Below, piece by piece: positions 1 to 64,000 of a stretch of 64,000 nucleotides of DNA (positions are counted from its first letter, which is position 1; the number at the start of each line of letters is the position of its first letter). Made by a program: the position numbers and the translations under genes. The DNA comes from Methylovorus mays. Lineage in GTDB: Bacteria; Pseudomonadota; Gammaproteobacteria; Burkholderiales; Methylophilaceae. The stretch covers positions 682,001-746,000 of the forward strand of contig NZ_JAJAVG010000008.1 of the NCBI RefSeq assembly GCF_020531915.1, given 5' to 3'. The notes under the pieces were generated by a model. The model was not told the DNA's origin. It did no database searches and saw only the letters and a program-made list of their open reading frames with translations.

Positions 1-123
1 CTGCGGGTGTTCGGGGTATTTCAGTTGGACGATGCAGAACGCAGCCTGCGAACGCTGGCGCAAGCCCTCCCTATACGCATCACGCACTATGGACCTTGGC
101 TTACGCTCATTGATAGCCGTTGA
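1..123 (+). CDS. FecR-like anti-sigma/sigma-regulator, C-terminal end only
   Basis: Frame 1 is open from the window edge to TGA at 121-123 (40 codons). The peptide starts LRVFGVFQLDDAERSLRTLA and ends ITHYGPWLTLIDSR. The V-F-x-x-D-D-x-x-x-x-L-x-x-L pattern followed by a short hydrophobic tail is what the C-terminus of FecR-family inner-membrane regulators looks like. It lies directly before a TonB-dependent receptor with an N-terminal signalling domain, the standard fecI-fecR-receptor order, which is the main support. The bulk of the gene and any ECF sigma gene are outside the window. Confidence 0.7.
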   Translation: MRVFGVFQLDDAERSLRTLAQALPIRITHYGPWLTLIDSR

Positions 124-219
124 TTGCAAAATCCTGATGCATTTTTGAGGGGTTTTCCCTGACTCGCTGGACATGGTGTTTGTAAATCCAAATCACCAAT
201 CGCTTCAGGGAGCTATAAC

Positions 220-2598
220 ATGACATTACCTATTTTCAAGCCCAGGCTTATCAGCCTGGCCATTTCGCTGGCTCTCACCGGACTGCCAGCCTGGGCCGAG
301 CCTTTCACCACGAATCTGACCGCAGGCGCCCATGCCACGCACAATTACGACCTGCCAGCGGACAAGCTGGATGAAACGCTTATCCGCATTGCCCGTCAGA
401 GTGGAAAGTCGATCGCCGCCGATCCGGCGTTGTTAAGAGGGAAGTTGGCCCCTGCCATTCACGGCTCACTGACCGCCGAGCAAGCGCTGGAGAAAGCGCT
501 CTCCGGTAGCGGATTGCAAGCAGTGACAACAGAAGCCGGCTTTAGCCTGAAATCCGTGGCGGTCGATTCAGGCGCCGCTGTCGAAACCTTGCCGGAAGTG
601 TCGGTGCGAGCGGCTGCGGAGCAAACTGCCACCACCGAAAACAGCCACGCCTACACGTCCAACGTGGTGTCCATCGGTAAAGGTGAACAACGCCTGCGGG
701 ATATTCCGCAGTCGCTGAGCATTGTGACGCGCCAACGCATGGACGATCAGAACATGACTACCGTGGCAGATGCGATGCAACAAACCACTGCGATGACGGT
801 AGTGAATTACGGCAGTAATACCGCGGGCATTTCCGTACGGGGTTATGGGCTGGACGTGATTCAAATTGATGGGATCCCGGTGCAGGATAGCCAAGGCGCA
901 TGGGGAACCAGTTCGCTGGACCTGACAACTTACGATCGTATTGAAGTATTGAGAGGTCCGGCAGGAATGCTACAAGGAACCGGCGAGCCTGGCGGTACGG
1001 TGAATCTGGTACGCAAACGTGCGATGGCAGATTACGCGATCAAAACCAGCTTACAAGGCGGCTCCTGGGATAATTATCGCGGTGAATTTGACGTGACGGG
1101 TGCGCTCGATAGCGAAGGCAAAGTGCGTGGGCGCGTGGTTGCCATGTATCAGGACAAGAAGTCGTTTGTTGATCATGATTACGCGCGCAAACCCCTTATA
1201 TACGGCACACTGGAATTCGACCTGACACCGAGAACCACACTATCCATTGGCGCCACCATTACCAGCATGGATTCACGTCCCACCTTTGGTCTTCCCACGT
1301 ATGCGGATGGACGTGTGGCCGATATCAGCCGTTCTACCTATATCGGCTCCGGCTGGGATAACAAACACGAGAACAGCAACAGTTACTTCCTGGAGGCCGA
1401 GCATAAACTCAACAGCGGCGGAGAACTCAAGCTACGCGCCAGCGCTCTGGAACGTCGTTACGATCTGGAAACAAGTGCGTTTGGTGACTCCTATATTGAT
1501 GCCGCGGGTAATTTTGATCGTGTTCTGCTGGCCAGCAAAGGCAAAACCAGCGATTACGGCCTGGATGCATATCTCACCCAGCCATTCACTGCGCTAGGGA
1601 AAGAACATAACATTCTCATTGGTTTGAACTCGCGCGTGTTTAACTCCAACACCGCCTATGCGCAGGTATATGGCTCCACACAAAACATCTTTACGCCGAC
1701 GCGCACGGTGGCAAAACCCGATTTCATCTACGAACCCGCCGATATTTACCAAACCACCCAGACGGGTGTGTATGGCCAAACCCGACTGCAAGTACTCGAC
1801 AACACCAAACTGATACTGGGCGGACGTCTGAGTAACTGGAAAAACGAAAGCAAAAGTTCTGCAGATGGGGATGCCAGCATCACGCATGAGTTCACCCCCT
1901 ATGCCGGGCTGGTCTTTGATATCAGCAAGCAATACTCGCTGTATGGCAGCTATAGCGATATCTTTCAGCCGCAAACCGTGTTGAGTGCCGATAAAAAAAT
2001 CCTGAAACCGCGCACAGGTAAACAATATGAAGTCGGCATCAAGGGGGAACTGCAGGATGGCAAGATCAACCTGCACGCGGCGCTGTTTCGCATCAACGAC
2101 GAAAACCGTGCCATGACAGACCCTAACAATCCGAATTACTCCATTTCCGCAGGAGAAGTCCGCAGTCAAGGCTTTGAGTCCGAGATCAGCGGTCGCCTGC
2201 GCTCAAACTGGGATGTCATGGCAGGCTATGCCTATACCGAAACCAAATACCTGAAAGCGGAAGAAGCTAACCAAGGCCTGGTATTTTCCACCTCGACACC
2301 CAAACATAACGTCAAGCTCTGGAATAAATACCGGCTTTCTGAAGCATGGGCCATTGGCAGCGGATTGAATATCAGTAGTGGCGTTTATGCATATGACGGC
2401 ACCACGAAATGGGAGCAGGGTGGATATGTACTGGCCTCAGCCCAGGTCAGCTATCGCATTGACCCGCATTGGGAGCTAAGCCTGACGGGGAACAACTTGT
2501 TCGACAAAGCCTATTATTCACGCATGGAGGGCTGGGCGCGCCAGAGCTATTTTGGCGACCCGCGAAATGTCATGTTGACCTTGCGTGGCAATTTCTAG
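220..2598 (+). CDS. TonB-dependent siderophore receptor with N-terminal signalling (STN) domain
   Basis: Outer-membrane receptor of the FecA/FpvA/FoxA type, 792 aa. Residues 1-26 are a signal peptide ending AWA. Residues about 45-105 (DKLDETLIRIARQSGKSI and on) form an STN domain, which contacts a FecR-type regulator in the periplasm. Then come a TonB-box-like stretch (TLPEVSVRA), a plug domain about 140-250 (LRDIPQSLSIVTRQRMDDQN; IEVLRGPAGMLQGTGEPGG) and a beta-barrel ending in Phe, as usual for outer-membrane proteins. The ATG at 220 has AGGGAG just upstream. The preceding FecR end and the STN domain imply cell-surface signalling control by an ECF sigma factor. Ferric-siderophore uptake is inferred from the subfamily; the ligand cannot be read from sequence. 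Confidence 0.92.
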   Translation: MTLPIFKPRLISLAISLALTGLPAWAEPFTTNLTAGAHATHNYDLPADKLDETLIRIARQSGKSIAADPALLRGKLAPAIHGSLTAEQALEKALSGSGLQAVTTEAGFSLKSVAVDSGAAVETLPEVSVRAAAEQTATTENSHAYTSNVVSIGKGEQRLRDIPQSLSIVTRQRMDDQNMTTVADAMQQTTAMTVVNYGSNTAGISVRGYGLDVIQIDGIPVQDSQGAWGTSSLDLTTYDRIEVLRGPAGMLQGTGEPGGTVNLVRKRAMADYAIKTSLQGGSWDNYRGEFDVTGALDSEGKVRGRVVAMYQDKKSFVDHDYARKPLIYGTLEFDLTPRTTLSIGATITSMDSRPTFGLPTYADGRVADISRSTYIGSGWDNKHENSNSYFLEAEHKLNSGGELKLRASALERRYDLETSAFGDSYIDAAGNFDRVLLASKGKTSDYGLDAYLTQPFTALGKEHNILIGLNSRVFNSNTAYAQVYGSTQNIFTPTRTVAKPDFIYEPADIYQTTQTGVYGQTRLQVLDNTKLILGGRLSNWKNESKSSADGDASITHEFTPYAGLVFDISKQYSLYGSYSDIFQPQTVLSADKKILKPRTGKQYEVGIKGELQDGKINLHAALFRINDENRAMTDPNNPNYSISAGEVRSQGFESEISGRLRSNWDVMAGYAYTETKYLKAEEANQGLVFSTSTPKHNVKLWNKYRLSEAWAIGSGLNISSGVYAYDGTTKWEQGGYVLASAQVSYRIDPHWELSLTGNNLFDKAYYSRMEGWARQSYFGDPRNVMLTLRGNF

Positions 2599-2680
2599 GG
2601 CTTGATATCTGCAAATCACAAGGGAGGAAGTGAATGGCCATTCATCCTGGAGTAGAGAATTTTTCACAACCACCACTACT

Positions 2681-2703
2681 CAATTGACAATCATTCTCAA
2701 TTG
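2681..2703. promoter_or_regulatory. Fur-box-like inverted repeat
   Basis: A 23-nt imperfect palindrome with 11-nt arms (CAATTGACAAT and ATTCTCAATTG) around one central base; 10 of 11 arm positions pair. The core GACAATCATTCTC is close to the TGAGAATCATTCTCA-type sites bound by Fur. It lies downstream of the TonB receptor stop and overlaps the -35 of a promoter-like sequence, so it could repress a short transcript in iron-replete cells. Binding by Fur is inferred from resemblance only. Confidence 0.45.
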
Positions 2704-2712
2704 GATCATGAT
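2684..2712 (+). promoter_or_regulatory. Sigma-70-like promoter overlapping the Fur-like box
   Basis: TTGACA at 2684-2689 is a perfect -35. With a 17-nt spacer it is followed by CATGAT at 2707-2712 (4 of 6 matches to TATAAT). Predicted transcription start is near 2719. No protein gene begins nearby, so the promoter is orphan unless it makes a small RNA or reads on to pqqA copy 1. Confidence 0.35.
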
Positions 2713-2718
2713 GAATTC

Positions 2719-2788
2719 ACCAAGACATCATCTCCCGTCAAGGTACGTCAGAAACTGGCTGGTGACCCTTAAACGCCAGCCAGCTTTC
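2719..2788 (+). ncRNA. Candidate iron-regulated small RNA (about 70 nt)
   Basis: Defined by the predicted start of the orphan promoter and a strong hairpin, CTGGCTGG (2755-2762) with CCAGCCAG (2776-2783) and a 13-nt loop, followed by CTTTCT. The U tract is poor for an intrinsic terminator, so the 3' end is uncertain. The hairpin may simply end the receptor transcript. No similarity to a named RNA family is recognised. Confidence 0.22.
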
Positions 2789-2865
2789 TGATTCCCAACC
2801 TGCCCCATGTCCCTCCACCAAAGGGCAATATTCCTTTCAAGCCACATGAAACGCCTCTATTTACT

Positions 2866-2896
2866 CTCATGAAAATCATGAGCCGAGTTTCATGAG
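2866..2896 (+). promoter_or_regulatory. Triple TCATGA array upstream of pqqA copy 1
   Basis: Three TCATGA palindromes begin at 2867, 2876 and 2890 (start-to-start spacing 9 and 14). The same block occurs before the other two pqqA genes at the same spacing. It ends 108 nt before the ATG of this pqqA. A -10-like CATAAT lies at 2929-2934, 33 nt after the last palindrome, with no good -35. That placing suits an activator bound just upstream of a weak -35. The rest of the 2599-3004 stretch holds the Fur-like site, the 2755-2783 hairpin and, in the leader, a small hairpin AAACGC/GCGTTT (2944-2959); no protein gene is seen there. Confidence 0.6.
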
Positions 2897-3004
2897 TTTG
2901 GCGCTTAAACGAACACATCGCTACACCGCATAATGGTTTCGTCAAACGCCCAAGCGTTTAACTCTCCAAAGTTTTGAATTTCAACGGTTACAAGGGCTAT
3001 TACT

Positions 3005-3076
3005 ATGTGGATCAAACCAGAAGTAACAGAAATGCGTTTTGGCTTTGAAGTGACCATGTACGTTTGCAATCGCTAA
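3005..3076 (+). CDS. pqqA: PQQ precursor peptide PqqA, copy 1
   Basis: A 23-residue peptide starting MWIKPEVTEMRF and ending FEVTMYVCNR. It carries the E-V-T-M-Y block in which Glu15 and Tyr19 are the residues joined by PqqE and turned into pyrroloquinoline quinone. It differs from the other two copies at residues 3 (Ile for Thr) and 7 (Val for Ala). The ribosome site (AAGGG, about 9 nt before ATG) is weaker than in the other copies. It stands alone: no pqqB, C, D or E is next to it, and it has its own terminator. It may serve as extra substrate dosage for a pqq operon elsewhere. Confidence 0.93.
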   Translation: MWIKPEVTEMRFGFEVTMYVCNR

Positions 3077-3122
3077 TCTGCCAGAGAGCAGGGACATAAC
3101 TGGCATAGTGTTGCCAGCGTGA

Positions 3123-3149
3123 AACAGGAGCCTAGGCTCCTGTTTTTTT
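3123..3149 (+). terminator. Rho-independent terminator of pqqA copy 1
   Basis: A perfect palindrome, ACAGGAGCC against GGCTCCTGT, directly followed by a run of seven Ts. Confidence 0.85.
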
Positions 3150-3263
3150 ATCTGAAATACGCCATTCGCACGCATTTTAATTTTCCGAAAACCTCTCCCG
3201 GCAAGCTAAAATAAAGAACATTACATTAAAAAACCGTTTCATTACTTTAGCTGGAGGATTCTC

Positions 3264-4007
3264 ATGCTGATTCAAAGCCACATTGTTGACCTGCCGACAC
3301 CCACCGGTGTCATGCGTACCTATGTACACCGCCCAAAAAGCGAAGGTCGTTTCCCGGCTATCCTGTTTTATTCAGAAATTTTCCAGCAAACTGGCCCGAT
3401 TGAACGCGCGGCGAAAATCATGGCAGGCCATGGCTATGCCGTGTTGGTACCCGAAGTATTTCATGAGCTTAATCCGATTGGAACGGTCCTGGCTTATGAC
3501 GATGCAGGTCGTGACAAAGGCAATGCAGACAAGTCAGCCAAGGATGTCCAAGGCTACGATACCGATAACGAAGCGATGATCACCTACCTCAAGCAACAAG
3601 CGTGGTGTAGCGGCGACATTGGCGCGATGGGTTTCTGCATTGGCGGCCATCTGGCATTCCGTGCAGCACTCCAGCCTGAGATCAAGGCAACCGCCTGCTT
3701 CTACGCCACGGATCTGCATACAGCGGTGATCCCTAACAAACCAGGCCAGCACAGCATGGAGCGTCTGGCGGATATCAAGGGTGAACTGCTGATGATCTGG
3801 GGCAAGCAGGACAACCATATTCCTACCGCAGGTCGCGCCGACGTTTATCAAAAACTGACGGAAGCAAATCTTTCCTTTACCTGGCATGAGTTTAATGGCC
3901 AGCATGCTTTCATGCGCGATGAAGGGGAACGCTACGACCCTCAGCTTGCCAATACCGGCTATCAGCTTGCCTTGCAACTGTTCGGCAATACGCTGAAAAA
4001 AGGCTGA
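3264..4007 (+). CDS. Dienelactone hydrolase family protein
   Basis: An alpha/beta hydrolase of 247 aa, the usual length for dienelactone hydrolases (carboxymethylenebutenolidase). The nucleophile is Cys125 in GFCIGGH, which replaces the Ser of other hydrolases, with Asp183 (WGKQDNHIP) and His214 (GQHAFMRDEGERYD) completing the triad. It acts in the cytoplasm on cyclic esters or lactones. In methylotrophs without aromatic degradation the physiological substrate is unknown. AGCTGGAGG precedes the ATG. It forms a single-gene unit between two terminators. Confidence 0.88.
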   Translation: MLIQSHIVDLPTPTGVMRTYVHRPKSEGRFPAILFYSEIFQQTGPIERAAKIMAGHGYAVLVPEVFHELNPIGTVLAYDDAGRDKGNADKSAKDVQGYDTDNEAMITYLKQQAWCSGDIGAMGFCIGGHLAFRAALQPEIKATACFYATDLHTAVIPNKPGQHSMERLADIKGELLMIWGKQDNHIPTAGRADVYQKLTEANLSFTWHEFNGQHAFMRDEGERYDPQLANTGYQLALQLFGNTLKKG

Positions 4008-4057
4008 TGTTAAGAAAATCTTGGCACTGGTACCATTTAAGTGTCTGGAGCTGAACA

Positions 4058-4095
4058 AAAAAGGCTGGAAACCTGTGGTGGTTTCCAGCCTTTTT
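4058..4095 (+). terminator. Strong bidirectional-type terminator after dienelactone hydrolase gene
   Basis: AAAAAGGCTGGAAAC (4058-4072) pairs fully with GTTTCCAGCCTTTTT (4081-4095) around an 8-nt loop. Confidence 0.9.
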
Positions 4096-4229
4096 CATAT
4101 TCAAAATAGCAATGTGACATTTTTTGACCATCCCCCTTTTTTTATTAATTTCACCTTGAGGCAACACGTCAACTTTCTTGAGTCAAAATCCACAGGCTGA
4201 AAAATTCAATAGAAATCATTTATTTAATA

Positions 4230-4275
4230 AATACTTATGCAAAAGCAAGCAATAATCTCTCCTTGCATAAGTATT
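4230..4275. repeat. 13-bp perfect inverted repeat upstream of HU gene
   Basis: AATACTTATGCAA (4230-4242) and TTGCATAAGTATT (4263-4275) are exact reverse complements separated by 20 nt. There is no U tract, so it is not a standard terminator. It sits about 145 nt before the HU start in an AT-rich 325-nt gap (4096-4420) in which I see no other gene. It could be an operator or a hairpin in a long HU leader. Confidence 0.5.
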
Positions 4276-4420
4276 AAAGACAAGTTGCCAACCCTTTGCA
4301 AAAATATTCAATGTGCACAATCACAGAATATTTTAAAAAAATTTGTATTTGAAGTGCCGCAAAGCTTGCCAGACTAGGTTAAGATAGGCGCTCCATCCAA
4401 CAACCTTGATTGAAAACACT

Positions 4421-4693
4421 ATGAACAAACAAGAATTGATTGAAGAAATTGCAACAAGCGCTGGTATTAGCAAGGCTGCCGCTGGCAAGGTGATTGATGC
4501 ATTCACCAGCAGTGTTACTGGCGCTTTGAAGAAGGGTGACTCCGTAACCCTGATCGGCTTCGGTACCTTCGCAGTTTCGGAACGCGCTGCCCGTACTGGC
4601 CGCAATCCGCAAACCGGTAAAGAAATCAAGATTGCTGCACGCAAGGCTCCAGCCTTCCGCGCTGGCAAGGCTTTGAAGGATGCCCTGAACTAA
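4421..4693 (+). CDS. hup: DNA-binding protein HU
   Basis: A 90-aa nucleoid protein that bends DNA without strong sequence preference. The start [11 protein letters not shown], the central [21 protein letters not shown] arm, where the Pro-containing tip inserts into the minor groove, and the end [15 protein letters not shown] are typical of HU-beta. The ATG at 4421 is preferred over an in-frame upstream codon at 4406 because the family begins at MNK. It is a monocistronic gene with its own terminator. Confidence 0.95.
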
Positions 4694-4719
4694 GCTGAAC
4701 CACGGTTCTTCAGTCAGGT

Positions 4720-4749
4720 AAAAACGCCAGCAAATGCTGGCGTTTTTTT
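4720..4749 (+). terminator. Terminator of HU gene
   Basis: AAAAACGCCAGC, a short AAAT loop and GCTGGCG followed by seven Ts. Confidence 0.9.
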
Positions 4750-4767
4750 ATGCCCCTCAGACGTTAA

Positions 4768-5052
4768 TCAGAGCTTGCCTGTGGGCTTTGTACACTTCTC
4801 TGTTTTCTCGCTTTCGATTTCTTTCGCCAGCCCATTCTTGTGTTCAACCTCCACACAAGCTCCAATGGCAAGCGGGCCATGGTCATCTTCGAGTTTGGTT
4901 TTTTCATTTACCTGTATCTGCTGATCACCGATCACCCATACACCCAGGTTGTTATCCGGCTTGCTCTGGACGGTGCCATAGAACTCGGTATCCGCCATGG
5001 CGGCCATAGGCAAGGCCAACAACGCTGCTGTCACAAGACACGCTTTCATCAT
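4768..5052 (-). CDS. Small secreted protein, DUF5666-like
   Basis: 94 aa. Residues 1-21 are a signal peptide (MMKACLVTAALLALPMAAMAD). The mature part is a short beta-rich segment with the pattern Y-G-T-V-x(9)-G-V-W-V-I-G-x-x-x-I-x-V-x-x-x-T-K and a later G-x-C-V-E-V, which resembles DUF5666/OB-like periplasmic domains. Cys residues at the middle and near the end might form a disulfide. Function is unknown. GGAGAGAGATC lies just before the start; the second Met (5049) is an equally possible start. It is convergent with HU, and its 5' side faces the pqqA copy 2 promoter. Confidence 0.72.
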   Translation of the reverse strand: MMKACLVTAALLALPMAAMADTEFYGTVQSKPDNNLGVWVIGDQQIQVNEKTKLEDDHGPLAIGACVEVEHKNGLAKEIESEKTEKCTKPTGKL

Positions 5053-5142
5053 GATCTCTCTCCTTTATTGATACATAGGTATCTGTAGGTGTAGGCGCTG
5101 AGGAATTAAGTTCCGCCCGGCTGCCCTTGCTCGTTAAGAGGT

Positions 5143-5173
5143 TTAATGAAAATCATGAGGCGTGAATCATGAA
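5143..5173 (+). promoter_or_regulatory. Triple TCATGA array upstream of pqqA copy 2
   Basis: TAATGA at 5144, TCATGA at 5153 and TCATGA at 5167, with the same 9 and 14 start-to-start spacing as at the other two pqqA genes. A -10-like CATACT follows at 5205-5210, 33 nt after the last palindrome. The array ends 113 nt before the ATG. Only the first palindrome deviates (A for C). Confidence 0.6.
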
Positions 5174-5286
5174 TGGCAGCAGGGTCTTAATAAAACCGTG
5201 GGCGCATACTGCAGTCATACGAATACAGCAAGTTATCGCTGATGCATTACCCGGACGACTTAACCAAACCAATGAGGAGAACTACC

Positions 5287-5358
5287 ATGTGGACCAAACC
5301 AGAAGCTACCGAAATGCGTTTTGGCTTTGAAGTAACGATGTACGTTTGCAATCGCTAA
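5287..5358 (+). CDS. pqqA: PQQ precursor peptide PqqA, copy 2
   Basis: 23 residues beginning MWTKPEATEM and ending FEVTMYVCNR, with the Glu15 and Tyr19 that become PQQ. It is identical in protein sequence to copy 3 at 28218, though codons differ. A strong GAGGAG ribosome site lies 7-8 nt before the ATG. It is again isolated, with its own array, promoter and terminator. The neighbours are unrelated to PQQ synthesis. Confidence 0.94.
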   Translation: MWTKPEATEMRFGFEVTMYVCNR

Positions 5359-5405
5359 ACGTCATTGACCTTTAGGCGCCCGCTAGTGAGCGCCTGTTGA
5401 GAAAT

Positions 5406-5434
5406 AAAAAACGGAGGGTTTCCTCCGTTTTTTT
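5406..5434. terminator. Bidirectional terminator between pqqA copy 2 and the Kef-type gene
   Basis: ACGGAGG (5411-5417) pairs with CCTCCGT (5422-5428), flanked by As on the left and seven Ts on the right, so it can stop transcription from both sides. A second weaker hairpin AGGCGC/GCGCCT lies just before it at about 5374-5395. Confidence 0.85.
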
Positions 5435-5461
5435 ATGGGCACGAGCCATGTGAAGCAAGCG

Positions 5462-7153
5462 CTAGGATTGCACAAACCGATTCAGAATATGCTTGGTCAT
5501 GCCTTTTGCCAGTTCCTCCTCCCCATAGAACACCGTTCCTACGCCATCCTTCCTGAGCAGGGTGGACTCCTCTTCATTGTGGGTGCGTACCACAATTTCA
5601 ATACTGGGTTGCAGTGTGGAAGCCGCCTCAGACATTTTGCGAAAATCGATGGTTTCCGGCGTCGCAATCACCAACATGGACGCATTCTGAATATGCGCTT
5701 GCACGAGGACGGCAGGATCGGCGGCGTTGCCTGACACGGCAGCGATGCCTTTTTTGCGCAGCCCCTCCACAATCTCGCGGTTTTGCTCGGCAATCACAAA
5801 TGGGATGCCTTGCTCCGTCAACGCCTGGGCAATACGCCGACCAACACGACCATACCCCACCAGCACTACCTGGCCTTCAAGCAGCTTGCGCTCAGTGCTC
5901 ATGGGCAGCTCGGCAAACGGATCGGTACGTCGATCGAGGTGGCGCGCCAGCTTGGAGAAGCTCAACAGCCACTTTTCTATCGGCTTCGCGAGAGAAAATA
6001 CCAGGGGATTAAGCGCAATCGAAATCAGCGCCCCAGCCAACACCAGGCTCATGCCCTCGGCGGGCAGGATACCCAGGCTCATGCCGAGCCCGGCGAGAAT
6101 AAAGGAAAACTCGCCAATTTGCGCCAGGCTTGCGGCTACCGTCAGCGCCGTGTTGAGAGGGTAGCGGAACGCCAGCACAATCGCCATGGCGGCAATGGAT
6201 TTCCCCACGATGATAATCGCGACCACCGCCAGCACACTGAACGGCTCCGTCACCAGAATAGCCGGGTCAAACAGCATGCCGACCGACACAAAAAACAGCA
6301 CGGCAAACGAGTCGCGCAAGGGCAGGGATTCCTCGGCTGCGCGATGGCTGAACTCGGATTCGCGCATCACCATGCCCGCAAAGAAGGCCCCCAGAGCAAA
6401 GGACACACTGAACAGTTTGGCAGCACCAAAGGCAATGCTGATGGCAGCGGCAATCACGGCCAGGGTGAATAACTCGCGCGAGCCGGTCTTTGCCACATGC
6501 CACAGCAGCCAGGGCAACAAGCGCTTGCCAGCCACCAGCATGAATGCAATAAAAAATGAAACCTGCAACAGGGTAAAGCCTATGGTTTGCCATAGCGGTG
6601 CCGCACTTTCCACTTGGGCAGTACCACCCAATATGCCTGCCAGCGGTGGCATCAATACCAGCACCAGAACCGTGGCTAGGTCTTCTACCACCAGCCAGCC
6701 CACGGCGATTTTGCCGTTCATGCTGTCGACGATGCCACGTGCCTCCAGCGCCTTTAACAGCACCACCGTACTCGCACATGACAAGGCCAGACCAAAAATC
6801 AGCCCCTCGCCCAAGGTCCAGCCCCACCAATAGGCCACACTCGCGCCCAGCACGGTCGCCAGCGTCATTTGCACCACCGCGCCGGGCAGGGCAATCCGTT
6901 TGACGGACATGAGATCTGCAATCGAAAAATGCAGGCCCACGCCAAACATGAGCAGCATGACACCAATTTCAGAGAGCTGGGAGGCGATGCCGGTATCGGC
7001 AACAAAGCCGGGGGTGGACGGACCGATCAGAATACCTGCCAGCAGATAGCCCACCAGAGCGGGCAACTTGATTTTTTCGGCAATAAAGCCGAAGACCAGC
7101 GCCAGGCCGAAGCCCGCCGCGATGGTGGAGATGAGAGTGATGTTATGGTCCAT
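5462..7153 (-). CDS. Kef/YbaL-type cation:proton antiporter with TrkA-N domain
   Basis: About 563 aa when started at ATG 7153 (MDHNITLISTIAAGFG), matching the E. coli YbaL length; GTG 7189 and ATG 7186 are in-frame alternatives. The first 390 or so residues are a CPA2 antiporter domain with about 12 membrane segments (LVGYLLAGILIGPSTPGFV; LMFGVGLHFS; GWLVVEDLATVLVLVLMPP). Residues about 415-545 form a RCK/TrkA-N domain with a GYGRVG nucleotide-binding loop. The family exports K+ in exchange for H+. A KefC-like glutathione-adduct gating role is not established for this subgroup. Single-gene unit, convergent with pqqA copy 2. Confidence 0.9.
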   Translation of the reverse strand: MDHNITLISTIAAGFGLALVFGFIAEKIKLPALVGYLLAGILIGPSTPGFVADTGIASQLSEIGVMLLMFGVGLHFSIADLMSVKRIALPGAVVQMTLATVLGASVAYWWGWTLGEGLIFGLALSCASTVVLLKALEARGIVDSMNGKIAVGWLVVEDLATVLVLVLMPPLAGILGGTAQVESAAPLWQTIGFTLLQVSFFIAFMLVAGKRLLPWLLWHVAKTGSRELFTLAVIAAAISIAFGAAKLFSVSFALGAFFAGMVMRESEFSHRAAEESLPLRDSFAVLFFVSVGMLFDPAILVTEPFSVLAVVAIIIVGKSIAAMAIVLAFRYPLNTALTVAASLAQIGEFSFILAGLGMSLGILPAEGMSLVLAGALISIALNPLVFSLAKPIEKWLLSFSKLARHLDRRTDPFAELPMSTERKLLEGQVVLVGYGRVGRRIAQALTEQGIPFVIAEQNREIVEGLRKKGIAAVSGNAADPAVLVQAHIQNASMLVIATPETIDFRKMSEAASTLQPSIEIVVRTHNEEESTLLRKDGVGTVFYGEEELAKGMTKHILNRFVQS

Positions 7154-7280
7154 AGCGCAGTTTTTTGTGAAAATTGTTTTGAACATCACTGCATTGAAAG
7201 TCAGCTACAGTGCGGTAAGCGGGGCCGCAATTCATCGGTGCAGGGTTCCTGATGACGACAGGTACGCAATAGCTACTATC

Positions 7281-7306
7281 CATGCAAAAGCATGCAGAGC
7301 ATGCAT
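7281..7306. repeat. Phased CATGC repeats upstream of the Kef-type gene
   Basis: CATGC occurs at 7281, 7291 and 7300, about one helical turn apart, roughly 130 nt before the Kef-type start on the other strand. It might be an operator for that gene. The remaining bases of 7154-7430 show nothing further. Confidence 0.25.
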
Positions 7307-7430
7307 AACCCCTGCTGCTTTATTCCGAATTTTTATGGACGTCTAACTTAATGAATAGTGATTCCCCACCATAAGGGAGTCTCATCATTAAAAATGGTTC
7401 GCATCCGTGAATGAAGAATACAAAGATAGA

Positions 7431-8270
7431 CTACCACTGGAAATCTTTGATCAGGAAATCTTCCAAGCCATCATTGTCTTGGGGACGTGCAGACAAAGTC
7501 ACCACACGCCCGAGACGCTTGGACTCCCAGGTAAAATCCCCTTTGTAATCACGACGGATAATCTCGATCATGCGCTTGACCACCGCCCGACGAATATCAC
7601 CATCTGCTGGCGCCTCGACCTCGATATATTCTGTACGGGGGTTACTGAAATAGCGCCAGCCACGGAATACGAATTTGGCCCCGCGAGAGCTCATCTGAGT
7701 AATCTGGAACACACCGCCACCCGCTTCCTTCAAGTTGCGCTGAATATTTGCCTCGCGAATCTCGTCCGCCGTCGGCCCGCGATCCTTGGCAGCCGCATCT
7801 TCATTCAGAATGGAAGGATCGCCCTGCGCACGCCGTCTGTCTTGCTGCTGTTTCACGTAACTCATCATGTCGGTCGGTGGAGGCGACATATCTGGCTCAG
7901 GCGCAGGCTGGGGCGGAACGCGCCGATCCAGCGGAGTCGGGGCTTGATCGCGTGCAGGCGGCTGGGCTGCCATGACCGGTGGCGATGTCGACTTGCTTGG
8001 TTTGGGCACCGGTTTGCTGACAGCCTTGGGGGGAGCTTTGGGCGCAGGGGCGGGTTCGGGCTCGGCCTGAGCACTTGGTTGCGGCGTCTCTGCAGCTTTG
8101 GGGGCGGTCTTGGGAGCAAGCTGCATCACAATCTGGCTGGACTCTGCCGGCTCCGCTTCCGGGCCCGAATCCATGGGATGAATAATGACGGTAAACAGCA
8201 GAATCGCGTGTAACAGCAGCGAAATCACAATCGCGATCAGCGTGTTACGGCTGATGCGAATCTGCAGCAT
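7431..8270 (-). CDS. TonB-like membrane-anchored, proline-rich periplasmic protein
   Basis: About 279 aa from ATG 8270, chosen because GGGAGATCGC precedes it; the frame is open further up to 8435 but that stretch looks non-coding. One N-terminal membrane anchor (TLIAIVISLLLHAILLFTVI) is followed by a Pro/Ala/Lys-rich region to about residue 125 and a C-terminal folded domain ending GLEDFLIKDFQW. The layout is that of TonB or TolA, but I do not see the usual TonB C-terminal signature (YP-x-x-A). It may transmit energy or tether something across the periplasm. No ExbB or ExbD is adjacent. Its function is unproven. Confidence 0.6.
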   Translation of the reverse strand: MLQIRISRNTLIAIVISLLLHAILLFTVIIHPMDSGPEAEPAESSQIVMQLAPKTAPKAAETPQPSAQAEPEPAPAPKAPPKAVSKPVPKPSKSTSPPVMAAQPPARDQAPTPLDRRVPPQPAPEPDMSPPPTDMMSYVKQQQDRRRAQGDPSILNEDAAAKDRGPTADEIREANIQRNLKEAGGGVFQITQMSSRGAKFVFRGWRYFSNPRTEYIEVEAPADGDIRRAVVKRMIEIIRRDYKGDFTWESKRLGRVVTLSARPQDNDGLEDFLIKDFQW

Positions 8271-8511
8271 GCGATCTCCCCGGGAACGTTGATCCCAGAG
8301 AAAAGGAGCCGCAGCAGAGGTAGGCAATTGCGAAGAGGGCTGTTTGTTAGTCAACACGGGTTCTTGTGAGCTTGATGCTGGTGTAAATCGCCATATTGGA
8401 GCCACGCAACCCGAGATGGTTGCATGAACGACCATAAGCTTAACATCAAGCGTAATCGCGTAATGTTAAAAAAAGTAATCATCACTTCACTGCAGATGGC
8501 GTCATATTCCT

Positions 8512-8630
8512 TTGTCAGGATGGGCTAGTGCTGGCCGCTTTTAAAATTAATCGAAACTTTGCCGCCGAAAAGACTACTAAAAGGTAACAGGGGAAGCTTA
8601 CAACACCCTGACCATCCCACCTTGTCAGGA
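8512..8630 (+). repeat. Two near-identical direct repeats in the leader of the sucrose operon
   Basis: TTGTCAGGATGGGCT (8512-8526) and TTGTCAGGAGTGGCT (8622-8636) match at 13 of 15 positions, 110 nt apart. The second overlaps a hairpin CCTGAC (8607-8612)/GTCAGG (8624-8629). They lie in the 410-nt gap 8271-8680 between two divergent genes and could be regulator sites or leader structure for the osmoprotection operon. No gene is seen in the gap. Confidence 0.3.
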
Positions 8631-8680
8631 GTGGCTGAATGCAGATTATCTTTTAAAAACAACAGCAAAAGGGAACTCCA

Positions 8681-9610
8681 TTGCAATTACAACCTCACCA
8701 TAAAGACATGGGCTCATGCGTTGCCTTGTTTGGCGAAGTATTAGCCGATGTTTTTCCTGATGGCCATATTCTCGGCGGCGCGCCTTTCAATGTCGCGCGC
8801 CATTTGCAGGGATTTGGTCTTAACCCCGTCATGATCTCACGCACGGGGAATGATGCCCTGCGTGAAGAACTGCTGGCCGAGATGAACGCACGCGGCATGG
8901 ACACCTCCGGCATCCAGTGCGATCCCCAATATCCTACTGGCCAGGTCACCGTACATATGGATGCAACGGGCCATCGCTTTGAAATCCTGCCCTACCAGGC
9001 GTATGACTATATCCACGCGGGCGTGACTCACATGCTGACCATGTCCATCAAACCAGACCTGGTCTATTTTGGCACCCTGGCCCAGCGCAACATGGAGTCG
9101 CGTCTGGCGCTGGACAACTTTCTCAATGATGCCCGCAGCCCGCGCTTTCTTGATCTCAATCTGCGTGCGCCCTGGTATGACAAGCATACAGTGCGACGTT
9201 CATTGCTGCGTGCCGATATCGTCAAAATGAACGAAGACGAGCTGGGTGCGCTGGCCGTTTTGCTGCGCCTGCCCGGAAAATCGTTGCCCGAGCTGGCAAT
9301 GGCGATGCTCAAGCGCTTCAATCTCAAGCTGGTGGTGATCACGCGCGGCGAGCAGGGCGCATGGCAGCTGAATGCCAGCGGCGAGTTGCAGGAAACCGGG
9401 CCACAAGCCATGGCGCAGCCTTTGCAGGATACGGTAGGCGCAGGCGATGCCTTTGCCGCCGTTTATATATTGGGCCATCTGCGGGGATGGGAAGCCAGTG
9501 TCACCCTTACCCGTGCCAACCAGTTTGCCAGCGCGCTGTGTGCCATACGTGGCGCTGCACCGGATGATCCCGCGTTTTACCAGCCCTTTGTGCAGGAGTG
9601 GCTATCATGA
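8681..9610 (+). CDS. frk: Fructokinase, PfkB family
   Basis: 309 aa from a TTG at 8681, with GGGAA six nt upstream; the ATG at 8708 is the alternative. PfkB features: N-terminal FGEVLADVFPDG, LGGAPFNVARHLQGFG (sugar-binding GG) and C-terminal DTVGAGDAFAA, holding the catalytic Asp and anion hole. It phosphorylates fructose. Its place ahead of sucrose-phosphate synthase and amylosucrase matches the frk-sps-ams clusters of methylotrophs. There it would recycle fructose released when sucrose is broken down. The stop codon overlaps the next start (ATGA), so the genes are translationally coupled. Confidence 0.85.
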   Translation: MQLQPHHKDMGSCVALFGEVLADVFPDGHILGGAPFNVARHLQGFGLNPVMISRTGNDALREELLAEMNARGMDTSGIQCDPQYPTGQVTVHMDATGHRFEILPYQAYDYIHAGVTHMLTMSIKPDLVYFGTLAQRNMESRLALDNFLNDARSPRFLDLNLRAPWYDKHTVRRSLLRADIVKMNEDELGALAVLLRLPGKSLPELAMAMLKRFNLKLVVITRGEQGAWQLNASGELQETGPQAMAQPLQDTVGAGDAFAAVYILGHLRGWEASVTLTRANQFASALCAIRGAAPDDPAFYQPFVQEWLS

Positions 9611-11814
9611 TCACCGCCAGCGATAGCCCGCTGTATGTATTGATGATCAGCCTGCATGGTTTGATAAGAGGTTACGATCTGGAGCTGGGTCGCGATGCCG
9701 ACACTGGCGGCCAGATTACGTATGTCGTGGAGCTCGCGCGCACGCTTGCCGCCCATCCCGAGATCGGCAAGGTGGATCTGTTGACGCGGGCCATCCCTGA
9801 CCCGTCGGTGTCACCAGACTACAGCCAGCCTGAAGAGGCACTCTCGGCAGGAGCGCGTATTATTCGTCTGCCATTTGGCCCCAAGCGCTATCTGCGCAAG
9901 GAGCTCATGTGGCCATATCTGGATGAACTGGTGGATCGTTGCCTGCATTATCTGCGGCAACAAGGCCGCCTGCCTGACTTGATACACACACATTATGCCG
10001 ATGCAGGTTATGTCGGTCTGCAGTTGTCCTTGTTGCTGGGGATTCCACAAGTGCATACCGGCCATTCGCTGGGCCGTACCAAACGGGAACGCCTGCTGGC
10101 GAGCGGGCGCAAGCAGCAGGCGATTGAGAGGCAGTTCAATCTGGACCGCCGCATTGCCGTTGAGGAAGACATCCTCAAGCATGCCGCCTTTGTAGTAACA
10201 AGCACGCGTCAGGAGATCGACTCGCAGTACGGCATCTATCACAATTTTGCCCAGCAACGTTATGTGGTGATTCCCCCGGGCACCGATACCAAACGTTTCT
10301 CCCCACCTGGCAGGCGCAAGATTCAGTCTGACCCGCAGCAACAGATAGACCGCTTTCTCAGCGATCCGGACAAGCCCGTCATTCTGGCCATCTGTCGCCC
10401 GGACCTGCGCAAGAACCTGAAAGGGCTGGTGAATGCCTATGGGCAATCGCCGGAGTTGCAGGAAAAAGCCAATCTGGTCATCGTCGCCGGCACGCGCGAG
10501 GATATTCGCGCCATGGAAGAATCGCAGCAGCAGGTCATGCAGAATCTGTTACTTGATATCGACAAGTATGATCTGTGGGGCAAGGTCGCCATTCCCAAGC
10601 AGATATCGCAGGACGCCATTCCCGAGCTTTACCGGCTGGCCGCCAGAAGGCGCGGTGTATTTGTGAACTCTGCGCTGACCGAGCCGTTTGGCCTGACCTT
10701 GATTGAAGCCGCCGCCAGCGGCCTGCCTTTTGTGGCACCGGATGACGGCGGCCCACGCGATATCGTGCGCAATTGCCGCAACGGTCTGTTAGCCAACACG
10801 TTGGAATGCGAGGCGATAGGGCAAGCACTCACCAGCGCCCTGGCAGATCGCAAGCAGTGGCGCACCTGGTCGGCCAATGGCCTGCTGGGAGTCAAGCGCC
10901 ACTATAGTTGGGACGCGCATGTCACCAAATACATGAAGGAAATGCGTCAGGTGCTGCGCCGCAACCGCAAAGTGGTACGCCGTCATCACGCACTGCTGCT
11001 GGATTCGGGCAAATCGCAGATGCCACTGGTCGAGCGCACGCTGATCAGCGATATCGACAATACCCTGCTGGGCGAACGTGCCTCGCTGCAGCAGCTGATG
11101 CAGTGGTTGAGCCGCAACAAGGGCAAGCTCGCATTTGGCATTGCAACCGGGCGGCCAGTGGAAAGCGCGATTGCTATATTGAAGAAATGGCAGGTACCGC
11201 AACCGGAAATCCTGATTACCTCAGTCGGCAGCGAGATTCATTATGGCGCCAAGCTGATTCCCGATATGGGCTGGGCCAACCATATCCGCCACATGTGGCG
11301 CCGTGATGATCTGCAACAGGCCCTCACCGGTATCCCCGGGCTCACCTTGCAAGCGCCGGAAAACCAGCGCGAATTCAAGCTGAGCTATATCGTGGACCCA
11401 GATCGCATGCCGACTATCAAGGAGCTGTACCGCCTGCTGGGGGAGCGCAAGTTGCGGGCGCAATTAATCTATTCGCATCAGGAGTTTCTCGACATTTTGC
11501 CTATTCGTGCTTCCAAAGGGCATGCCATCCGCTACCTGGCCTACAAGTGGGGCTTGCCGCTGGAAAACTTCCTGGTCGCAGGTGACTCCGGCAATGATCA
11601 GGATATGCTGGTCGGCAATACCCAGGCCATCGTGGTCGGCAATTACAGCCCCGAACTGCAGGCGCTGAAAGGCATGCATAGCGTGTATTTTGCCTCCCGG
11701 CATTTTGCCGCTGGCATCCTGGAAGGGCTGCGTCATTACGGCCTGCTGGAAGTCCCGGTCAGCACCGAACCGCAAATGCCGGACGCAGCTGAGAGTGAGG
11801 TGCCCCATGTATGA
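9607..11814 (+). CDS. sps: Bifunctional sucrose-phosphate synthase / sucrose-phosphate phosphatase
   Basis: 735 aa from ATG 9607 (AGGAG 8 nt before). Residues about 5-465 are a GT-B glycosyltransferase family 4 domain: HGLIRGYDLELGRDADTGGQ near the start, TGHSLGRTKRERLL, and the donor-site motif NSALTEPFGLTLIEAAASGLP. Residues from about 475 to 715 are a HAD phosphatase with the nucleophile motif DIDNT near residue 481 and GDSGNDQDML. It makes sucrose-6-phosphate from UDP-glucose (or ADP-glucose) and fructose-6-phosphate, then removes the phosphate. Sucrose is a compatible solute. It overlaps the next gene by 8 nt. Confidence 0.92.
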   Translation: MITASDSPLYVLMISLHGLIRGYDLELGRDADTGGQITYVVELARTLAAHPEIGKVDLLTRAIPDPSVSPDYSQPEEALSAGARIIRLPFGPKRYLRKELMWPYLDELVDRCLHYLRQQGRLPDLIHTHYADAGYVGLQLSLLLGIPQVHTGHSLGRTKRERLLASGRKQQAIERQFNLDRRIAVEEDILKHAAFVVTSTRQEIDSQYGIYHNFAQQRYVVIPPGTDTKRFSPPGRRKIQSDPQQQIDRFLSDPDKPVILAICRPDLRKNLKGLVNAYGQSPELQEKANLVIVAGTREDIRAMEESQQQVMQNLLLDIDKYDLWGKVAIPKQISQDAIPELYRLAARRRGVFVNSALTEPFGLTLIEAAASGLPFVAPDDGGPRDIVRNCRNGLLANTLECEAIGQALTSALADRKQWRTWSANGLLGVKRHYSWDAHVTKYMKEMRQVLRRNRKVVRRHHALLLDSGKSQMPLVERTLISDIDNTLLGERASLQQLMQWLSRNKGKLAFGIATGRPVESAIAILKKWQVPQPEILITSVGSEIHYGAKLIPDMGWANHIRHMWRRDDLQQALTGIPGLTLQAPENQREFKLSYIVDPDRMPTIKELYRLLGERKLRAQLIYSHQEFLDILPIRASKGHAIRYLAYKWGLPLENFLVAGDSGNDQDMLVGNTQAIVVGNYSPELQALKGMHSVYFASRHFAAGILEGLRHYGLLEVPVSTEPQMPDAAESEVPHV

Positions 11815-13759
11815 GCAGGTATCGCACTCTCTGCTGAATGACATCCTGATCGGCCTGAAGCCCGAGATCAAGAAACACAATCTGCAGCATTTCTATATCC
11901 GCTTGGGCGCCAATTTTTATGCCATTTATTCGCTATTTCATACCTTGTATGGCGAACGACCGGATTACAAGCAGCAATTGGGCAAGCTGGTAGAAACCCT
12001 GACGCGGCAATATCTGAATCGTGCGCCGCATCTGCGCGAGCAGGATCTGGCGCGGGAAAAAGACCATACCTGGTTCCTCAGCCAGAAGTGGGTGGGCTTC
12101 GCCATGTATTGTCAGGAATTCGCTGGTGATTTGCAGGGCGTACAACGTCACCTGCATTTCCTGCAGGATCTGGGCATCAATCTGCTGCACATCATGCCCA
12201 TCATGGATTGTCCACGCGGCAAGAGCGATGGCGGCTATGCTGTGCGCGACTTTCGCAACATTGATCCGCGCTACGGCACACTTGCCGACCTTGATGCGCT
12301 GATCGGCAACCTGAAAAAACGCGACATGCTGCTGGCGCTGGATGTGGTGGTCAACCACACGTCGGACGAGCACGAGTGGGCCGTCAAGGCACGGCAGGGC
12401 GATCCCAAGTATCAGGATTACTACTACATGTTCGACAACCGCGAGTTGCCGGATTTGTATGAAGAATCGATGCTGGAGGTGTTCCCTGAAACGGCGCCCG
12501 GCAATTTCACCTGGAATGCCGAAGCCAATAAATGGGTGATGACGGTATTCAACCAGTTCCAGTGGGACTTGAACTACCGCAACCCGGCAGTGCTGATCGA
12601 GATGATCGACATCATTCTCTACTGGGCCAATCATGGCGTGGATATTTTGCGGCTGGACGCCGTGGCCTTCTTGTGGAAAAAAATCGGCAGCAGTTGCCAG
12701 AATGAGCGTGAGGCCCATCTGATTCTGCAACTGATGAAGGATTGCTGCCAGGTGACGGCTCCCGGCGTCTTGTTCATCGCCGAAGCGATTGTGGCACCGC
12801 CTGAGGTGATCAAGTACTTTGGCGAAGACGCCATCAATGCCAAGGAATGCGAAATTGCCTATAACGCCACCTTGATGGCGCTGCTGTGGGAAGGCGTTGC
12901 CACCAAAAAGGCCTCGCTGTTGAACAAGGGCATACGCAATATTCCGAACAAGCTGGAACGCGCTACTTGGCTCAATTATCTGCGTTGCCACGATGATATC
13001 GGGCTGGGCTTTGATGATAACGATATCCGTCAGGCGGGTTATGAACCGTGGGCCCACCGGCAATTTCTGATCGACTATTACACCGGCAATCGCGACGACT
13101 CCACCGCCCGTGGCGTAGCGTTTGGCCGTAATGATAAAACCGGCGATGCCCGCATTTCCGGCTCTCTCGCTTCCCTGGCCGGTTTGGAAACTGCCCTAAA
13201 CCGTCAGGATGAGGCCGCGATTGATACCAGCATACGCACCATCCTGCTGCTGCATAGCATCATCCTGTCTTTTGGCGGCATTCCATTGCTGTATTACGCC
13301 GACCCCTTGGGTGCGCTCAACGATACCTCGTACCTGGAAGACGAGCTCAAATACAACGACAGTCGCTGGGTACACCGGCCCCGCATGAACTGGGAAAAGG
13401 CCGAGCTGCGTCAGCAACCGGGCACGGTGGAATACCGCATTTTCAATGGCCTGAAGAAGTTGATTGCGCTGCGCAAAGAACTGCCTGCGCTGGCCGACCT
13501 GAACAATCGCGAACTGTTTGAGCTGGAAAACCCGCATCTGCTGGTGTATTCGCGCTTTGATCCCCTGAACAGCCAGGCTCGCGTGCTGGTGGTCAACAAC
13601 TTTGACCATCACACCCAGGCCATGCCGCTGGAGCAGCTGAGGCGCGCCGGTTTTTTCACCCACGGCACCGTACAGGAAACGATCTCGGCAGACAGCTATT
13701 CATGCAGCGAAGACAGCTTGCTCATTCCGCCACTCACCGCGTGCTGGTTCAAGACCTGA
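11807..13759 (+). CDS. ams: Amylosucrase (GH13 subfamily 4)
   Basis: 650 aa, the usual amylosucrase length. ATG 11807 lies inside the end of the sps gene, with GAGG before it; in-frame codons further upstream would only extend into sps. The catalytic motifs are present: RLDAVAFLWKKIG (nucleophile Asp), FIAEAIV (acid/base Glu) and LRCHDDIG (transition-state Asp). The enzyme uses sucrose to extend glucan, releasing fructose, or isomerises it. In this operon it would shift surplus sucrose into glycogen-like storage, while fructokinase recaptures the fructose. Confidence 0.92.
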   Translation: MYEQVSHSLLNDILIGLKPEIKKHNLQHFYIRLGANFYAIYSLFHTLYGERPDYKQQLGKLVETLTRQYLNRAPHLREQDLAREKDHTWFLSQKWVGFAMYCQEFAGDLQGVQRHLHFLQDLGINLLHIMPIMDCPRGKSDGGYAVRDFRNIDPRYGTLADLDALIGNLKKRDMLLALDVVVNHTSDEHEWAVKARQGDPKYQDYYYMFDNRELPDLYEESMLEVFPETAPGNFTWNAEANKWVMTVFNQFQWDLNYRNPAVLIEMIDIILYWANHGVDILRLDAVAFLWKKIGSSCQNEREAHLILQLMKDCCQVTAPGVLFIAEAIVAPPEVIKYFGEDAINAKECEIAYNATLMALLWEGVATKKASLLNKGIRNIPNKLERATWLNYLRCHDDIGLGFDDNDIRQAGYEPWAHRQFLIDYYTGNRDDSTARGVAFGRNDKTGDARISGSLASLAGLETALNRQDEAAIDTSIRTILLLHSIILSFGGIPLLYYADPLGALNDTSYLEDELKYNDSRWVHRPRMNWEKAELRQQPGTVEYRIFNGLKKLIALRKELPALADLNNRELFELENPHLLVYSRFDPLNSQARVLVVNNFDHHTQAMPLEQLRRAGFFTHGTVQETISADSYSCSEDSLLIPPLTACWFKT

Positions 13760-13837
13760 ACCAGCCAGTCCGGCGGGTCCGCTGATCGCACATCATGCTG
13801 ATCAAACTGGCTCGCCACCCATGTAACAGGAGACCCC

Positions 13838-14734
13838 ATGGAACACTATCTCATTCAGCTTGGCATCGAAGACATCCAGAAATTCTGGGACATCGCCAAG
13901 GTCTTTCTCAAAATAGTGCTGATACTGGCCATCGCCTGGCTGGCCATGCGCATTTTCAACCGCATGCTGCTGGCACTGAAAACGCATCTGCTCACACATG
14001 CGCAGGATAACCCCGAAGAAATCAAGCGCGTGCAAACCCTGGGGCGCGTCTTCGGCTACATCGCCACCGTGCTGGTCTCCGTGATTACCATCATGGAGAT
14101 ACTGAACGAACTGGGCGTATCCATTGCGCCCATCCTGGCAGCGGCCGGGGTGGTAGGGGTGGCGGTAGGCTTTGGTGCACAAAGCCTGATCAAGGATTAT
14201 TTCACCGGATTTTTCCTGCTGCTGGAAAACCAGATCCGCCAGGGGGATGTGGTGGATGCCGGCGGCAAAAGCGGCTTTGTGGAAGAAGTGACCCTGCGCT
14301 ATATCAAGCTGCGTGATTATGATGGCAATGTGCACTTCATTCCGAATGGCGTCATTTCCACCGTGACCAACATGAGCCGCAGCTTTGCTTATTCCGTGAT
14401 TGATGTGCGCGTGGCGTTCCGCGAGAACGTGGAAACCGTAATGACGCTGATGCGCGAAGTCGCGGATGACCTCAAAGCAGATGAGGTATTCAATCAGAAA
14501 ATACTGGATGACCTGGAGATGGCCGGGGTGGATCGCTGGGATGATTCAGCGGTGATCATCAAGTGCCGCTTCAAGGTGCTGCCACTGGAGCAGTGGACCG
14601 TGCGCCGTGAATACCTGAAACGCCTGAAGCATGCCTTTGATCATGTGGGCATTGAGATTCCGTATCCTCACCTGACCATTTCGGCAGGCCAGATGCGGGG
14701 CGAAAACAGCCCTGCCATGGATAGCATGAATTAA
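13838..14734 (+). CDS. MscS-family mechanosensitive ion channel
   Basis: 298 aa. It has three to four predicted membrane helices in the first 140 residues, with the pore-lining glycine/alanine-rich stretch AAAGVVGVAVGFGAQSLIKDYFTGFFLL. A beta domain (GDVVDAGGKSGFVEEVTLRYIKLRD; FIPNGVISTVTNMSR) and a C-terminal mixed domain follow. Such channels open on membrane tension to release solutes when osmolarity drops. It starts 78 nt after the sucrose cluster on the same strand, which couples solute synthesis with solute release. Confidence 0.92.
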   Translation: MEHYLIQLGIEDIQKFWDIAKVFLKIVLILAIAWLAMRIFNRMLLALKTHLLTHAQDNPEEIKRVQTLGRVFGYIATVLVSVITIMEILNELGVSIAPILAAAGVVGVAVGFGAQSLIKDYFTGFFLLLENQIRQGDVVDAGGKSGFVEEVTLRYIKLRDYDGNVHFIPNGVISTVTNMSRSFAYSVIDVRVAFRENVETVMTLMREVADDLKADEVFNQKILDDLEMAGVDRWDDSAVIIKCRFKVLPLEQWTVRREYLKRLKHAFDHVGIEIPYPHLTISAGQMRGENSPAMDSMN

Positions 14735-14829
14735 AAAGCAGGGATGTCAGAAACGTACTGGGCTTATTGCAGAATGAGGAGTTGCCGCGCCTTGATACCC
14801 GGCAAAACCACACACTCAGCGCAAAAACG

Positions 14830-15009
14830 TCAGACGCAATCGCCGCTGGCAAGCGTCATCTTGACGATTTCGCGGCGCAGCTCAAGCTCGCGTTGCTGGG
14901 TTTTATAAAGCGTGGTCTGCGTGAAGCGGTCGGGGACTTCCAGCACATTCAGGTACTCCGGCTGAAACGCAGGAGCGGGGATCAGATAGTCAAAACTTGC
15001 GGCATGCAT
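14830..15009 (-). CDS. Conserved-looking small protein, 59 aa, unknown function
   Basis: Found by reading the 490-nt gap 14735-15225. The ORF starts at ATG 15009, with AAGGA 7 nt upstream, and ends at TGA 14832-14830. It starts MHAASFDYLIPAPAFQPEYL and ends EIVKMTLASGDCV. The composition is protein-like (balanced hydrophobics and aromatics), with a charged likely helix QQRELELRREIVKM. There is no signal peptide or known motif. A 132-aa frame on the other strand overlaps it but has no ribosome site. It is probably real, but unproven. Confidence 0.5.
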   Translation of the reverse strand: MHAASFDYLIPAPAFQPEYLNVLEVPDRFTQTTLYKTQQRELELRREIVKMTLASGDCV

Positions 15010-15225
15010 GTCAATTCCTTGTGGGATATCGGGTTAATACTCGGGCTGAAATTGTGTTTCAGCGCCATTAAGAGCACACGAAGATCAAAAGATTCCCGCG
15101 CGCTCGCAGTTTATTTGGTATTTGCGGATAGCAAACCGCCAAACTACCCTGATATCGTCCCCTAATTTGATTACTTTAGGGTTAGTACAGAATATTTCTG
15201 CCTGGATGGATAAATTCCACAGATC

Positions 15226-16464
15226 TTAATGCAACTCGTGCAAGTGCAGCCGACGCAAACGCGGCGCCAGACGAGCCGTCGCCGCGACTACTGCCAGCGT
15301 CATGGTGCCGCCAAAAATCACCGAGGGCACCAGCCCCATCAGTCTGGCACTGACCCCGGACTCAAAAGCCCCTAGCTCATTGGATGAACCAATGAAGATG
15401 CCGTTAATGGCCGAGACGCGTCCACGCATGGCATCCGGCGTCATCAATTGCATGATGGTGGTGCGCAGCACTACTGAAATACCATCAAATACTCCCGAGA
15501 CAGCCAGCAAAAAAGCCGCCAGCCAGAAATGCGCGGTCAGGCCAAACAGGATAATGCTGATACCAAATCCTGCCACCGCCAGCAGCAGGTATTTGCCCGC
15601 GTGCCGATTCAGCGGGTGACGCGCCAGCACGATACCGATGATCACCGCACCCACGGCCGGCGCCGCCCGCAGTATGCCCAGTCCCTCTGGGCCGTGATGA
15701 TATACATCATGGATAAACGCGGGCAGCATGGCGACCGCACCGCCGAACAGCACCGCAAACATGTCCAGCGCCTGCGCACCCAGCACAATCTGGTTGCTGA
15801 AAACAAAGCGCAAGCCTTGCCCGATGCTGGTAAACACCGGCACGCTTTCGGCCGGGGGCGGCTCCACCACCCGTATGCTCAGAATGGCGATAGCGGCCAT
15901 GATGGCGAACCCGGCTGACACCAGATACGCCACACTCACATTGGTCCAACCCACCAATATGCCGCCCAGGGCCGGTCCCATGACCAGGCCTATCTGGAAT
16001 ATGGAACTTCCCACCCCGGCAGCACGACCGAATTCGCTACGCGATACTACCAGCGCAAACAGGGCGCTGAAGGATGGGCCAATGAAGGCGCGCGCAAAGC
16101 CGACGCAAACAATGGAACCATAAATCCAGTACGTCGGATTCCCCGGCACATAGCCAGCGGACACGGCGGCCAGGGTCAGGGCATTCAGCATCAGCACCCC
16201 GCCTGCCATGGCCCCAAAAAAGCGTCTGGAGTGATGATCCACCGCATATCCAGCAAATAGCGCTGTGCAGATATAAGGCACCACTTCGGCCAAACCGATC
16301 AAGCCCAGTGAAAGCGGGTCACGCGTAAGCTGATAGATATGCCACCCCACCACCACCGCCACAATCTGATACGAGAAAATCACTGACAGGCGAAATGCCA
16401 GCAATTTCAGAAATGAAGGATTCTTGAGCAACTGCAAGTTGGGGGAGTCAATAGAAGGGGTCAT
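15226..16464 (-). CDS. MFS transporter, EntS-like
   Basis: About 412 aa from ATG 16464; an ATG at 16488 is possible and neither has a strong ribosome site. Twelve membrane segments are predicted, with the loop signature AGYAVDHHSRRFFG after the second helix (the MFS D-x-x-x-R-R motif). The family (MFS_3, enterobactin exporter-like) exports siderophores or drugs. No siderophore synthesis genes are close, so the substrate is open. Confidence 0.85.
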   Translation of the reverse strand: MTPSIDSPNLQLLKNPSFLKLLAFRLSVIFSYQIVAVVVGWHIYQLTRDPLSLGLIGLAEVVPYICTALFAGYAVDHHSRRFFGAMAGGVLMLNALTLAAVSAGYVPGNPTYWIYGSIVCVGFARAFIGPSFSALFALVVSRSEFGRAAGVGSSIFQIGLVMGPALGGILVGWTNVSVAYLVSAGFAIMAAIAILSIRVVEPPPAESVPVFTSIGQGLRFVFSNQIVLGAQALDMFAVLFGGAVAMLPAFIHDVYHHGPEGLGILRAAPAVGAVIIGIVLARHPLNRHAGKYLLLAVAGFGISIILFGLTAHFWLAAFLLAVSGVFDGISVVLRTTIMQLMTPDAMRGRVSAINGIFIGSSNELGAFESGVSARLMGLVPSVIFGGTMTLAVVAATARLAPRLRRLHLHELH

Positions 16465-16642
16465 GAGGCGTGTTCGATCTAAAAACATATTTTACGGGAA
16501 ATATGGACCGAAATATGCTTTGAAATTCATAGTTACTTGCCGATGGCCGATGTAGGTTCGCGCCGCTTGGCGCGCAAGCTATGCACATGAAAACAGATGC
16601 AAGCAAGCAATTGGTTTACATCCGTTAACAATTTGGGGTTAA

Positions 16643-18991
16643 ATGATGCAACAGCATAATTATAAAAAGAACTTGATCATGTCCAGGAATGCAATCGGGG
16701 TGCTTTTTGGTGCAGTGACGGTGGTGATACTGACCATCATCGGTTCTTTTTTTGCCCCTTCAGCTTGGTTGCCCTGGCTGGACAATATTCACTGGACGGC
16801 GAGTAGTGGCGCAGCCACCCTGCTGGCATGGATGGGCTATCGGCAGGCGTATCCCGAGCAACGCGAACCCCGACGCTGGTTTTTACTGGGGATAGCATCC
16901 TATTTTACAGGTCAGCTATGCTGGGACATTCAATCGGCTCTCGGCTGGAATCCCTTCCCGGCTCCCGCCGATCTGTTCTATCTCTTGCTGGGTCCTTGTT
17001 GCATTCTCGGCTTGTTAAGCGTCCTTAAACTCCATTTATCCCACGCAAAACTCACTGCCGCCAAACTTGACATGGCGGTCATGACCATCGCCGTCATTGG
17101 CCTGATTCTACTGATTTACCTTTCGCACCAGACAGATAGCAACCCGTTGCAATTACTGGTTCTGGTATTTTATCCAGCGGGCTTGCTCAGCGCCGCCTGT
17201 TTTGCCCTCTTGCTAGTGCCGTTTTTGCGCCTGCGCATGCAGTGGGGCTGGCTATTGTTGCTCGGCGGGCTGGCATTGGAAGGTGGCATCTGGATGCAGT
17301 GGAATCTGAATGTGATCGACAAGGTGAACATAGACGGCTCGCTGCTCAATCATGTTTTCTCCGCTTCAGATTTATTGCTGGGCCTGGGGGCCATGCACTG
17401 GATGGCAACGCCATCAGGCAATCGCACATATGTTCGAATATGCCAGTGGATACAGCGCGCCATCCCGATTACGGCCATGTTGATCGCCATCAGCACCATC
17501 TATCTGATGATGACGGATACCGCCACCCCGATCGCAAAATCCATTGCACTGGCCTCTTGCCTCAGCATCATTGCGCTGGCAATGGTCAGGCAAAGCATAC
17601 TGCTGGCCGAAAGCGAGCGTCTGCTCACAGCCGAACAACTGATAGAAGAAGGACAATTGCGCTACCAGCATCTGGCCCATCATGACATTCTGACCGGCCT
17701 GCCCAATCGCCTGCTTTTTCAGGACAGGCTGACCCATGCACTGGCATTGAGTGCGCGCAACAATAACCGGGTTGGCATGCTGTTTATTGATATCGACCAC
17801 TTCAAGAATATCAATGACAGTCTCGGTCATGTGATAGGGGATGAGCTATTGGTCGCCATCGTGGAACGATTGAAACTACGCATACGTGAACAGGATACGT
17901 TCGCGCGCCTGGGCGGTGATGAGTTCGTGCTGCTGATCGAGCAATTACAAAATGCCAGCGAAGCCGCCACCATTGCGAGCAATCTGCTGGAAGCACTCAA
18001 GGCTCCTTTTCATCTCAGCGGCAATTGCGAAGTTGTCATCAGTGCCAGCATCGGCATCAGTGTATGCCCGGAAGATACTCAGGATGCCACCCAGCTTATC
18101 CGCAATGCCGACTCCGCCATGTACCGCGCCAAGGACACCGGACGCAACCGTTATCAGTTTTACACCGAGGAGTTGACCAAGCGTGCCCAGGAAAGGCTGA
18201 TGACAGAAAGCCGCCTGCGGCAGGCAATTCGGGAAAAAGCATTTGTGCTGCATTACCAGCCGATATACGCCAAATCAGAAGAGGGCGACATGCCACAAAT
18301 TTCCAGTTGCGAATGCCTGATACGCTGGCAGCAGGAAGATGGCAGCCTCATTTATCCAGACCACTTTATTCCGTGCGCAGAAGAAACCGGCTTGATTATC
18401 CCCATAGGAGAGTGGGTGCTGGATCATGCTTGTGGGCAGCTGGCCGAGTGGGATAACCGGTTCCCGGACAATACGCTCAGCATGGCAGTGAATATCTCAG
18501 CACGTCATTTTTGTGACACGAATTTTGTCATGACTGTGCATGAAGTATTGAAACGCCATGGCATTGCGCCTGGTCGGCTGACCATCGAGATTACGGAAAA
18601 CGCCGTCATGGATAGAATGGACATCGCCATTCCCACATTGCAAACACTGGTTCGAACCGGCGTACATATCGCGCTCGACGATTTTGGCACCGGCCAATCA
18701 TCGTTGGCCAAGCTGAAAACCCTGCCCATACATGCGCTCAAAATTGATCGTGAGTTCGTCAAGGATATTCCCGACAGCACCGATGACATGCAGCTTGCCG
18801 CCAGTATTATCCGCATGGCGCAGGGCCTGCATCTGGAAACGGTAGCGGAAGGCGTCGAAACACAGGAACAATATGACTTTCTGGCACAGGCAGGCTGCGA
18901 CAAGTTTCAGGGTTACCTGCTCTCACGCCCGGTTACGGCAGATAAAATCTACGCGCTGCTCACCACATCCCCCGAACTCGCAACCGCTTGA
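16643..18991 (+). CDS. Membrane GGDEF-EAL c-di-GMP protein
   Basis: 782 aa. The N-terminal 310 residues carry about nine membrane helices of the kind seen in membrane sensor diguanylate cyclases. The GGDEF motif is intact near residue 424, with an RxxD inhibitory site (REQD) five residues before it. The phosphodiesterase domain from about residue 535 has ECL in place of EAL near residue 557, yet keeps the catalytic Glu and the DDFGTGQSS, KIDREFV and EGVET elements. It could be bifunctional, with activity set by the sensor region. Start 16643 or 16646 has GGGGTT upstream; ATG 16679 is an alternative. Confidence 0.9.
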   Translation: MMQQHNYKKNLIMSRNAIGVLFGAVTVVILTIIGSFFAPSAWLPWLDNIHWTASSGAATLLAWMGYRQAYPEQREPRRWFLLGIASYFTGQLCWDIQSALGWNPFPAPADLFYLLLGPCCILGLLSVLKLHLSHAKLTAAKLDMAVMTIAVIGLILLIYLSHQTDSNPLQLLVLVFYPAGLLSAACFALLLVPFLRLRMQWGWLLLLGGLALEGGIWMQWNLNVIDKVNIDGSLLNHVFSASDLLLGLGAMHWMATPSGNRTYVRICQWIQRAIPITAMLIAISTIYLMMTDTATPIAKSIALASCLSIIALAMVRQSILLAESERLLTAEQLIEEGQLRYQHLAHHDILTGLPNRLLFQDRLTHALALSARNNNRVGMLFIDIDHFKNINDSLGHVIGDELLVAIVERLKLRIREQDTFARLGGDEFVLLIEQLQNASEAATIASNLLEALKAPFHLSGNCEVVISASIGISVCPEDTQDATQLIRNADSAMYRAKDTGRNRYQFYTEELTKRAQERLMTESRLRQAIREKAFVLHYQPIYAKSEEGDMPQISSCECLIRWQQEDGSLIYPDHFIPCAEETGLIIPIGEWVLDHACGQLAEWDNRFPDNTLSMAVNISARHFCDTNFVMTVHEVLKRHGIAPGRLTIEITENAVMDRMDIAIPTLQTLVRTGVHIALDDFGTGQSSLAKLKTLPIHALKIDREFVKDIPDSTDDMQLAASIIRMAQGLHLETVAEGVETQEQYDFLAQAGCDKFQGYLLSRPVTADKIYALLTTSPELATA

Positions 18992-19036
18992 TACTACCCT
19001 GTCATTGATGACATTGATGAGGCAGGATCTGAATCC

Positions 19037-19414
19037 TCAGGGATTCCCCAGATCCTGGGCTGACAACGGCCCATACACCAGCTCATCCATGCCCCAGAAA
19101 CCACCCGCGGCATCCAGATAATACGCGCCATCCTCTTCATCCTTGTATAGGGTGAACACGTACACTTTGCTGTTGTAATACTTGCCAGGCTCCTGATAAA
19201 TCTGATGCAAGGCTTTTTTCTCACGCATGCGCTTCCATTCCTGCTTGTCGATGGCAGGGAGGGGAAGCAGCGATGTACTGTCTGGCCCAAAAAATGTCTG
19301 ATAGCGCTGATTGAATGCCGACTGAATCGCTTCAGATTCCACCGCCTGAACGCTCATGGCAGCCGTTGCCAGAGAGGCATACAACAGGCAGGCTGCCAAA
19401 CGTTTAATTGCCAT
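19037..19414 (-). CDS. Secreted hypothetical protein coupled to a diguanylate cyclase gene
   Basis: 125 aa from ATG 19414, with AAGAGAA upstream. Residues 1-24 are a signal peptide (MAIKRLAACLLYASLATAAM). The mature part has many aromatic residues (QRYQTFFG; GKYYNSKVYVFTLYKDEEDG) and ends MDELVYGPLSAQDLGNP. The start overlaps the last 11 nt of the upstream GGDEF gene, so the two are translationally coupled. A role in sensing or in the output of that cyclase is an inference. A 9-bp inverted repeat (19023-19031 with 19049-19057) spans its stop codon. Confidence 0.65.
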   Translation of the reverse strand: MAIKRLAACLLYASLATAAMSVQAVESEAIQSAFNQRYQTFFGPDSTSLLPLPAIDKQEWKRMREKKALHQIYQEPGKYYNSKVYVFTLYKDEEDGAYYLDAAGGFWGMDELVYGPLSAQDLGNP

Positions 19415-21263
19415 CGTTCTCTTGCGCACTGGCATCGGTAATTTCGCGAATCTCGGGTTCCTCCAGCAGGCCTTCGGCGCCGATCACCTGGTTGCGCCCG
19501 CTATGCTTGGCTTTGTAAAGGGCGGCATCGGCTCTTGGCACGATAGTATCCGGGCCTTCGCCAGGCAGCCGTTCGGCTACCCCGGCGCTAAAGGTGATCA
19601 ACACACGTTCGTTGCGGTGCATGAAGAAGTTTTTGGTGAGATCCCGCTGTACGCGCTTGATGATGTCCATGGCCTCTTCCTGCTTGGTACTGGGCAGTAT
19701 GATGATGAACTCTTCGCCGCCATACCGGGCCAGCACGTCGGTATTGCGCAGGGAGTACTTGATGATGCGCACCAGGTGTATCAAAGCCTGATCACCCGTG
19801 GCATGGCCCAGGTTATCGTTGAGCTGCTTGAAGTGGTCAATATCCATCATGGCAATGCTGAGCGGCGTACCATGCCGGTCGGCACGGGCAAATTCGCGCT
19901 CCATCGCTTCATCCATGCCGCGCCGGTTGAGTGTACCGGTCAGGTAGTCTTCATGCGCCACTTCACTGATATGGTCCAGCCGTCGCGTCAGTTCATCAAT
20001 GAGCTTTTCTGCCTCATCAGCGCGTTGCTGCGCGTCCACCAGCGCGTCCTTTGAACGCTGTATGCTCAGACCTATGCTGCGCGTATCGTTCAGCAGGCTG
20101 TCAATCACCGAGTTGAGTTCCACCAGGTCTTCGGTTGAGGTGATGCGATCGCGATAGCCATTCAGCTTGTTCTGGTATTCACCGGTATCGGTGTCCATTT
20201 CCGCCAGTCTATCCACGAAAATCTCGGCCATTTTCTTCAGCGAGTCCTTGGCCTCAATCAGCCGCGGCTTGATCTGACCCTGCTTGTACAGCATCTCCTT
20301 GAGACTGCTTTCAGCGTCATAAAGGCGGGTAAGGTCCAGCGGTTTTTCAAGGATATCCTGCACGATCTTGGTCTGCCCATGCAGCCATTTATCCTCCAGT
20401 ACCAGTTCACCCATGCTGCTATTCAGCAGTCGCAAGAGTTGCAACAAGGCTTCGTGCAGCCGGTTCTGCTGATCCCCATGCATTTCCAGGGTAAACAGTA
20501 CACCTTTCAACTCTTCGGCAATGCGCTTGATCTGGGTTTCATTGGTAGCCGCATTGATATCCTTGACCAGTTGTTTGGCCTTGGCTTCCGGTTCGGGCAG
20601 GGAATGCAGTTGTGGAATCAGCACCAGTTCCATGGTGCGCACCAGCATCTCGCGCCAATATTCGGCGGGCTTTTTGCCATACAGCGACTTGCTGGGAGCA
20701 GGGGTTGGCGTTTCACCTATGGTTTCCGCTTCGCCTTCCAGCACCTGCGGTCCATCGCCCGGTACATGATCGGCCACTGAGCCTTGCCCCCATGAATTGA
20801 CCAGGGATTGAATCTTTTGCGGCAAGACATCGGGATCACTGCCAAAATTGGTAAGTACCCGGTTAAGGCCTTCTTTCTTGCGGGTAAGGGTAACCCCCTT
20901 GTGACTCACCTCAAGCTGCTTGAGCAGATTGCGGATCACCACGGGCCAGCTGGTTTCATCGCCGCCCGCTGCGCCCAGCGGCAACAACTTGATCAGCTGG
21001 TCCTCCAATCTGGACCAATCCTTTTTTTCGATCAGGGTGGCGATGGATTGAGCGGCGGCGATGTACTTGGGGCGTTGCTTGCCCGCGTCGTGCAACACTT
21101 TGTCCAGCACATGGGCAAGTTCCAGTGTTTCATTCGTGGAAACGACGCCTGCAATCTCGTCGTACACCGTGCGGAAGTTATCCGGCGTAGGCGGGACTTT
21201 GCGTGAGGCAAGCTGCATCAGTGCCTGCCTGGCAATCTCGATGGGGGTAGGTTTTTCTTGCAT
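19404..21263 (-). CDS. Cytoplasmic diguanylate cyclase with long helical N-terminus
   Basis: 619 aa with no membrane segment. The first 420 or so residues are mostly helical, with likely coiled coil before the cyclase domain (LVDAQQRADEAEKLIDELTRRL). The C-terminal domain has YGGEEFIIILP (GGEEF active site) and the usual DIDHFKQLNDNLGHATGDQ. It makes c-di-GMP. The N-terminal domain type is not one I recognise. It is the first gene of a two-gene unit with the secreted protein at 19037. Confidence 0.88.
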   Translation of the reverse strand: MQEKPTPIEIARQALMQLASRKVPPTPDNFRTVYDEIAGVVSTNETLELAHVLDKVLHDAGKQRPKYIAAAQSIATLIEKKDWSRLEDQLIKLLPLGAAGGDETSWPVVIRNLLKQLEVSHKGVTLTRKKEGLNRVLTNFGSDPDVLPQKIQSLVNSWGQGSVADHVPGDGPQVLEGEAETIGETPTPAPSKSLYGKKPAEYWREMLVRTMELVLIPQLHSLPEPEAKAKQLVKDINAATNETQIKRIAEELKGVLFTLEMHGDQQNRLHEALLQLLRLLNSSMGELVLEDKWLHGQTKIVQDILEKPLDLTRLYDAESSLKEMLYKQGQIKPRLIEAKDSLKKMAEIFVDRLAEMDTDTGEYQNKLNGYRDRITSTEDLVELNSVIDSLLNDTRSIGLSIQRSKDALVDAQQRADEAEKLIDELTRRLDHISEVAHEDYLTGTLNRRGMDEAMEREFARADRHGTPLSIAMMDIDHFKQLNDNLGHATGDQALIHLVRIIKYSLRNTDVLARYGGEEFIIILPSTKQEEAMDIIKRVQRDLTKNFFMHRNERVLITFSAGVAERLPGEGPDTIVPRADAALYKAKHSGRNQVIGAEGLLEEPEIREITDASAQENDGN

Positions 21264-21406
21264 ACTGGCTCGCGCTTAGCTCCATAACCGATGCATAGCA
21301 CCGGAGTTTCAAACAGCGTTCTGGCTCTTGTCAGCATACGCTACCACAACTGTATTACATGGCGTAAAAAGGGCCGCCATTTAAGGCTATTTCAGCTCTT
21401 TACGGC

Positions 21407-22138
21407 TTATTTGGCGCGGAACGTCACCACCAGCACGTCACGATAGGCAGGATGCGCCGGATCGATCTGCTCCACCGGTGTCACACCATGCATGCAGCGT
21501 CTGTCATTGACGATGGCGCTATCCAGCGGCTTGGTCAGGGTAAAGCTGTCCAGGGTTTTGTGCTCAAGATCGTGCATGGTGGTGGTGCCACTGGAAATAT
21601 TCACGCGCTTCACCATCATCACCAGCACAAAATCAACGCCATCGCGGTGTATGCCTTCGGGGGTTGGTTTGCCGTGCAGCTCGGCACTGGCTTCAATGCG
21701 AAATTGATGGCACTCGATATGCCACGCCTTGTCAGGCAACATGCGGCTGAACATCTTGCGACAGAAGCGCAGGATGTTGCGCATACTGTTACCCTGCATG
21801 ATGTCTGCGGGTATGGGCTCAAACTCACGCGCCACGCCACCATTGAGCGGGTTGTAATCCAGGCTCTGATAATGCGGCTGATGCGGCTCGAGCACAATGT
21901 CACCGCCTTGCGCAGGTGCACTTAGCGTGGCGTAGCGACGGCGGCGATAACGCCCGCCATCGGCCATGTATTGATCCAGCGGCATGGCTTCCCAGCTGGC
22001 AGCAAAGGAGGGCCAGTCGCTCAGCGCATCTTCGGCCTGCGCCAGTAACCACGCCTGCATGGCCTCGCCTGCCACAAAACTGAAGCCCGCCCGGGCTATA
22101 TTGTCCAACAGTTCGGATTGTCGCAGTAAAGGGGCCAC
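21407..22138 (-). CDS. DUF2257-type 2-oxoglutarate/Fe(II) dioxygenase
   Basis: 243 aa from a GTG; no ATG is available in frame. Iron ligands are visible: HRD (His164, Asp166) and a distal His217 in RRCMHGVTPV, with the 2-oxoglutarate-binding Arg expected near the end (VVTFRAK). The family includes the free L-isoleucine/leucine 4-hydroxylases. The substrate here is probably a free amino acid or small molecule. It is divergent from the ArsR-type gene. CTATGA and TCATGA elements at 22152 and 22160 lie just upstream, loosely like the pqqA arrays. Confidence 0.82.
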   Translation of the reverse strand: MAPLLRQSELLDNIARAGFSFVAGEAMQAWLLAQAEDALSDWPSFAASWEAMPLDQYMADGGRYRRRRYATLSAPAQGGDIVLEPHQPHYQSLDYNPLNGGVAREFEPIPADIMQGNSMRNILRFCRKMFSRMLPDKAWHIECHQFRIEASAELHGKPTPEGIHRDGVDFVLVMMVKRVNISSGTTTMHDLEHKTLDSFTLTKPLDSAIVNDRRCMHGVTPVEQIDPAHPAYRDVLVVTFRAK

Positions 22139-22252
22139 GCCGGATCGCTATCTATGAAATCATGAAAGATAAGCATCTTAGCCGCTTGGAGAGGCAATCT
22201 CAATGTTTAGCAGGCGCGGATTGTCGTGGTTTGAACAAGATGCTTGACCAAT

Positions 22253-22280
22253 ATAACTAAATAACTAATTATTTAGTTAT
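22253..22280. promoter_or_regulatory. 12-bp perfect inverted repeat operator covering the ArsR-type start codon
   Basis: ATAACTAAATAA (22253-22264) and TTATTTAGTTAT (22269-22280) are exact reverse complements with a 4-nt spacer, the size and shape of an ArsR-family site. The second arm runs into the ATG at 22279. A -35 TTGACC (22244-22249) and -10 AATTAT (22267-22272) with a 17-nt spacer would start transcription at about the ATG itself. Autorepression is the obvious reading. Confidence 0.65.
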
Positions 22281-22584
22281 GAAACCCATCTTGCAGATTC
22301 CATCCGAATGGACGGATACCTCCAAACTGTTTATCGCCCTGGGCGACGAGCAACGCCAGCGCATTTTGCTGGCCTTTGAGCCCGAAGAGCGCCTTAATAT
22401 CGGCCAGATCGTGGCCGCCTCAACCTTAAGCCGCACGGCCGTCAGTCATCACCTGCGGGTATTGCGCGAAGCAGGCGCTCTGCAAAGCGAAAAAAGAGGC
22501 AAGGAAGTGTTTTTCCATATCAACAAAACAATGATGACGGAGGCGCTCGAGGCCGTGCTGTCTTACATCAAGCACAATATCTGA
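22279..22584 (+). CDS. ArsR-family transcriptional regulator without cysteines
   Basis: 101 aa winged-helix repressor: FIALGDEQRQRILLAF, then LNIGQIVAASTLSRTAVSHHLRVLREAGALQSEKRGKEVFFHIN. The helix-turn-helix is clear, but the metal-binding cysteine motif of ArsR/SmtB (ELCVCDL) is replaced and the protein has no Cys at all, so it should sense something other than soft metals. No ribosome site precedes the ATG; the operator occupies that position, which suggests a leaderless or near-leaderless message. It stands 10 nt before aas and likely controls the aas-lplT operon. Confidence 0.85.
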   Translation: MKPILQIPSEWTDTSKLFIALGDEQRQRILLAFEPEERLNIGQIVAASTLSRTAVSHHLRVLREAGALQSEKRGKEVFFHINKTMMTEALEAVLSYIKHNI

Positions 22585-22594
22585 AGGAGAAACC

Positions 22595-24730
22595 ATGCTG
22601 GCAACGCTTTTAAAACTGGTTTGTGGATTGCTGTTTCGCGTTGAGGTCAGGGGCAGGCAACACTTGCCATTGCGAGGCCGTGAACAGCACAAGCTGCTGA
22701 TTGTGGCCAACCACGAATCGTTTCTGGATGGCTTGCTGCTCGGGCTGTTTTTGCCATTACGGGCAACCTTCGTGGTGCACACTACCGTCCTGCAACGCCC
22801 GCTGTTCCGCCTGATCCTGCGCATGGTGCCGCATCTGGCCGTGGACCCCAGCAATCCGCTGGCGATGAAAAAGATCATCCGTCTGCTGGAGGCAGGGGAG
22901 AATGTCGTGATTTTCCCCGAAGGCCGCATCACGCTGACGGGTAGCCTGATGAAAGTGTATGACGGCCCAGGCTTCGTCGCTGCCAAAACCGGCGCGACCA
23001 TCTTGCCCGTGCGGGTGGATGGCGCAGTCCGCAGTTATTTCAGCCGTCTTTCCGGTGGCAATTATCCACGCGAACTTTTCCCCAAGGTGTCGTTGACGAT
23101 TTTGCCAACCACGCATCTTCCGATGCCAGAAGCGGCCAACGCCAGGGCCCGTCGCAAGCTGGCAGGAGAGGGCATGCGCGACATCATGCAGGATATGCTG
23201 TTCAAGTCGCGGCCGGTCAAGACATTGTTTGGCTCCCTGCTGGACGCGATTGCCATTCATGGTCGCCGTAATCGGCTGGTAGAGGACATGCAACAGATCG
23301 AAGAGTCGTATGGCGATCTCTTGAAAAAGAGCCTGGCGCTGGGGCGTCTCAGCGCCAAGATTACCAGGCCTGGCGAAAGCGTCGGCGTACTGATGCCCAA
23401 CGTCACCAATACCATCTGCCTCATTTTCGGCATGAGCGCCTTCACGCGTATCCCCGCCATGCTGAATTACACAGCGGGCACTTCGGGACTACAGAATGCC
23501 ATCATCGCTGGCAATATCCGCACCGTCATCTCGTCGCGCAAATTTATCACCGCCGCCAAGCTGGATGAAACGGTAGAGGGCCTGAAAAACGTCAACCTGG
23601 TCTATCTGGAGGACTTGCTACCCAGCCTGAGCGGCTGGGACAAGCTGTGGCTGATCGGCTTTGCGCTATGGTTACCGCGCCTGGCCGTACCGCATGCCAA
23701 TCCGCATGACCCAGCCGTGGTGCTGTTCACTTCCGGTTCCGAAGGCAAGCCCAAGGGCGTGGTGCATTCGCATCACAGCATCCTGTCCAATATCGCCCAG
23801 ATTGCCGCGATTATCGATTTCTCGCCTGCGGATAAATTCATGATGGCGTTGCCGCTGTTCCATGCCTTTGGCTTTACCTGCGGTGCCATCATGCCGCTGG
23901 TGACTGGCAGCAAGCTGTTCGTTTATCCTTCACCATTGCATTACCGGGTGATCCCCGAAGTGATTTACGACCGTGGCTGCACGGTGCTGTTCGGCACCAG
24001 TACCTTCCTTGGCAACTATGCCAAATTCGCGCATCCCTATGATTTCTACCGTCTGCGTTATGTGGTCGCCGGCGCGGAAAAACTGAGTGAAGAAGTGCGC
24101 AAGGTCTGGGCAGATAAATTCGGCATTCGCATTCTGGAAGGGTATGGCGCCACCGAGTGCGCCCCCGTGCTGGCGGTCAATACGCCGATGGCAAACCAGA
24201 CCGGTAGCGTGGGCCGCATGCTGCCCGGCATGGAAACCCGGCTGGAAAGCATTCCCGGCATAGAGCAAGGCGGACGTTTGCTGGTGCGCGGCCCCAACGT
24301 CATGATGGGGTATTACCTGTATGACCAGCCAGGCGTACTGCAAGCACCTGCGGATGGCTGGTATGACACCGGCGATGTGGTGGATATCGACGCCCAGGGC
24401 TTTATCCGCATTCTGGGCCGGGTAAAGCGCTTTGCCAAAATTGCCGGTGAGATGGTGTCGCTGGAAACGGTGGAGACCCTGGCACATGCAGCCTCTCCCG
24501 AGCATCAACATGCCGCCAGTACCCAGCCGGATGCCCAGCGTGGTGAAAACATCGTGCTGTTCAGCACCGACGCCAGCCTGAGCCGCGATAGCCTGCAGGC
24601 TGCAGCCCGCAAGCTGGGGAGTCCGGATCTGGCGGTGCCGAAAAAAATCATCCCCTTGGAAGCACTGCCTTTGCTGGGGACGGGCAAAACCGATTATGTG
24701 ACGCTGCGTAGCATGGCAGCGGAAGCATAA
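22595..24730 (+). CDS. aas: Acyl-ACP synthetase / 2-acylglycerophosphoethanolamine acyltransferase (Aas)
   Basis: 711 aa, the same length class as E. coli Aas (719). Residues 1-200 are a PlsC-type acyltransferase with NHESFLDG (His40, Asp45) and FPEGRIT. Residues about 230-700 are an AMP-forming ligase with TSGSEGKPKGVVHSH near 377, EGYGATECAPV and GWYDTGDVVDID. It re-acylates lysophospholipid at the inner membrane using acyl-ACP. The transporter partner LplT is next. Regulation by the upstream ArsR-type gene is likely from the 10-nt gap. Confidence 0.93.
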   Translation: MLATLLKLVCGLLFRVEVRGRQHLPLRGREQHKLLIVANHESFLDGLLLGLFLPLRATFVVHTTVLQRPLFRLILRMVPHLAVDPSNPLAMKKIIRLLEAGENVVIFPEGRITLTGSLMKVYDGPGFVAAKTGATILPVRVDGAVRSYFSRLSGGNYPRELFPKVSLTILPTTHLPMPEAANARARRKLAGEGMRDIMQDMLFKSRPVKTLFGSLLDAIAIHGRRNRLVEDMQQIEESYGDLLKKSLALGRLSAKITRPGESVGVLMPNVTNTICLIFGMSAFTRIPAMLNYTAGTSGLQNAIIAGNIRTVISSRKFITAAKLDETVEGLKNVNLVYLEDLLPSLSGWDKLWLIGFALWLPRLAVPHANPHDPAVVLFTSGSEGKPKGVVHSHHSILSNIAQIAAIIDFSPADKFMMALPLFHAFGFTCGAIMPLVTGSKLFVYPSPLHYRVIPEVIYDRGCTVLFGTSTFLGNYAKFAHPYDFYRLRYVVAGAEKLSEEVRKVWADKFGIRILEGYGATECAPVLAVNTPMANQTGSVGRMLPGMETRLESIPGIEQGGRLLVRGPNVMMGYYLYDQPGVLQAPADGWYDTGDVVDIDAQGFIRILGRVKRFAKIAGEMVSLETVETLAHAASPEHQHAASTQPDAQRGENIVLFSTDASLSRDSLQAAARKLGSPDLAVPKKIIPLEALPLLGTGKTDYVTLRSMAAEA

Positions 24731-24833
24731 TCCGGATGAATCTGCGAGCCGCCATCAAGCCCCATCACGTCTCGATGCAGCCTTAAGCCACCAACCAACC
24801 ATTCAAGCCAACCATAAAAATCAGGGAGTTTGC

Positions 24834-26030
24834 ATGCATTCCACCTCCACCCCATCGGCGATTCCTGCGCGCGGCATGACCGCCGTCCTCATCGCGCAGT
24901 TCATTTCCGCCCTGGCGGATAACGCTTTGCTGTTCGCCGCGATTGCCCTGCTCAAATCGCAATCAGCCCCCGGCTGGCAGCTGCCCTTGCTGCAGGAGTT
25001 TTTTGTGGTGGCTTTTATCGTGCTCGCGCCTTTCGTTGGTCCTCTGGCCGATGCGCTGCCCAAAGGCCGCGTGATGCTGATTGCCAATGGCATGAAGTTT
25101 ATCGGTGCCGCTGCCATGCTGTGCGGTCTTCATCCCCTGCTGGCTTACGGCATGGTAGGGCTGGGTGCTGCCGCCTATTCCCCAGCCAAATACGGCATCC
25201 TGAGCGAGTTGGTCGGACCACAACATCTGGTCAAAGCCAACAGCATGATGGAAGGCTCCACCATAGTCGCCATTCTGCTGGGCGCAGTATTGGGCGGCTG
25301 GCTGGCAGATCATTCGGTCACTGGCGCCCTCGCCGCCATCGCAGGCTGTTACCTGGTTGCGGCCGTCGCCAATGTGTTTATTCCACGCCTGCCCGTCGCC
25401 AATGCCTTAAGCCGGGTATCGTTGCCGGCATTAGTCAGGGATTTTGTCATCGCCACCAGCACCTTGCTGAAAAACCCGGACGCGCGCTTCTCGCTGATGG
25501 GTACCAGCATTTTCTGGGGGGCAGGCAGCACCTTGCGCTTTCTGCTGGTGGCATGGGTGCCGATTGCGCTGGGCATCGCCGATCTCAGCACCCCCGCCAA
25601 CCTGAGCGGCGGTGTTGCCATCGGCATTGCGCTGGGCGCATTTGCTGCTGCCCGCTATGTACAACTGCATTCGGTGAACCGCGCCTTGCCAGCCGGCGTG
25701 ATGATCGGCTTGCTGATCGTAGGCTTTGCCTATATTTCCAATCTTTACTGGGCGATTGCCGCCTTGATTGTGATTGGCGCCTGCGGGGGATTTTATGTCG
25801 TACCGCTGAATGCCTTGCTGCAGGAGCGCGGTCACGCCAGTGTAGGTGCGGGGCATGCCATTGCCGTGCAAAACCTGTTTGAAAATATCAGCATGCTATT
25901 GATGGTGGGTTTGTATACCGTGCTGGAAAAGCAAGGCATGCCGGTCATCCACTCCACGGTAGCCGTCGGCCTGGTGGTTTTTGTGGCGATTGGCTTATTG
26001 GCAGCGCAACGTCTATGGGCAAAAAAGTAG
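24834..26030 (+). CDS. lplT: Lysophospholipid transporter LplT
   Basis: 398 aa MFS protein with about 12 membrane helices. It begins near AVLIAQFISALADNALLFAA and has YSPAKYGILSELVGPQ, a hallmark of LplT, which flips lysophospholipids inward for repair by Aas. It is 103 nt downstream of aas in the same direction. In E. coli the order is lplT-aas; here it is reversed. Confidence 0.92.
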   Translation: MHSTSTPSAIPARGMTAVLIAQFISALADNALLFAAIALLKSQSAPGWQLPLLQEFFVVAFIVLAPFVGPLADALPKGRVMLIANGMKFIGAAAMLCGLHPLLAYGMVGLGAAAYSPAKYGILSELVGPQHLVKANSMMEGSTIVAILLGAVLGGWLADHSVTGALAAIAGCYLVAAVANVFIPRLPVANALSRVSLPALVRDFVIATSTLLKNPDARFSLMGTSIFWGAGSTLRFLLVAWVPIALGIADLSTPANLSGGVAIGIALGAFAAARYVQLHSVNRALPAGVMIGLLIVGFAYISNLYWAIAALIVIGACGGFYVVPLNALLQERGHASVGAGHAIAVQNLFENISMLLMVGLYTVLEKQGMPVIHSTVAVGLVVFVAIGLLAAQRLWAKK

Positions 26031-26136
26031 GCGCTGTCTGACAGTGATTTCAGCCACGCACTGAATGTTGAATGGCAGGGGTCCCGTTACATTGAGCGGG
26101 TATAAATACCCCTTAATTTGCGACTGGAGATACATC

Positions 26137-26280
26137 ATGAAAAATAAAATCATAAGCATCCTTTGCCTGTGCTCATTCATGCTGCTGACCGCCTGTAACA
26201 CCATGAGCGGCGCCGGCAAGGATATTCAGAAGGGCGGCGAAGCCCTGGAAAATTCTGCAGACAAGAATAAAGGCTACTAA
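26137..26280 (+). CDS. Entericidin-like small lipoprotein
   Basis: 47 aa from ATG 26137 (TGGAGA upstream). The signal sequence ends in the lipobox LLTAC, followed by NTMSGAGKDIQKGGEALENSA, typical of the entericidin A/B family of cell-envelope lipoproteins. Its role may be envelope stress; no antidote partner gene is visible. Confidence 0.87.
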   Translation: MKNKIISILCLCSFMLLTACNTMSGAGKDIQKGGEALENSADKNKGY

Positions 26281-26281
26281 A

Positions 26282-26316
26282 AAATCAAGGCATCCTGGTA
26301 CGTGGCCGGGATGCCC
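26282..26316 (-). terminator. Terminator of the RTX protease gene (reverse strand)
   Basis: GGCATCC (26289-26295) pairs with GGATGCC (26309-26315). Read on the minus strand the hairpin is followed by TTGATTTTTT. It also lies just past the entericidin stop. Confidence 0.65.
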
Positions 26317-26339
26317 TGAAACATAGCGGAATCGTTTGG

Positions 26340-28019
26340 TCAGACGAGACTGAAATAGCTATCGCCATTGTCATCCGTGTGCAATGCCGCGATATTGAAT
26401 TTCTCCAGCATGGATTCTCCGACCCCTTTCAACAACAGGCTTCCACCGCTATAGAAGGAAAATAGCAGGCCACTATCGTCCGCAGCCAGCCCCACACTGT
26501 AATCATCCCCATCAAACACCGTATCCTGATCATAGTCATGGCCGCTGATATAGAGCTTGTCCTCGACGATGGTCGTGATCCCCTTGCTGGTACTGCTGCT
26601 GTAGAAAAAATCACTGATGATGTCGTGATCCGTTCCGTCCGCAATAATGAAGATGTCGCTGCCTGCCCCGCCTTTAAGCAAATCATTGCCTGCTCCGCCC
26701 AGCAGAGTGTCGTTACCCGCACCACCATCCAGCTTGTCATTCGCATCACCACCATCCAGGCTGTCATTTCCAGCACCACCTGACAGTGTATCGCGACCCA
26801 ATCCACCCGCCAGCGTATCATTGCCAGCGCCGCCGCTCAGCACGTTGGCACCATCATCGCCGGTCATCTGGTTTGCCATGGCATTGCCTGTTGCTTTCAG
26901 CTTCGTGCTGGCACTTCCCTGCAGGACAACCTCCTCGAGGTAGGACGCCATGGTATAGCTGACACTGGAATACACCACATCACTGCCCCCATCTGCCTTT
27001 TCCGAGATCACATCCTTGCTGCTGTTGATGTAGTAAACGTCATCGCCAAGGCCGCCTGTCAGGGTATCACTGCCCAGTCCGCCATCCAGTGTGTCATTCC
27101 CGCCACCAGCGCTTATCTTGTCATTGCCACTCAAGCCATAGATCATATTGTCGGCATCGTTACCCGTCACCGTATCGCTGCCTAGCGTCGCATTCAGATT
27201 TTCAATGACGGTGTCCTGAGCGATGGCAAAATTCTTTTTGTAGCCATTGATACTGGAAAAACCGCCTGCCCGCATGTCAATCACTGAGCCTCTGCTGACA
27301 TTGCTGAAATCCATCGTATCTGTGCCGTCACTATCCGAAATGGTGCGGGCAAAACCAGCGTAGGAGCCCATGTCGCTGGTACCTCCCAGCACAGTTTCAC
27401 CAAGGCCATACAACGTATCGCCCGTGTTCGTTGCCAGACTGCCATACAGCAGGCGAATAGCCGCAATATCCGCCATCATGGGAGAGAGCAGGAAAAGATT
27501 GCTGGCTCCACCATAATTGGACTGATCGAAATACGACATGATGGAGTACTGATTGGTATCAATGGCAAAAATGGCATCTTTCGCATACGTACCATTCACA
27601 TTGTATGGCCCGCCATGTCCCAGCCCCAGCGTGTGGCCAATCTCATGAATAAAGGTTTGCACCCCATAGCTGCCGACGCTCCACTGCTCATCCGCAGGAA
27701 AGCCATCCATCCAGTTTTCGGAAACATTGACGTAGCGGGCGTTATTCTCTTCATAGGCATAGGCCCCTGCGCCCTGTTCGTCATCATTGCCGATATAAAT
27801 ATCCGCACTGCCGCTGGTCACAATAGTGAAGGTCAGCCCCGTCGCATCTTCCCATGCTTCCAGGGCAAGTCGTGCTGCTGATTCCTGCTGACTGTTGTCC
27901 ATAAGGCCGGCCAGACTGACAGTGATTGTGGTCTTGCCCAGACTGCCACTGGCAGTATCGTTTTTATTCGTATCAATAAGATAGGTCACGTAATCATCAA
28001 AACTGGTGCTTTTTGCCAT
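26340..28019 (-). CDS. Serralysin-like zinc metalloprotease with RTX repeats
   Basis: 559 aa from ATG 28019 (AAGGGG 7 nt upstream); the frame extends to 28055 but without a ribosome site. The M10 catalytic site HEIGHTLGLGH (His125, Glu126, His129, His135) and Met-turn SIMSY are intact. From about residue 283 to 455 run calcium-binding GGAGNDTL-type nonapeptide repeats. There is no N-terminal signal peptide, so secretion by a type I system through the C-terminus (ending YFSLV) is expected; the secretion genes are not in the window. It is divergent from pqqA copy 3, with the TCATGA array lying 71-101 nt before its start. Confidence 0.9.
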   Translation of the reverse strand: MAKSTSFDDYVTYLIDTNKNDTASGSLGKTTITVSLAGLMDNSQQESAARLALEAWEDATGLTFTIVTSGSADIYIGNDDEQGAGAYAYEENNARYVNVSENWMDGFPADEQWSVGSYGVQTFIHEIGHTLGLGHGGPYNVNGTYAKDAIFAIDTNQYSIMSYFDQSNYGGASNLFLLSPMMADIAAIRLLYGSLATNTGDTLYGLGETVLGGTSDMGSYAGFARTISDSDGTDTMDFSNVSRGSVIDMRAGGFSSINGYKKNFAIAQDTVIENLNATLGSDTVTGNDADNMIYGLSGNDKISAGGGNDTLDGGLGSDTLTGGLGDDVYYINSSKDVISEKADGGSDVVYSSVSYTMASYLEEVVLQGSASTKLKATGNAMANQMTGDDGANVLSGGAGNDTLAGGLGRDTLSGGAGNDSLDGGDANDKLDGGAGNDTLLGGAGNDLLKGGAGSDIFIIADGTDHDIISDFFYSSSTSKGITTIVEDKLYISGHDYDQDTVFDGDDYSVGLAADDSGLLFSFYSGGSLLLKGVGESMLEKFNIAALHTDDNGDSYFSLV

Positions 28020-28089
28020 GTATATCCCCTTTGGAACGATTGCTTTCTTTCTCATCTACGGCATGGGCCGAGCATGACTGTAATGGATT

Positions 28090-28120
28090 CTCATGAAAAT
28101 CATGAGCTGCATTTCATGAC
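28090..28120 (+). promoter_or_regulatory. Triple TCATGA array upstream of pqqA copy 3
   Basis: TCATGA begins at 28091, 28100 and 28114, again 9 and 14 nt apart. It ends 97 nt before the pqqA ATG. A weaker -10-like TAAAGT lies at 28151-28156. The array is in the shared region between pqqA and the divergent RTX protease and so may act on both. Confidence 0.6.
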
Positions 28121-28217
28121 TAACACAATGCAAGTCAACCCCTGAACGCGTAAAGTCTGTCTCACGTTAGAAGCATGTGAGTGCATCGGACGAAACTTAA
28201 CGAAAGGAGAAACGACT

Positions 28218-28289
28218 ATGTGGACCAAGCCAGAAGCTACCGAAATGCGTTTCGGTTTTGAAGTGACCATGTACGTTTGCAATCGTTAA
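28218..28289 (+). CDS. pqqA: PQQ precursor peptide PqqA, copy 3
   Basis: 23 residues, identical to copy 2 at the protein level (MWTKPEATEM through FEVTMYVCNR), with synonymous changes such as TTC GGT for Phe12-Gly13. AAAGGAGA lies about 8 nt before the ATG, the best ribosome site of the three. It is monocistronic, with its own terminator and array. No other PQQ biosynthesis gene lies in the window. Confidence 0.94.
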   Translation: MWTKPEATEMRFGFEVTMYVCNR

Positions 28290-28310
28290 TATTAACGTTG
28301 CGACAACATG

Positions 28311-28335
28311 AACGGGAGCCCAGCGCTCCCGTTTT
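28311..28335 (+). terminator. Terminator of pqqA copy 3
   Basis: AACGGGAGC (28311-28319), a 5-nt loop and GCTCCCGTT followed by TT. Confidence 0.8.
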
Positions 28336-28477
28336 CATTTGAACTTGCCTACGCCGTAATCCTTCGCCCGCGGGCGCCTGCCGGGAAATCATCACTGCGT
28401 CATCCTGAATCACCCCCCCTCCGCTCTTTGCCGCTAAAATGCCAAGGCAGCGTCCCTCAATTTCAGGAGATTAAAGC

Positions 28478-28864
28478 ATGAACCCTTGCAACCGTTGGCT
28501 CACCTTTGCTGGAAGAGTATTGTTATCACTGATCTTCATCATTAGTGGCCTTGGCAAAGTGGCTGCGCCGGATGCCACCATAGGCTACATCAGCAGCGTA
28601 GGTGCGCCCTTTCCCGAAGTGGCTTATGCCATCGCCTTGCTGGTAGAACTGGGGCTGGGGCTGGCATTGCTGCTCGGCTTCAAGGCAAAATTTGCCGCGG
28701 CAGGTATCGCGATTTTTACGCTGGCGGCGGCGTTCATGTTCCATACGGATTTCAGCAATCAGATACAGCTGGTGATGTTCATGAAAAACTTCACCATCAT
28801 CGGCGGTTTGTTGCTGATTGTGGCCCATGGGGCAGGTGGCTTCAGCCTGGATAATCGCAAGTAA
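28478..28864 (+). CDS. DoxX-family membrane protein
   Basis: 128 aa with four membrane helices: LLSLIFIISGLGKVAAP near the start, then VAYAIALLVELGLGLALLLGF, and MKNFTIIGGLLLIVAHGAGGFSLD at the end. The GLGK and late hydrophobic-Gly pattern are DoxX-like. The family's role is poorly defined (quinone or redox related in some members). It precedes an extradiol dioxygenase by 42 nt, so the two are probably co-transcribed. Confidence 0.88.
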   Translation: MNPCNRWLTFAGRVLLSLIFIISGLGKVAAPDATIGYISSVGAPFPEVAYAIALLVELGLGLALLLGFKAKFAAAGIAIFTLAAAFMFHTDFSNQIQLVMFMKNFTIIGGLLLIVAHGAGGFSLDNRK

Positions 28865-28906
28865 ATCGCACCTCATCTTCAGAATGCAGCCTGGCAGGAC
28901 ACGGTA

Positions 28907-29677
28907 ATGACGACGCTTTTTATTTCACATGGTGCGCCTACCCTGGCGATGGAGCCAGGGAAAACCGGTGAGATGTTGCATCAGCTAGGCTTGTCATTGC
29001 CGCGTCCGCGGGCCATTCTGGTGGTATCTGCGCATTGGGATACGCCTGAACCTCGCGTCAGCTTTGTGCCGCAACCGGATACCCTGCATGACTTCAGCGG
29101 CTTTCCCAAAGCCATGTATGACATGCACTACCCGGCACCCGGCTGCCCGGAACTAGCAGGGAAGGTAGTAGCGCTACTGACGGATGCCCAATTCAACATC
29201 CAGCGCGACCCCAAGCGCGGACTCGACCATGGCGCATGGGTGCCCTTGATGATGATGTATCCCGATGCTGATATTCCGGTGACACAGCTTTCGATCCAGG
29301 GTCACCGCGATCCCGCCAGCCACTATCGCATGGGGCAGGCGCTGGCATCGCTGCAGGACAGTGGCGTCATGCTGCTGTGCTCAGGTGCCATTACCCACAA
29401 CCTGCGTCACCTGTTCGAAGTGCAACGCACCACCAGCTCGTTGGCGTACGTCACGGAGTTTGCCAACTGGGTGGGGGATAAAATTTTGGACAAGAACGAC
29501 GAGGCACTACTGAATTACCGTACGCAGTCTATCAATGGTGTACTGGCTCACCCGGAAGAAGATCACATCCTGCCACTATTTGTAGCGCTAGGGGCAGCGC
29601 GAGGCCCCGCAGTGCGTTATCAACCCGAGCACACCTATGGGTTTCTGGCGATGGATGCTTATGCCTGGGCGGCGTAG
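28907..29677 (+). CDS. Class III extradiol dioxygenase (4,5-DOPA dioxygenase, YgiD-like)
   Basis: 256 aa. It begins TTLFISHGAPTLAMEPGK, where the His of SHG is a metal ligand, and has VVSAHWDTPEPRV (second His) plus RGLDHGAWVPLMMMYPDADIPV. This pattern is diagnostic of YgiD/LigB-like DOPA-4,5-dioxygenases. It cleaves catechol rings in vitro; the natural substrate is unclear. It forms a likely two-gene unit with DoxX, a common pairing. Confidence 0.9.
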   Translation: MTTLFISHGAPTLAMEPGKTGEMLHQLGLSLPRPRAILVVSAHWDTPEPRVSFVPQPDTLHDFSGFPKAMYDMHYPAPGCPELAGKVVALLTDAQFNIQRDPKRGLDHGAWVPLMMMYPDADIPVTQLSIQGHRDPASHYRMGQALASLQDSGVMLLCSGAITHNLRHLFEVQRTTSSLAYVTEFANWVGDKILDKNDEALLNYRTQSINGVLAHPEEDHILPLFVALGAARGPAVRYQPEHTYGFLAMDAYAWAA

Positions 29678-29704
29678 CCAGACAACAAGCGCCAAAAAAA
29701 AAAC

Positions 29705-29728
29705 AAAGCCGCTTAAAAGCGGCTTTTT
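29705..29728. terminator. Bidirectional terminator between extradiol dioxygenase and mltA
   Basis: AAAGCCGCTT, an AA loop and AAGCGGCTTT, flanked by a run of As on the left and Ts on the right. It sits between two convergent genes. Confidence 0.9.
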
Positions 29729-29743
29729 GATCCATCCAAAAAA

Positions 29744-30997
29744 TTAAGGTGCAGGTACTGGTGCTGGAGCCGCCGTTGGCAATGGAAAGCCATGCGGCAG
29801 CAATACCCAGATCTTGCCCCGCTGTTTCATGGCACCCGCCTGCCGACCCGCATCATTGCCCGCCCCCCAGAAAAAGTCAGCACGTACGCCACCTTTGATG
29901 GCCCCGCCTGTATCTTGCGCCATCATCAGGCGATTAAGCGGCTTGCTGCTGTTGGGGTAAGTGGTAGACAGGAATACCGGCGCGCCCAGTGGCACAAAGC
30001 GCGGATCTATCGCTACCGCACGCTCCGCCAGAATAGGCACACCCAATGCGCCCAGCGGCCCTGGCAGGCCGGGCGGCAATTCACGGAAAAAGACATAACT
30101 GGGGTTGCTGTTCAACAACTCGCGCAACTTGTCAGGATTATTGCTTGCCCAGTTTTTGATGCCCTGCATGGACGCCTTGTCCGCCGTCAATTCCCCACGT
30201 TGTATCAATAGCTTGCCAATGGACTGATAGGGGAAACCATTCTGGTCGGCATAGCCCACATGCACCTGCTCGCCATTCTCGAGGCGTACTACCCCTGAAC
30301 CCTGAATCTGCAGGAAAAACAGCTCGACAATATCATCCACCCAGAACAGCTCGCGTCCCCGCAATGGCCCTTGCGGCGACTCAATCTCGCCCCGGTCGTA
30401 GTAGGGAATCAGCTTGGTACCCACCACGCGGCCGCGTACCCGCTTGTTGGCAAGCTCGGGGAACAGGCTGGTCAGCTCCACGGTAATCAGGTCATCCGGC
30501 CGACTATAGAGCGGATAGCGGTAGGTGGCTGTGGGCAGACGGCTACCGCGCAACAAGGGCTGGTAGTAGCCGGTAATCAGGCCTTCGTCGGTGCCATCCG
30601 CATTTGTAGCCTGGTACACATCAAAGTAGGTTTGCAGATAACTGCGGATGCTGGCCTGATCGGGATTGACCATGTTCTGGGCAGCGGCGCAGGCGTCCTG
30701 CCAGGGTTGGCGGGTTTTCAGGGTAGAGCAGCTCTGCAGCAAGGCGGGCCAGGCCTGCGCGAGATTGTCCTGATCAAGCGCACTTAGTGCATCCCAACTG
30801 GAAGGCTTCAGCAGGCCATAGTCCGGAATCTTGGGCGCCGTTGGTTTTTCCGGAGCGGGCTTGGGCTCTTCCGGCAAAGGTATCGGCAATGCCGGGCACT
30901 CGCACGCTGGCTTGGGGCTGGGCTGAGTGGGCTTTTGCGGCTGGCTGCCACAGGCGGTCAGCAATAAAGCCAGTAAAACAATCAAACGAGCATGCAT
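29744..30997 (-). CDS. mltA: Membrane-bound lytic murein transglycosylase A
   Basis: 417 aa lipoprotein: signal with lipobox LLTAC at residues 12-16, then a Pro-rich linker. The MltA domain (GLITGYYQPLLRGSR; GRELFWVDDIVELFFLQIQGSG) and the 3D domain (MMAQDTGGAIKGGVRADFFWG with the catalytic Asp) are complete. It cleaves peptidoglycan glycan strands from the inner face of the outer membrane. It is the last gene of a thiS-thiG-apaG-mltA run of close spacing. Confidence 0.95.
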   Translation of the reverse strand: MHARLIVLLALLLTACGSQPQKPTQPSPKPACECPALPIPLPEEPKPAPEKPTAPKIPDYGLLKPSSWDALSALDQDNLAQAWPALLQSCSTLKTRQPWQDACAAAQNMVNPDQASIRSYLQTYFDVYQATNADGTDEGLITGYYQPLLRGSRLPTATYRYPLYSRPDDLITVELTSLFPELANKRVRGRVVGTKLIPYYDRGEIESPQGPLRGRELFWVDDIVELFFLQIQGSGVVRLENGEQVHVGYADQNGFPYQSIGKLLIQRGELTADKASMQGIKNWASNNPDKLRELLNSNPSYVFFRELPPGLPGPLGALGVPILAERAVAIDPRFVPLGAPVFLSTTYPNSSKPLNRLMMAQDTGGAIKGGVRADFFWGAGNDAGRQAGAMKQRGKIWVLLPHGFPLPTAAPAPVPAP

Positions 30998-31006
30998 GCG
31001 TAAACC

Positions 31007-31390
31007 TTAATGCAGAACGCGGGGGGTGGAAAGGGTAAAGGCGGGAATCTCGGCCTCAAATTCGGTGCCATCTTCCGCCACCAGTTGATAGCTGCCCCGC
31101 ATGAATCCGACCGAAGTCCGCAACACGGTACCGCTGGTGTACTGGAATTGCTGACCAGGCTTCAGCGTCGGTTGTTCCCCCACCACGCCCGGGCCACGCA
31201 CTTCCTGCACGGATGCATCGGCATCGGTAATGATCCAGTGCCGGCTGATGAGCTGGGCGGTTTCGGTACCGGTATTGATGATGGTCACGGTGTAGGCAAA
31301 GGCATAGCGCGGCTCGGCTTCATCAGACTGATCCGGCAAGTAGGCACTCACCACGTTGACGGTAAACTGGTAACGACGGGATGACTCCAC
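31007..31390 (-). CDS. apaG: ApaG protein
   Basis: 127 aa from a GTG, the family length. It has the fibronectin-like fold signature RYAFAYTVTIINTGTETAQLI, then RHWIITDADASVQEVRGPGVVGEQPTLKPGQ and SGTVLRTSVGFMRGSYQ. The role is unsettled (linked to Co2+ resistance and Ap4A metabolism). It is 2 nt after thiG and 9 nt before mltA. Confidence 0.95.
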   Translation of the reverse strand: MESSRRYQFTVNVVSAYLPDQSDEAEPRYAFAYTVTIINTGTETAQLISRHWIITDADASVQEVRGPGVVGEQPTLKPGQQFQYTSGTVLRTSVGFMRGSYQLVAEDGTEFEAEIPAFTLSTPRVLH

Positions 31391-31392
31391 GC

Positions 31393-32172
31393 TTATCCAA
31401 TCATGCCGGTGGTGGGCGAGCTGGGGGTGGCTGAATAAAGTTTTTTCGGCATGCGCCCGGCCAGATAGGCTTCACGCCCGGCTTCCACGGCTTTTTTCAT
31501 GGCACTCGCCATCAATACCGGGTTATGCGCACCGGCAATGGCGGTGTTCATCAGGATACCCTGACAACCCAGCTCCATGGCAATCGCTGCGTCCGATGCC
31601 GTACCCACGCCAGCATCCACCAGCACAGGCACCTTGGCGTTTTCGATGATGATCTGCAGATTCCATGGATTGAGAATCCCCATACCAGAGCCAATCAGCG
31701 ATGCCAGTGGCATCACGGCACAGCAGCCGATGTCTTCCAGCTGCTTGGCAATAATGGGGTCATCCGAGGTGTAAACCATGACATCAAAGCCTTCTTTTAC
31801 CAGGGTCTCGGCGGCCTTGAGGGTTTCAACAACATTGGGATACAGCGTAGTCGGGTCGCCCAGCACTTCCAGCTTGACCAGTTTGTGGCCGTCCAGCAGC
31901 TCGCGCGCCAGACGCAGGGTACGCACCGCATCGTCTGCCGAGTAACAGCCCGCGGTATTCGGCAGGTAGGTAAATTCTTCCGGCGGCAAGTATTCCAGCA
32001 GCGAAGGCTCGCCAGCATGCTGGCCGATATTGGTACGGCGGATCGCCACGGTGATGATTTCGGCACCGCTGGCATCAATCGCCGCGCGGGTTTCGGTAAA
32101 GTCCTTGTACTTGCCTGTGCCCACCAGCAGTCGTGACTGATAAGCCTTGCCAGCAATAGTAAGTGTATCCAT
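31393..32172 (-). CDS. thiG: Thiazole synthase ThiG
   Basis: 259 aa TIM-barrel enzyme that makes the thiazole phosphate of thiamine from deoxyxylulose phosphate, an imine and ThiS thiocarboxylate. Visible: the start [19 protein letters not shown], then [30 protein letters not shown] and [20 protein letters not shown]. It lies 6 nt after thiS. The thiamine genes in this window are split, with thiD and thiE at 48-50 kb. Confidence 0.96.
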
Positions 32173-32178
32173 AACGCG

Positions 32179-32385
32179 TTATCCGCCTCCTACAGCGCCT
32201 ACGATTTCAAGTTTATCCCCGTCATTCAGGGCTGTTTCAGCAAACAGGCCGCGTGGCACGATGTCGCCATTACGCTCCATCGCCAGACGCTTGCCCGTGA
32301 GGCCCAGGGTTTCTACCAGCTCAGCCACCGTGAGGGTTGCCACATCGAACTGCCGGGGATTACCGTTGATCGTCAGATGAATCAA
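32179..32385 (-). CDS. thiS: Sulfur carrier protein ThiS
   Basis: 68 aa ubiquitin-like protein ending in Gly-Gly-Gly, where the terminal Gly is thiocarboxylated. The motifs TVAELVETLGLTG and VPRGLFAETALNDGDKLEIV are standard. The start is TTG at 32385 since no ATG or GTG fits. The 327-nt gap upstream (32386-32712) has a small hairpin CGCAGTT/AACTGCG at 32431-32449, and I find no TPP riboswitch (no CTGAGA element) on the minus strand. Confidence 0.92.
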   Translation of the reverse strand: MIHLTINGNPRQFDVATLTVAELVETLGLTGKRLAMERNGDIVPRGLFAETALNDGDKLEIVGAVGGG

Positions 32386-32629
32386 TTGAATTACAGCCTA
32401 ATCGTTTTAGAGAAGCCAGGAATATGGGACCGCAGTTTCAAGAACTGCGAGGAAAGGTATTTTACGTAGGTTAGCAGGCAATTAGCAAATCATCTCCCAC
32501 GCTTCGCAAGGATTAGCGATACCTTGAATAACGGGACTTTTACCCGATTGATACGCTCTTTACAGTTGTTAGTTTCCTATTAAGCTGGGCGACAATGTGT
32601 ATTGCCATACACGAGCAATTGGCTTGACG

Positions 32630-32649
32630 CTATATCCCCTAGGATATAG
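32630..32649. promoter_or_regulatory. Palindrome in the promoter region of the glycan island
   Basis: CTATATCC and GGATATAG are perfect 8-nt arms with a 4-nt centre, beginning right after a -35-like TTGACG (32624-32629). It stands 63 nt before the GTG start of the first island gene and overlaps any -10, which suits an operator. Confidence 0.4.
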
Positions 32650-32712
32650 GCTTCGCCAGAGTCGGAACCATACAGGCGTTCCGGATTACAACAGACCAAG
32701 GCCCCGTTTATA

Positions 32713-34365
32713 GTGTCTCAATCGCCCTCTTCGAAGTCTGCCGCATTATTCCAGGAAGCGCTCAAAGCGGAAGCGGAGCAGGACTATTTTGAGGCCTTGA
32801 GCAAATACACCGCCTCGCTGTCCCTCGAGGGCGATCAGGTGCCAACCTGGATCCGTATTGGCAAGATCTTCCTGCGTACCATGAAATATCAGCAGGCGCG
32901 CGAAACCATGGAATTTGTGCTGGGCATGGACCCGCACAATGTCGATGCCATTTACGGCCTGGCGATTTCGTATTTTTACCTGGGCAAGCTGGATGAAGCC
33001 CGAGCCTTTATTGATCAGGCCGTAGAGATGCAACCGGATAACGCGACCTATGCGATAGACCGCGCCAATATCCACTCCATCAGCCAGCCAGATCCCGCAC
33101 GCAAACTGCAGCTTTACCAGGCATGGGGGCAACGCTTTGCCGACCCGCTGGCCCGCCAGAGCCCGCCATTACTGAACAATCGCAACCCGGATCGCGTGCT
33201 GAAAGTAGGTTATGTGTCCGGCGACATGCGTGACCATGCCATCGCCTTTTTCCTGGAGCCCGTGTTCAGGCATCATGACCCGGCACAAGTCGAAGTGCAT
33301 GTGTTCTCTACCGCGATGCAGGAGGACGACACCACCGCCCACCTGAAATCCCTGGTGCCACACTGGCATGATGTGTCCAAACTGGACGACGAAGCCTTGT
33401 TCAAACGGATACGGGCCCTGCAGATTGATGTGCTGGTCGACCTCTCCGGCCATACCTACGGTCACCGCCTGTATGTATTCGCCCGTCGCGCCGCGCCTGT
33501 ACAGGCGACATGGCTGGGCTACATGGGCGGCACGCTGGGCATGCAAGCCATGGATTACCGGCTGACCGATTACGGCGCAGACCCGGCTGGCCACGAGGCC
33601 CATTACCTGGAAAAGCTGTATCGCCTGGAATGCATGGCCAGCTATATTCCGCCCGCCCATTCGCCCCTGGTAGAAACCCCGCCCATGCTGCAGGGCAACC
33701 CGCCTACCATCGGCTGCCTCAACAGCTCGCGCAAGGTGACTGACCGCATGTTGCTGCTGTGGAAACGCATCATGGAGCAGCGCAGCGATATCCAGCTATT
33801 GCTGCAAGTGCAGGAAAACTCCATAGACGACGCCATCCATACCATAGAGCCACGTCTGGTCGAGCTGGATATGCCGCTGGATCGCATCATCGTTTCGCCC
33901 ATGGTGCCGCTGGCAGAGTTCATGGAGCGCGGAGCTTTGGTGGATGTAGCGCTGGATACTTCGCCAGTCTCTGGCGGAACGACCACCCTGCATACTTTGT
34001 GGATGGGCTTGCCGGTGGTCACCCTGGATGCGGATGAAGCGGTATCTTCCACCACCGCGCGCACACTGGCAGGACTTGGCTACAGCGAATGGGTGGCCAG
34101 CGACGAAGATGCGTATATCAATATTGTGTTGCGCTTGCTGGATAACCCCGATCAGCTGACAAGCTTGCGCAGGGATATCCGGACCCGCATGCAAAACAGC
34201 TGGGTAATGGCTTACCAGACCCGTTGTGCCGAGCTGGAAAAAGCCTATCGGCGGCTGTGGTTCAATCATTTGCTGGGGGAACCCTTGTTTCTGGATTTCC
34301 TGCCGTTTACCGCTGAACAAAAAGCCAAGGTCACCGCCTTGCGTGAAAAATACCATCAGGGCTAG
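32713..34365 (+). CDS. TPR protein with GT41 (SPINDLY/OGT-like) glycosyltransferase domain
   Basis: 550 aa from a GTG. Residues about 8-120 are three TPR repeats (SKYTASLSLEGDQVPTWIRI; AIYGLAISYFYLGKLDEARA). From about residue 155 a GT41 catalytic region follows: VGYVSGDMRDHAIAFFLEPV, DVLVDLSGHTYGHRLYVFA, QATWLGYMGGTLGMQAMDY and DTSPVSGGTTTLHTLWMGLPVV. Such soluble enzymes glycosylate proteins from nucleotide sugars; the Caulobacter flagellin transferase FlmG has a comparable layout. It is the first gene of the island, followed after 2 nt by the aminotransferase, so it probably transfers the sugar the island makes. Confidence 0.88.
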   Translation: MSQSPSSKSAALFQEALKAEAEQDYFEALSKYTASLSLEGDQVPTWIRIGKIFLRTMKYQQARETMEFVLGMDPHNVDAIYGLAISYFYLGKLDEARAFIDQAVEMQPDNATYAIDRANIHSISQPDPARKLQLYQAWGQRFADPLARQSPPLLNNRNPDRVLKVGYVSGDMRDHAIAFFLEPVFRHHDPAQVEVHVFSTAMQEDDTTAHLKSLVPHWHDVSKLDDEALFKRIRALQIDVLVDLSGHTYGHRLYVFARRAAPVQATWLGYMGGTLGMQAMDYRLTDYGADPAGHEAHYLEKLYRLECMASYIPPAHSPLVETPPMLQGNPPTIGCLNSSRKVTDRMLLLWKRIMEQRSDIQLLLQVQENSIDDAIHTIEPRLVELDMPLDRIIVSPMVPLAEFMERGALVDVALDTSPVSGGTTTLHTLWMGLPVVTLDADEAVSSTTARTLAGLGYSEWVASDEDAYINIVLRLLDNPDQLTSLRRDIRTRMQNSWVMAYQTRCAELEKAYRRLWFNHLLGEPLFLDFLPFTAEQKAKVTALREKYHQG

Positions 34366-34367
34366 GC

Positions 34368-35510
34368 ATGCAAACATCGTCCGGTATTCCACTGCTGACA
34401 CCGCAACTGCCTGACCGGGCTGCCTTGCAGCCTTATCTTGAGCGCATAGACCACACTCGCCACTACTCCAACTTTGGTCCTCTTGTGCTAGAACTGGAGA
34501 GCCGTCTGGCCAGCCGTTTTTCTGACCAGGGTAAGCAACCACTCGAAGTGGTCACCGTCAGCAGTGCCACTGCCGGACTTGAGCTGGCCCTGACCAGCCT
34601 GGATCTGCCACCCGGCTCGCGCGTGCTGGTACCTGCATTGACCTTCGTCGCCAGCCTCACCGCCATATTGCGCGCCGGGCACCTGCCGGTTATCTGTGAT
34701 ATAGACCCGCACAGCTGGCTGCTCACGCCTGATATTGCAGAAGCCTGCATCGCCAGCAGTGATGCCAAGGCGATTATTGCCGTCGCCACCTTCGGCCAGG
34801 CGCAGGACACCTTGCGCTGGCAAGCGCTGCAGCAGAAAACCGGCGTCAAGGTCGTGATTGATGCCGCCGCCGCCTTTGGCAGCCAGTGGCTGCTCACGCC
34901 GGACATTCCCGTCGTCTTCAGCATGCATGCCACCAAATCGCTGGCAGCGGGAGAAGGCGGATTTGTCGTCACTGGCAACAGCGAGCAGCGGCAGATGATC
35001 AAGGAGCTGAGCAATTTCGGCATCAATCTCAACCCGGATACCCAGCATCCGGTCGGCCATCTCAGCTATGCGGGCACCAATGCCAAGCTGTCGGAATATC
35101 ATGCGGCAGTGGGACTGGCCAGCCTTGACACCTGGCAGCAGCAGGCCGATGCCAGACAGGCGATCTACCATCGCTATCAGCATTTGCTGCAATCCATGTG
35201 TGGAGAAACGCTGGTCTGGCAGCACGGACCATTGCCCGCGGCCCCCACAACGTTCAGTGTGCGCGTAGGTTCAGATGCACGGCGAATTAAACTTGAGCAA
35301 TTATGTGCCGTACAAGGTATAGGCACGCGACGCTGGTATCAGCCGCTACTACACCGGCATGCGGCCAAGGTAGGGCCTATCCTGCACTTGCCGACACCCG
35401 TGGCTGAAGCCGTAAGCTCAGACTTGATCGGCCTGCCGTTTTCACCCTTTTTGCAGGATGGACAAATGCAGGAAGTGGCTGCTAATGTGCTGGCCGCAGT
35501 AAGCGACTGA
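34368..35510 (+). CDS. DegT/DnrJ/EryC1-type sugar aminotransferase
   Basis: 380 aa PLP enzyme. The catalytic lysine is Lys190 in FSMHATKSLAAGEGGFV, the SxHxTKxLxxGEGG pattern of sugar aminotransferases. TVSSATAGLELALTSL (phosphate cup) and LVPALTFVASLTAILRAGHLP are also typical. It would aminate a keto-sugar nucleotide such as a 4-keto-6-deoxyhexose. The dehydratase that would make that substrate is not in the window. Confidence 0.9.
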   Translation: MQTSSGIPLLTPQLPDRAALQPYLERIDHTRHYSNFGPLVLELESRLASRFSDQGKQPLEVVTVSSATAGLELALTSLDLPPGSRVLVPALTFVASLTAILRAGHLPVICDIDPHSWLLTPDIAEACIASSDAKAIIAVATFGQAQDTLRWQALQQKTGVKVVIDAAAAFGSQWLLTPDIPVVFSMHATKSLAAGEGGFVVTGNSEQRQMIKELSNFGINLNPDTQHPVGHLSYAGTNAKLSEYHAAVGLASLDTWQQQADARQAIYHRYQHLLQSMCGETLVWQHGPLPAAPTTFSVRVGSDARRIKLEQLCAVQGIGTRRWYQPLLHRHAAKVGPILHLPTPVAEAVSSDLIGLPFSPFLQDGQMQEVAANVLAAVSD

Positions 35511-35543
35511 TACAACGTATAACAATATAACTTAGGGAATATT

Positions 35544-35768
35544 ATGGACAGCATCGAAGACTTCATCGAAAAATTCAATGGCGCGGTGGACTTTCAGGAG
35601 CCAGTGGAGATTACCGCCAGCACCCAGCTACACACCTTGCCAGAGTGGGATTCACTGGCTGCACTCGGCGTGATCGTCATGTTCAGCATGGAATACAACA
35701 AGACCATCAGTGGCGAAAACCTGAAAAACTGCAACACCATCGCCGACTTGCACGCGCTCAGCGCCTAA
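35544..35768 (+). CDS. Acyl carrier protein (dedicated)
   Basis: 74 aa. The motif EWDSLAALGVI has Ser37 in the DSL position used for phosphopantetheine. The rest fits the four-helix ACP pattern, though it is not the FabF-type housekeeping AcpP (E-x-L-G-A-D-S-L-D-T-V). Together with the KASIII and ketoreductase that follow, it likely carries a short acyl chain for transfer to an amino sugar. Confidence 0.87.
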   Translation: MDSIEDFIEKFNGAVDFQEPVEITASTQLHTLPEWDSLAALGVIVMFSMEYNKTISGENLKNCNTIADLHALSA

Positions 35769-35792
35769 CCTCTTCACGCTCAGGATCCTGTT

Positions 35793-36845
35793 ATGGCCCA
35801 GTCCACCTTGCACAATGTCCGTATTGCCGGTGTCGCTTCCTGCGTACCCCGACAGACTGTCTCCAACCTGGACTGCCCGCCAGAGCAAGTCTCCATGCGT
35901 GAACGCCTGGTACGGAATATCGGCATTGCATCACGCCGACAGTCGCCAGCCGGGTTGTGTTTCTCCGATCTGGCACAGCATGCCGCAGAAAAGCTGATAC
36001 AGGATCTGGGCTGGAACAAAGACGACATTGATGCGCTGATTGTGGTGACCCAATCGCCTGATTATCCTTACCCCGGTAGCGCCGTTATCCTGCAGGACCG
36101 CTTGGGCCTGCCCAATAGCTGTCTGGCATTCGATATCAATCTGGGATGCTCCGGCTACCCTTATGGCCTCTATGTCGTGGGCAGCATGATCTCGGCAGGC
36201 AAGCTGAAAAAAGCCCTGCTGCTGGTCGGTGACAAATCCACCAACCCCAACTCGCAGGATCAGGGCTTTGCCGTGCTGTTCAGCGACGCGGGCACCGCCA
36301 CCGCGCTGGAGTATGACGAATCCGCTCCACCAGCCTATTTCGACCTTTACTCGGATGGCTCGGGTTACAAAGCCATTTATTGCCCTGCTGGCGGTAACCG
36401 CAACCCCTTGCTTCCCGAGTATCTGGAACCCAAGGCAGGCGAAGACGGTGTCATTCGTCGCCAGGTTGATATCGTGCTGGATGGCCCGGCCATCCTGAAT
36501 TTTTCCACCACCCGCGTGCCACCGGCAGTGGATGCCTTGCTGGCGCAGGCCGGCTTGGGCAAGGAGGATGTGGACTGGTACCTGTTTCACCAGGCCAACA
36601 AAATGATCAACGAAACCATACGCAAAAAACTGGGCCTGCCGCCTGAGCGTGTTCCTTCCACCCTGTACGACTTTGGCAATACCAGTTCCGCCTCCATTCC
36701 GCTGACCCTGACCATGCACGCGCGTGAAACCATGCTGCAAAAACCGCAGCGCCTGCTGATGAGTGGGTTTGGCGTGGGGCTATCCTGGGCCAGTTGCATC
36801 CTGCAAATAGAGGGCGCCGTATTGCCGGAGCTGATTGAAGTATGA
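35793..36845 (+). CDS. 3-oxoacyl-ACP synthase III family protein
   Basis: 350 aa thiolase-fold enzyme. The nucleophile is Cys119 in [13 protein letters not shown], with His in [10 protein letters not shown] and Asn in [12 protein letters not shown], the full KASIII triad. It condenses an acyl-CoA with malonyl-ACP. Given its neighbours, it probably starts a short 3-oxoacyl chain on the dedicated ACP. The ATG of the next gene overlaps its stop. Confidence 0.9.
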
Positions 36846-37606
36846 GCACCACGGCTTACAACCCCTTTAGCCTGAGCGGCAAACGCATTCTGGTTACCGG
36901 TGCCAGTTCCGGCCTGGGGCTGGCAACCGCCATTGCCTGCGCCCGCATGGGAGCAGAAGTGATTGGCGTGGGGCGCGACCCCGAGCGTCTGCAATCTGCC
37001 TTGCAGGCACTGCAGGCCATCTCCCCATTGCAACATCAGATGCTGTCCGCCGAACTGACGGACGGCGCTGCCCGCGATGCCCTGTTGGCCCAGATCACGA
37101 CGCCGCTCAATGGTGTTGTGCATGGTGCTGGCATCTCGCGCCTGAGCCCGGTACGCATGATCACCGAAGCGCATCTGCGTGAAGTGCAGGCCGTGAACGT
37201 CGAAGCCCCCACCTTGCTGACCCAGGGTTTGTTGCGCAAAAACCTGATCGCGCAGGAAGGCTCCATCGTCTTTATCTCCTCGATTGCGGCCCATATCGGC
37301 GTCGCTGGTGTCGCCGCCTACTCCGGCACCAAGGCCGCCCTGATCGCCATTACACGCTGCCTGGCCATGGAGGTGATCAAGCGTCGCATCCGCGCCAACT
37401 GCCTGTCACCCGCGCTGGTGGAAACCCCGTTGCTGGATGCCACTGCCGCCATTACCGGCACCATCGAGCAAGAGCGCAATAATTATCCTCTGGGGTTCGG
37501 CAAGCCGGATGATGTCGCCCATGCGGCGATTTTCCTGCTATCGGATGCCAGCCGCTGGATCACCGGCACCACCATGGTGATGGATGGCGGACTCACCATC
37601 AGCTGA
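36842..37606 (+). CDS. Short-chain dehydrogenase/reductase, FabG-like
   Basis: 254 aa. [12 protein letters not shown] (NAD(P) loop), catalytic Ser in VFISSIAA and Tyr160-x3-Lys164 (YSGTKAAL) are intact. It ends with [13 protein letters not shown] as in FabG. It most plausibly reduces the 3-oxoacyl-ACP made by the preceding enzyme to 3-hydroxyacyl-ACP. ATGA overlap with the KASIII gene. Confidence 0.9.
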
Positions 37607-37608
37607 CC

Positions 37609-38262
37609 ATGAGCCATCAGCGCCATCGCAATCTGCTCATCGTAGGGGCTCGCGGCTTTGGCCGTGAAGTGCTCAATTACATCGAGAATGACAATCCGCT
37701 GTTCACGGTAAAAGGCTTTCTGGACCAGAACGTGAATGCGCTGGCGGGCTATGACCGCGATGTCGGTGTCGTTGGCGATCCCTTCACCTATCAGCCGCTG
37801 GAAAATGAAGCCTTTATCGCTGCTCTGGGCGATCCTCAGCAGCGCTTCAAATACACCGCCACCTTGCGCGATGTGCATCATGTCGATTTTGCGACCGTGG
37901 TACACCCGCGCGCCAATGTCGCCGCCCACAGCCGCATGCGACATGGCTGCATCATTGCGCCCAATGTCGGCATTTCATGCGATGTGGAGATAGGCGAGTT
38001 CACGCATATTCAGGAATACACCGTCATCGGCCACGATGCCCGCATCGGCAACTGGTGCCAGATCAACTCGCATTGCACCATCGCAGGTGGTGCCCAGATC
38101 GGGCATTTCGTCACCATACATCCCAATTGCGTGATCACCGCCAACGCCAGAATTGGCGATGGGGTAACCGTAGGGGCAGGCAGTGTCGTTATTGGGAAAA
38201 TTCCCGAAGGTGTCACCATATTAGGCAATCCCGCCAGACGATTTACATTTACTTCTGGATAA
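37609..38262 (+). CDS. NeuD-type sugar O/N-acyltransferase (hexapeptide repeat)
   Basis: 217 aa. It has an N-terminal nucleotide-fold piece (LLIVGARGFGREVLNYI) and a C-terminal left-handed beta-helix of hexapeptide repeats (IGEFTHIQEYTVIGHDARIG; NCVITANARIGDGVTVGAGS). NeuD/PglD/VioB-like enzymes acylate amino sugars at the nucleotide level. In this operon it could use the 3-hydroxyacyl-ACP and the amino sugar from the DegT enzyme. It begins 2 nt after the SDR stop. Confidence 0.88.
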   Translation: MSHQRHRNLLIVGARGFGREVLNYIENDNPLFTVKGFLDQNVNALAGYDRDVGVVGDPFTYQPLENEAFIAALGDPQQRFKYTATLRDVHHVDFATVVHPRANVAAHSRMRHGCIIAPNVGISCDVEIGEFTHIQEYTVIGHDARIGNWCQINSHCTIAGGAQIGHFVTIHPNCVITANARIGDGVTVGAGSVVIGKIPEGVTILGNPARRFTFTSG

Positions 38263-38266
38263 CCTC

Positions 38267-39571
38267 ATGTTTCCATTTCTTCACGAACAAACACTTAAGA
38301 ATGAGCTACTTCAACTTGGAAGCTCATTAGCCAATCCCGCCGCCCGGTTGCCCCAATGGCTGGACAAATCTCCGCAGAGCTTACTGAAAGAAAGCAAATT
38401 CATCGTCTGTGGCTCCGGTTGCCGTTCAGAAATCCGGGTGCTGGCGCAGCAAGCGAATGTGATTGCCATTGTCGATGATTTCCTTAAGCAACCAACTGTG
38501 TTCGGCATTCCGGTCATCCGTTCTGATGAGTGGATACAGCGTTGCCGCGAAGACCGGGCTATTGTTTCATGCATCCTTACGCCAAATGGCCGGGCGTTCC
38601 AGCACTTCACCAAACTGGCGACTCAGTGGGAATTGCGCACCCTGCTTCCCCTGCAGTTTCTGCATATGCTGGAAGAGTGCAACATCGACAGAAAAGGGGA
38701 AACCGGGCGTTTTTTCTGGTATGGCTATGAATTTTTTACTTACACCCTGGAACACCTGGATCGCCTGCTGGAGATACCAGCACTGTTTGAGGATAGTTAT
38801 TCCAGGATCTCATGGCTATCCATCCTGCTTTATCGCATGACACTGAATCCCTTTTACCTGGAAGGCTGCGCTGTAGGCAGCGGCGGTGGGCAATATGTGT
38901 TGAACGGCTATGGCGTCAACAAGCAGTTTTTCAAATTTTCAGATGATGAAGTCTATGTGGATGGCGGTGCTTTTACTGGCGACACCATTGCCTCGTTTCT
39001 CAATGCCTGCAATGGAAAATTCAAGCACATTCACTCGTTTGAGCCTTCGCATGACCACAATGTGCAAATCAGAAACCGCTTGCGAACTCTGCAGCATGAA
39101 TATCTTAAACCGCTGGCCAGCAGCATTACCTTGCACGAAGCCGGGCTCTGGGATAGCAAAACCACACTGGAATTCAACCCCAGCCAAATCGTTGATGACT
39201 TCGATATCACCAATCATGTGCAATCCAAATCCGCCCATATGGTGGACTCAGGCATCATCAATCACATCTATGATGACCACGTGGAAAGAAACGCCGCCAT
39301 TCAAGTGCCCGTAGTCACCATAGACGAGGCCACCCATGGCGAAGCGACTTATCTGAAATTTGAAATTGAAGGGTCTGAATTAAAGGCCCTGCATGGCGCG
39401 GCAGAAACCATAGCACGCAATCGCCCTAAAATGGCGGTGTCCATTTATCACAAGCCTGAAGACTTGATCACGCTGACTGAGTATGTCATTGCCACCGGCC
39501 AAAATTACAAACTTGGCTTCAGGCAGCACAACTCTCTGGCTCCAGATGGTATGGTGCTTTATTGCTATTGA
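38267..39571 (+). CDS. FkbM-family methyltransferase with N-terminal Rossmann-like domain
   Basis: 434 aa. From about residue 220 a FkbM methyltransferase: DEVYVDGGAFTGDTIASFL (SAM loop), IHSFEPSHDHNVQIRNRL and ATYLKFEIEGSELKALHGA. The first 200 residues begin with a nucleotide-fold-like region (FIVCGSGCRSEIRVLAQQAN) and have no clear family. It likely O-methylates the island sugar. Base composition is slightly more AT-rich than flanking genes. Confidence 0.85.
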   Translation: MFPFLHEQTLKNELLQLGSSLANPAARLPQWLDKSPQSLLKESKFIVCGSGCRSEIRVLAQQANVIAIVDDFLKQPTVFGIPVIRSDEWIQRCREDRAIVSCILTPNGRAFQHFTKLATQWELRTLLPLQFLHMLEECNIDRKGETGRFFWYGYEFFTYTLEHLDRLLEIPALFEDSYSRISWLSILLYRMTLNPFYLEGCAVGSGGGQYVLNGYGVNKQFFKFSDDEVYVDGGAFTGDTIASFLNACNGKFKHIHSFEPSHDHNVQIRNRLRTLQHEYLKPLASSITLHEAGLWDSKTTLEFNPSQIVDDFDITNHVQSKSAHMVDSGIINHIYDDHVERNAAIQVPVVTIDEATHGEATYLKFEIEGSELKALHGAAETIARNRPKMAVSIYHKPEDLITLTEYVIATGQNYKLGFRQHNSLAPDGMVLYCY

Positions 39572-39578
39572 TATCCAG

Positions 39579-40694
39579 ATGACTACCGGCCTCATACTTC
39601 CCGATTTTTACCGCAATCCTGCGCACCTGGCTCATGAGTACAACGCGCTGTTCAAGGCCGCGTGGAACTTCGTCGGCATGCGCTTCGAACTGGAGGGCGG
39701 CCTGCATCGCGGCATAAAAGTGGCTGATACCGACTTGCTCATCCAGCTGGATAAATCAGGCAAGCCTCGCGCGTATCGTAATGTATGCTCCCACCGTCAT
39801 GCCCAGCTTTGTGATCAGGGTTTGCACCATGGCCCCGTACGCTGCCCCTACCATAGCTGGACTTACGACCGCGAAGGCATACCGGTCGGCATTCCGCAGC
39901 AGCAAGCTTTTCCAGAGGTGGTTGCGAACCCGGCGGCTTATCGCCTGCAGGAATTTGCCTGTGAAGTAGCGGGCCAGTTCATATTTGTGCGATTAAGCGA
40001 AAACGGCCCCAGCCTGCAGGATTATCTGGGGGAGGAATTTGACTTTCTCTGCCGTGCATCCACCGGCATGACCAGCGTGCATGACGAGTTTCGCCAGGAG
40101 GTAGAAGCCAACTGGAAAGTGGTGATCGAAAACTCGCTGGAGGGCTACCATGTCCCCGCCGTGCACAACAAAACCTTCATGCAGGTGGAGGGCATGCAGC
40201 GCGGTTATGAAGCGCCGGTAGATCACCTTGAACATCCCTTGCACTCGCACATCGTCCATCCCGCCGATCCGGAATGGCTGGCCAGCTTTGAGCGCCGGGT
40301 GGAACCCAAGCTGGGAAAATGGCATTGGCGCTTTGCCAATTACACGCACCACCTGATTTTCCCCAACCTGACCGTCACCTCATTCATGGGCTATAGCTAT
40401 CACGTACAGCGCTTTGAACCGACAGCCGTTGACCGCACCACCGTGCATTCACGATCCGTTGGTGTCGGTTTTGAAGGGCAGTCCGCAGTTGGTGCAAAAA
40501 TGCTGGAACAAATCTACAGCGACAGCAAACATTTTACTGAGCGCGTGTTTGGGGAAGACGGCGACATTTGCAAAGCGGTACAGCTCGGCCTCAACAGCGC
40601 GGTCAATCCAGCCGTTATCGGCAATGGCATCGAATCGCGTGTCGCCCATTTCCATCGCGCCTATCAAGCCATGCTTCACGCAGAGGCCGCATAA
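39579..40694 (+). CDS. Rieske non-heme iron oxygenase, alpha subunit type
   Basis: 371 aa from ATG 39579; the frame opens earlier inside the FkbM gene but the family start fits here. The [2Fe-2S] ligands are Cys70-x-His72 and Cys89-x2-His92, and the mononuclear iron site is WKVVIENSLEGYHVPAVH. These enzymes hydroxylate or demethylate ring compounds. No ferredoxin or reductase gene is next to it. In the island it may oxidise the sugar or its acyl group, an unusual use of this family. Confidence 0.88.
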   Translation: MTTGLILPDFYRNPAHLAHEYNALFKAAWNFVGMRFELEGGLHRGIKVADTDLLIQLDKSGKPRAYRNVCSHRHAQLCDQGLHHGPVRCPYHSWTYDREGIPVGIPQQQAFPEVVANPAAYRLQEFACEVAGQFIFVRLSENGPSLQDYLGEEFDFLCRASTGMTSVHDEFRQEVEANWKVVIENSLEGYHVPAVHNKTFMQVEGMQRGYEAPVDHLEHPLHSHIVHPADPEWLASFERRVEPKLGKWHWRFANYTHHLIFPNLTVTSFMGYSYHVQRFEPTAVDRTTVHSRSVGVGFEGQSAVGAKMLEQIYSDSKHFTERVFGEDGDICKAVQLGLNSAVNPAVIGNGIESRVAHFHRAYQAMLHAEAA

Positions 40695-40698
40695 CATC

Positions 40699-43194
40699 TT
40701 GATTTCGAATATCCAGTTTTTACCCGACTTGCTGCGCAACACGCGCGCCTTCGCCGAAGGTTTTTATGACCTGGTGCGTGAACCCATCCTGCAAGGTTGC
40801 GGCATCCAGGCCGGGGCCTCTCCCGAAAGCCGTTTTGCTCACTGGCTGAAACCGGGGTTTTCTGTTGAGACTTTTCGCGAGCTCAGCGGCTGGGACGAGT
40901 CGGATATTGAAAACAGCTGGCTACGCCATTACTTTGCCCTGCCCACCAGCGCGGCTGACTATCTGCTCGCGCATTTGCCGGCAGATACGCTGATTCTCTC
41001 GTTTGAAATGCCGCCCTGGCTGTCTGATCTACTGGATCGCCAGCAGATCCCGTATCTCGATATCCGCGTGTCACCACTGCGCTTCGGGCGCGACCTCTAT
41101 ATTGCCTTGCGCACCCATCAGGGTAACCTCCGTCAGCGGCTACAGGCTTATGTGGTGAGTGCGGAAGAACTCAGACTGGAGGCGGCAGCCCTGGCGGCGT
41201 CCGTGCGCATGCATCAGCAGCGGCTGGAGGAATCTGGCCGCTACCCGCTGGATCTCGACAATACTCTCGTCTACATCGGGCAAGCGCCTTACGATGCATC
41301 GCTGTTATCCGACAAGCATTCCACCGCCCTGCGCTGCACCGACTTCGCCGACCAGCTGCGCGAGCTGGCCCAGGGGCGGCGCCTGCTGCACAAAGCCCAT
41401 CCGTTTGCAGCGGATTTTGCGAAGGAAGAACAACGTGCGCTTGCCGAGATCACCGGCCAGGCGGTCGGCACCTGCTACCAGAATGCCTATCAGCTCCTGA
41501 GTTGCGCCCACGATGTGGAACTGGTGGGCATTTCGTCGGGCATGCTGCAGGAGGCCAGCTGGTTTGGCAAACAGGCCCATACGCTGTTCCGGCCTGTGGT
41601 GCCGCTTCCATTGGCGGATACGCCCCTTTCTACTCAGGATTTCCTGCAAGTCCATTTCGAAGAGTGGCTGTCGCCAGGCTTCTGGCATGCCGTACTGACG
41701 CCTGAAAAGCCCGCTCCACGCCTGCTCAAGCTGCCGACCGTACAACATCACCATGCCCGCCAATCGCTGGATCAGTGGTGGGACTACGCCAAGGTGATGA
41801 CCTGGGAAAAATCACTGCCCATCGAATCTTTTGAACGCACAGGCGGCATCTTGCTGCGGCAACGCATTGAGGCGCTGGAGCAGGGGCTGCTGCAAAATCG
41901 CAGCATGGTGGTGGATTGCGATGAAGGCAACGAGGTGTATTGGCCATCCTCTGCCAGAATGCGCGGCAAAATCACCATACGCGGCCGTGGTAACCGGGTC
42001 ATCATTGATGAGCAGGTGGACTTTGACGCGACCATCGACATTACGGGCGACCATAACGGCATCGTAGTGGATAGAGACGTACGCATCGCGGGCAAGATCT
42101 ACGCTTCGGGTTCTGGTGGCATGCTCCGGCTGGGTGCGGGCTCGACCTTTACCCGTGTCATTATCAAGTGTCATGAGGGCAGAAACATTCTCATCGGCAG
42201 GGACTGCATGTTTTCCAATGAGATTGAGCTGCGCACCACCGATGGCCATGCCATCGTTGATCCTGAAACCGGCATGCGGCTGAATCCTGCGCAAGACATC
42301 GTCATTGGCGACCATGTGTGGGTGGGGAAGGGCGTCACCATCCTCAAGGGCGGGCAGATTCCGGGCAATACCATTGTGGGGGCCGACTCCCTCGTCAATG
42401 GCATTTACACCCAAAGCCAGACCCTGCTGGCTGGCAAGCCAGCCCGTATCATCAAAGAGCATGTCACCTGGCAGCGCGAACTGAAAAACAGCTTTAGTCA
42501 GGCCGAGCTGGAGGCATGGAAACGGACACCAGCGCCAGCAGAGGCAACGTCTCCGACGCTGGTTAACGATGACTGGGAACGCGCCAAACAGCTTGCCCTG
42601 GAAAAATTCGCCCAACAGCCTCAAGCCTTTGGCCGCGGGCAACTTTATCAAGGCCATGAGGCATGGGCGTTAGCTGGGCAACGCCCAACACTCTCACGTT
42701 TGCAGGCGTATGGGCTTGACCCGTATCTCTTGCCTGAGCACAAGGTGCTGGATATTGGCTGCAATCTTGGGCTGATGGGCATGGCCTTATCTCCCAGGAT
42801 CGCGCGCTACCATGGCATAGACAGTAACCCGGCATTGATTGAAATCGCGAGAATTCTGGCGGCAGGCCGCGGCATCAAGAACTGTGAATTTCAGCATTGT
42901 TCATTCAACGACCTGATGCAAACATCGCCAGAGCCTTACGACATGGTGCTGTCCTTTGCAGTCCATGTCTGGATAGGCTTGCCGATGGCGCAATACGCTG
43001 CCCAACTCAAAACACTGCTCAAGCCGGGTGGCACGCTGATTATCGAAAGCAATAATCTGGCGAGCAATGATCAATCCTTTTTCTCCGATATTCAGGTCTT
43101 TCTGGATCATGGCTATATCCTGCAGAAACAGGGCATGCTCAAGGATGACGGCATCATAGAGCGTGGCTTCTGCATTTTCCGATGTGGGCAATGA
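40699..43194 (+). CDS. Three-part fusion: polysaccharide-type transferase, hexapeptide acetyltransferase, SAM methyltransferase
   Basis: 831 aa from TTG 40699, chosen because it is 4 nt after the Rieske stop; an ATG at 40624 would overlap that gene. Residues about 1-360 resemble the non-processive capsule or GT99-like domains (LILSFEMPPWLSDLLDRQQI; LLHKAHPFAADFAKEEQRAL), an uncertain match. Residues about 415-590 form a left-handed beta-helix acetyltransferase (IVIGDHVWVGKGVTILKGGQ). Residues about 640-831 are a class I methyltransferase (VLDIGCNLGLMGMALSPRIA). A single protein would add, acylate and methylate a sugar. ATGA overlap with the next gene. Confidence 0.72.
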   Translation: MISNIQFLPDLLRNTRAFAEGFYDLVREPILQGCGIQAGASPESRFAHWLKPGFSVETFRELSGWDESDIENSWLRHYFALPTSAADYLLAHLPADTLILSFEMPPWLSDLLDRQQIPYLDIRVSPLRFGRDLYIALRTHQGNLRQRLQAYVVSAEELRLEAAALAASVRMHQQRLEESGRYPLDLDNTLVYIGQAPYDASLLSDKHSTALRCTDFADQLRELAQGRRLLHKAHPFAADFAKEEQRALAEITGQAVGTCYQNAYQLLSCAHDVELVGISSGMLQEASWFGKQAHTLFRPVVPLPLADTPLSTQDFLQVHFEEWLSPGFWHAVLTPEKPAPRLLKLPTVQHHHARQSLDQWWDYAKVMTWEKSLPIESFERTGGILLRQRIEALEQGLLQNRSMVVDCDEGNEVYWPSSARMRGKITIRGRGNRVIIDEQVDFDATIDITGDHNGIVVDRDVRIAGKIYASGSGGMLRLGAGSTFTRVIIKCHEGRNILIGRDCMFSNEIELRTTDGHAIVDPETGMRLNPAQDIVIGDHVWVGKGVTILKGGQIPGNTIVGADSLVNGIYTQSQTLLAGKPARIIKEHVTWQRELKNSFSQAELEAWKRTPAPAEATSPTLVNDDWERAKQLALEKFAQQPQAFGRGQLYQGHEAWALAGQRPTLSRLQAYGLDPYLLPEHKVLDIGCNLGLMGMALSPRIARYHGIDSNPALIEIARILAAGRGIKNCEFQHCSFNDLMQTSPEPYDMVLSFAVHVWIGLPMAQYAAQLKTLLKPGGTLIIESNNLASNDQSFFSDIQVFLDHGYILQKQGMLKDDGIIERGFCIFRCGQ

Positions 43195-45005
43195 GCAAGG
43201 CACCCACCATCCCCCAACTTGAATCAGGTGACGAAGCGGCATTACTGGCCCAGCTTGCCGCCCGCTACAGCTTGTTCGGGACGCTTCATGAAGCAGAAAC
43301 CCACTGGCAGCAAGCCCTCGCGCTGGACCCATCTCCGAGCAGCTGGTGGCTGGAGTTGGCCAGACTGCAACGCGCCCATGTTCCGGAGCTGGCCCGCGAA
43401 AGCTATGCCCAAGCGATTGCCCGGGGCTGCCCGCATGCCCGTGTTGAGGCCATGCCGCTCAGCCCTGATATCAACATACAGTATCGCAACAGCCTGGATA
43501 TCTGGACGGGCAATCGTCTCGATATCGCCGTCAAATTACTGTATGCGCTGAATTTTCTGGGCCAAGCGCAAGACGATGCGCTGTGCGTGCGCAGCCTGTA
43601 TCGCGAGCATATCCAGCAGCGCACATCGGGAAGAGAGCCCGGCTCGCACAGCAAGCTCAGCGTGGAGGATTATGAGCGCAGCTTTCAGCAGCTGATCCGC
43701 CAAATGCAGACGCAGGGATTCCATGCCCATGCGGCGATCCCCGTCTCTGCTACCGGCCGCATCCTGAATGGGGCACACCGCCTCGCCGCTGCGCTGGCGC
43801 TGGGTATCCAGAATGTACCCACCTTTGTAGTGGAACATGAAACGGTTTACGACTGGGATATGCGCTGGTTCTTACAGCATGGTTTTCAGCCACCCGCGCT
43901 TAATGCCATGCTCAAATGCTGGCTGGAGACCAAACAGCACAAGGCAGCCGGATGGCTTCTGCTAGAAATGCCACCACGTCAGCCGACAAGCCTGACCACC
44001 ATCATGCAATCCCGCGTAATCGCATGGCGCGAACTATGGCTGCAGGATAGCCATGCCCTGTCCGGTGCAGGCTTTACTGGCAAGCACACTGGCGATGCCG
44101 GGCTGACCCTGCGCTTCTTTCTGCTGGAAGGGGAGCAGGCTGATCGCACACACCTGCTCAATACGCTGCAACAGGCAGGGGAACATGCCATGATTTCCAG
44201 CAGTGAGGATCAGGCAGGTATCCTCACCAGCCTGCTGCTGGATGAATCGCAGATTGATCGCCTGCATGGTCATGCTTCCGTGCCGGATAAACGCATGGCA
44301 TGGGCCACTAAAAATATGCCCTTGGCGAGCTTGAAGGCAGCTGTACCTGCTCCCGCGGCAAAATGGGAAAACCTTCGTCTGCTGGAGGGGATAAACACGG
44401 TGATTGATGTAGGCGTTGCGTATGGCACTCCCGCCCTCTATCGCCACTTCCCGCGGGCCCATGTCGTTCTGATAGAACCCGTGCCGCATTTCCGGGAACC
44501 AATTGCTGCCTTGCGCAAGACGCTGGCGAGTAGTGACTATATTGAGCTTGGCCTGGGCAGCGCGCCTGCCACGGCAACGATCAACTATCGCCACGATGCG
44601 CCAATCTTAACCTCGCTACTGGAAAGCAGCGCCCTCCGTGACAACGGTCATGAAGAGATAGAACCCATCACCATCCAGCTGACGACCCTGGATCTTTTGC
44701 TTCCTGGCCTGCCCCATCTGCCGTCGGACATTCTGCTCAAGATAGATAGTGAGGGCTACGAGCTTGAGATTCTCAAGGGTGGCATCGAGGTCTTGCCTAC
44801 GATCAAATATCTGATGCTGGAGGTTTCCGTTATCAAGCGTTTTGAAGCTTCCTATAGCTGCACCGAACTTATGCAGTTTCTTCAACAGCAGGGGTTTGTT
44901 CTGTTTACCTGCCTGTCTGCCAGCGTTGACACTGAAGGCTATTGTCGGGTGATAGATGCCATTTTCATCAATAGCCGATACCTCGACACCACTACCGCCG
45001 CCTGA
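43191..45005 (+). CDS. FkbM methyltransferase with TPR-like and ParB-like N-terminal regions
   Basis: 604 aa from ATG 43191 (ATGA overlap); ATG 43182 is in frame too. Residues about 15-75 look like one or two TPR helices (ARYSLFGTLHEAETHWQQAL). Around 160-225 a ParB/sulfiredoxin-like segment contains GRILNGAHRLAAALALG. From about residue 400 a FkbM methyltransferase follows (VIDVGVAYGTPALYRHFPRA; DILLKIDSEGYELEILKGG). It is the last gene of the island. The function of the middle segment is unknown. Confidence 0.78.
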   Translation: MSKAPTIPQLESGDEAALLAQLAARYSLFGTLHEAETHWQQALALDPSPSSWWLELARLQRAHVPELARESYAQAIARGCPHARVEAMPLSPDINIQYRNSLDIWTGNRLDIAVKLLYALNFLGQAQDDALCVRSLYREHIQQRTSGREPGSHSKLSVEDYERSFQQLIRQMQTQGFHAHAAIPVSATGRILNGAHRLAAALALGIQNVPTFVVEHETVYDWDMRWFLQHGFQPPALNAMLKCWLETKQHKAAGWLLLEMPPRQPTSLTTIMQSRVIAWRELWLQDSHALSGAGFTGKHTGDAGLTLRFFLLEGEQADRTHLLNTLQQAGEHAMISSSEDQAGILTSLLLDESQIDRLHGHASVPDKRMAWATKNMPLASLKAAVPAPAAKWENLRLLEGINTVIDVGVAYGTPALYRHFPRAHVVLIEPVPHFREPIAALRKTLASSDYIELGLGSAPATATINYRHDAPILTSLLESSALRDNGHEEIEPITIQLTTLDLLLPGLPHLPSDILLKIDSEGYELEILKGGIEVLPTIKYLMLEVSVIKRFEASYSCTELMQFLQQQGFVLFTCLSASVDTEGYCRVIDAIFINSRYLDTTTAA

Positions 45006-45124
45006 TACGTCGCGTTAATTTTCACTGACACGGTTTTTGGCGGTTGACTGACTGCCAGCCCACATTCATCGCTCTATGATTTATTCGTGTTCATTCATTC
45101 CAACATGGATTAAAGGAGATCAGC

Positions 45125-45331
45125 ATGAACTGGGACCAAGTAGAAGGTAACTGGAAACAACTCAAGGGCAAGGTGCGTCAGCAGTGGGGCAAGCTCACCG
45201 ACGACCAGTTTGATCAGATCAAGGGTAACCGTGAAATGCTGTCAGGCAAGTTGCAGGAGCTCTACGGCATTTCCAAGGAAGAAGCCGAAAAACAGATTGA
45301 AAGCTTCAACCGCGACTGTACCCGGCATTAA
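45125..45331 (+). CDS. CsbD-family stress protein
   Basis: 68 aa, very hydrophilic, with the family signature MNWDQVEGNWKQLKGKVRQQ and a second repeat-like WGKLTDDQFDQIKG. CsbD-like proteins accumulate in general stress; their biochemical role is unknown. AAAGGAGATCAGC precedes the ATG. Separated by 119 nt from the glycan island, so probably a new unit. Confidence 0.93.
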   Translation: MNWDQVEGNWKQLKGKVRQQWGKLTDDQFDQIKGNREMLSGKLQELYGISKEEAEKQIESFNRDCTRH

Positions 45332-45347
45332 GCTTGAAGGAGCATGC

Positions 45348-45875
45348 ATGCAGATTCAGCATCTGATTCGTCATGCCAGCCTGCTCCTGTTGCTGATGGG
45401 CTCGGTCGCCAACGCGGCCCCCATCAGCAAACCCAACTATGAAGCGGGCAAGGTACGCGTGCAGGAGACCTATCAGCAGGCAAAAGCCCTATGTGACCAT
45501 GTGAGCGGCAATGACAGCGAAGTATGTCTTGAGCAGGCACGCGCCAACCGCAATATCGGGCTGGCAGAACTGGAAGCGCAGTTCAAAGGCAGCCAGGCAG
45601 CCTGGATTGAAGCCGAGCAGGAAAAAGCCGAGTCCAATTACAACGTGGCCAAGCAAACCTGCCAGGGCATGATAGAAGAGGACACCAAGCGCGTATGCAT
45701 CAGCAAGGCCAGGGGTGAGCGCGACAGTGCATTTAACGCCATCGCCGCGGAACGCATGCCCGACAACCGCGCCGAAGCCCAGCTGGATGATGCTCTCAAG
45801 AAATGTTCAGCCTTGAATGGCAATGAGCAGAATGCCTGTCGCGAACAGGCAAAAAAGCGCTACGGCAAAAGCTGA
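45348..45875 (+). CDS. Periplasmic hypothetical protein with cysteine-containing helical repeats
   Basis: 175 aa from ATG 45348 (AAGGAG upstream). Residues 1-23 are a signal peptide ending ANA. The mature protein is helical and repeats a pattern of two Cys about 10 residues apart (KALCDHVSGNDSEVCLEQA; KQTCQGMIEEDTKRVCISKA; KKCSALNGNEQNACREQA). That gives three likely disulfide-linked helical hairpins. It is 16 nt after csbD, so likely co-expressed in stress. No function is known to me. Confidence 0.75.
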   Translation: MQIQHLIRHASLLLLLMGSVANAAPISKPNYEAGKVRVQETYQQAKALCDHVSGNDSEVCLEQARANRNIGLAELEAQFKGSQAAWIEAEQEKAESNYNVAKQTCQGMIEEDTKRVCISKARGERDSAFNAIAAERMPDNRAEAQLDDALKKCSALNGNEQNACREQAKKRYGKS

Positions 45876-45934
45876 GGCCGTACCCTCGAATCCAAACCAG
45901 GCGTGAGCCCGCCGAATAAATATGCAGGATTCGT

Positions 45935-45964
45935 TTGCAACGACACCAGCCCGCCATTTAGAAT
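45935..45964 (+). promoter_or_regulatory. tRNA-Gly promoter
   Basis: TTGCAA (45935-45940), an 18-nt spacer and TAGAAT (45959-45964), placing the start a few nt before the tRNA 5' end at 45975. Confidence 0.6.
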
Positions 45965-45974
45965 ACGACCCCAT

Positions 45975-46048
45975 GCGGGCGTAGTTCAATGGTAGAACGC
46001 TAGCTTCCCAAGCTCGATACGCGGGTTCGATTCCCGTCGCCCGCTCCA
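45975..46048 (+). tRNA. tRNA-Gly (anticodon CCC), CCA encoded
   Basis: 74 nt. Acceptor arms GCGGGCG and CGCCCGC pair fully, followed by TCCA with the encoded CCA. The anticodon loop TTCCCAA gives CCC; the sequence closely follows the bacterial glyU type. D arm GTTC-AATGGTA-GAAC and T arm GCGGG-TTCGATT-CCCGT are normal. The anticodon stem CTAGC/GCTCG has one T-C mismatch. Confidence 0.95.
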
Positions 46049-46107
46049 GTTTTTGTGCATGCCTGCAAGATCAGCCGGCTGCTACCCCACCCAACATTCC
46101 CTCTCTA

Positions 46108-47529
46108 CTACACGCTGGAAGAAACCATGGTTGTGCCTGTGACCAGGCATTTGATATGGGCACTGGCTTTGGCGAGCTCCCTCAGCAGAAGCTTGTAAGT
46201 ATCCAGATCAAACATCAGATCGGCCCTCGCGCTGGCGAGGCTGTGCAGGCTGGCTTCATCGTCAACGCTACCCAGCGCACACCAATGTTCAAACACATGC
46301 AGCTGGCTTTGTCCGGTGAGGGGATTTCGCTCCTGAATACCGATCTTGCCCGGGTAGGGCCAGGTTTTCATGCGGTGGGCGGCGAGCGCCTGCTGCAGGC
46401 GCAGGTAATGCAATTCTGCCGCTTCCTTGCCTGCGCATACCCCTTTGCATTTGCGGAGTTGGTGGGCAAAGCAGGGACCTTTGCCGCTTTCCAGACCCAG
46501 CACTTTGGGGCAAAGGGCATGGTTCTCGGCAATCTGCCGCAAGACCTCCACCGCTTGGCGCTTGCTGCGAAAGGTACCAAACAGTTGCCCCAATTCTGCC
46601 GGGTTGATTTCGTCTTCACGCACCAGCGTAAGCAGGGGTCTGGCGTCATGACTGGCCGCCAGTCGCCAGGAGCATAACTGACGCTCGCGCCGCAACTGGC
46701 GGTTGTAGATGGGCTGGCGTTCTTTTACCAGACGTGACTCCAGCATCAGGGCGCCAAATTCACCTGCGGTTTCTATCCACTCAATATGCTTGACCTCTTG
46801 CGAGATACGCATCTCCTTGGTGGAGGCATGGTCGCCACTGAAATGCGACAGCACACGACTACGGATATTGATGCTTTTGCCTATGTACAAAGGCAGCTGG
46901 TTATCGCCATAAAACAGATAAACGCCGGGGCCTTCGGGAATATCGTCCAGGATGCTGGCGTCGATCCCGCTGGGCAGGGTATGGCCTTTGAGCAATTCAC
47001 GGGCGGCTTGCGCAATGGCTACAGGACCCAGCTCCACTTCCGCTGAATGCAGAAAATCTACCAACGCCACGACATCGCCCATGGCGCGGTGGCGGGCGCC
47101 GCATTGCAGGGCGTGGCGCTGGATGATGCTATCCAGACTGTGGCTGCGATGTTGCGGATAGAGTTTGCGCGAGAGCTTTACCGTGCACAGCACTTTTTGT
47201 CGCAGGTCTATGCCGATACGCTTGAATTCATTTTTAAGGAAACCGTGATCAAAGCGGACATTGTGTGCACACAGCACAGCCCCTTCGAGATGATCGAGCA
47301 GCTCACCTGCAACCTCCCTGAAGCGGGGGGCGCTTGCCACCATGCCATCGTCTATGCCGGTCAAGCGCTGGATAAACGGGGGAATGGCGGTCTCGGGATT
47401 CACCAGCGTTTGCCAGCGGCTGACTTCCTGACCGTTTTCAAAGCGGATCAGGGCGATTTCAGTGATACGGTCTACCAGCGGCGTGGCGCCGGTGGTTTCC
47501 AGGTCGAGCAATACGTAAGCAGGTAACAT
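46108..47529 (-). CDS. DnaQ-like 3'-5' exonuclease fused to a Cho/UvrC-like GIY-YIG nuclease
   Basis: 473 aa. Residues 1-170 are a DEDD exonuclease domain (LLDLETTGATPLVDRITEIALIRF; LCAHNVRFDHGFLKNEF; HRAMGDVVALVDFL). Residues about 200-290 are a GIY-YIG nuclease (GPGVYLFYGDNQLPLYIGKSI; HFSGDHASTKEMRISQ). The C-terminal part contains cysteines in GPCFAHQLRKCKGVCAGKEA, similar to UvrC/Cho linker regions. Such fusions are annotated as epsilon-like/excinuclease Cho proteins and should take part in DNA repair incision. Convergent with the tRNA. Confidence 0.9.
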   Translation of the reverse strand: MLPAYVLLDLETTGATPLVDRITEIALIRFENGQEVSRWQTLVNPETAIPPFIQRLTGIDDGMVASAPRFREVAGELLDHLEGAVLCAHNVRFDHGFLKNEFKRIGIDLRQKVLCTVKLSRKLYPQHRSHSLDSIIQRHALQCGARHRAMGDVVALVDFLHSAEVELGPVAIAQAARELLKGHTLPSGIDASILDDIPEGPGVYLFYGDNQLPLYIGKSINIRSRVLSHFSGDHASTKEMRISQEVKHIEWIETAGEFGALMLESRLVKERQPIYNRQLRRERQLCSWRLAASHDARPLLTLVREDEINPAELGQLFGTFRSKRQAVEVLRQIAENHALCPKVLGLESGKGPCFAHQLRKCKGVCAGKEAAELHYLRLQQALAAHRMKTWPYPGKIGIQERNPLTGQSQLHVFEHWCALGSVDDEASLHSLASARADLMFDLDTYKLLLRELAKASAHIKCLVTGTTMVSSSV

Positions 47530-47549
47530 CCGGGCGAGCTACTCTTTCC

Positions 47550-47846
47550 TTATTCAATACGGTCGGCAGAGGTTTCGGGCAGCCCCAGCTCCTGGCAGGC
47601 CAGCCGTTTGGCGGTTTTGATCATCGAATCTGAAAACATCGTGATGTCGGCATCCGCCAGCGCAATTTGCTGGTATTTCTGCAAGGCCAGTTCAAACGGC
47701 GCCTGGTTGATCATCTCAATCAGCTGCATGTAGCGGTCACGTTGCCTGGTATCTTTGCTGCCCGTTATCTGCAGGTGGATGTTTTCCAGATGCATGGAAA
47801 AATAAGCCACAAACTCCAGCTGAAAACTGTTTTGAATATCGGTCAT
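47550..47846 (-). CDS. Phasin-like or small helical hypothetical protein
   Basis: 98 aa, all-helical in appearance (FQLEFVAYFSMHLENIHLQI; RYMQLIEMINQAPFELALQK), with no signal or motif. It is 20 nt before the exonuclease fusion on the same strand and may be co-transcribed with it. I do not recognise the family; phasin-like is only a loose guess. Confidence 0.6.
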   Translation of the reverse strand: MTDIQNSFQLEFVAYFSMHLENIHLQITGSKDTRQRDRYMQLIEMINQAPFELALQKYQQIALADADITMFSDSMIKTAKRLACQELGLPETSADRIE

Positions 47847-47940
47847 GAGAGATAGCGCAGATGCTCAACCACGACTAGCGTAGCGACTGGTGAAGAAGGG
47901 TAGCAATGAGATTTCACCAGCGCAGGCAAGTTCAGCATGC

Positions 47941-48105
47941 TCAGATTTCGATCATTTCGAAGTCTTCCTTGCGGGCGCCGCATTCCGGGCAAGTCCAGTT
48001 GGGGGGCACGTCTTCCCAGCGCGTGCCAGGCGGAATGCCATCTTCAGGACAGCCTTTTTCTTCTTCGTACAGCCAGCCGCAAATATTGCACATCCATGTT
48101 TTCAT
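47941..48105 (-). CDS. Rubredoxin
   Basis: 54 aa, too short for many gene finders. Both iron-binding pairs are present: Cys6-x2-Cys9 (MCNICGWLYEEE) and Cys39-x2-Cys42 (NWTCPECGARKEDF), with GIPPGTRWEDVPPNW between them as in every rubredoxin. It carries single electrons in the cytoplasm. GGAG lies 8 nt before the ATG. It is divergent from thiD. Confidence 0.96.
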   Translation of the reverse strand: MKTWMCNICGWLYEEEKGCPEDGIPPGTRWEDVPPNWTCPECGARKEDFEMIEI

Positions 48106-48241
48106 GGGCTTTTCTCCTCGTTTATTGTTAGCGGGTAATTTAAGTTAAAATAGCATTCTTGATAGCAGAACCAGCGCTCTGTCAGCGCCTCTAAGCATCT
48201 CACCGCCCACCTTGATACGGTCAACACCCGGAACCAACACC

Positions 48242-49072
48242 ATGAACCTGATGCCCCCTACCGTGATGACCTTTGCCGCAACCGATCCCAGCAGTGGCGC
48301 AGGCTTGCAGGCGGACCTGCTGACCTTGGCCAGCATAGGCTGCCACCCGCTTTCTGTTGTGACAGCAATTACTGTACAGGATACCGTGGGCGTCGAAAAT
48401 GTCATGATGTTTGATGCCGACTGGGTCAATGACCAGGCGCGTACCATCCTCGAAGACATGCAGGTTTCTGCCTTTAAAATCGGCATGCTGGGTAGCGTGG
48501 AAAATGTCGCTGTTATTGCTGAAATCGTCGCAGATTACCCAGATGTCCCACTGCTGATCGACCCTATCTTATCCTCTGGCCGCGGCGATGAACTGGCAAA
48601 TGAAGAAATGCAAGCGGCCATGATAGACCTGCTGTTCCCCCAAGCCACCATCATTACGCCGAATAGCCTGGAAGCCCGTCGGCTGGCGTTTCACGACGAT
48701 GATTCCGATGCCATCGAACATGCCTCGCTGGACGAAAGCGCTGACCGCTTGCTGGGCATGGGCTGCGAATATGTGCTGATCACCGGCACCCACGAACGCT
48801 CACAGGAAGTCATCAATACGCTGTATGGCGAAAGCGGCCTGATCAAAGCCTATAACTGGGAACGCCTGCCAGGCAGCTACCATGGCTCTGGCTGCACCCT
48901 GACTTCCGCCATTGCCGCCTGCATTGCACACGGGTTGTCCATAGAGGAAGCGATTCTTGAAGCGCAGGAATACACCTGGAAAACCCTGAAATACGGGTTC
49001 CGTCCGGGCATGGGCCAATACATTCCTGATCGCATGTTCTGGGCAAGGGATGAAGAGGATGACGCCAATTAA
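48242..49072 (+). CDS. thiD: Hydroxymethylpyrimidine/phosphomethylpyrimidine kinase
   Basis: 276 aa ribokinase-fold enzyme. ATG 48242 gives the normal length; the frame opens 10 codons earlier at a TTG. Motifs: FAATDPSSGAGLQADLLTL (substrate/ATP), KIGMLGSVENV, DPILSSGRGDEL and the late GSGCTLTSAIAA with anion hole. It phosphorylates HMP and HMP-P in thiamine synthesis. The stop overlaps the thiE start. No TPP riboswitch is seen before it. Confidence 0.95.
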   Translation: MNLMPPTVMTFAATDPSSGAGLQADLLTLASIGCHPLSVVTAITVQDTVGVENVMMFDADWVNDQARTILEDMQVSAFKIGMLGSVENVAVIAEIVADYPDVPLLIDPILSSGRGDELANEEMQAAMIDLLFPQATIITPNSLEARRLAFHDDDSDAIEHASLDESADRLLGMGCEYVLITGTHERSQEVINTLYGESGLIKAYNWERLPGSYHGSGCTLTSAIAACIAHGLSIEEAILEAQEYTWKTLKYGFRPGMGQYIPDRMFWARDEEDDAN

Positions 49073-49685
49073 AGGGCTGTACGCTGTCACCCCGGACCTG
49101 GACGATACGGAGCGGCTTTGCGAGATGGTTACGGAGGCTATTCTTGGCGGTGCGACGCTGGTGCAATACCGCAACAAAGAAGCCGGGCACGTGCTGCGCA
49201 TTGCGCAGGCGCAAGCCTTGCTCGCCATCTGCAGGCAACATGGCGTACCGCTGATCATCAATGATCATGTGAAACTATGCTTGGCGCTGGATGCCGATGG
49301 GGTGCACATCGGCGGTACCGATGGCGATATTGCGGCCACGCGCCAGCGCATCGGCAACAAGCTGCTGGGCGCCTCCTGTTACAACCGCATCGACCTTGCC
49401 CTGCAAGCACAAGCCGCTGGCGCCGACTATGTCGCGTTTGGTGCCTGTTTCAGTTCGCAAACTAAACCGCAGGCACCTGAAGCGGCGCTCAGCCTGTTCA
49501 ATATGAATCCGGCATTGACCGTGCCCAAAGTCGCCATCGGCGGCATCACGCTGGACAACGCGCCTCAGGCCGTTGCCGCCGGTGCCGACATGCTGGCGGT
49601 GATTGGCAGCCTGTGGGGATCCTCCGATATCCGCCATACCGCCCAACAATTTTCCCGACTTTACAATGGACCGAGCTCATCATGA
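49050..49685 (+). CDS. thiE: Thiamine-phosphate synthase
   Basis: 211 aa TIM-barrel. Motifs: [11 protein letters not shown] near the start, [31 protein letters not shown] and [14 protein letters not shown]. It couples HMP-PP with thiazole phosphate. ATG 49050 overlaps thiD by 23 nt; ATG 49059 is also possible. The end overlaps the hemL start (ATGA). Confidence 0.95.
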
Positions 49686-50968
49686 CCTCTCGTAACCAGC
49701 AACTCTTCGAACAATCCCAAAAACTCATTCCCGGCGGCGTCAATTCGCCCGTTCGTGCCTTTCGCTCTGTCGGCGGTACGCCAGTGTTTTTCAAGCGTGG
49801 CGCTGGCGCCTGGCTGTGGGACGAAGATGACAAAGCTTATGTGGACTATGTGGGCTCCTGGGGGCCTATGGTGCTGGGCCACGCCCACCCGGAGGTGATC
49901 GAGGCCGTGCGCACAGCTGCGGGCGACAGCCTGTCGTTTGGTGCACCGACCGCGCGCGAGCTGGACATGGCCGAGCTGGTAAGCAAGCTGGTCCCCAGCA
50001 TGGAACAGTTACGGCTGGTCAGCTCCGGCACCGAAGCCACCATGAGCGCCATTCGCCTGGCGCGGGGCTTCACTGGTCGCAGCAAGATCCTCAAGTTCGA
50101 AGGCTGCTACCACGGCCATGCCGATGCCCTGCTGGTGAAGGCAGGCTCCGGCCTGTTGACCTTTGGCACGCCAAGCTCGGCAGGCGTGCCTCCTGAAGTC
50201 GCCGCGCATACGCTGACGCTGGAATACAACAACATCGCCGCCGTGGAACAGCTGTTTGCGGAGATTGGCAACGAAATTGCTTGTGTGATTGTAGAGCCGG
50301 TCGCGGGCAACATGAATCTGATCGCTCCGGCAGCCGGTTTTCTGGAGGCGTTGCGTGCGCAATGCACCCAGCACGGTGCGGTGTTGATTTTTGACGAAGT
50401 CATGACCGGTTTCCGCGTGGCGCTAGGTGGCGCTCAGGCGCGCTATGGCATTACCCCGGACCTGACAACACTGGGCAAAGTCATAGGCGGAGGCCTGCCA
50501 GTAGGGGCTTTCGGCGGTCGGCGCGACATCATGCAGTGTCTTGCGCCCGTTGGCCCGGTCTACCAGGCAGGCACCTTATCTGGCAATCCGGTAGCTGTCG
50601 CCGCTGGTATGGCCACGCTGAAGCTGATACAGGCACCTGGCTTCCACGCAGCGCTGGAAGCCAGCACCCAGCGCTTTGTGCAAGGCCTTGCAAATGCAGC
50701 AAAAGCGCACGATATTGAATTTAGTGCACAAAGTGTGGGCGGAATGTTCGGCATTTATTTCAGCGCCGAGGTGCCGCAAAGTTATGCGGATGTCATGCAG
50801 TCTGACAAAGAAGCCTTTAACCGCTTCTTCCATGCCATGCTGGATGAGGGCGTCTATCTTGCACCTTCGGCGTTTGAGGCGGGGTTTGTATCGGCAGCGC
50901 ATGGCGACAAGGAAATCGACCTCAGCATCGCCGCGGCAGAAAAGATTTTTGCCAACTGGAAAAAGTAA
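49682..50968 (+). CDS. hemL: Glutamate-1-semialdehyde 2,1-aminomutase
   Basis: 428 aa PLP enzyme, full length. It begins [20 protein letters not shown], has [33 protein letters not shown] and the catalytic Lys in [18 protein letters not shown]. It makes 5-aminolevulinate, the first committed heme and corrin precursor. It is translationally coupled to thiE. The 252-nt gap that follows (50969-51220) has only a weak inverted repeat (CATAGGG 50982-50988 with CCCTATG 51005-51011) and then the gltB promoter region. Confidence 0.97.
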
Positions 50969-51220
50969 GCCGCTTTAACTGCATAGGGTTTCATGCTTTT
51001 TTAGCCCTATGTGATTGAACTTATAACCCTTTAACGGTAACATTGAAGGTTCCGCTAAATATTTTATGGCCCAGCGATAATTTCGGCCACGCAGGACAGC
51101 AAGCACCAATAAAAAACTCCACGAAACCCCTCGATTAGCGCGACGGGATGAGGGAAGAACAAGGCGCCCGGTTCTAGTTAGTGCCTTTAAAGATGCAGTG
51201 TCGAAAGATGAGATGGAGAC

Positions 51221-54200
51221 ATGAGTTTGGTAACGCGAGTGAATACGCCAATGAATGAAACAGCAACAGTGACGAACCCTGAAATGCAGGGCCTTTACAA
51301 TCCGGGCAATGAACATGACGCCTGTGGCGTCGGCATGATCGCGCACATCAAGGGCAAAAAGAGCCACAAGATCGTGGAGCAGGGCTTGCAGATTCTGGCT
51401 AACCTGACCCACCGTGGCGCTACCGGATACGACCCCAAGCTGGGCGATGGTGCCGGTATCCTGATTCAGTTGCCCGACGCCTTCCTGCGCAAGGAAGCCG
51501 CCAAGCTGAGCATCAACCTGCCAGCCGAGGGCGAGTACGCCTGTGGCATCGTGTTTCTGCCCCAATCGCAAAACGGTCGCGAAGCCTGCGAGTCGATCAT
51601 TGCCCGCATCGTGCACGAAGAAGCGCAGACCCTGTTGGGCTGGCGTGATGTGCCACGCGACAACAGCAATATCGCCGATGCTGCCCGTGCGGTTGAGCCT
51701 GTCATGCGTCAGGTATTCATTGCGCGCGGCCCGGCCACAGCCGACCAGAACGCCTTCGAGCGCAAGCTGTTCGTTATTCGCAAACGTGTTGAACATGCCG
51801 TTCGCGCACTGAAGCTGGAAGACGGCAACCAGTTCTACATTCCTTCCTTGTCCTCACGCACCCTGGTTTACAAGGGCATGCTGCTGGCAAATGAAGTTGG
51901 CGTGTATTACCAGGACCTGCAGGACGAGACCATGGTGTCCGCCCTGGCACTGGTACACCAGCGCTTCTCTACCAATACCTTCCCAGCCTGGGATCTGGCG
52001 CACCCATTCCGCATGATTGCCCACAATGGTGAAATCAACACCATGCAGGGTAACGTCAACTGGATGGCTGCCCGCCACGAATCCATGCGCTCCGCCCTGA
52101 TGGGTGAAGACCTGGAAAAACTGTGGCCGCTGATCGTGGAAGGCCAGTCCGACTCCGCTGCATTCGACAATGCGCTGGAACTGCTGGTCGCTGGCGGCTA
52201 CTCATTGCCGCACGCCATGATGATGCTGATTCCGGAAGCTTGGTCCAGCAACACGCTGATGGACGAAGACCGTCGTGCTTTCTACGAATACCACGCTGCG
52301 CTGATGGAGCCATGGGATGGCCCTGCCGCCGTGGCCTTTACCGATGGCCGCATGATAGGCGCCACGCTGGATCGTAATGGCCTGCGTCCCGCCCGTTATC
52401 TGATTACCGATGATGACCACGTCATGCTGGCATCTGAAATGGGTGTGCTGACCTTCCCGGAAGAAAAAATCGTCAAGAAATGGCGTTTGCAACCCGGCAA
52501 GATGTTCCTGATCGACATGGAACAAGGCCGCATTATCGACGACGCTGAAGTCAAGCAAAGCCTGGCACAAGCCAAGCCATACCGTGAGTGGATTGAAAAA
52601 TCCCGTTACTTCCTGGGCGATCTGCCCAAGGTAGAAACCAAGCTGGAGCTGAATGCCAACCTGCTCGACCTGCAACAAGCCTTCGGCTACACGCAGGAAG
52701 ACCTCAAGTTTGTATTGCAACCCATGATCACCAATGGTGAAGAGGGTGCGGGCTCCATGGGTAACGATAGCGCCCTGCCGGTGCTGTCCAACAAACCCAA
52801 GCCGCTGTATACCTACTTCAAGCAGCTGTTTGCGCAGGTGACCAATCCGCCTATCGACCCGATCCGCGAAGAGCTGGTCATGTCGCTGGTCACCTTCATC
52901 GGTCCCAAGCCTAACCTGCTGGGTATTGATGAAACCAATCCACCTATCCGCCTGGAAGCAAGTCAGCCTGTATTGACGCTGGACGAGCTCGAACAGCTGA
53001 AAGCCATCGACAGCCTGACCCAGGGCCGTTACCGCACGCTGACACTGGACATCACCTATGCTGCCGCACAAGGCAAGCAAGGCATGGCTGCCGCGATTGA
53101 ATCCCTATGCAAAGCTGCGGCTGATGCCGTGCACAATGGCTTCAACCTGCTGATCCTGTCTGACCGTCAGGTAAGTCCTGACCGTATCGCCATTCCGGCC
53201 TTGCTGGCCTGTTCTGCCACCCACCAGTCCCTGGTACGCGCAGGCTTGCGCACCAATACCGGCCTGGTTATCGACACCGGCTCTGCCCGCGAAGTGCATC
53301 ATTTCGCGCTGCTGGGCGGTTATGGCGCCGAAGCGATCTGCCCATGGCTTGCGTTTGAAACCATCAGCAACATGATGACCACAGAAGGCAAGGGCGGCGA
53401 CATCAAGGAAGGTCACAAGAAATTCGTCAAGGCGATTGGCAAGGGCCTGCACAAGGTCATGTCCAAGATGGGCATTTCCACTTACCAATCCTACTGTGGC
53501 GCGCAGATTTTCGAAGCCATCGGCCTCAATAGTCCATTTATTGCCAAATACTTCACCGGCACGGCCACTACCATTGAAGGCATAGGCCTGAATGAAGTGG
53601 CGGAAGAAAGCCTGCGCCAGCATCAATCCGCGTTTGGTAACGATCCGGTTCTGAGCAATGCGCTGGAAGCGGGCGGCGAGTATGCCTTCCGTGTACGCGG
53701 TGAAGAGCATATGTGGACGCCTGATTCCATTGCCAAGCTGCAACATGCCACCCGCACCAATAGTGCCAGCACTTACAAGGAATACGCCAAGCTGATCAAC
53801 GACCAGACCCGCCGTCACATGACGCTGCGCGGCCTGTTCGATATCAAGTCAGCCGGCGCACCTGTGCCGCTGGAAGAAGTGGAACCCGCCAAGGAAATCG
53901 TCAAGCGCTTTGCCACTGGCGCCATGTCGCTGGGCTCCATCTCCACCGAGGCCCATGCCACGCTGGCTATCGCCATGAACCGTATTGGCGGCCGTTCCAA
54001 CACCGGCGAAGGTGGTGAAGATCCCAAGCGCTTCATCCCGGTGGCCAAGGCCAGCTCGCTGGCAGAAGTGCTGGGCAAGGATCGCATTGAGAAAGATGTG
54101 CCCATGCTGGCAGGTGACTCCCTGCGCTCCAGCATCAAGCAGGTGGCGTCTGGTCGTTTCGGTGTTACCGCTGAATACCTGGCAAATGCCGATCAGATTC

Positions 54201-55897
54201 AAATCAAGATGGCGCAAGGCGCCAAGCCAGGTGAAGGCGGTCAGCTGCCAGGTCACAAGGTGAGCTCTTATATCGCCCAGTTGCGCTTCTCGGTGCCGGG
54301 TGTTGGTCTGATTTCGCCACCACCGCACCATGATATTTACTCGATTGAAGATCTGGCTCAACTGATCCATGACCTCAAGAATGCCAATCCCAAGGCTTCG
54401 GTATCCGTCAAACTGGTATCGGAAACCGGTATCGGCACCGTTGCCGCCGGTGTGGCAAAAGCGAAGTCCGACCATATTGTGGTGGCAGGTCATGACGGTG
54501 GGACCGGTGCATCGCCGATTTCCTCCATCAAGCATGCCGGCACGCCATGGGAACTGGGCCTGGCCGAAACACAGCAGACGCTGGTGCTGAACCAGTTGCG
54601 CGGCCGCGTGGTTGTTCAGGTGGATGGCCAGATGAAAACCGGTCGCGACGTCATGATAGGCGCGCTGCTGGGTGCCGATGAGTTCGGCTTTGCCACGGCG
54701 CCGCTGGTGGTTGAGGGCTGTATCATGATGCGCAAGTGTCACCTCAACACTTGCCCGGTCGGTGTGGCCACCCAGGATCCGGTCCTGCGCCAGAAATTTA
54801 CCGGTCAGCCAGAGCACGTCGTGAATTACTTCTTCTTCGTTGCTGAAGAAGTACGCGAACTGATGGCCAACATGGGTATCCGCAAGTTTGAAGACCTGAT
54901 CGGCCGCGCTGATCTGCTCGACATGCAAGCGGGCATTGACCACTGGAAAGCCAGTGGCCTGGATTTCACCAAGGTATTCCACCAGCCCAAGGTTGATGAA
55001 ACCGTGTCTCGTCGCAACAACGAGACGCAAGATCACGGCCTGGTAAAGGCGCTGGACAACAAGCTGATTGCCCAGGCAGGCAACGCGGTGGAAAAGGGCG
55101 AGAAGACCGTCATCGAGACGCCTATCGTCAATACCAACCGTACCGTGGGCACCATGCTTTCGCATGAAATTGCCCGCCGTTATGGCCGTGCCGGCTTGCC
55201 TGACGACACCATCACCGTAAAGCTGAGCGGCACCGCAGGGCAGAGTTTTGCTGCCTTCCTGACGCAAGGCATCACCTTCGAACTGACAGGCGAAGGCAAC
55301 GATTACGTGGGCAAGGGCCTCTGTGGCGGCCGCATAGTAATCAAGCCGCCCAAGGCGTTCCGTGGCATACCGGAAGACAACATCATCGCGGGTAATACCG
55401 TGATGTATGGCGCCACCTCCGGCCAGAGCTATTTCAATGGCGTGGCAGGCGAGCGTTTCTGTGTGCGTAACTCGGGTGCCACCGCGGTGGTCGAAGGCGT
55501 GGGTAACCATGGCTGTGAATACATGACAGGCGGCACAGTCGTTGTGCTCGGTCAAACTGGCCTCAACTTTGCAGCCGGTATGTCGGGTGGCGTGGCTTAT
55601 GTGTACGACATCGATGGCATGTTCGCCAAGCGTTGCAACATGAGCATGGTCAGCCTGGAAGCCGTTGAAGCGGCTGGTCACGCGCCTGCTGGTGCCGGTC
55701 ACCACATGGGTCAGCACGACGAAGCCACGCTGAAATCGCTGATTGAAAAGCACGCCGAATACACCGGTAGCAGCCGCGCGAAGGCAATACTGGCAGATTG
55801 GGATCAGGCACGCGCCAAGTTCATCAAGGTGCTGCCAAATGAATACAAGCGCGTTCTGAATGAACTGGCTGCTGCAGAAAAGAAGGAAGCCGCATAA
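51221..55897 (+). CDS. gltB: Glutamate synthase (NADPH) large subunit
   Basis: 1558 aa. A 34-residue leader precedes the N-terminal nucleophile Cys35 of the class II amidotransferase domain ([15 protein letters not shown]). The glutamate-synthase domains follow, with FMN/3Fe-4S features ([40 protein letters not shown]) and the C-terminal GxGxG beta-helix. It converts glutamine and 2-oxoglutarate into glutamate, the main nitrogen-assimilation route with GlnA. GGAGA lies before the ATG. It ends one nt before gltD starts. Confidence 0.97.
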
Positions 55898-57325
55898 ATG
55901 GGCAAAGTAACAGGATTTATGGAATATGGCCGTCTGTCCGAGGCCAACCTGCCAGTCAATGACCGGGTCAAGAATTACAAGGAATTCGTTCTTCACCTGA
56001 GCGATGACCAGGCCAAGACCCAGGGTGCTCGTTGCATGGATTGCGGCATTCCGTTCTGTATGAGCGGCTGCCCGATCAACAACATCATTCCTGACTGGAA
56101 TGACCTGGTGTATCGCCAGGACTGGCGCAATGCGATTGACGTGCTGCACTCCACCAATAACTTCCCCGAGTTTACCGGCCGTATCTGCCCGGCACCCTGT
56201 GAAGCGGCCTGTACGCTGAACATCAACGCTGATGCCGTTGGCATCAAGTCGATTGAGCACGCCATCATCGACAAGGCTTGGGAAAACGACTGGGTGAAGC
56301 CTCAGGTTCCTGCCAGCAAAACCGGCAAGAAAGTCGCCATCGTTGGCTCCGGCCCGGCAGGCCTGGCAGCGGCACAACAACTGGCCCGCGTAGGCCACGA
56401 CGTGGTGGTGCTGGAAAAGGAAAGCCGCATTGGTGGCCTGTTGCGCTATGGCATCCCTGACTTCAAGATGGAAAAAAGCCATATTGATCGCCGCATGGAG
56501 CAAATGCGCGCGGAAGGCGTTGAATTCCGTACTGGCCAGCATGTGGGCGAAAACGTCAGCGCTGAACAGCTGACCAAGGAATTTGATGCGGTCATTCTGG
56601 CCGGCGGCGCCGAATATCCTCGTGACTTGCCCGTGCCTGGCCGTGCGCTGGACGGTGTGCATTTCGCCATGGATTTCCTGACACCACAAAACAAAGTCGT
56701 CGCTGGTGATACGATTCCCAACCAGATCATGGCAACCGGCAAGCATGTGGTTGTGATTGGTGGCGGTGATACCGGTTCCGATTGCGTAGGGACTTCCAAC
56801 CGTCATGGTGCGGCCTCCATCACGCAGTTTGAACTGATGCCGCAACCGCCTGAAAAGGAAAACAAGGAACTGGTATGGCCGAACTGGCCACTCAAGATGC
56901 GCACTTCCAGCTCTCATGAAGAGGGCTGTGATCGCGACTGGTCGATCACTACCAAGGAATTGATTGGTGAAAACGGCAAAGTCGTCGCACTCAAGGGCGC
57001 ACGTGTAGAGTGGAAAGAGGGCAAGATGGTCGAGATTCCAGGTTCCGAATTCACCATCAAGGCTGATCTGGTGCTGCTGGCCATGGGCTTTGTCAGCCCG
57101 GTACAAAAGGTACTGGACGCATTTGGCGTTGAAAAGGATGCGCGCGGCAATGCCAAGGCAACCACCGATGGCGAAGGCTGCTATGCCACCTCCTCTGCCA
57201 AGGTATTTGCTGCTGGCGACATGCGCCGCGGTCAATCTCTAGTGGTATGGGCCATCCGCGAAGGGCGCCAATGCGCGCGCGCCGTCGATGAGTTCCTGAT
57301 GGGATCATCCACCCTGCCAAGATAA
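55898..57325 (+). CDS. gltD: Glutamate synthase small subunit
   Basis: 475 aa. N-terminal [19 protein letters not shown] binds the 4Fe-4S clusters. [21 protein letters not shown] is the FAD loop and [15 protein letters not shown] the NADPH loop. It passes electrons from NADPH to GltB. It starts directly after the gltB stop and the operon ends in a terminator. Confidence 0.97.
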
Positions 57326-57345
57326 GGCTAACTAGGCATGACACA

Positions 57346-57377
57346 AGGGGATACCGCTGGTATCCCCTCATTTTTTT
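57346..57377 (+). terminator. Terminator of gltBD
   Basis: GGGGATACC (57347-57355), a 3-nt loop and GGTATCCCC (57359-57367), followed by CTCA and seven Ts. Confidence 0.88.
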
Positions 57378-57391
57378 GAAAAGCCCCCACC

Positions 57392-58456
57392 ATGACAGCA
57401 CTCAAGAACGACACCTTCTTACGCGCACTTCTGCGGCAGCCTACTGATTACACCCCTGTCTGGATGATGCGCCAGGCCGGGCGCTATCTGCCGGAATACC
57501 GTGCCACGCGCAAGAATGCCGGCAACTTCCTGAGCCTGTGCAAAAACACCGACTTTGCCACCGAAGTCACCATGCAGCCATTGGACCGTTATCCGCTGGA
57601 TGCCGCCATCCTGTTTTCCGATATCCTGACAGTCCCCGATGCGATGGGGCTGGGGCTGTATTTCGTGGAAGGCGAAGGCCCGAAGTTTGAACGCCCGGTG
57701 CGCGACGCAGCCGCGATTCACAAGCTGCATGTGCCGGACATCGCTGCTGATCTCGGCTATGTCACGGATGCGGTCAGTCAGATACGCAAAACGCTGGATG
57801 GCCGCGTACCCCTCATAGGTTTCTCCGGCAGCCCCTGGACGCTCGCCACCTATATGGTCGAAGGCCAGGGCGGCACCGATTTCCTCACTATCAAGAAAAT
57901 GGCATATGCCGAGCCTGCGGTGCTGCATCATTTGCTGGACATCACCGCGCAAACCGTCACGCTATACCTCAATGCCCAGATTGAAGCAGGTGCACAGGCC
58001 GTGATGATTTTTGATTCATGGGGCGGCGCGCTTTCGCATAATGCATATCGCGAATTCTCCCTGGCCTACATGGAAAAAATCGTGGCGGGCCTGATCAAGC
58101 AACGCGACGGCAAGCCAGTCCCCAGCATCGTCTTTACCAAAGGCGGCGCCCTGTGGCTGGAAGCGCAGGCGTCCATAGGCGCAGATGCATTGGGATTGGA
58201 CTGGACGGTGGATATTGGCGAGGCCAGAAAGCGCGTTGGCGGGCAAGTGGCGCTGCAAGGCAATATGGACCCGGCGATCCTGCTCTCGACCCCGGAAGCG
58301 ATTGAAAAGGAAGTCGCCAGCATACTGGCGAGTTATGGTCATGGTCACGGCCATGTATTCAACCTCGGCCATGGCATCACGCAACATACCCCCCCAGAAA
58401 ATGCGGAAGCCATGATCAAGGCCGTGAAAGCCCTAAGTCCGCAGTACCACATTTAA
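57392..58456 (+). CDS. hemE: Uroporphyrinogen decarboxylase
   Basis: 354 aa TIM-barrel, the usual length. The N-terminal signature [19 protein letters not shown] and [14 protein letters not shown] with the catalytic Asp are intact, as is [17 protein letters not shown]. It converts uroporphyrinogen III to coproporphyrinogen III. It begins only 15 nt past the gltBD terminator, so its promoter must lie inside or just before that hairpin, or it depends on read-through. Confidence 0.97.
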
Positions 58457-58511
58457 ATCAAGAAGACGCCCTGGGTTCCTGCTAGCGCGGCGGTGCAGTG
58501 ACAAACAAGCA

Positions 58512-60722
58512 CTAGAATTCCAGGGGGTCTACATCGACCGTCCAGCGCAGCTTGCTGGCTAATGGATGGGCACGCAACTGCGGCACCAGCTGTCGCAATA
58601 ATTGCTGAATCTGCAAACGGCTCTCGCCCTGCATAAGCAGATAAGCCCGCTCCATGCCCTTCAGCTTTTCCATCTGAGGCCGCACCGGATCATACGTAAG
58701 CACATGCTCACTTAGCTGCCTTGCCAATACCAACGCATCATTCAAAAAATCCTGCACTAGTGAATACTGATTGGCCTCAGCACGCAGCAGGGCTAGAAAA
58801 GCATAGGGCGGAAATTGCGCCAGCTGCCGTTCCTGCAGCTGTGAATCTGCGTATGCCACATAATCGTGCTTACGCAAGGCATTGAACAGATTGTGCTCGG
58901 GGAAGGTGGTCTGAATCAGCACTTCACCTGGTTTGTCAGCCCGACCCGCCCGGCCAGAGACCTGCATCAATTGGGCAAAAAGGCGCTCAGCCGCCCGAAA
59001 GTCCGGGCTGAATAGTGCACTATCGGTATCGACCACCCCCACCAGCGTCAGATTGGGAAAGTCATGGCCTTTGGCCAGCATCTGGGTGCCCACCAGAATA
59101 TCAATCTCATCGGCATGCACCGCCTGCAGGATATCTGCCAGGGCTTCCTTGCGCCGCGTACTGTCGCGGTCCACGCGTTGAATGCGTGCCGTGGGGAACA
59201 GGCGCGCCAGGGTTTCTTCCAGACGCTGCGTACCATGGCCAGTAGGGTGCAAATCGGCATTGCCACAGCTTGGGCACTGCCGCACGATCTTCTGCTCATG
59301 TCCGCAGTGATGGCATCGCAAGCGACTCTGCCGCAGATGGACCACCAGTCGGCTGCTACAGCGGGTGCATGAGGCAATCCAATGACAGGCATTGCACAGC
59401 AGCACCGGCGAGTAGCCTCGCCGATTGATGAACAGCAGGCTTTGCTCCTTGCGCTCCAGGCGTTGGCGCAGTGCTTCGATCAGGGCTGGGGAGAGCCCAT
59501 CCTGCAATTCAACGCGATTGGTATCGATGCAAGCGATACGGGGCAACTGCGATTTGGCAACAGCCCGGTTTTGTAGCGTCAGCAAGCCATATTTGCCGGT
59601 TTGCGCGTTATGCCAGGTTTCCAGGGATGGCGTTGCCGAGCCCAGCAGGATGGGCACTTTCGCCCGTTGCGCCCGCACCATGGCCAGATCGCGTGCATGG
59701 TAGCGCATGCTGTCCTGTTGCTTGTAAGAGCCATCGTGCTCTTCATCCACAATCACCAGCCGCAGCCTGGGCAGTGGAGTAAATACCGACAGGCGGGTGC
59801 CCACCACGATACGGGCAATGCCGGACTGGGCCAGACGCCAGTTCTGCAAGCGCTCGGCCTCGCCCAGGTTGCTATGCAGGGCCACCATGGGCAGATGCGG
59901 CAAGCGGCTGCGAAAACGCGCCTCCAGCTGCGGGGTCAGATTGATTTCCGGCACCAGCACCAGCGCCTGACCATCATTGTTCGCCAGCATAAGTTGCAGC
60001 CACTGCATGTAAACCTCGGTTTTGCCACTGCCGGTGATGCCATGCAGCAGCCATGCCTTGAATCCCTCGCTGGCCTGCATACGCTGCAGGGCAGCGGTCT
60101 GGTCTTCGTTTAATGGCGGCGGCGGTACGGCGGCTGACACCGAAGCCGACAACCCTGCCAGCACCTCATCCGCTTCTACCCAGCCAGACTCCTGCAAGCC
60201 CTGCATGGCGCCGCGCCAACTGGCAGAAATCTCTGGCAACGCGCTTTCATGCAGTACGCCATGCTCACGCAAGGCGGCATATAGCTTGCGCTGGATAAGC
60301 TTGCGCCGGGGTAATTGCTCAATATCGGCGGCCAGGCCCACGGCAGACAGGCGAAAAGCATATTGCTTGCGCGACACCGCAGGCTCGGTCTGGCGTAAAC
60401 GCCCAGGCAAACTGGCCAGCAGAGCCTGCCCCAGCGGGTATTGATAATAATCCGCACAAAAGCGCAACAGGGCAAAGGTATCCGGATCCAGCGGCGGTTC
60501 ATCAACAAACGCTGTTTCGATCGCCTTCAGTTTGGCGGAAGGCACCTCGCTGACCGCGCTCTTGCCCACCACAATGCCGATTTGCCGCCGACGGCCGAAA
60601 GGCACTACCACGCGCTGCCCCACGGCGACATCAAAGCCGCCATCCAGGTAATCAAACAGGCTGTCGATAGGAACATCCAGTGCCACTTGCAGGATGCCCA
60701 TGGGAGATGGGGTAGGGATCAT
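58512..60722 (-). CDS. priA: Primosomal protein N' (PriA helicase)
   Basis: 736 aa. It has an N-terminal DNA-binding region, a Walker A LHGITGSGKTEVYMQWL, a DEEH box (LVIVDEEHDGSYKQQ), eight zinc cysteines between about residues 445 and 490 (CNACHWIASCTRCSSR; CHHCGHEQKIVRQCPSCG) and a helicase C-terminal domain. It restarts stalled replication forks. The start could also be the Met at residue 8. Divergent from argS with an 87-nt shared region. Confidence 0.96.
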   Translation of the reverse strand: MIPTPSPMGILQVALDVPIDSLFDYLDGGFDVAVGQRVVVPFGRRRQIGIVVGKSAVSEVPSAKLKAIETAFVDEPPLDPDTFALLRFCADYYQYPLGQALLASLPGRLRQTEPAVSRKQYAFRLSAVGLAADIEQLPRRKLIQRKLYAALREHGVLHESALPEISASWRGAMQGLQESGWVEADEVLAGLSASVSAAVPPPPLNEDQTAALQRMQASEGFKAWLLHGITGSGKTEVYMQWLQLMLANNDGQALVLVPEINLTPQLEARFRSRLPHLPMVALHSNLGEAERLQNWRLAQSGIARIVVGTRLSVFTPLPRLRLVIVDEEHDGSYKQQDSMRYHARDLAMVRAQRAKVPILLGSATPSLETWHNAQTGKYGLLTLQNRAVAKSQLPRIACIDTNRVELQDGLSPALIEALRQRLERKEQSLLFINRRGYSPVLLCNACHWIASCTRCSSRLVVHLRQSRLRCHHCGHEQKIVRQCPSCGNADLHPTGHGTQRLEETLARLFPTARIQRVDRDSTRRKEALADILQAVHADEIDILVGTQMLAKGHDFPNLTLVGVVDTDSALFSPDFRAAERLFAQLMQVSGRAGRADKPGEVLIQTTFPEHNLFNALRKHDYVAYADSQLQERQLAQFPPYAFLALLRAEANQYSLVQDFLNDALVLARQLSEHVLTYDPVRPQMEKLKGMERAYLLMQGESRLQIQQLLRQLVPQLRAHPLASKLRWTVDVDPLEF

Positions 60723-60809
60723 TGAAACAGATATTGAATCGGGTGGTGAGCGTTGTTGGTCAATGGGTTAGAATAGCGACTTTCGTCATATTGTATAGAC
60801 TTCACTCTC

Positions 60810-62468
60810 TTGAAAGCACATCTTACCGAATTACTGACCCAGGCCGCAAAAAGCCTGGGGGTCGATAGCGCAAGTCTTTCGATTCAGCTGGAACGCCCGA
60901 AGTCTGCCGACCACGGCGATTTTGCCACCAATCTGGCCATGATGCTGGCCAAACCCTTGCGCCAGAACCCACGTGCCATTGCCGAGAGCCTGATTCAGGC
61001 ACTTCCTGCCTCTGAGTATGTTGCCAAGGTGGAAATCGCAGGGGCTGGCTTTATCAATTTCTTCCTGAATGGTCAGGCACGCCATGGCGTGATTGCACAG
61101 ATACGCGAGCAGGGTGACCAGTTCGGCCACAATAGTGCTGGTCAGCGCCGCAAGGTACAAGTGGAATTTGTCTCCGCCAACCCCACGGGGCCACTGCATG
61201 TGGGCCACGGCCGGGGTGCAGCAGTCGGCGACTGCCTGGCACGGCTGCTGGCAGCCAATGGCTGGGATGTCACGCGCGAGTTCTATTACAACGATGCAGG
61301 CGCCCAGATCGACAATCTGACCAAGTCCGTCCATGCGCGTGCGCAAGGGCTCACCCCTGAGCATCCGACCTTCCCTGAAGAAGGCTATCGCGGTGAATAC
61401 ATCATCGATATTGCCAAGGCTTACCTGGCAGGCGAAACCGTCGTGGCGGACGATCAGCAGGTGACTGCCAGTGGTGACGTCAATGATCTGGAATCCATAC
61501 GCCGCTTTGCCGTGGCCTATCTGCGACATGAGCAGGATCTTGATCTGCAGGCATTCCAGATCAAGTTTGATGTGTTCTCACTGGAATCCAGCCTTTATAC
61601 CGAAGGCAAGGTGGAAAGTACGGTACAAGCCCTGATCAATAGCGGCCATACCTATGAGCAGGACGACGCGCTCTGGCTCAAGACCACCGACTTTGGCGAT
61701 GACAAAGACCGTGTGATGCGCAAGCGCGAAGGCGGTTACACCTATTTTGTGCCTGATGTGGCCTACCACGTGGAAAAGTGGAAGCGTGGTTTTGAACGCG
61801 TGATCAATGAGCAGGGCGCCGATCATCACAGCACCATTACCCGTGTGCGCGCAGGCTTGCAGGCAATCGATATCGGCATTCCGCCAGGCTGGCCAGATTA
61901 TGTGCTGCATCAGATGGTAACGGTGATGCGAGGTGGCGAGGAAGTCAAACTCTCCAAGCGCGCGGGTAGCTATGTCACCCTGCGCGACCTCATCGAAGAG
62001 GTGGGCTGCGATGCCACGCGCTATTTCCTGGCTGCGCGTCGGGCGGATTCGCAACTGGTGTTCGACATTGATCTGGCACGAGCACAAACCAACGACAATC
62101 CGGTGTATTACATCCAGTATGCGCATGCCCGTATCTGCAGCGTGCTGGGGCAATGGGGTGGCGATGAAAGCACCTTGGCCAGTGCTGACCTCAGTCGTCT
62201 GGATGCCCCGCACGAGGCTGCGTTGCTGCAGCGTCTGGATGAGTTCACGGATGTTGTCAAAAATGCGGCAGATGAACTGGCACCGCATATGATCGCCAAT
62301 TACCTGAAAGAGCTGGCCAGCGACCTGCACAGCTATTACAACGCACAGCAATTCCTGGTAGAAGATAGCGCACTCAAGCTGGCCCGCATGGCCCTGATCA
62401 GCGCTACACGCCAGGTATTAAAAAATGGCCTTGATCTCCTGGGCGTCAGCGCCCCGGAAAAAATGTAG
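60810..62468 (+). CDS. argS: Arginyl-tRNA synthetase
   Basis: 552 aa class I synthetase. The HIGH-type motif is [20 protein letters not shown]; the KMSKS-like loop is [14 protein letters not shown]. It starts at TTG 60810 ([10 protein letters not shown]), since no ATG precedes the conserved N-terminus. It charges tRNA-Arg. It heads a run of four same-strand genes (SPOR protein, dsbA, SDR). Confidence 0.96.
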
Positions 62469-62498
62469 GCCAGATAAAAGCGAAAGCAAGGAGATATT

Positions 62499-63104
62499 GT
62501 GAGCAGAGATTACAAACCCCGCAGCGCCTCATCGAGCAAAGGCAGTAGCAAGTCCAAGGGTAGCCCGTTCTTTTCCGGACTGCTGGTTGGGCTGGTCTTG
62601 GGTGTTGGCCTGTCGGTCGCGGTAGCCATCATGGTGAAAGGCAGCGACAGTCCATTTGTCAGCCGTGCCCCCGGCAAAGCCGCTCAGGAAACCGCCAAGG
62701 CGGATACCAGCGCCTTGCCCAAGCCTGAAAAGAATGCCGATACCCCGGAAAAACCACGTTTTGATTTCTATACTATCCTGCCCGGCAGCGAAACCCAGGT
62801 AACGGAACAAGAGATCAAGCAGAAACAGGCCGCACCAGAAGCCGCCAAAGTGCAGGAAAGCTACTTCCTGCAAGTCGGGGCTTTTCAGACCGAGCAGGAA
62901 GCCGACAACATGAAGGCCAAGCTGGCACTGCTGGGGCTGGAAGCCATCGTGCAAACTGCCACCATCCCTAACAAAGGGGTATGGCACCGTGTGCGAGTTG
63001 GCCCGTTTGCCAATGTCGACCAAATAAATAAATCCCGCGAAGAGCTGGTACAGAACGGATTTAAGGTTGACCTGATCAAAGTAAACAGCAGTACGCCTGG
63101 ATAA
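62499..63104 (+). CDS. SPOR-domain cell-division-type protein (FtsN-like)
   Basis: 201 aa from a GTG with AAGGAGATATT upstream. It has a short basic cytoplasmic tail, one membrane helix (FFSGLLVGLVLGVGLSVAVA), a Lys/Pro/Ala-rich linker and a C-terminal SPOR domain (SYFLQVGAFQTEQEADNMKA; VWHRVRVGPFANVDQINKSR). SPOR domains bind denuded peptidoglycan at the division septum. The layout matches short FtsN-like proteins found after argS in Betaproteobacteria. Confidence 0.9.
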   Translation: MSRDYKPRSASSSKGSSKSKGSPFFSGLLVGLVLGVGLSVAVAIMVKGSDSPFVSRAPGKAAQETAKADTSALPKPEKNADTPEKPRFDFYTILPGSETQVTEQEIKQKQAAPEAAKVQESYFLQVGAFQTEQEADNMKAKLALLGLEAIVQTATIPNKGVWHRVRVGPFANVDQINKSREELVQNGFKVDLIKVNSSTPG

Positions 63105-63171
63105 AGCCTGTCAGCCGCAACCAGCTTAATGCGTTAGTCGATTACAACTTACCTCAAGAAGGATCAGTATC

Positions 63172-63804
63172 ATGAAAAAATTCCTGGCGGCTTTGCTGCT
63201 TCTGGTTTCCACCCATGTCATGGCAGCAGACCCGCAAGCCGGCACCGATTACAACCTGACCGTGCAGAGTATTCCCAGCGATAGCAATGGCAAGCTCGAA
63301 GTCATTGAACTGTTCTGGTATGGCTGCCCCCACTGCTATCAGATGGAGCCTGCCATCAACGCCTGGGTAAAGAAGCTGCCGGCCGATGTGGTGTTCAAGC
63401 GTATCCCCGGCGTGCCTCGTCCTGACTGGGCGCCGATGGCCAAAGCGTATTACGCCATGGAATCGCTGGGCGTGCTGGAAAAGCTGCATGGTCCTTTGTT
63501 CGAAGCCATCCACAAGCAGCGTGCTTTCCGTCCTGATGACGAAAAGGCTTTTGTAGACTGGCTGGTCAAGCAAAGCGGCCTGGATCGCAAGAAGGTAGAA
63601 GAGGCCTACAACTCCTTCTCGAGCAATACCAAAATCATGCGCGCCATCCAAGTGTTCCGTGCTTCGGGCGCAACAGGCGTTCCCACCCTGATTGTGGATG
63701 GCAAATATATCACCTCCAGCAGCATGGCCGGTGGTAATGACCAGGCGCTGAAAGTCGCGGATTTCCTGATCGCCAAGGCCAAGCAGGAACGCGGCGGCAA
63801 GTAA
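63172..63804 (+). CDS. dsbA: Thiol:disulfide interchange protein DsbA
   Basis: 210 aa. Residues 1-19 are a signal peptide (MKKFLAALLLLVSTHVMAA). The active site is CPHC in FWYGCPHCYQMEPAI, and the cis-Pro loop is TGVPTLIVDGKY. It introduces disulfides into periplasmic proteins such as the Cys-rich protein at 45348. It lies 67 nt after the SPOR gene. Confidence 0.95.
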   Translation: MKKFLAALLLLVSTHVMAADPQAGTDYNLTVQSIPSDSNGKLEVIELFWYGCPHCYQMEPAINAWVKKLPADVVFKRIPGVPRPDWAPMAKAYYAMESLGVLEKLHGPLFEAIHKQRAFRPDDEKAFVDWLVKQSGLDRKKVEEAYNSFSSNTKIMRAIQVFRASGATGVPTLIVDGKYITSSSMAGGNDQALKVADFLIAKAKQERGGK

Positions 63805-63812
63805 TCAGACCC

Positions 63813-64000
63813 GTGAGTTCCACGCGACCTTCCCAGCCCGCCACGGCCCATGCCCGGCGGGCTGATACATTAAAAGTCTTCATTACCGGCGCTTCCAGCG
63901 GCATAGGTATGGCACTGGCGCAGCACTATGTGGGGCTGGGAGCAACACTGGGGCTGGCTGCACGTCGCGCAGAGCCCTTAATCGCACTCCGCCAGCAATA
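63813..64000 (+). CDS. Short-chain dehydrogenase, N-terminal part (cut by window end)
   Basis: 62 codons from GTG 63813, 8 nt after dsbA. The NAD(P)-binding loop TLKVFITGASSGIGMALAQHY is complete. The rest of the gene is beyond the window. The close spacing suggests it belongs to the argS-dsbA run; the N-terminal tail before the loop is longer than usual, so a later start is possible. Confidence 0.75.
   Translation, partial: MSSTRPSQPATAHARRADTLKVFITGASSGIGMALAQHYVGLGATLGLAARRAEPLIALRQQ

Follow-up and report, generated by a model that had tools for sequence, protein, structure and literature searches.

The window (the whole 64,000-nt stretch of Methylovorus mays DNA that was analysed) was part of the 3.0-Mb genome of a methanol-using methylotroph. 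Within it, a region at positions 32713–45005 carried ten ORFs, all of them present, co-directional on the + strand, and tightly packed:

32713–34365, + strand: TPR + GT41 (OGT-like) glycosyltransferase, 550 aa (Pfam GT41, 154 bits against a curated cut-off of 25; TPR present)
34368–35510, + strand: DegT/VioA-type sugar-nucleotide aminotransferase (PF01041, 217 bits; PLP lysine motif HATKSLAAGEGG)
35544–35768, + strand: acyl carrier protein (ACP), 74 aa (Pfam PP-binding, 20.2 bits, slightly below the cut-off of 20.8; DSL phosphopantetheine motif present)
35793–36845, + strand: beta-ketoacyl-ACP synthase III (KASIII), VioS-like (Pfam/NCBIfam; Cys119-His266-Asn296)
36842–37606, + strand: FabG-like SDR reductase, VioR-like (Pfam/NCBIfam; TGASSG and YSGTK motifs)
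37609–38262, + strand: NeuD/PglD/VioB-type sugar N-acyltransferase (TIGR03570, 169 bits against a cut-off of 160.8; GHD motif)
38267–39571, + strand: FkbM-family methyltransferase 1 (PF05050/TIGR01444)
39579–40694, + strand: Rieske non-haem iron oxygenase (Rieske + ring-hydroxylating alpha; CxH...CxxH motif)
40699–41892, + strand: fusion protein, domain 1, predicted GT140 (KrkA-like; KrkA profile match, Foldseek, and residue mapping)
42184–42483 (approximate), + strand: fusion protein, domain 2, left-handed beta-helix (hexapeptide) acyltransferase (NCBIfam WbbJ/WcaF/maltose O-acetyltransferase)
42739–43068 (approximate), + strand: fusion protein, domain 3, SAM-dependent methyltransferase (PF13847/PF13649; stop of the fusion at 43194)
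43182–45005, + strand: TPR + FkbM methyltransferase 2 (Pfam/NCBIfam)

The intergenic gaps were, in gene order, 2, 33, 24, −4, 2, 4, 7, 4, and −13 nt, with ATG 39579 taken as the start of the Rieske gene and TTG 40699 as that of the fusion gene; these starts were chosen from the sequence and the N-termini of homologues, and starting instead at 39483 and 40414, respectively, would make each ORF overlap the gene before it. The ORF coordinates bore out a preliminary description of ten genes on one strand, separated by at most 33 nt or overlapping, and the family names given there were all recovered by Pfam/NCBIfam, except that residues 1 to ~400 of the fusion had no match in either collection. Catalytic motifs were kept in the aminotransferase, ACP, KASIII, SDR, acyltransferase, Rieske protein (2Fe-2S), and GT41 protein (DMRDHA, SSRKV, and SGGTTTLHTLWMG). 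The gene of FkbM methyltransferase 1 had a low GC content (0.49), and its product displayed ~600-bit matches in Xanthomonas and Rhodoferax loci.

The cluster combined a DegT/VioA aminotransferase, an ACP, a KASIII, a reductase, and a VioB-type acyltransferase, and it was compared with the viosamine island of Pseudomonas syringae, which is composed of vioA, vioM, vioT, vioS, vioB, vioR, and acp and which was shown by mutants to act in N-(3-hydroxybutyryl)-2-O-methyl-viosamine on flagellin (PMC3927599). The two islands shared five core functions (aminotransferase, ACP, KASIII, reductase, and acyltransferase) and the same predicted N-(3-hydroxybutyryl)-4-amino-4,6-dideoxyhexose, and that of P. 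syringae, too, lies apart from flagellin, in the interval from gs to hk; they differed in that (i) Rieske, FkbM, and GT140 proteins were not named among the seven P. syringae genes and (ii) the P. syringae transferase was VioT (1,173 aa), while TPR-GT41 was the predicted transferase in the window. No ORF for a VioT-like 1,173-aa transferase was found in 32713–45005. A 1,177-aa GT2 protein was carried by Methylobacillus islands. The TPR-GT41 protein was likened, by architecture and not by sequence, to Caulobacter FlmG, a cytoplasmic flagellin O-glycosyltransferase (PMC7591256; eLife 2020): both had an N-terminal TPR part (flagellin-binding in FlmG) and a C-terminal GT-B part, but FlmG uses pseudaminic acid, while a dTDP amino sugar was the likely donor of the window enzyme. 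The parallel with Pseudomonas flagellin viosamine islands drawn in the preliminary description held, with equivalents of VioA, ACP, VioS, VioR, and VioB all present, and these, together with a TPR-GT41 protein resembling FlmG, placed the cluster by predicted gene function in the viosamine type. The ten genes were read as probably making up an island for flagellin glycosylation, a kind of system already known.

Two further groups of flagellin-glycosylation islands were compared. In Xanthomonas oryzae, as summarized in reviews, flagellin glycosylation is set by a ten-gene island (gigX1-10), with MS evidence; the gene-by-gene match to this island was made through related Xanthomonas loci together with those summaries. 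The related loci carried DegT-ACP-KASIII-SDR-SDR-NeuD-Rieske-FkbM adjoining fliC, but they mostly had two SDRs and contained neither a GT41 match within 10 kb nor a GT140 fusion. The enterobacterial islands had GT41, DegT, FkbM, NeuD, ACP, and FabG genes in common with the window, but neither a Rieske protein nor an oxygenase was mentioned in their description (PMC4875605).

A search with the KASIII gathered the 80 nearest loci, which were related to each other and to which at least 12 named genera contributed (Methylovorus, Methylobacillus, Delftia, Comamonas, Massilia, Paraburkholderia, Xanthomonas, Pseudomonas, Methylomonas, and others). The order ACP-KASIII-SDR-NeuD recurred over loci of Beta- and Gammaproteobacteria; ACP was present in 78/80, NeuD in 77/80, Rieske and DegT in 67/80 each, FkbM in 49/80, and GT41 in 41/80. 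Two island types were recognized: a one-SDR type (23/23), which was nearest the single-SDR island of the window, and another that mostly had two SDRs (48/57). Flagellin was found no more than ~10 kb away in 37 of the 80 loci, set against a chance expectation of about one in the ~1.5 Mb of DNA scanned around them (an estimate that assumes a few flagellin genes in each 5-Mb genome). In over half of the loci no flagellin was seen within 10 kb, in some because the contig ended. The recurring module, its flagellin neighbors, and the viosamine-island equivalents gave good support to the earlier proposal that the 3-hydroxyacyl product of the ACP, KASIII, and reductase would be transferred by the NeuD-type enzyme to the amine made by the DegT enzyme, with flagellin as the destination. 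The Rieske enzyme, which had been taken as an extra, was instead a recurrent member of such islands, and its similarity to the window protein co-varied with that of NeuD over the 80 loci (r = 0.83). A literature search for Rieske proteins together with flagellin glycosylation returned nothing.

The preliminary description had named a three-domain fusion as one of two extra members that suggested a new structure; two of its domains were a hexapeptide acyltransferase and a methyltransferase, and its N-terminal part was more than a mere oddity. In a profile search of the PDB with this region, only KrkA was significant (E 1.9e-33). An AlphaFold model from 5 sequences was weak (pLDDT 57), although Foldseek already picked KrkA with it, and so a model from 12 sequences was made (pLDDT 84, pTM 0.81), for which Foldseek gave KrkA at E 7e-22 and TM 0.69–0.78, followed by KpsC and WbbB. 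KrkA, from the Escherichia coli K13 capsule system, is a retaining Kdo transferase and the founder of GT140 (January 2026), a family with one characterised member, and its catalytic residues are Asp193 (QxxxD), Glu102, Arg127, and an HP motif (PMC12887879); a KrkA D193C variant forms a covalent +220 Da adduct with endogenous CMP-Kdo as the source. The window protein had Q195APYD199 (QxxxD), E103, R128, and K232AHP235 at its active site. By profile, model, and residue mapping, the fusion N-terminus was a KrkA homologue, predicted to be a GT140-type retaining Kdo (CMP-ulosonate) transferase domain, and a second, acidic sugar was predicted from it. The two proteins had a homologous fold and sequence, with the QxxxD, base Glu, Arg, and HP motif in common, but in KrkA the fusion partners are ribosyltransferase/phosphatase modules and the product is capsule, while the window domain was fused to an acyltransferase and a methyltransferase within a flagellin-type island. 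No report of this recently described Kdo transferase type in such clusters was found, and the GT140-acyltransferase-methyltransferase fusion made the island a new variant.

The sequence comparison was also applied to 12 aligned homologues, which fell into two sets of six: (i) the window protein, G054, L096, L107, L123, and L128, which kept the nucleophile, base, Arg, and KxHP and in which the domain either stood alone or was followed by a C-terminal methyltransferase (the latter in 4/6), the window protein adding the hexapeptide domain, found in it alone among the 12; and (ii) three Methylobacillus proteins, L108, L142, and L145, whose C-terminal region matched or aligned with an MptE/Maf domain (PF01973, mostly below the curated cut-off) and which all departed at one or more of those residues, two having nucleophile Asp replaced by Glu and base Glu by Asp, and four lacking the HP motif. 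PF01973 had no Pfam match in the window fusion. Homologues of FkbM methyltransferase 2 (409–482 bits) adjoined the GT140 gene in G054 (L097), L123, and L128. The GT140 subgroup was rare, having no match above 100 bits outside island-bearing Methylophilaceae in the genomes sampled (369 at class, 398 at phylum, and 399 at order level), and a scan of genome contigs with the fusion protein yielded no confirmed relative.

We tentatively proposed, at somewhat less than an even chance, that Kdo or a similar ulosonic acid is attached to the flagellin glycans of some Beta- and Gammaproteobacteria by a retaining GT140 enzyme acting by double displacement and, from the sister islands in which this domain is fused to a Maf/MptE-like domain and lacks parts of its own active site, that two unrelated CMP-ulosonate transferase folds swap on one scaffold. 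It was also possible, if on balance rather doubtful, that the N-terminus has the GT140 fold but uses another donor (a nonulosonate, e.g., pseudaminic or legionaminic acid) or has no catalytic role; a second CMP-sugar synthetase, adjacent in this genome to a NeuB-like gene, the existence of a Pse transferase with the related KpsC fold, and the loss of active-site residues in the Maf-like-fused homologues would fit such a case, but the window copy retained the nucleophile, base, Arg, and KxHP, and the supply of CMP-Kdo from KdsB should be constant.

The island was flanked by thiG on one side and by a CsbD-like gene, tRNA-Gly, and thiD on the other. A reading of the short conserved gene that follows the island (45125–45331) as rpsU was dropped; its translation (MNWDQVEGNWKQLKGKV...) looked CsbD-like. 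The same chromosomal site was also occupied by an island in the same-genus genome G001, in G002, G018, and G054, and in three Methylobacillus genomes, and in G061 the island and its right-hand neighbors were seen. A search for the same gene order in other genomes, as had been proposed, thus found it at this site in other Methylophilaceae and at dozens of other loci, and the recurrence of order and content at the thiG to csbD-like/thiD site and at those loci was beyond chance. Among the Methylophilaceae islands, the head order GT41, DegT, ACP, KASIII was conserved and the tail was variable. Compared to G001/G002, the flanking proteins were mostly 93–99% identical, while identity within the island was 88% for GT41, 75% for DegT, 63% for KASIII, 51% for SDR, and 38% for NeuD; GT41 orthologues at the same locus were 88% identical within the genus and 65% in Methylobacillus. 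The window copy grouped with M. menthalis in the DegT tree (support 99/98) and with Burkholderiales L078/L079, M. menthalis being excluded, in the KASIII tree (support 100/99). These trees accounted for the identity falling along the island: a cassette from about KASIII onwards had been exchanged, and the island was a mosaic, with GT41 and DegT native to the genus and the remainder swapped in from a Burkholderiales-like source.

The preliminary description had suggested looking for flagellar genes just outside the window; the two Flagellin_N genes of this genome were instead on another contig (C9), and homologous islands elsewhere adjoined flagellin, so that flagellin is a target that we infer here. 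In G040, G029, G022, and G027, GT41 relatives and flagellin were less than 2 kb apart. Flagellin was present in all nine full-island Methylophilaceae genomes, and G043, with its island reduced to the GT41 gene, had no flagellin; these genomes being related, the co-occurrence was consistent with a flagellin target but weak and suggestive only. The island was not required for flagella, because many flagellated relatives lacked it. Scans for sigma-28 and sigma-54 promoters upstream of the island gave nothing convincing. That the target is a protein other than flagellin, whether exported or cytoplasmic (pilin or adhesin), was considered unlikely: TPR domains are able to recognize a range of proteins, DNA does not by itself reveal the target, and the GT41 gene persisted in flagellin-less G043, but homologous islands and GT41 relatives neighbored flagellin, and the 9/9 co-occurrence also argued against it. 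There was similarly little probability that the N-acylated amino sugar goes to LPS O-antigen, capsule, or exopolysaccharide, as DegT/NeuD/SDR genes typical also of O-antigen loci, the capsule-building role of KrkA, and the distance of the island from flagellin in this genome might suggest, since no flippase (Wzx), polymerase (Wzy), ABC exporter, or initiating phosphotransferase was found among the island genes examined, the lack of export and polymerisation genes being the ground on which an O-antigen locus was dropped as first choice, and since enzymes of the TPR-GT41 type O-glycosylate proteins in the cytoplasm and flagellin adjoined homologous islands in the 37 loci given above.

Flagellin glycosylation was thus kept as the preferred function. 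RmlB (501 bits) was present in the genome outside the island, as were a KdsB-like gene adjoining an LpxK-like gene and a separate NeuB-like/CMP-sugar synthetase locus (KdsB, LpxK, and NeuB-like identities being readings of translations rather than results of a family search), so that dTDP-4-keto-6-deoxyglucose and CMP-ulosonates should be available. We infer the following route, its flagellin target, exact sugar, acyl group, step order, GT140 donor, and Rieske substrate included: DegT would aminate dTDP-4-keto-6-deoxyglucose; KASIII, ACP, and SDR would make a 3-hydroxyacyl-ACP, most likely 3-hydroxybutyryl; the NeuD/VioB-type enzyme would transfer this acyl group to the 4-amino group, and the product would be a sugar nucleotide resembling N-acyl viosamine; TPR-GT41 would bind flagellin in the cytoplasm and link the sugar to Ser/Thr; the GT140 domain of the fusion would use a CMP donor to add an acidic ulosonic sugar, either Kdo or a nonulosonate, by double displacement via Asp199; and the glycan would be tailored by the acyltransferase and methyltransferase domains of the fusion, both FkbM proteins, and the Rieske enzyme.

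The Rieske oxygenase emerged from this comparison as a regular, unexplained partner of acylated amino-sugar synthesis. The predicted GT140 domain would now be placed in flagellin-type islands, with an acidic sugar predicted on flagella. These islands were modular: the transferase/aminotransferase head was native, whereas the acyl/tailoring cassette could be exchanged, so that closely related species have different predicted flagellar glycans.

GT140-like domains (KrkA-like retaining Kdo transferase domains) were joined to C-terminal parts resembling MptE/Maf in six proteins, those of L033, L034, and L035 being from Methylobacillus:

L034:9528-11594, GT140-like domain plus MptE/Maf-resembling part
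L033:9629-11593, same arrangement
L035:8110-10071, (-) strand, same arrangement
L108, L145, and L142, same arrangement

Each of these GT140-like domains had at least one altered active-site residue (changes among the six: nucleophile D to E or S, and loss of the HP motif), which suggests that the Maf-like part functionally took over from the GT140-like domain.

The Methylobacillus arboreus island (L034:3242-19002) was larger; it encoded a CMP-type cytidylyltransferase, a 2-hydroxyacid dehydrogenase, and an SDR, along with a lactamase-fold/GT2 fusion and GT2 proteins, one of them 1,177 aa long, and possibly had its own CMP-ulosonate pathway.

In the window's island, FkbM1, the first FkbM-family methyltransferase gene (38267-39571), had a GC content of 0.49, below that of neighbouring genes, and its product matched proteins from Xanthomonas hortorum, X. 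pisi, and Rhodoferax at about 600 bits, which suggests between-class exchange. The right island border across genera was a strongly conserved CsbD-like small gene (window 45125-45331), and a catalase-family gene directly followed the island in two relatives:

L069:7604-8680, (-) strand, catalase-family gene
L032:6297-7316, (-) strand, catalase-family gene

Elsewhere in the window's genome (G000:C8, about 65038; L163), the gene for a NeuB-like synthase that carries a fused TIM-barrel-like part adjoined a CMP-sugar synthetase gene, suggesting a separate nonulosonic acid pathway.

What the first reader, a model, noticed from the sequence alone, without database searches (positions are those of the whole stretch)
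40699..43194. Single protein joining a transferase-like domain, a left-handed beta-helix acyltransferase and a methyltransferase
The frame is open for 831 codons across three domains that normally sit in separate proteins. It would perform consecutive modification steps, perhaps capping a glycan (addition, acylation, methylation), as in chain terminators that fix O-antigen length.
Basis: partly seen in the sequence, partly recalled or inferred. Interest (0 to 1): 0.55.

Follow-up and report, generated by a model that had tools for sequence, protein, structure and literature searches.

The report
Three-in-one glycan-capping enzyme, GT140-type
One bacterial gene joins a sugar-adding enzyme of a family described only in 2026 (probably adding the acidic sugar Kdo) to an acetyl-adding and a methyl-adding enzyme, inside a swappable gene island that probably decorates flagella, which suggests how bacteria build and vary such surface sugars.

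Summary
In detail: one 831-codon frame (40699-43194, TTG start) with three domains. Residues 1-385, unnamed by Pfam and NCBIfam, are a GT140-type retaining transferase. They match KrkA, the E. coli K13 Kdo transferase, by sequence (E 5e-15; family profile 3e-72) and by predicted fold (Z 30.9, against 14.3 for the next family), and keep its nucleophile (D199), base (E103), carboxylate-binding Gln (Q195) and CMP motif (K-x-H-P). Residues 423-598 resemble the sialic-acid O-acetyltransferases OatWY/NeuO and keep both catalytic residues. Residues 626-831 are a SAM methyltransferase.

The gene sits in a viosamine-type island (aminotransferase, ACP, ketosynthase, reductase, N-acyltransferase, TPR-GT41). 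The seven nearest GT140 relatives carry other C-terminal partners or none; three lie 5-9 kb from flagellin genes. Two congeners have the same chromosomal slot and island core but no GT140 protein. So it looks like an optional capping step on an existing glycan.

Most likely it adds Kdo (5 of 8 genomes lack NeuB; all have a CMP-Kdo-synthetase-type gene), then O-acetylates and O-methylates. Donor, acceptor and flagellin as target are inferred. New variant of a known kind.

The parts
40699..43194 (+). Trifunctional protein, 831 aa, TTG start: GT140-type transferase + OatWY/NeuO-like O-acetyltransferase + SAM methyltransferase
40699..41853 (+). GT140-type retaining transferase domain, residues 1-385 (E103 41005-41007, Q195, nucleophile D199 41293-41295, K232-x-H234-P235 41392-41403)
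   Evidence: phmmer to KrkA E 5e-15, profile E 2.8e-72, fold Z 30.9, residue map
41854..41898 (+). Helical linker (about residues 383-400) that also ends the stand-alone and other fused relatives
41899..42498 (+). Left-handed beta-helix O-acetyltransferase domain (matched 423-598; catalytic H517 42247-42249, W541 42319-42321), lying between GT140 and MT where the GT140-MT protein L030 has no such domain
42574..43194 (+). SAM methyltransferase domain (residues 626-831; motif VLDIGCNLG 42745-42771); a separate gene in Candidimonas L035, fused directly to GT140 in L030
32713..34365 (+). TPR + GT41-type glycosyltransferase, candidate protein-glycosylating enzyme
34368..35510 (+). DegT/DnrJ/EryC1 aminotransferase (VioA-like)
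35544..35768 (+). Small acyl carrier protein, 74 aa (weak profile match, E 0.004)
35793..36845 (+). FabH-like ketosynthase III (VioS-like)
36842..37606 (+). SDR, 3-oxoacyl reductase type (VioR-like)
37609..38262 (+). NeuD/PglB/VioB family sugar N-acyltransferase
   Evidence: TIGR03570 above its cut-off
38267..39571 (+). FkbM-family methyltransferase
39483..40694 (+). Rieske non-haem iron oxygenase
43182..45005 (+). TPR + FkbM methyltransferase, overlapping the fusion's 3' end; follows GT140/MT also in L030 and L035

Best explanation
A trifunctional glycan-capping enzyme. The GT140-type domain binds a CMP-activated ulosonic acid, most likely CMP-beta-Kdo, forms a covalent sugar adduct on D199 and, with E103 as general base, transfers the sugar with retention to an acceptor glycan. 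The OatWY/NeuO-like domain then O-acetylates, probably that ulosonic residue, from acetyl-CoA (H517/W541). The C-terminal domain O-methylates the cap with SAM. The acceptor is probably the N-(3-hydroxyacyl)-4-amino-sugar made by the neighbouring aminotransferase/ACP/ketosynthase/reductase/N-acyltransferase genes and put on protein by the TPR-GT41 enzyme; the protein is probably flagellin. Shown here: domain identities, conserved catalytic residues, island synteny, and presence or absence of the capping module at one chromosomal site. Inferred: donor, acceptor, order of steps, flagellin as target.
For: GT domain: KrkA match E 5e-15, profile 2.8e-72 over KrkA 1-354, predicted fold (pLDDT 83.6) closest to KrkA: Foldseek E 3e-21, Z 30.9 over 338 residues, WbbB 14.3, KpsC 9.2. 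KrkA E102/R127/Q189/D193/H227/P228/Y255/S271/E276/W347 map to E103/R128/Q195/D199/H234/P235/Y264/S280/E285/W361; in the paper D193, E102, R127 and H227 variants have no detectable activity and Q189/D193 are 'absolutely conserved'. CMP donor: K-x-H-P in 12 of 13 aligned sequences, R-x-H-P in the other. Kdo rather than a nonulosonate: NeuB absent from 5 of 8 clade genomes, a strong CTP_transf_3 (KdsB-type) match in 8 of 8. Acetylation: OatWY E 4e-31 with H121 and W145 kept; in E. coli K13 the krkA gene lies beside an acetyltransferase gene and Kdo O4 is partly acetylated. Glycan context: viosamine-type core genes; VioS-like gene at 59% identity or more in 8 of 8 clade genomes and in 3 of 56 compared relatives without the domain, Fisher p 4e-8, not corrected for kinship or for how the 8 were chosen. 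Add-on role: congeners G001/G002 have the same flanks (thiG 99%, thiD 99%) and island core (GT41 88%, DegT 75%, ACP 70%, FabH 63%) but no GT140, LbH, MT or TPR-FkbM match. Flagellin: 3 of 8 islands lie 5-9 kb from a flagellin gene.
Against: The window clade stands on a long branch from the KrkA-like sequences (3.64 changes per site); W122 and R170 of KrkA (adduct and acceptor contacts) are R123 and Q173, so donor or acceptor specificity may differ. Nothing here shows that acetyl and methyl groups go on the sugar that the first domain adds. The window's island is not near its flagellin genes (G000:C9 against C10). The Burkholderiales relative L032 lies outside any island, though its genome has the vio core on another contig. 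G000 also has a NeuB, so a nonulosonate donor is possible in this organism.
Confidence: 0.5

Rival explanations
1. The GT140-like domain has changed donor and transfers the nucleotide-activated N-acyl amino sugar made by the island itself (a functional replacement of VioT), not Kdo.
For: Tight association with the VioS-like gene (8 of 8); long branch to KrkA; changed adduct-site and acceptor-site residues W122 and R170; no VioT-sized ORF in the window's island.
Against: CMP-pocket and carboxylate-binding residues are kept in all 13 aligned sequences (Q195, H234, P235, Y264, E285). G001, G002 and G018 have the core genes with GT41 but no GT140 domain, so something else must transfer the core sugar there. 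L031 has a 1192-aa GT2 protein as well as the GT140 protein.
Confidence: 0.15
2. The donor is a CMP-nonulosonate (pseudaminic or legionaminic type).
For: G000 has a NeuB fusion protein; the acetyltransferase domain is nearest to sialic-acid O-acetyltransferases; in Methylobacillus a PseF-like cytidylyltransferase lies upstream of the GT140 gene in the same gene run (below that model's cut-off).
Against: 5 of 8 genomes of the clade lack NeuB. The G000 NeuB lies on another contig beside an ABC transporter gene. GT140 is defined on a Kdo transferase.
Confidence: 0.18
3. Same chemistry, but the glycan is not on flagellin (surface polysaccharide or another protein).
For: The island lies between thiamine-biosynthesis genes, not in the flagellar cluster; a GT140 relative on a plasmid lies near other glycan genes.
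Against: Three homologous islands lie beside flagellin genes; the viosamine genes act on flagellin in P. syringae, from an island bounded by glutamine synthase and histidine kinase genes; no homologue of the window's island genes lies in the stretches examined around the flagellin genes of G000 (30 kb) and G428 (20 kb).
Confidence: 0.25
4. Degenerate or non-functional fusion, or an annotation artefact.
For: TTG start; the three-domain form was seen only in this genome.
Against: Catalytic residues intact in two domains and the SAM motif in the third; open frame of 831 codons; GT140-MT fusion at 58% and 52% identity in L030.
Confidence: 0.03

Closest known systems
KrkA GT140 module (E. coli K13 capsule; PDB 9yfx/9yfy/9yfz; PMC12887879, all Results parts and Discussion read)
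   Same: Fold over about 340 residues, nucleophile, base, Gln of QxxxD, HP motif, most CMP-contact residues, N-terminal position in a multi-domain protein
   Different: 23% identity in the aligned part (62 of 265); partner domains are OatWY-like and MT instead of a ribosyltransferase; K-x-H-P instead of S-x-H-P; different acceptor contacts; viosamine-type island instead of capsule locus
WbbB GT99 and KpsC GT107 retaining beta-Kdo transferases
   Same: General fold, QxxxD and HP motifs
   Different: Lower structural similarity (Z 14.3 and 9.2); their base sits at the residue equivalent to KrkA W122, here R123, while E103 occupies the KrkA position
OatWY / NeuO (polysialic acid O-acetyltransferases; PMC3046976 passages read)
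   Same: Left-handed beta-helix family, catalytic His and Trp, 35% identity to OatWY (61 of 176 positions)
   Different: Separate trimeric enzymes acting on polysialic acid; here an internal domain between a transferase and a methyltransferase
Pseudomonas syringae viosamine island (PMC3927599 passages read)
   Same: Aminotransferase, ACP, KAS III, reductase, N-acyltransferase and methyltransferase functions
   Different: No VioT-sized protein here; TPR-GT41, Rieske, FkbM and the trifunctional protein instead
GT140-MT protein of Methylophilaceae bacterium MTYP (L030)
   Same: Both outer domains (58% and 52% identity), TPR-GT41 and TPR-FkbM neighbours, same thiG/thiD site
   Different: No acetyltransferase domain; no match to the window's Rieske gene

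Membership tests
GT140 (founding member KrkA) | Significant sequence similarity over the domain | tested here: met
   phmmer E 5e-15; profile E 2.8e-72 over KrkA 1-354
GT140 (founding member KrkA) | QxxxD with nucleophilic Asp and conserved Gln | tested here: met
   Q195 and D199
GT140 (founding member KrkA) | General base Glu at the E102 position | tested here: met
   E103
GT140 (founding member KrkA) | HP motif and CMP-contact residues | tested here: met
   H234, P235, Y264, S280, E285, W361; T254 and S272 differ (A263, G281)
GT140 (founding member KrkA) | Retaining Kdo transfer from CMP-beta-Kdo | not testable with these tools
   needs enzymology; indirect support
GT140 (founding member KrkA) | Acceptor contact R170 from the neighbouring protomer of a trimer (not family-defining in my view) | tested here: not met
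   Q173 at that position; it varies across the 13 sequences, so I treat it as acceptor-specific
GT99 (WbbB) / GT107 (KpsC) | General base at the residue equivalent to KrkA W122 | tested here: not met
   R123 (placement of the base from PMC12887879)
OatWY/NeuO-type O-acetyltransferase | Catalytic His and Trp of the beta-helix family | tested here: met
   H517 and W541 aligned to H121 and W145
OatWY/NeuO-type O-acetyltransferase | Acts on sialic acid polymers | not testable with these tools
   none
Class I SAM methyltransferase | Rossmann SAM-binding motif and Pfam methyltransferase profile | tested here: met
   five Pfam families above cut-off, residues 675-787
Viosamine-type island | vioA, acp, vioS, vioR, vioB homologues together | tested here: met
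   at the level of families, not by comparison with the P. syringae sequences; the ACP profile match is weak (E 0.004)
Viosamine-type island | VioT-sized (about 1170 aa) transferase | tested here: not met
   no ORF above 926 aa between 32713 and 45005
O-antigen chain terminator | O-antigen locus or export context | tested here: not met
   neighbours are viosamine-type and thiamine genes; the features of chain terminators themselves are recalled, not tested

The most novel reading that the evidence does not exclude
A clade of GT140 enzymes, outside capsule synthesis, caps the N-acyl-amino-sugar glycans of bacterial flagella with Kdo; each lineage bolts a different finishing enzyme (methyltransferase, acetyltransferase plus methyltransferase, radical SAM, Maf-like domain) onto the same transferase, giving interchangeable caps at an otherwise conserved island.
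Probability: 0.4. Interest if true: 0.65.

Novelty: new variant of a known kind. Interest (0 to 1): 0.5.

Why it matters
GT140 was founded in January 2026 on one capsule enzyme. This clade puts the same catalytic machinery in flagellin-type glycosylation islands and predicts Kdo, known from LPS and capsules, as part of such a glycan. Natural with/without pairs at one locus, and C-terminal partners that differ from lineage to lineage, make a testable case of how surface glycans diversify. A published trick (the Asp-to-Cys variant self-labels with Kdo in E. coli) allows a one-protein test of the donor.

Tried and rejected
Rejected: residues 1-400 as an ordinary named glycosyltransferase family (Pfam and NCBIfam listings give none for them). 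VioT identity of the GT140 domain: VioT is 1173 aa, and only 1 of 298 genomes of the Pseudomonas sp. 8AS genus has a clear GT140 match (a second, at E 8e-4 with stops in the frame, was dropped). Phage or plasmid origin of the fusion: no record of either collection covers 80% of it; the viral-contig scan found nothing. The full-length model was poor (pLDDT 65.5, pTM 0.48, low in the acetyltransferase part) and was not used for domain arrangement. A tree of 13 sequences did not resolve the order of fusions inside the clade, so I claim no single fusion event. Papers: no report of this protein or of Kdo on native flagellin turned up in the listings of searches of an open-licence library; not proof of absence. 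Of PMC11339370 (a Maf enzyme that can put Kdo on flagellin when its native sugar is missing) I saw only the search listing with the start of the abstract. The FUS_MT and FUS_LbH segments were cut out of frame and gave no rows; they were redone. One search read one strand only and missed minus-strand matches; redone.

Full report
Observation. The frame 40699-43194 is open for 831 codons. It begins with TTG 4 nt after the upstream Rieske gene; the seven near relatives start near the equivalent residue. Pfam sees only the methyltransferase (residues 675-787); NCBIfam adds acetyltransferase hits below their cut-offs at about 490-600.

Residues 1-385. A single-sequence search of the PDB finds one family, KrkA, at E 5e-15. 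A profile of 13 sequences (window, L030-L036, two genes of L028, L053, L054, L055) covers KrkA 1-354 at E 2.8e-72. The predicted domain (13-sequence alignment, mean pLDDT 83.6) is closest to KrkA (Foldseek E 3e-21; Z 30.9, rmsd 3.1, 338 residues), then WbbB (Z 14.3) and KpsC (Z 9.2). KrkA is the founding GT140 enzyme, a retaining Kdo transferase with nucleophile D193, base E102, Gln189 and an HP motif (PMC12887879). Their equivalents are D199, E103, Q195 and H234-P235. Across the 13 sequences R128, Q195, H234, P235, Y264 and E285 are the same in 13 of 13; E103 and D199 in 11 of 13, the two Methylobacillus sequences having D and E there; K232 in 12 of 13. W122 and R170 of KrkA are not kept (R123, Q173).

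Residues 401-600. OatWY (E 4e-31) and NeuO (3e-27) are the nearest solved structures by sequence. The catalytic His and Trp named in PMC3046976 (passages) are H517 and W541. In a class-level sample 10 of 369 genomes besides the window's own (which is the eleventh match) have a relative of this domain at E 1e-10 or better, in open frames of 176-279 aa; on S. meliloti pSymB such a gene lies near two genes annotated as polysialyltransferase-family.

Residues 626-831. A SAM methyltransferase, 52% identical to the C-terminal domain of the GT140-MT protein L030 and 54% to a separate gene that starts 8 bp after the stand-alone GT140 gene of Candidimonas (L035). The acetyltransferase domain thus lies where L030 has only a short linker.

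Relatives. The genome-contig scan gave 7 loci. Architectures: GT140-MT (L030 Methylophilaceae MTYP), GT140 with another MT (L036 Comamonas; no match to the window's MT at E 0.001), GT140-radical SAM/SPASM (L032, Burkholderiales MAG), GT140-MptE-like (L033 and L034, Methylobacillus caricis and arboreus; below the Pfam cut-off), stand-alone (L031 Pseudomonas sp. 8AS, L035). The three-domain form was seen only in the window. GT140 relatives at E 0.001 or better, own genome included: 2 of 369 (class), 4 of 399 (order), 6 of 398 (phylum; one of these a distant, partial match at E 1e-4), so it is rare. The eight-member clade is monophyletic (100/100) on a long branch; its inside is mostly unresolved.

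Island. Upstream lie TPR-GT41, DegT aminotransferase, a 74-aa ACP, FabH-like, SDR, NeuD/VioB-family, FkbM and Rieske genes; downstream TPR-FkbM. These include the functions of the P. syringae viosamine island, whose product caps flagellin rhamnans and limits their elongation (PMC3927599, passages). A VioS-like gene at 59% identity or more exists in 8 of 8 clade genomes and in 3 of 56 compared relatives without the domain, plus one at 44% (Fisher p 4e-8, ignoring kinship and the fact that the 8 were chosen for the domain). The absence of the domain from these 56 rests. In L031 the GT140 gene lies between two flagellin-family genes and upstream of fliD, about 5 kb from the nearer flagellin gene; the distance is 6 kb in L036 and 9 kb in L035. 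In the window's genome and in L030's, L033's and L034's the island is instead beside thiG, and L032's gene lies alone between alkA/ada-type and pyruvate carboxylase genes.

Natural with/without comparison. Two genomes of the window's genus (G001, G002) have the same flanks (thiG 99%, RNase T/GIY-YIG 94-96%, thiD 99%, the 45210 ORF 90-93%), and inside them identity falls along the island: GT41 88%, DegT 75%, ACP 70%, FabH 63%, SDR about 51%, then distant or unrelated genes; no GT140, acetyltransferase, MT or TPR-FkbM match. So the core presumably makes and places a sugar without the trifunctional protein, which looks like an optional later step, swapped in by recombination (inference).

Donor. 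NeuB is found in 3 of 8 clade genomes and a strong CTP_transf_3 match (E 1e-51 or better, KdsB-type) in 8 of 8. Hence CMP-Kdo is the CMP-ulosonate available to all. Methylobacillus differs: a PseF-like cytidylyltransferase sits upstream of its GT140 gene and its two catalytic acids are swapped Asp/Glu.

Verdict. Domain identities are firm. The sequence Kdo transfer, O-acetylation, O-methylation on an N-acyl amino-sugar glycan, probably of flagellin, is the best reading (0.5). It is a new variant: known parts in a combination and setting that none of the paper searches brought up.

Noticed in passing
L033, L034 (GT140 domains); L021:6704-7429: In Methylobacillus the base and nucleophile positions are D and E instead of E and D, W347 is lost, the domain is fused to an MptE-like (Maf-related) domain, and a PseF-like cytidylyltransferase gene lies upstream in the same gene run: perhaps a changed donor.
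   Followed up: partly
window:31393-49072; L082, L083, L084, L080, L081, L030: A variable glycan island next to thiG recurs across Methylophilaceae; flanks are up to 99% identical while the island's 3' half is replaced between congeners, like a serotype-switching locus.
   Followed up: partly
L032:7841-10105: GT140 fused to a radical SAM/SPASM domain, outside any glycan island, between alkA/ada-type and pyruvate carboxylase genes.
   Followed up: partly
   Followed up: no
L025:382-2652 (G000:C8): A 756-aa NeuB protein with extra N- and C-terminal regions beside an ABC transporter-like ORF: a possible second ulosonic-acid pathway in the same genome.
   Followed up: no
window:39483-40694: Rieske oxygenases recur in these islands (one or two in G001, G002, G018, L031, L021, L036) although the P. 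syringae viosamine gene table lists none: an unexplained oxidation step.
   Followed up: no
window:26340-28055: RTX-repeat protein with a matrixin/serralysin-like metallopeptidase domain on the minus strand.
   Followed up: no
L074:3776-4912: A GT140-type gene annotated hypothetical on a Rhizobium rhizogenes plasmid, near repC and conjugation genes.
   Followed up: no
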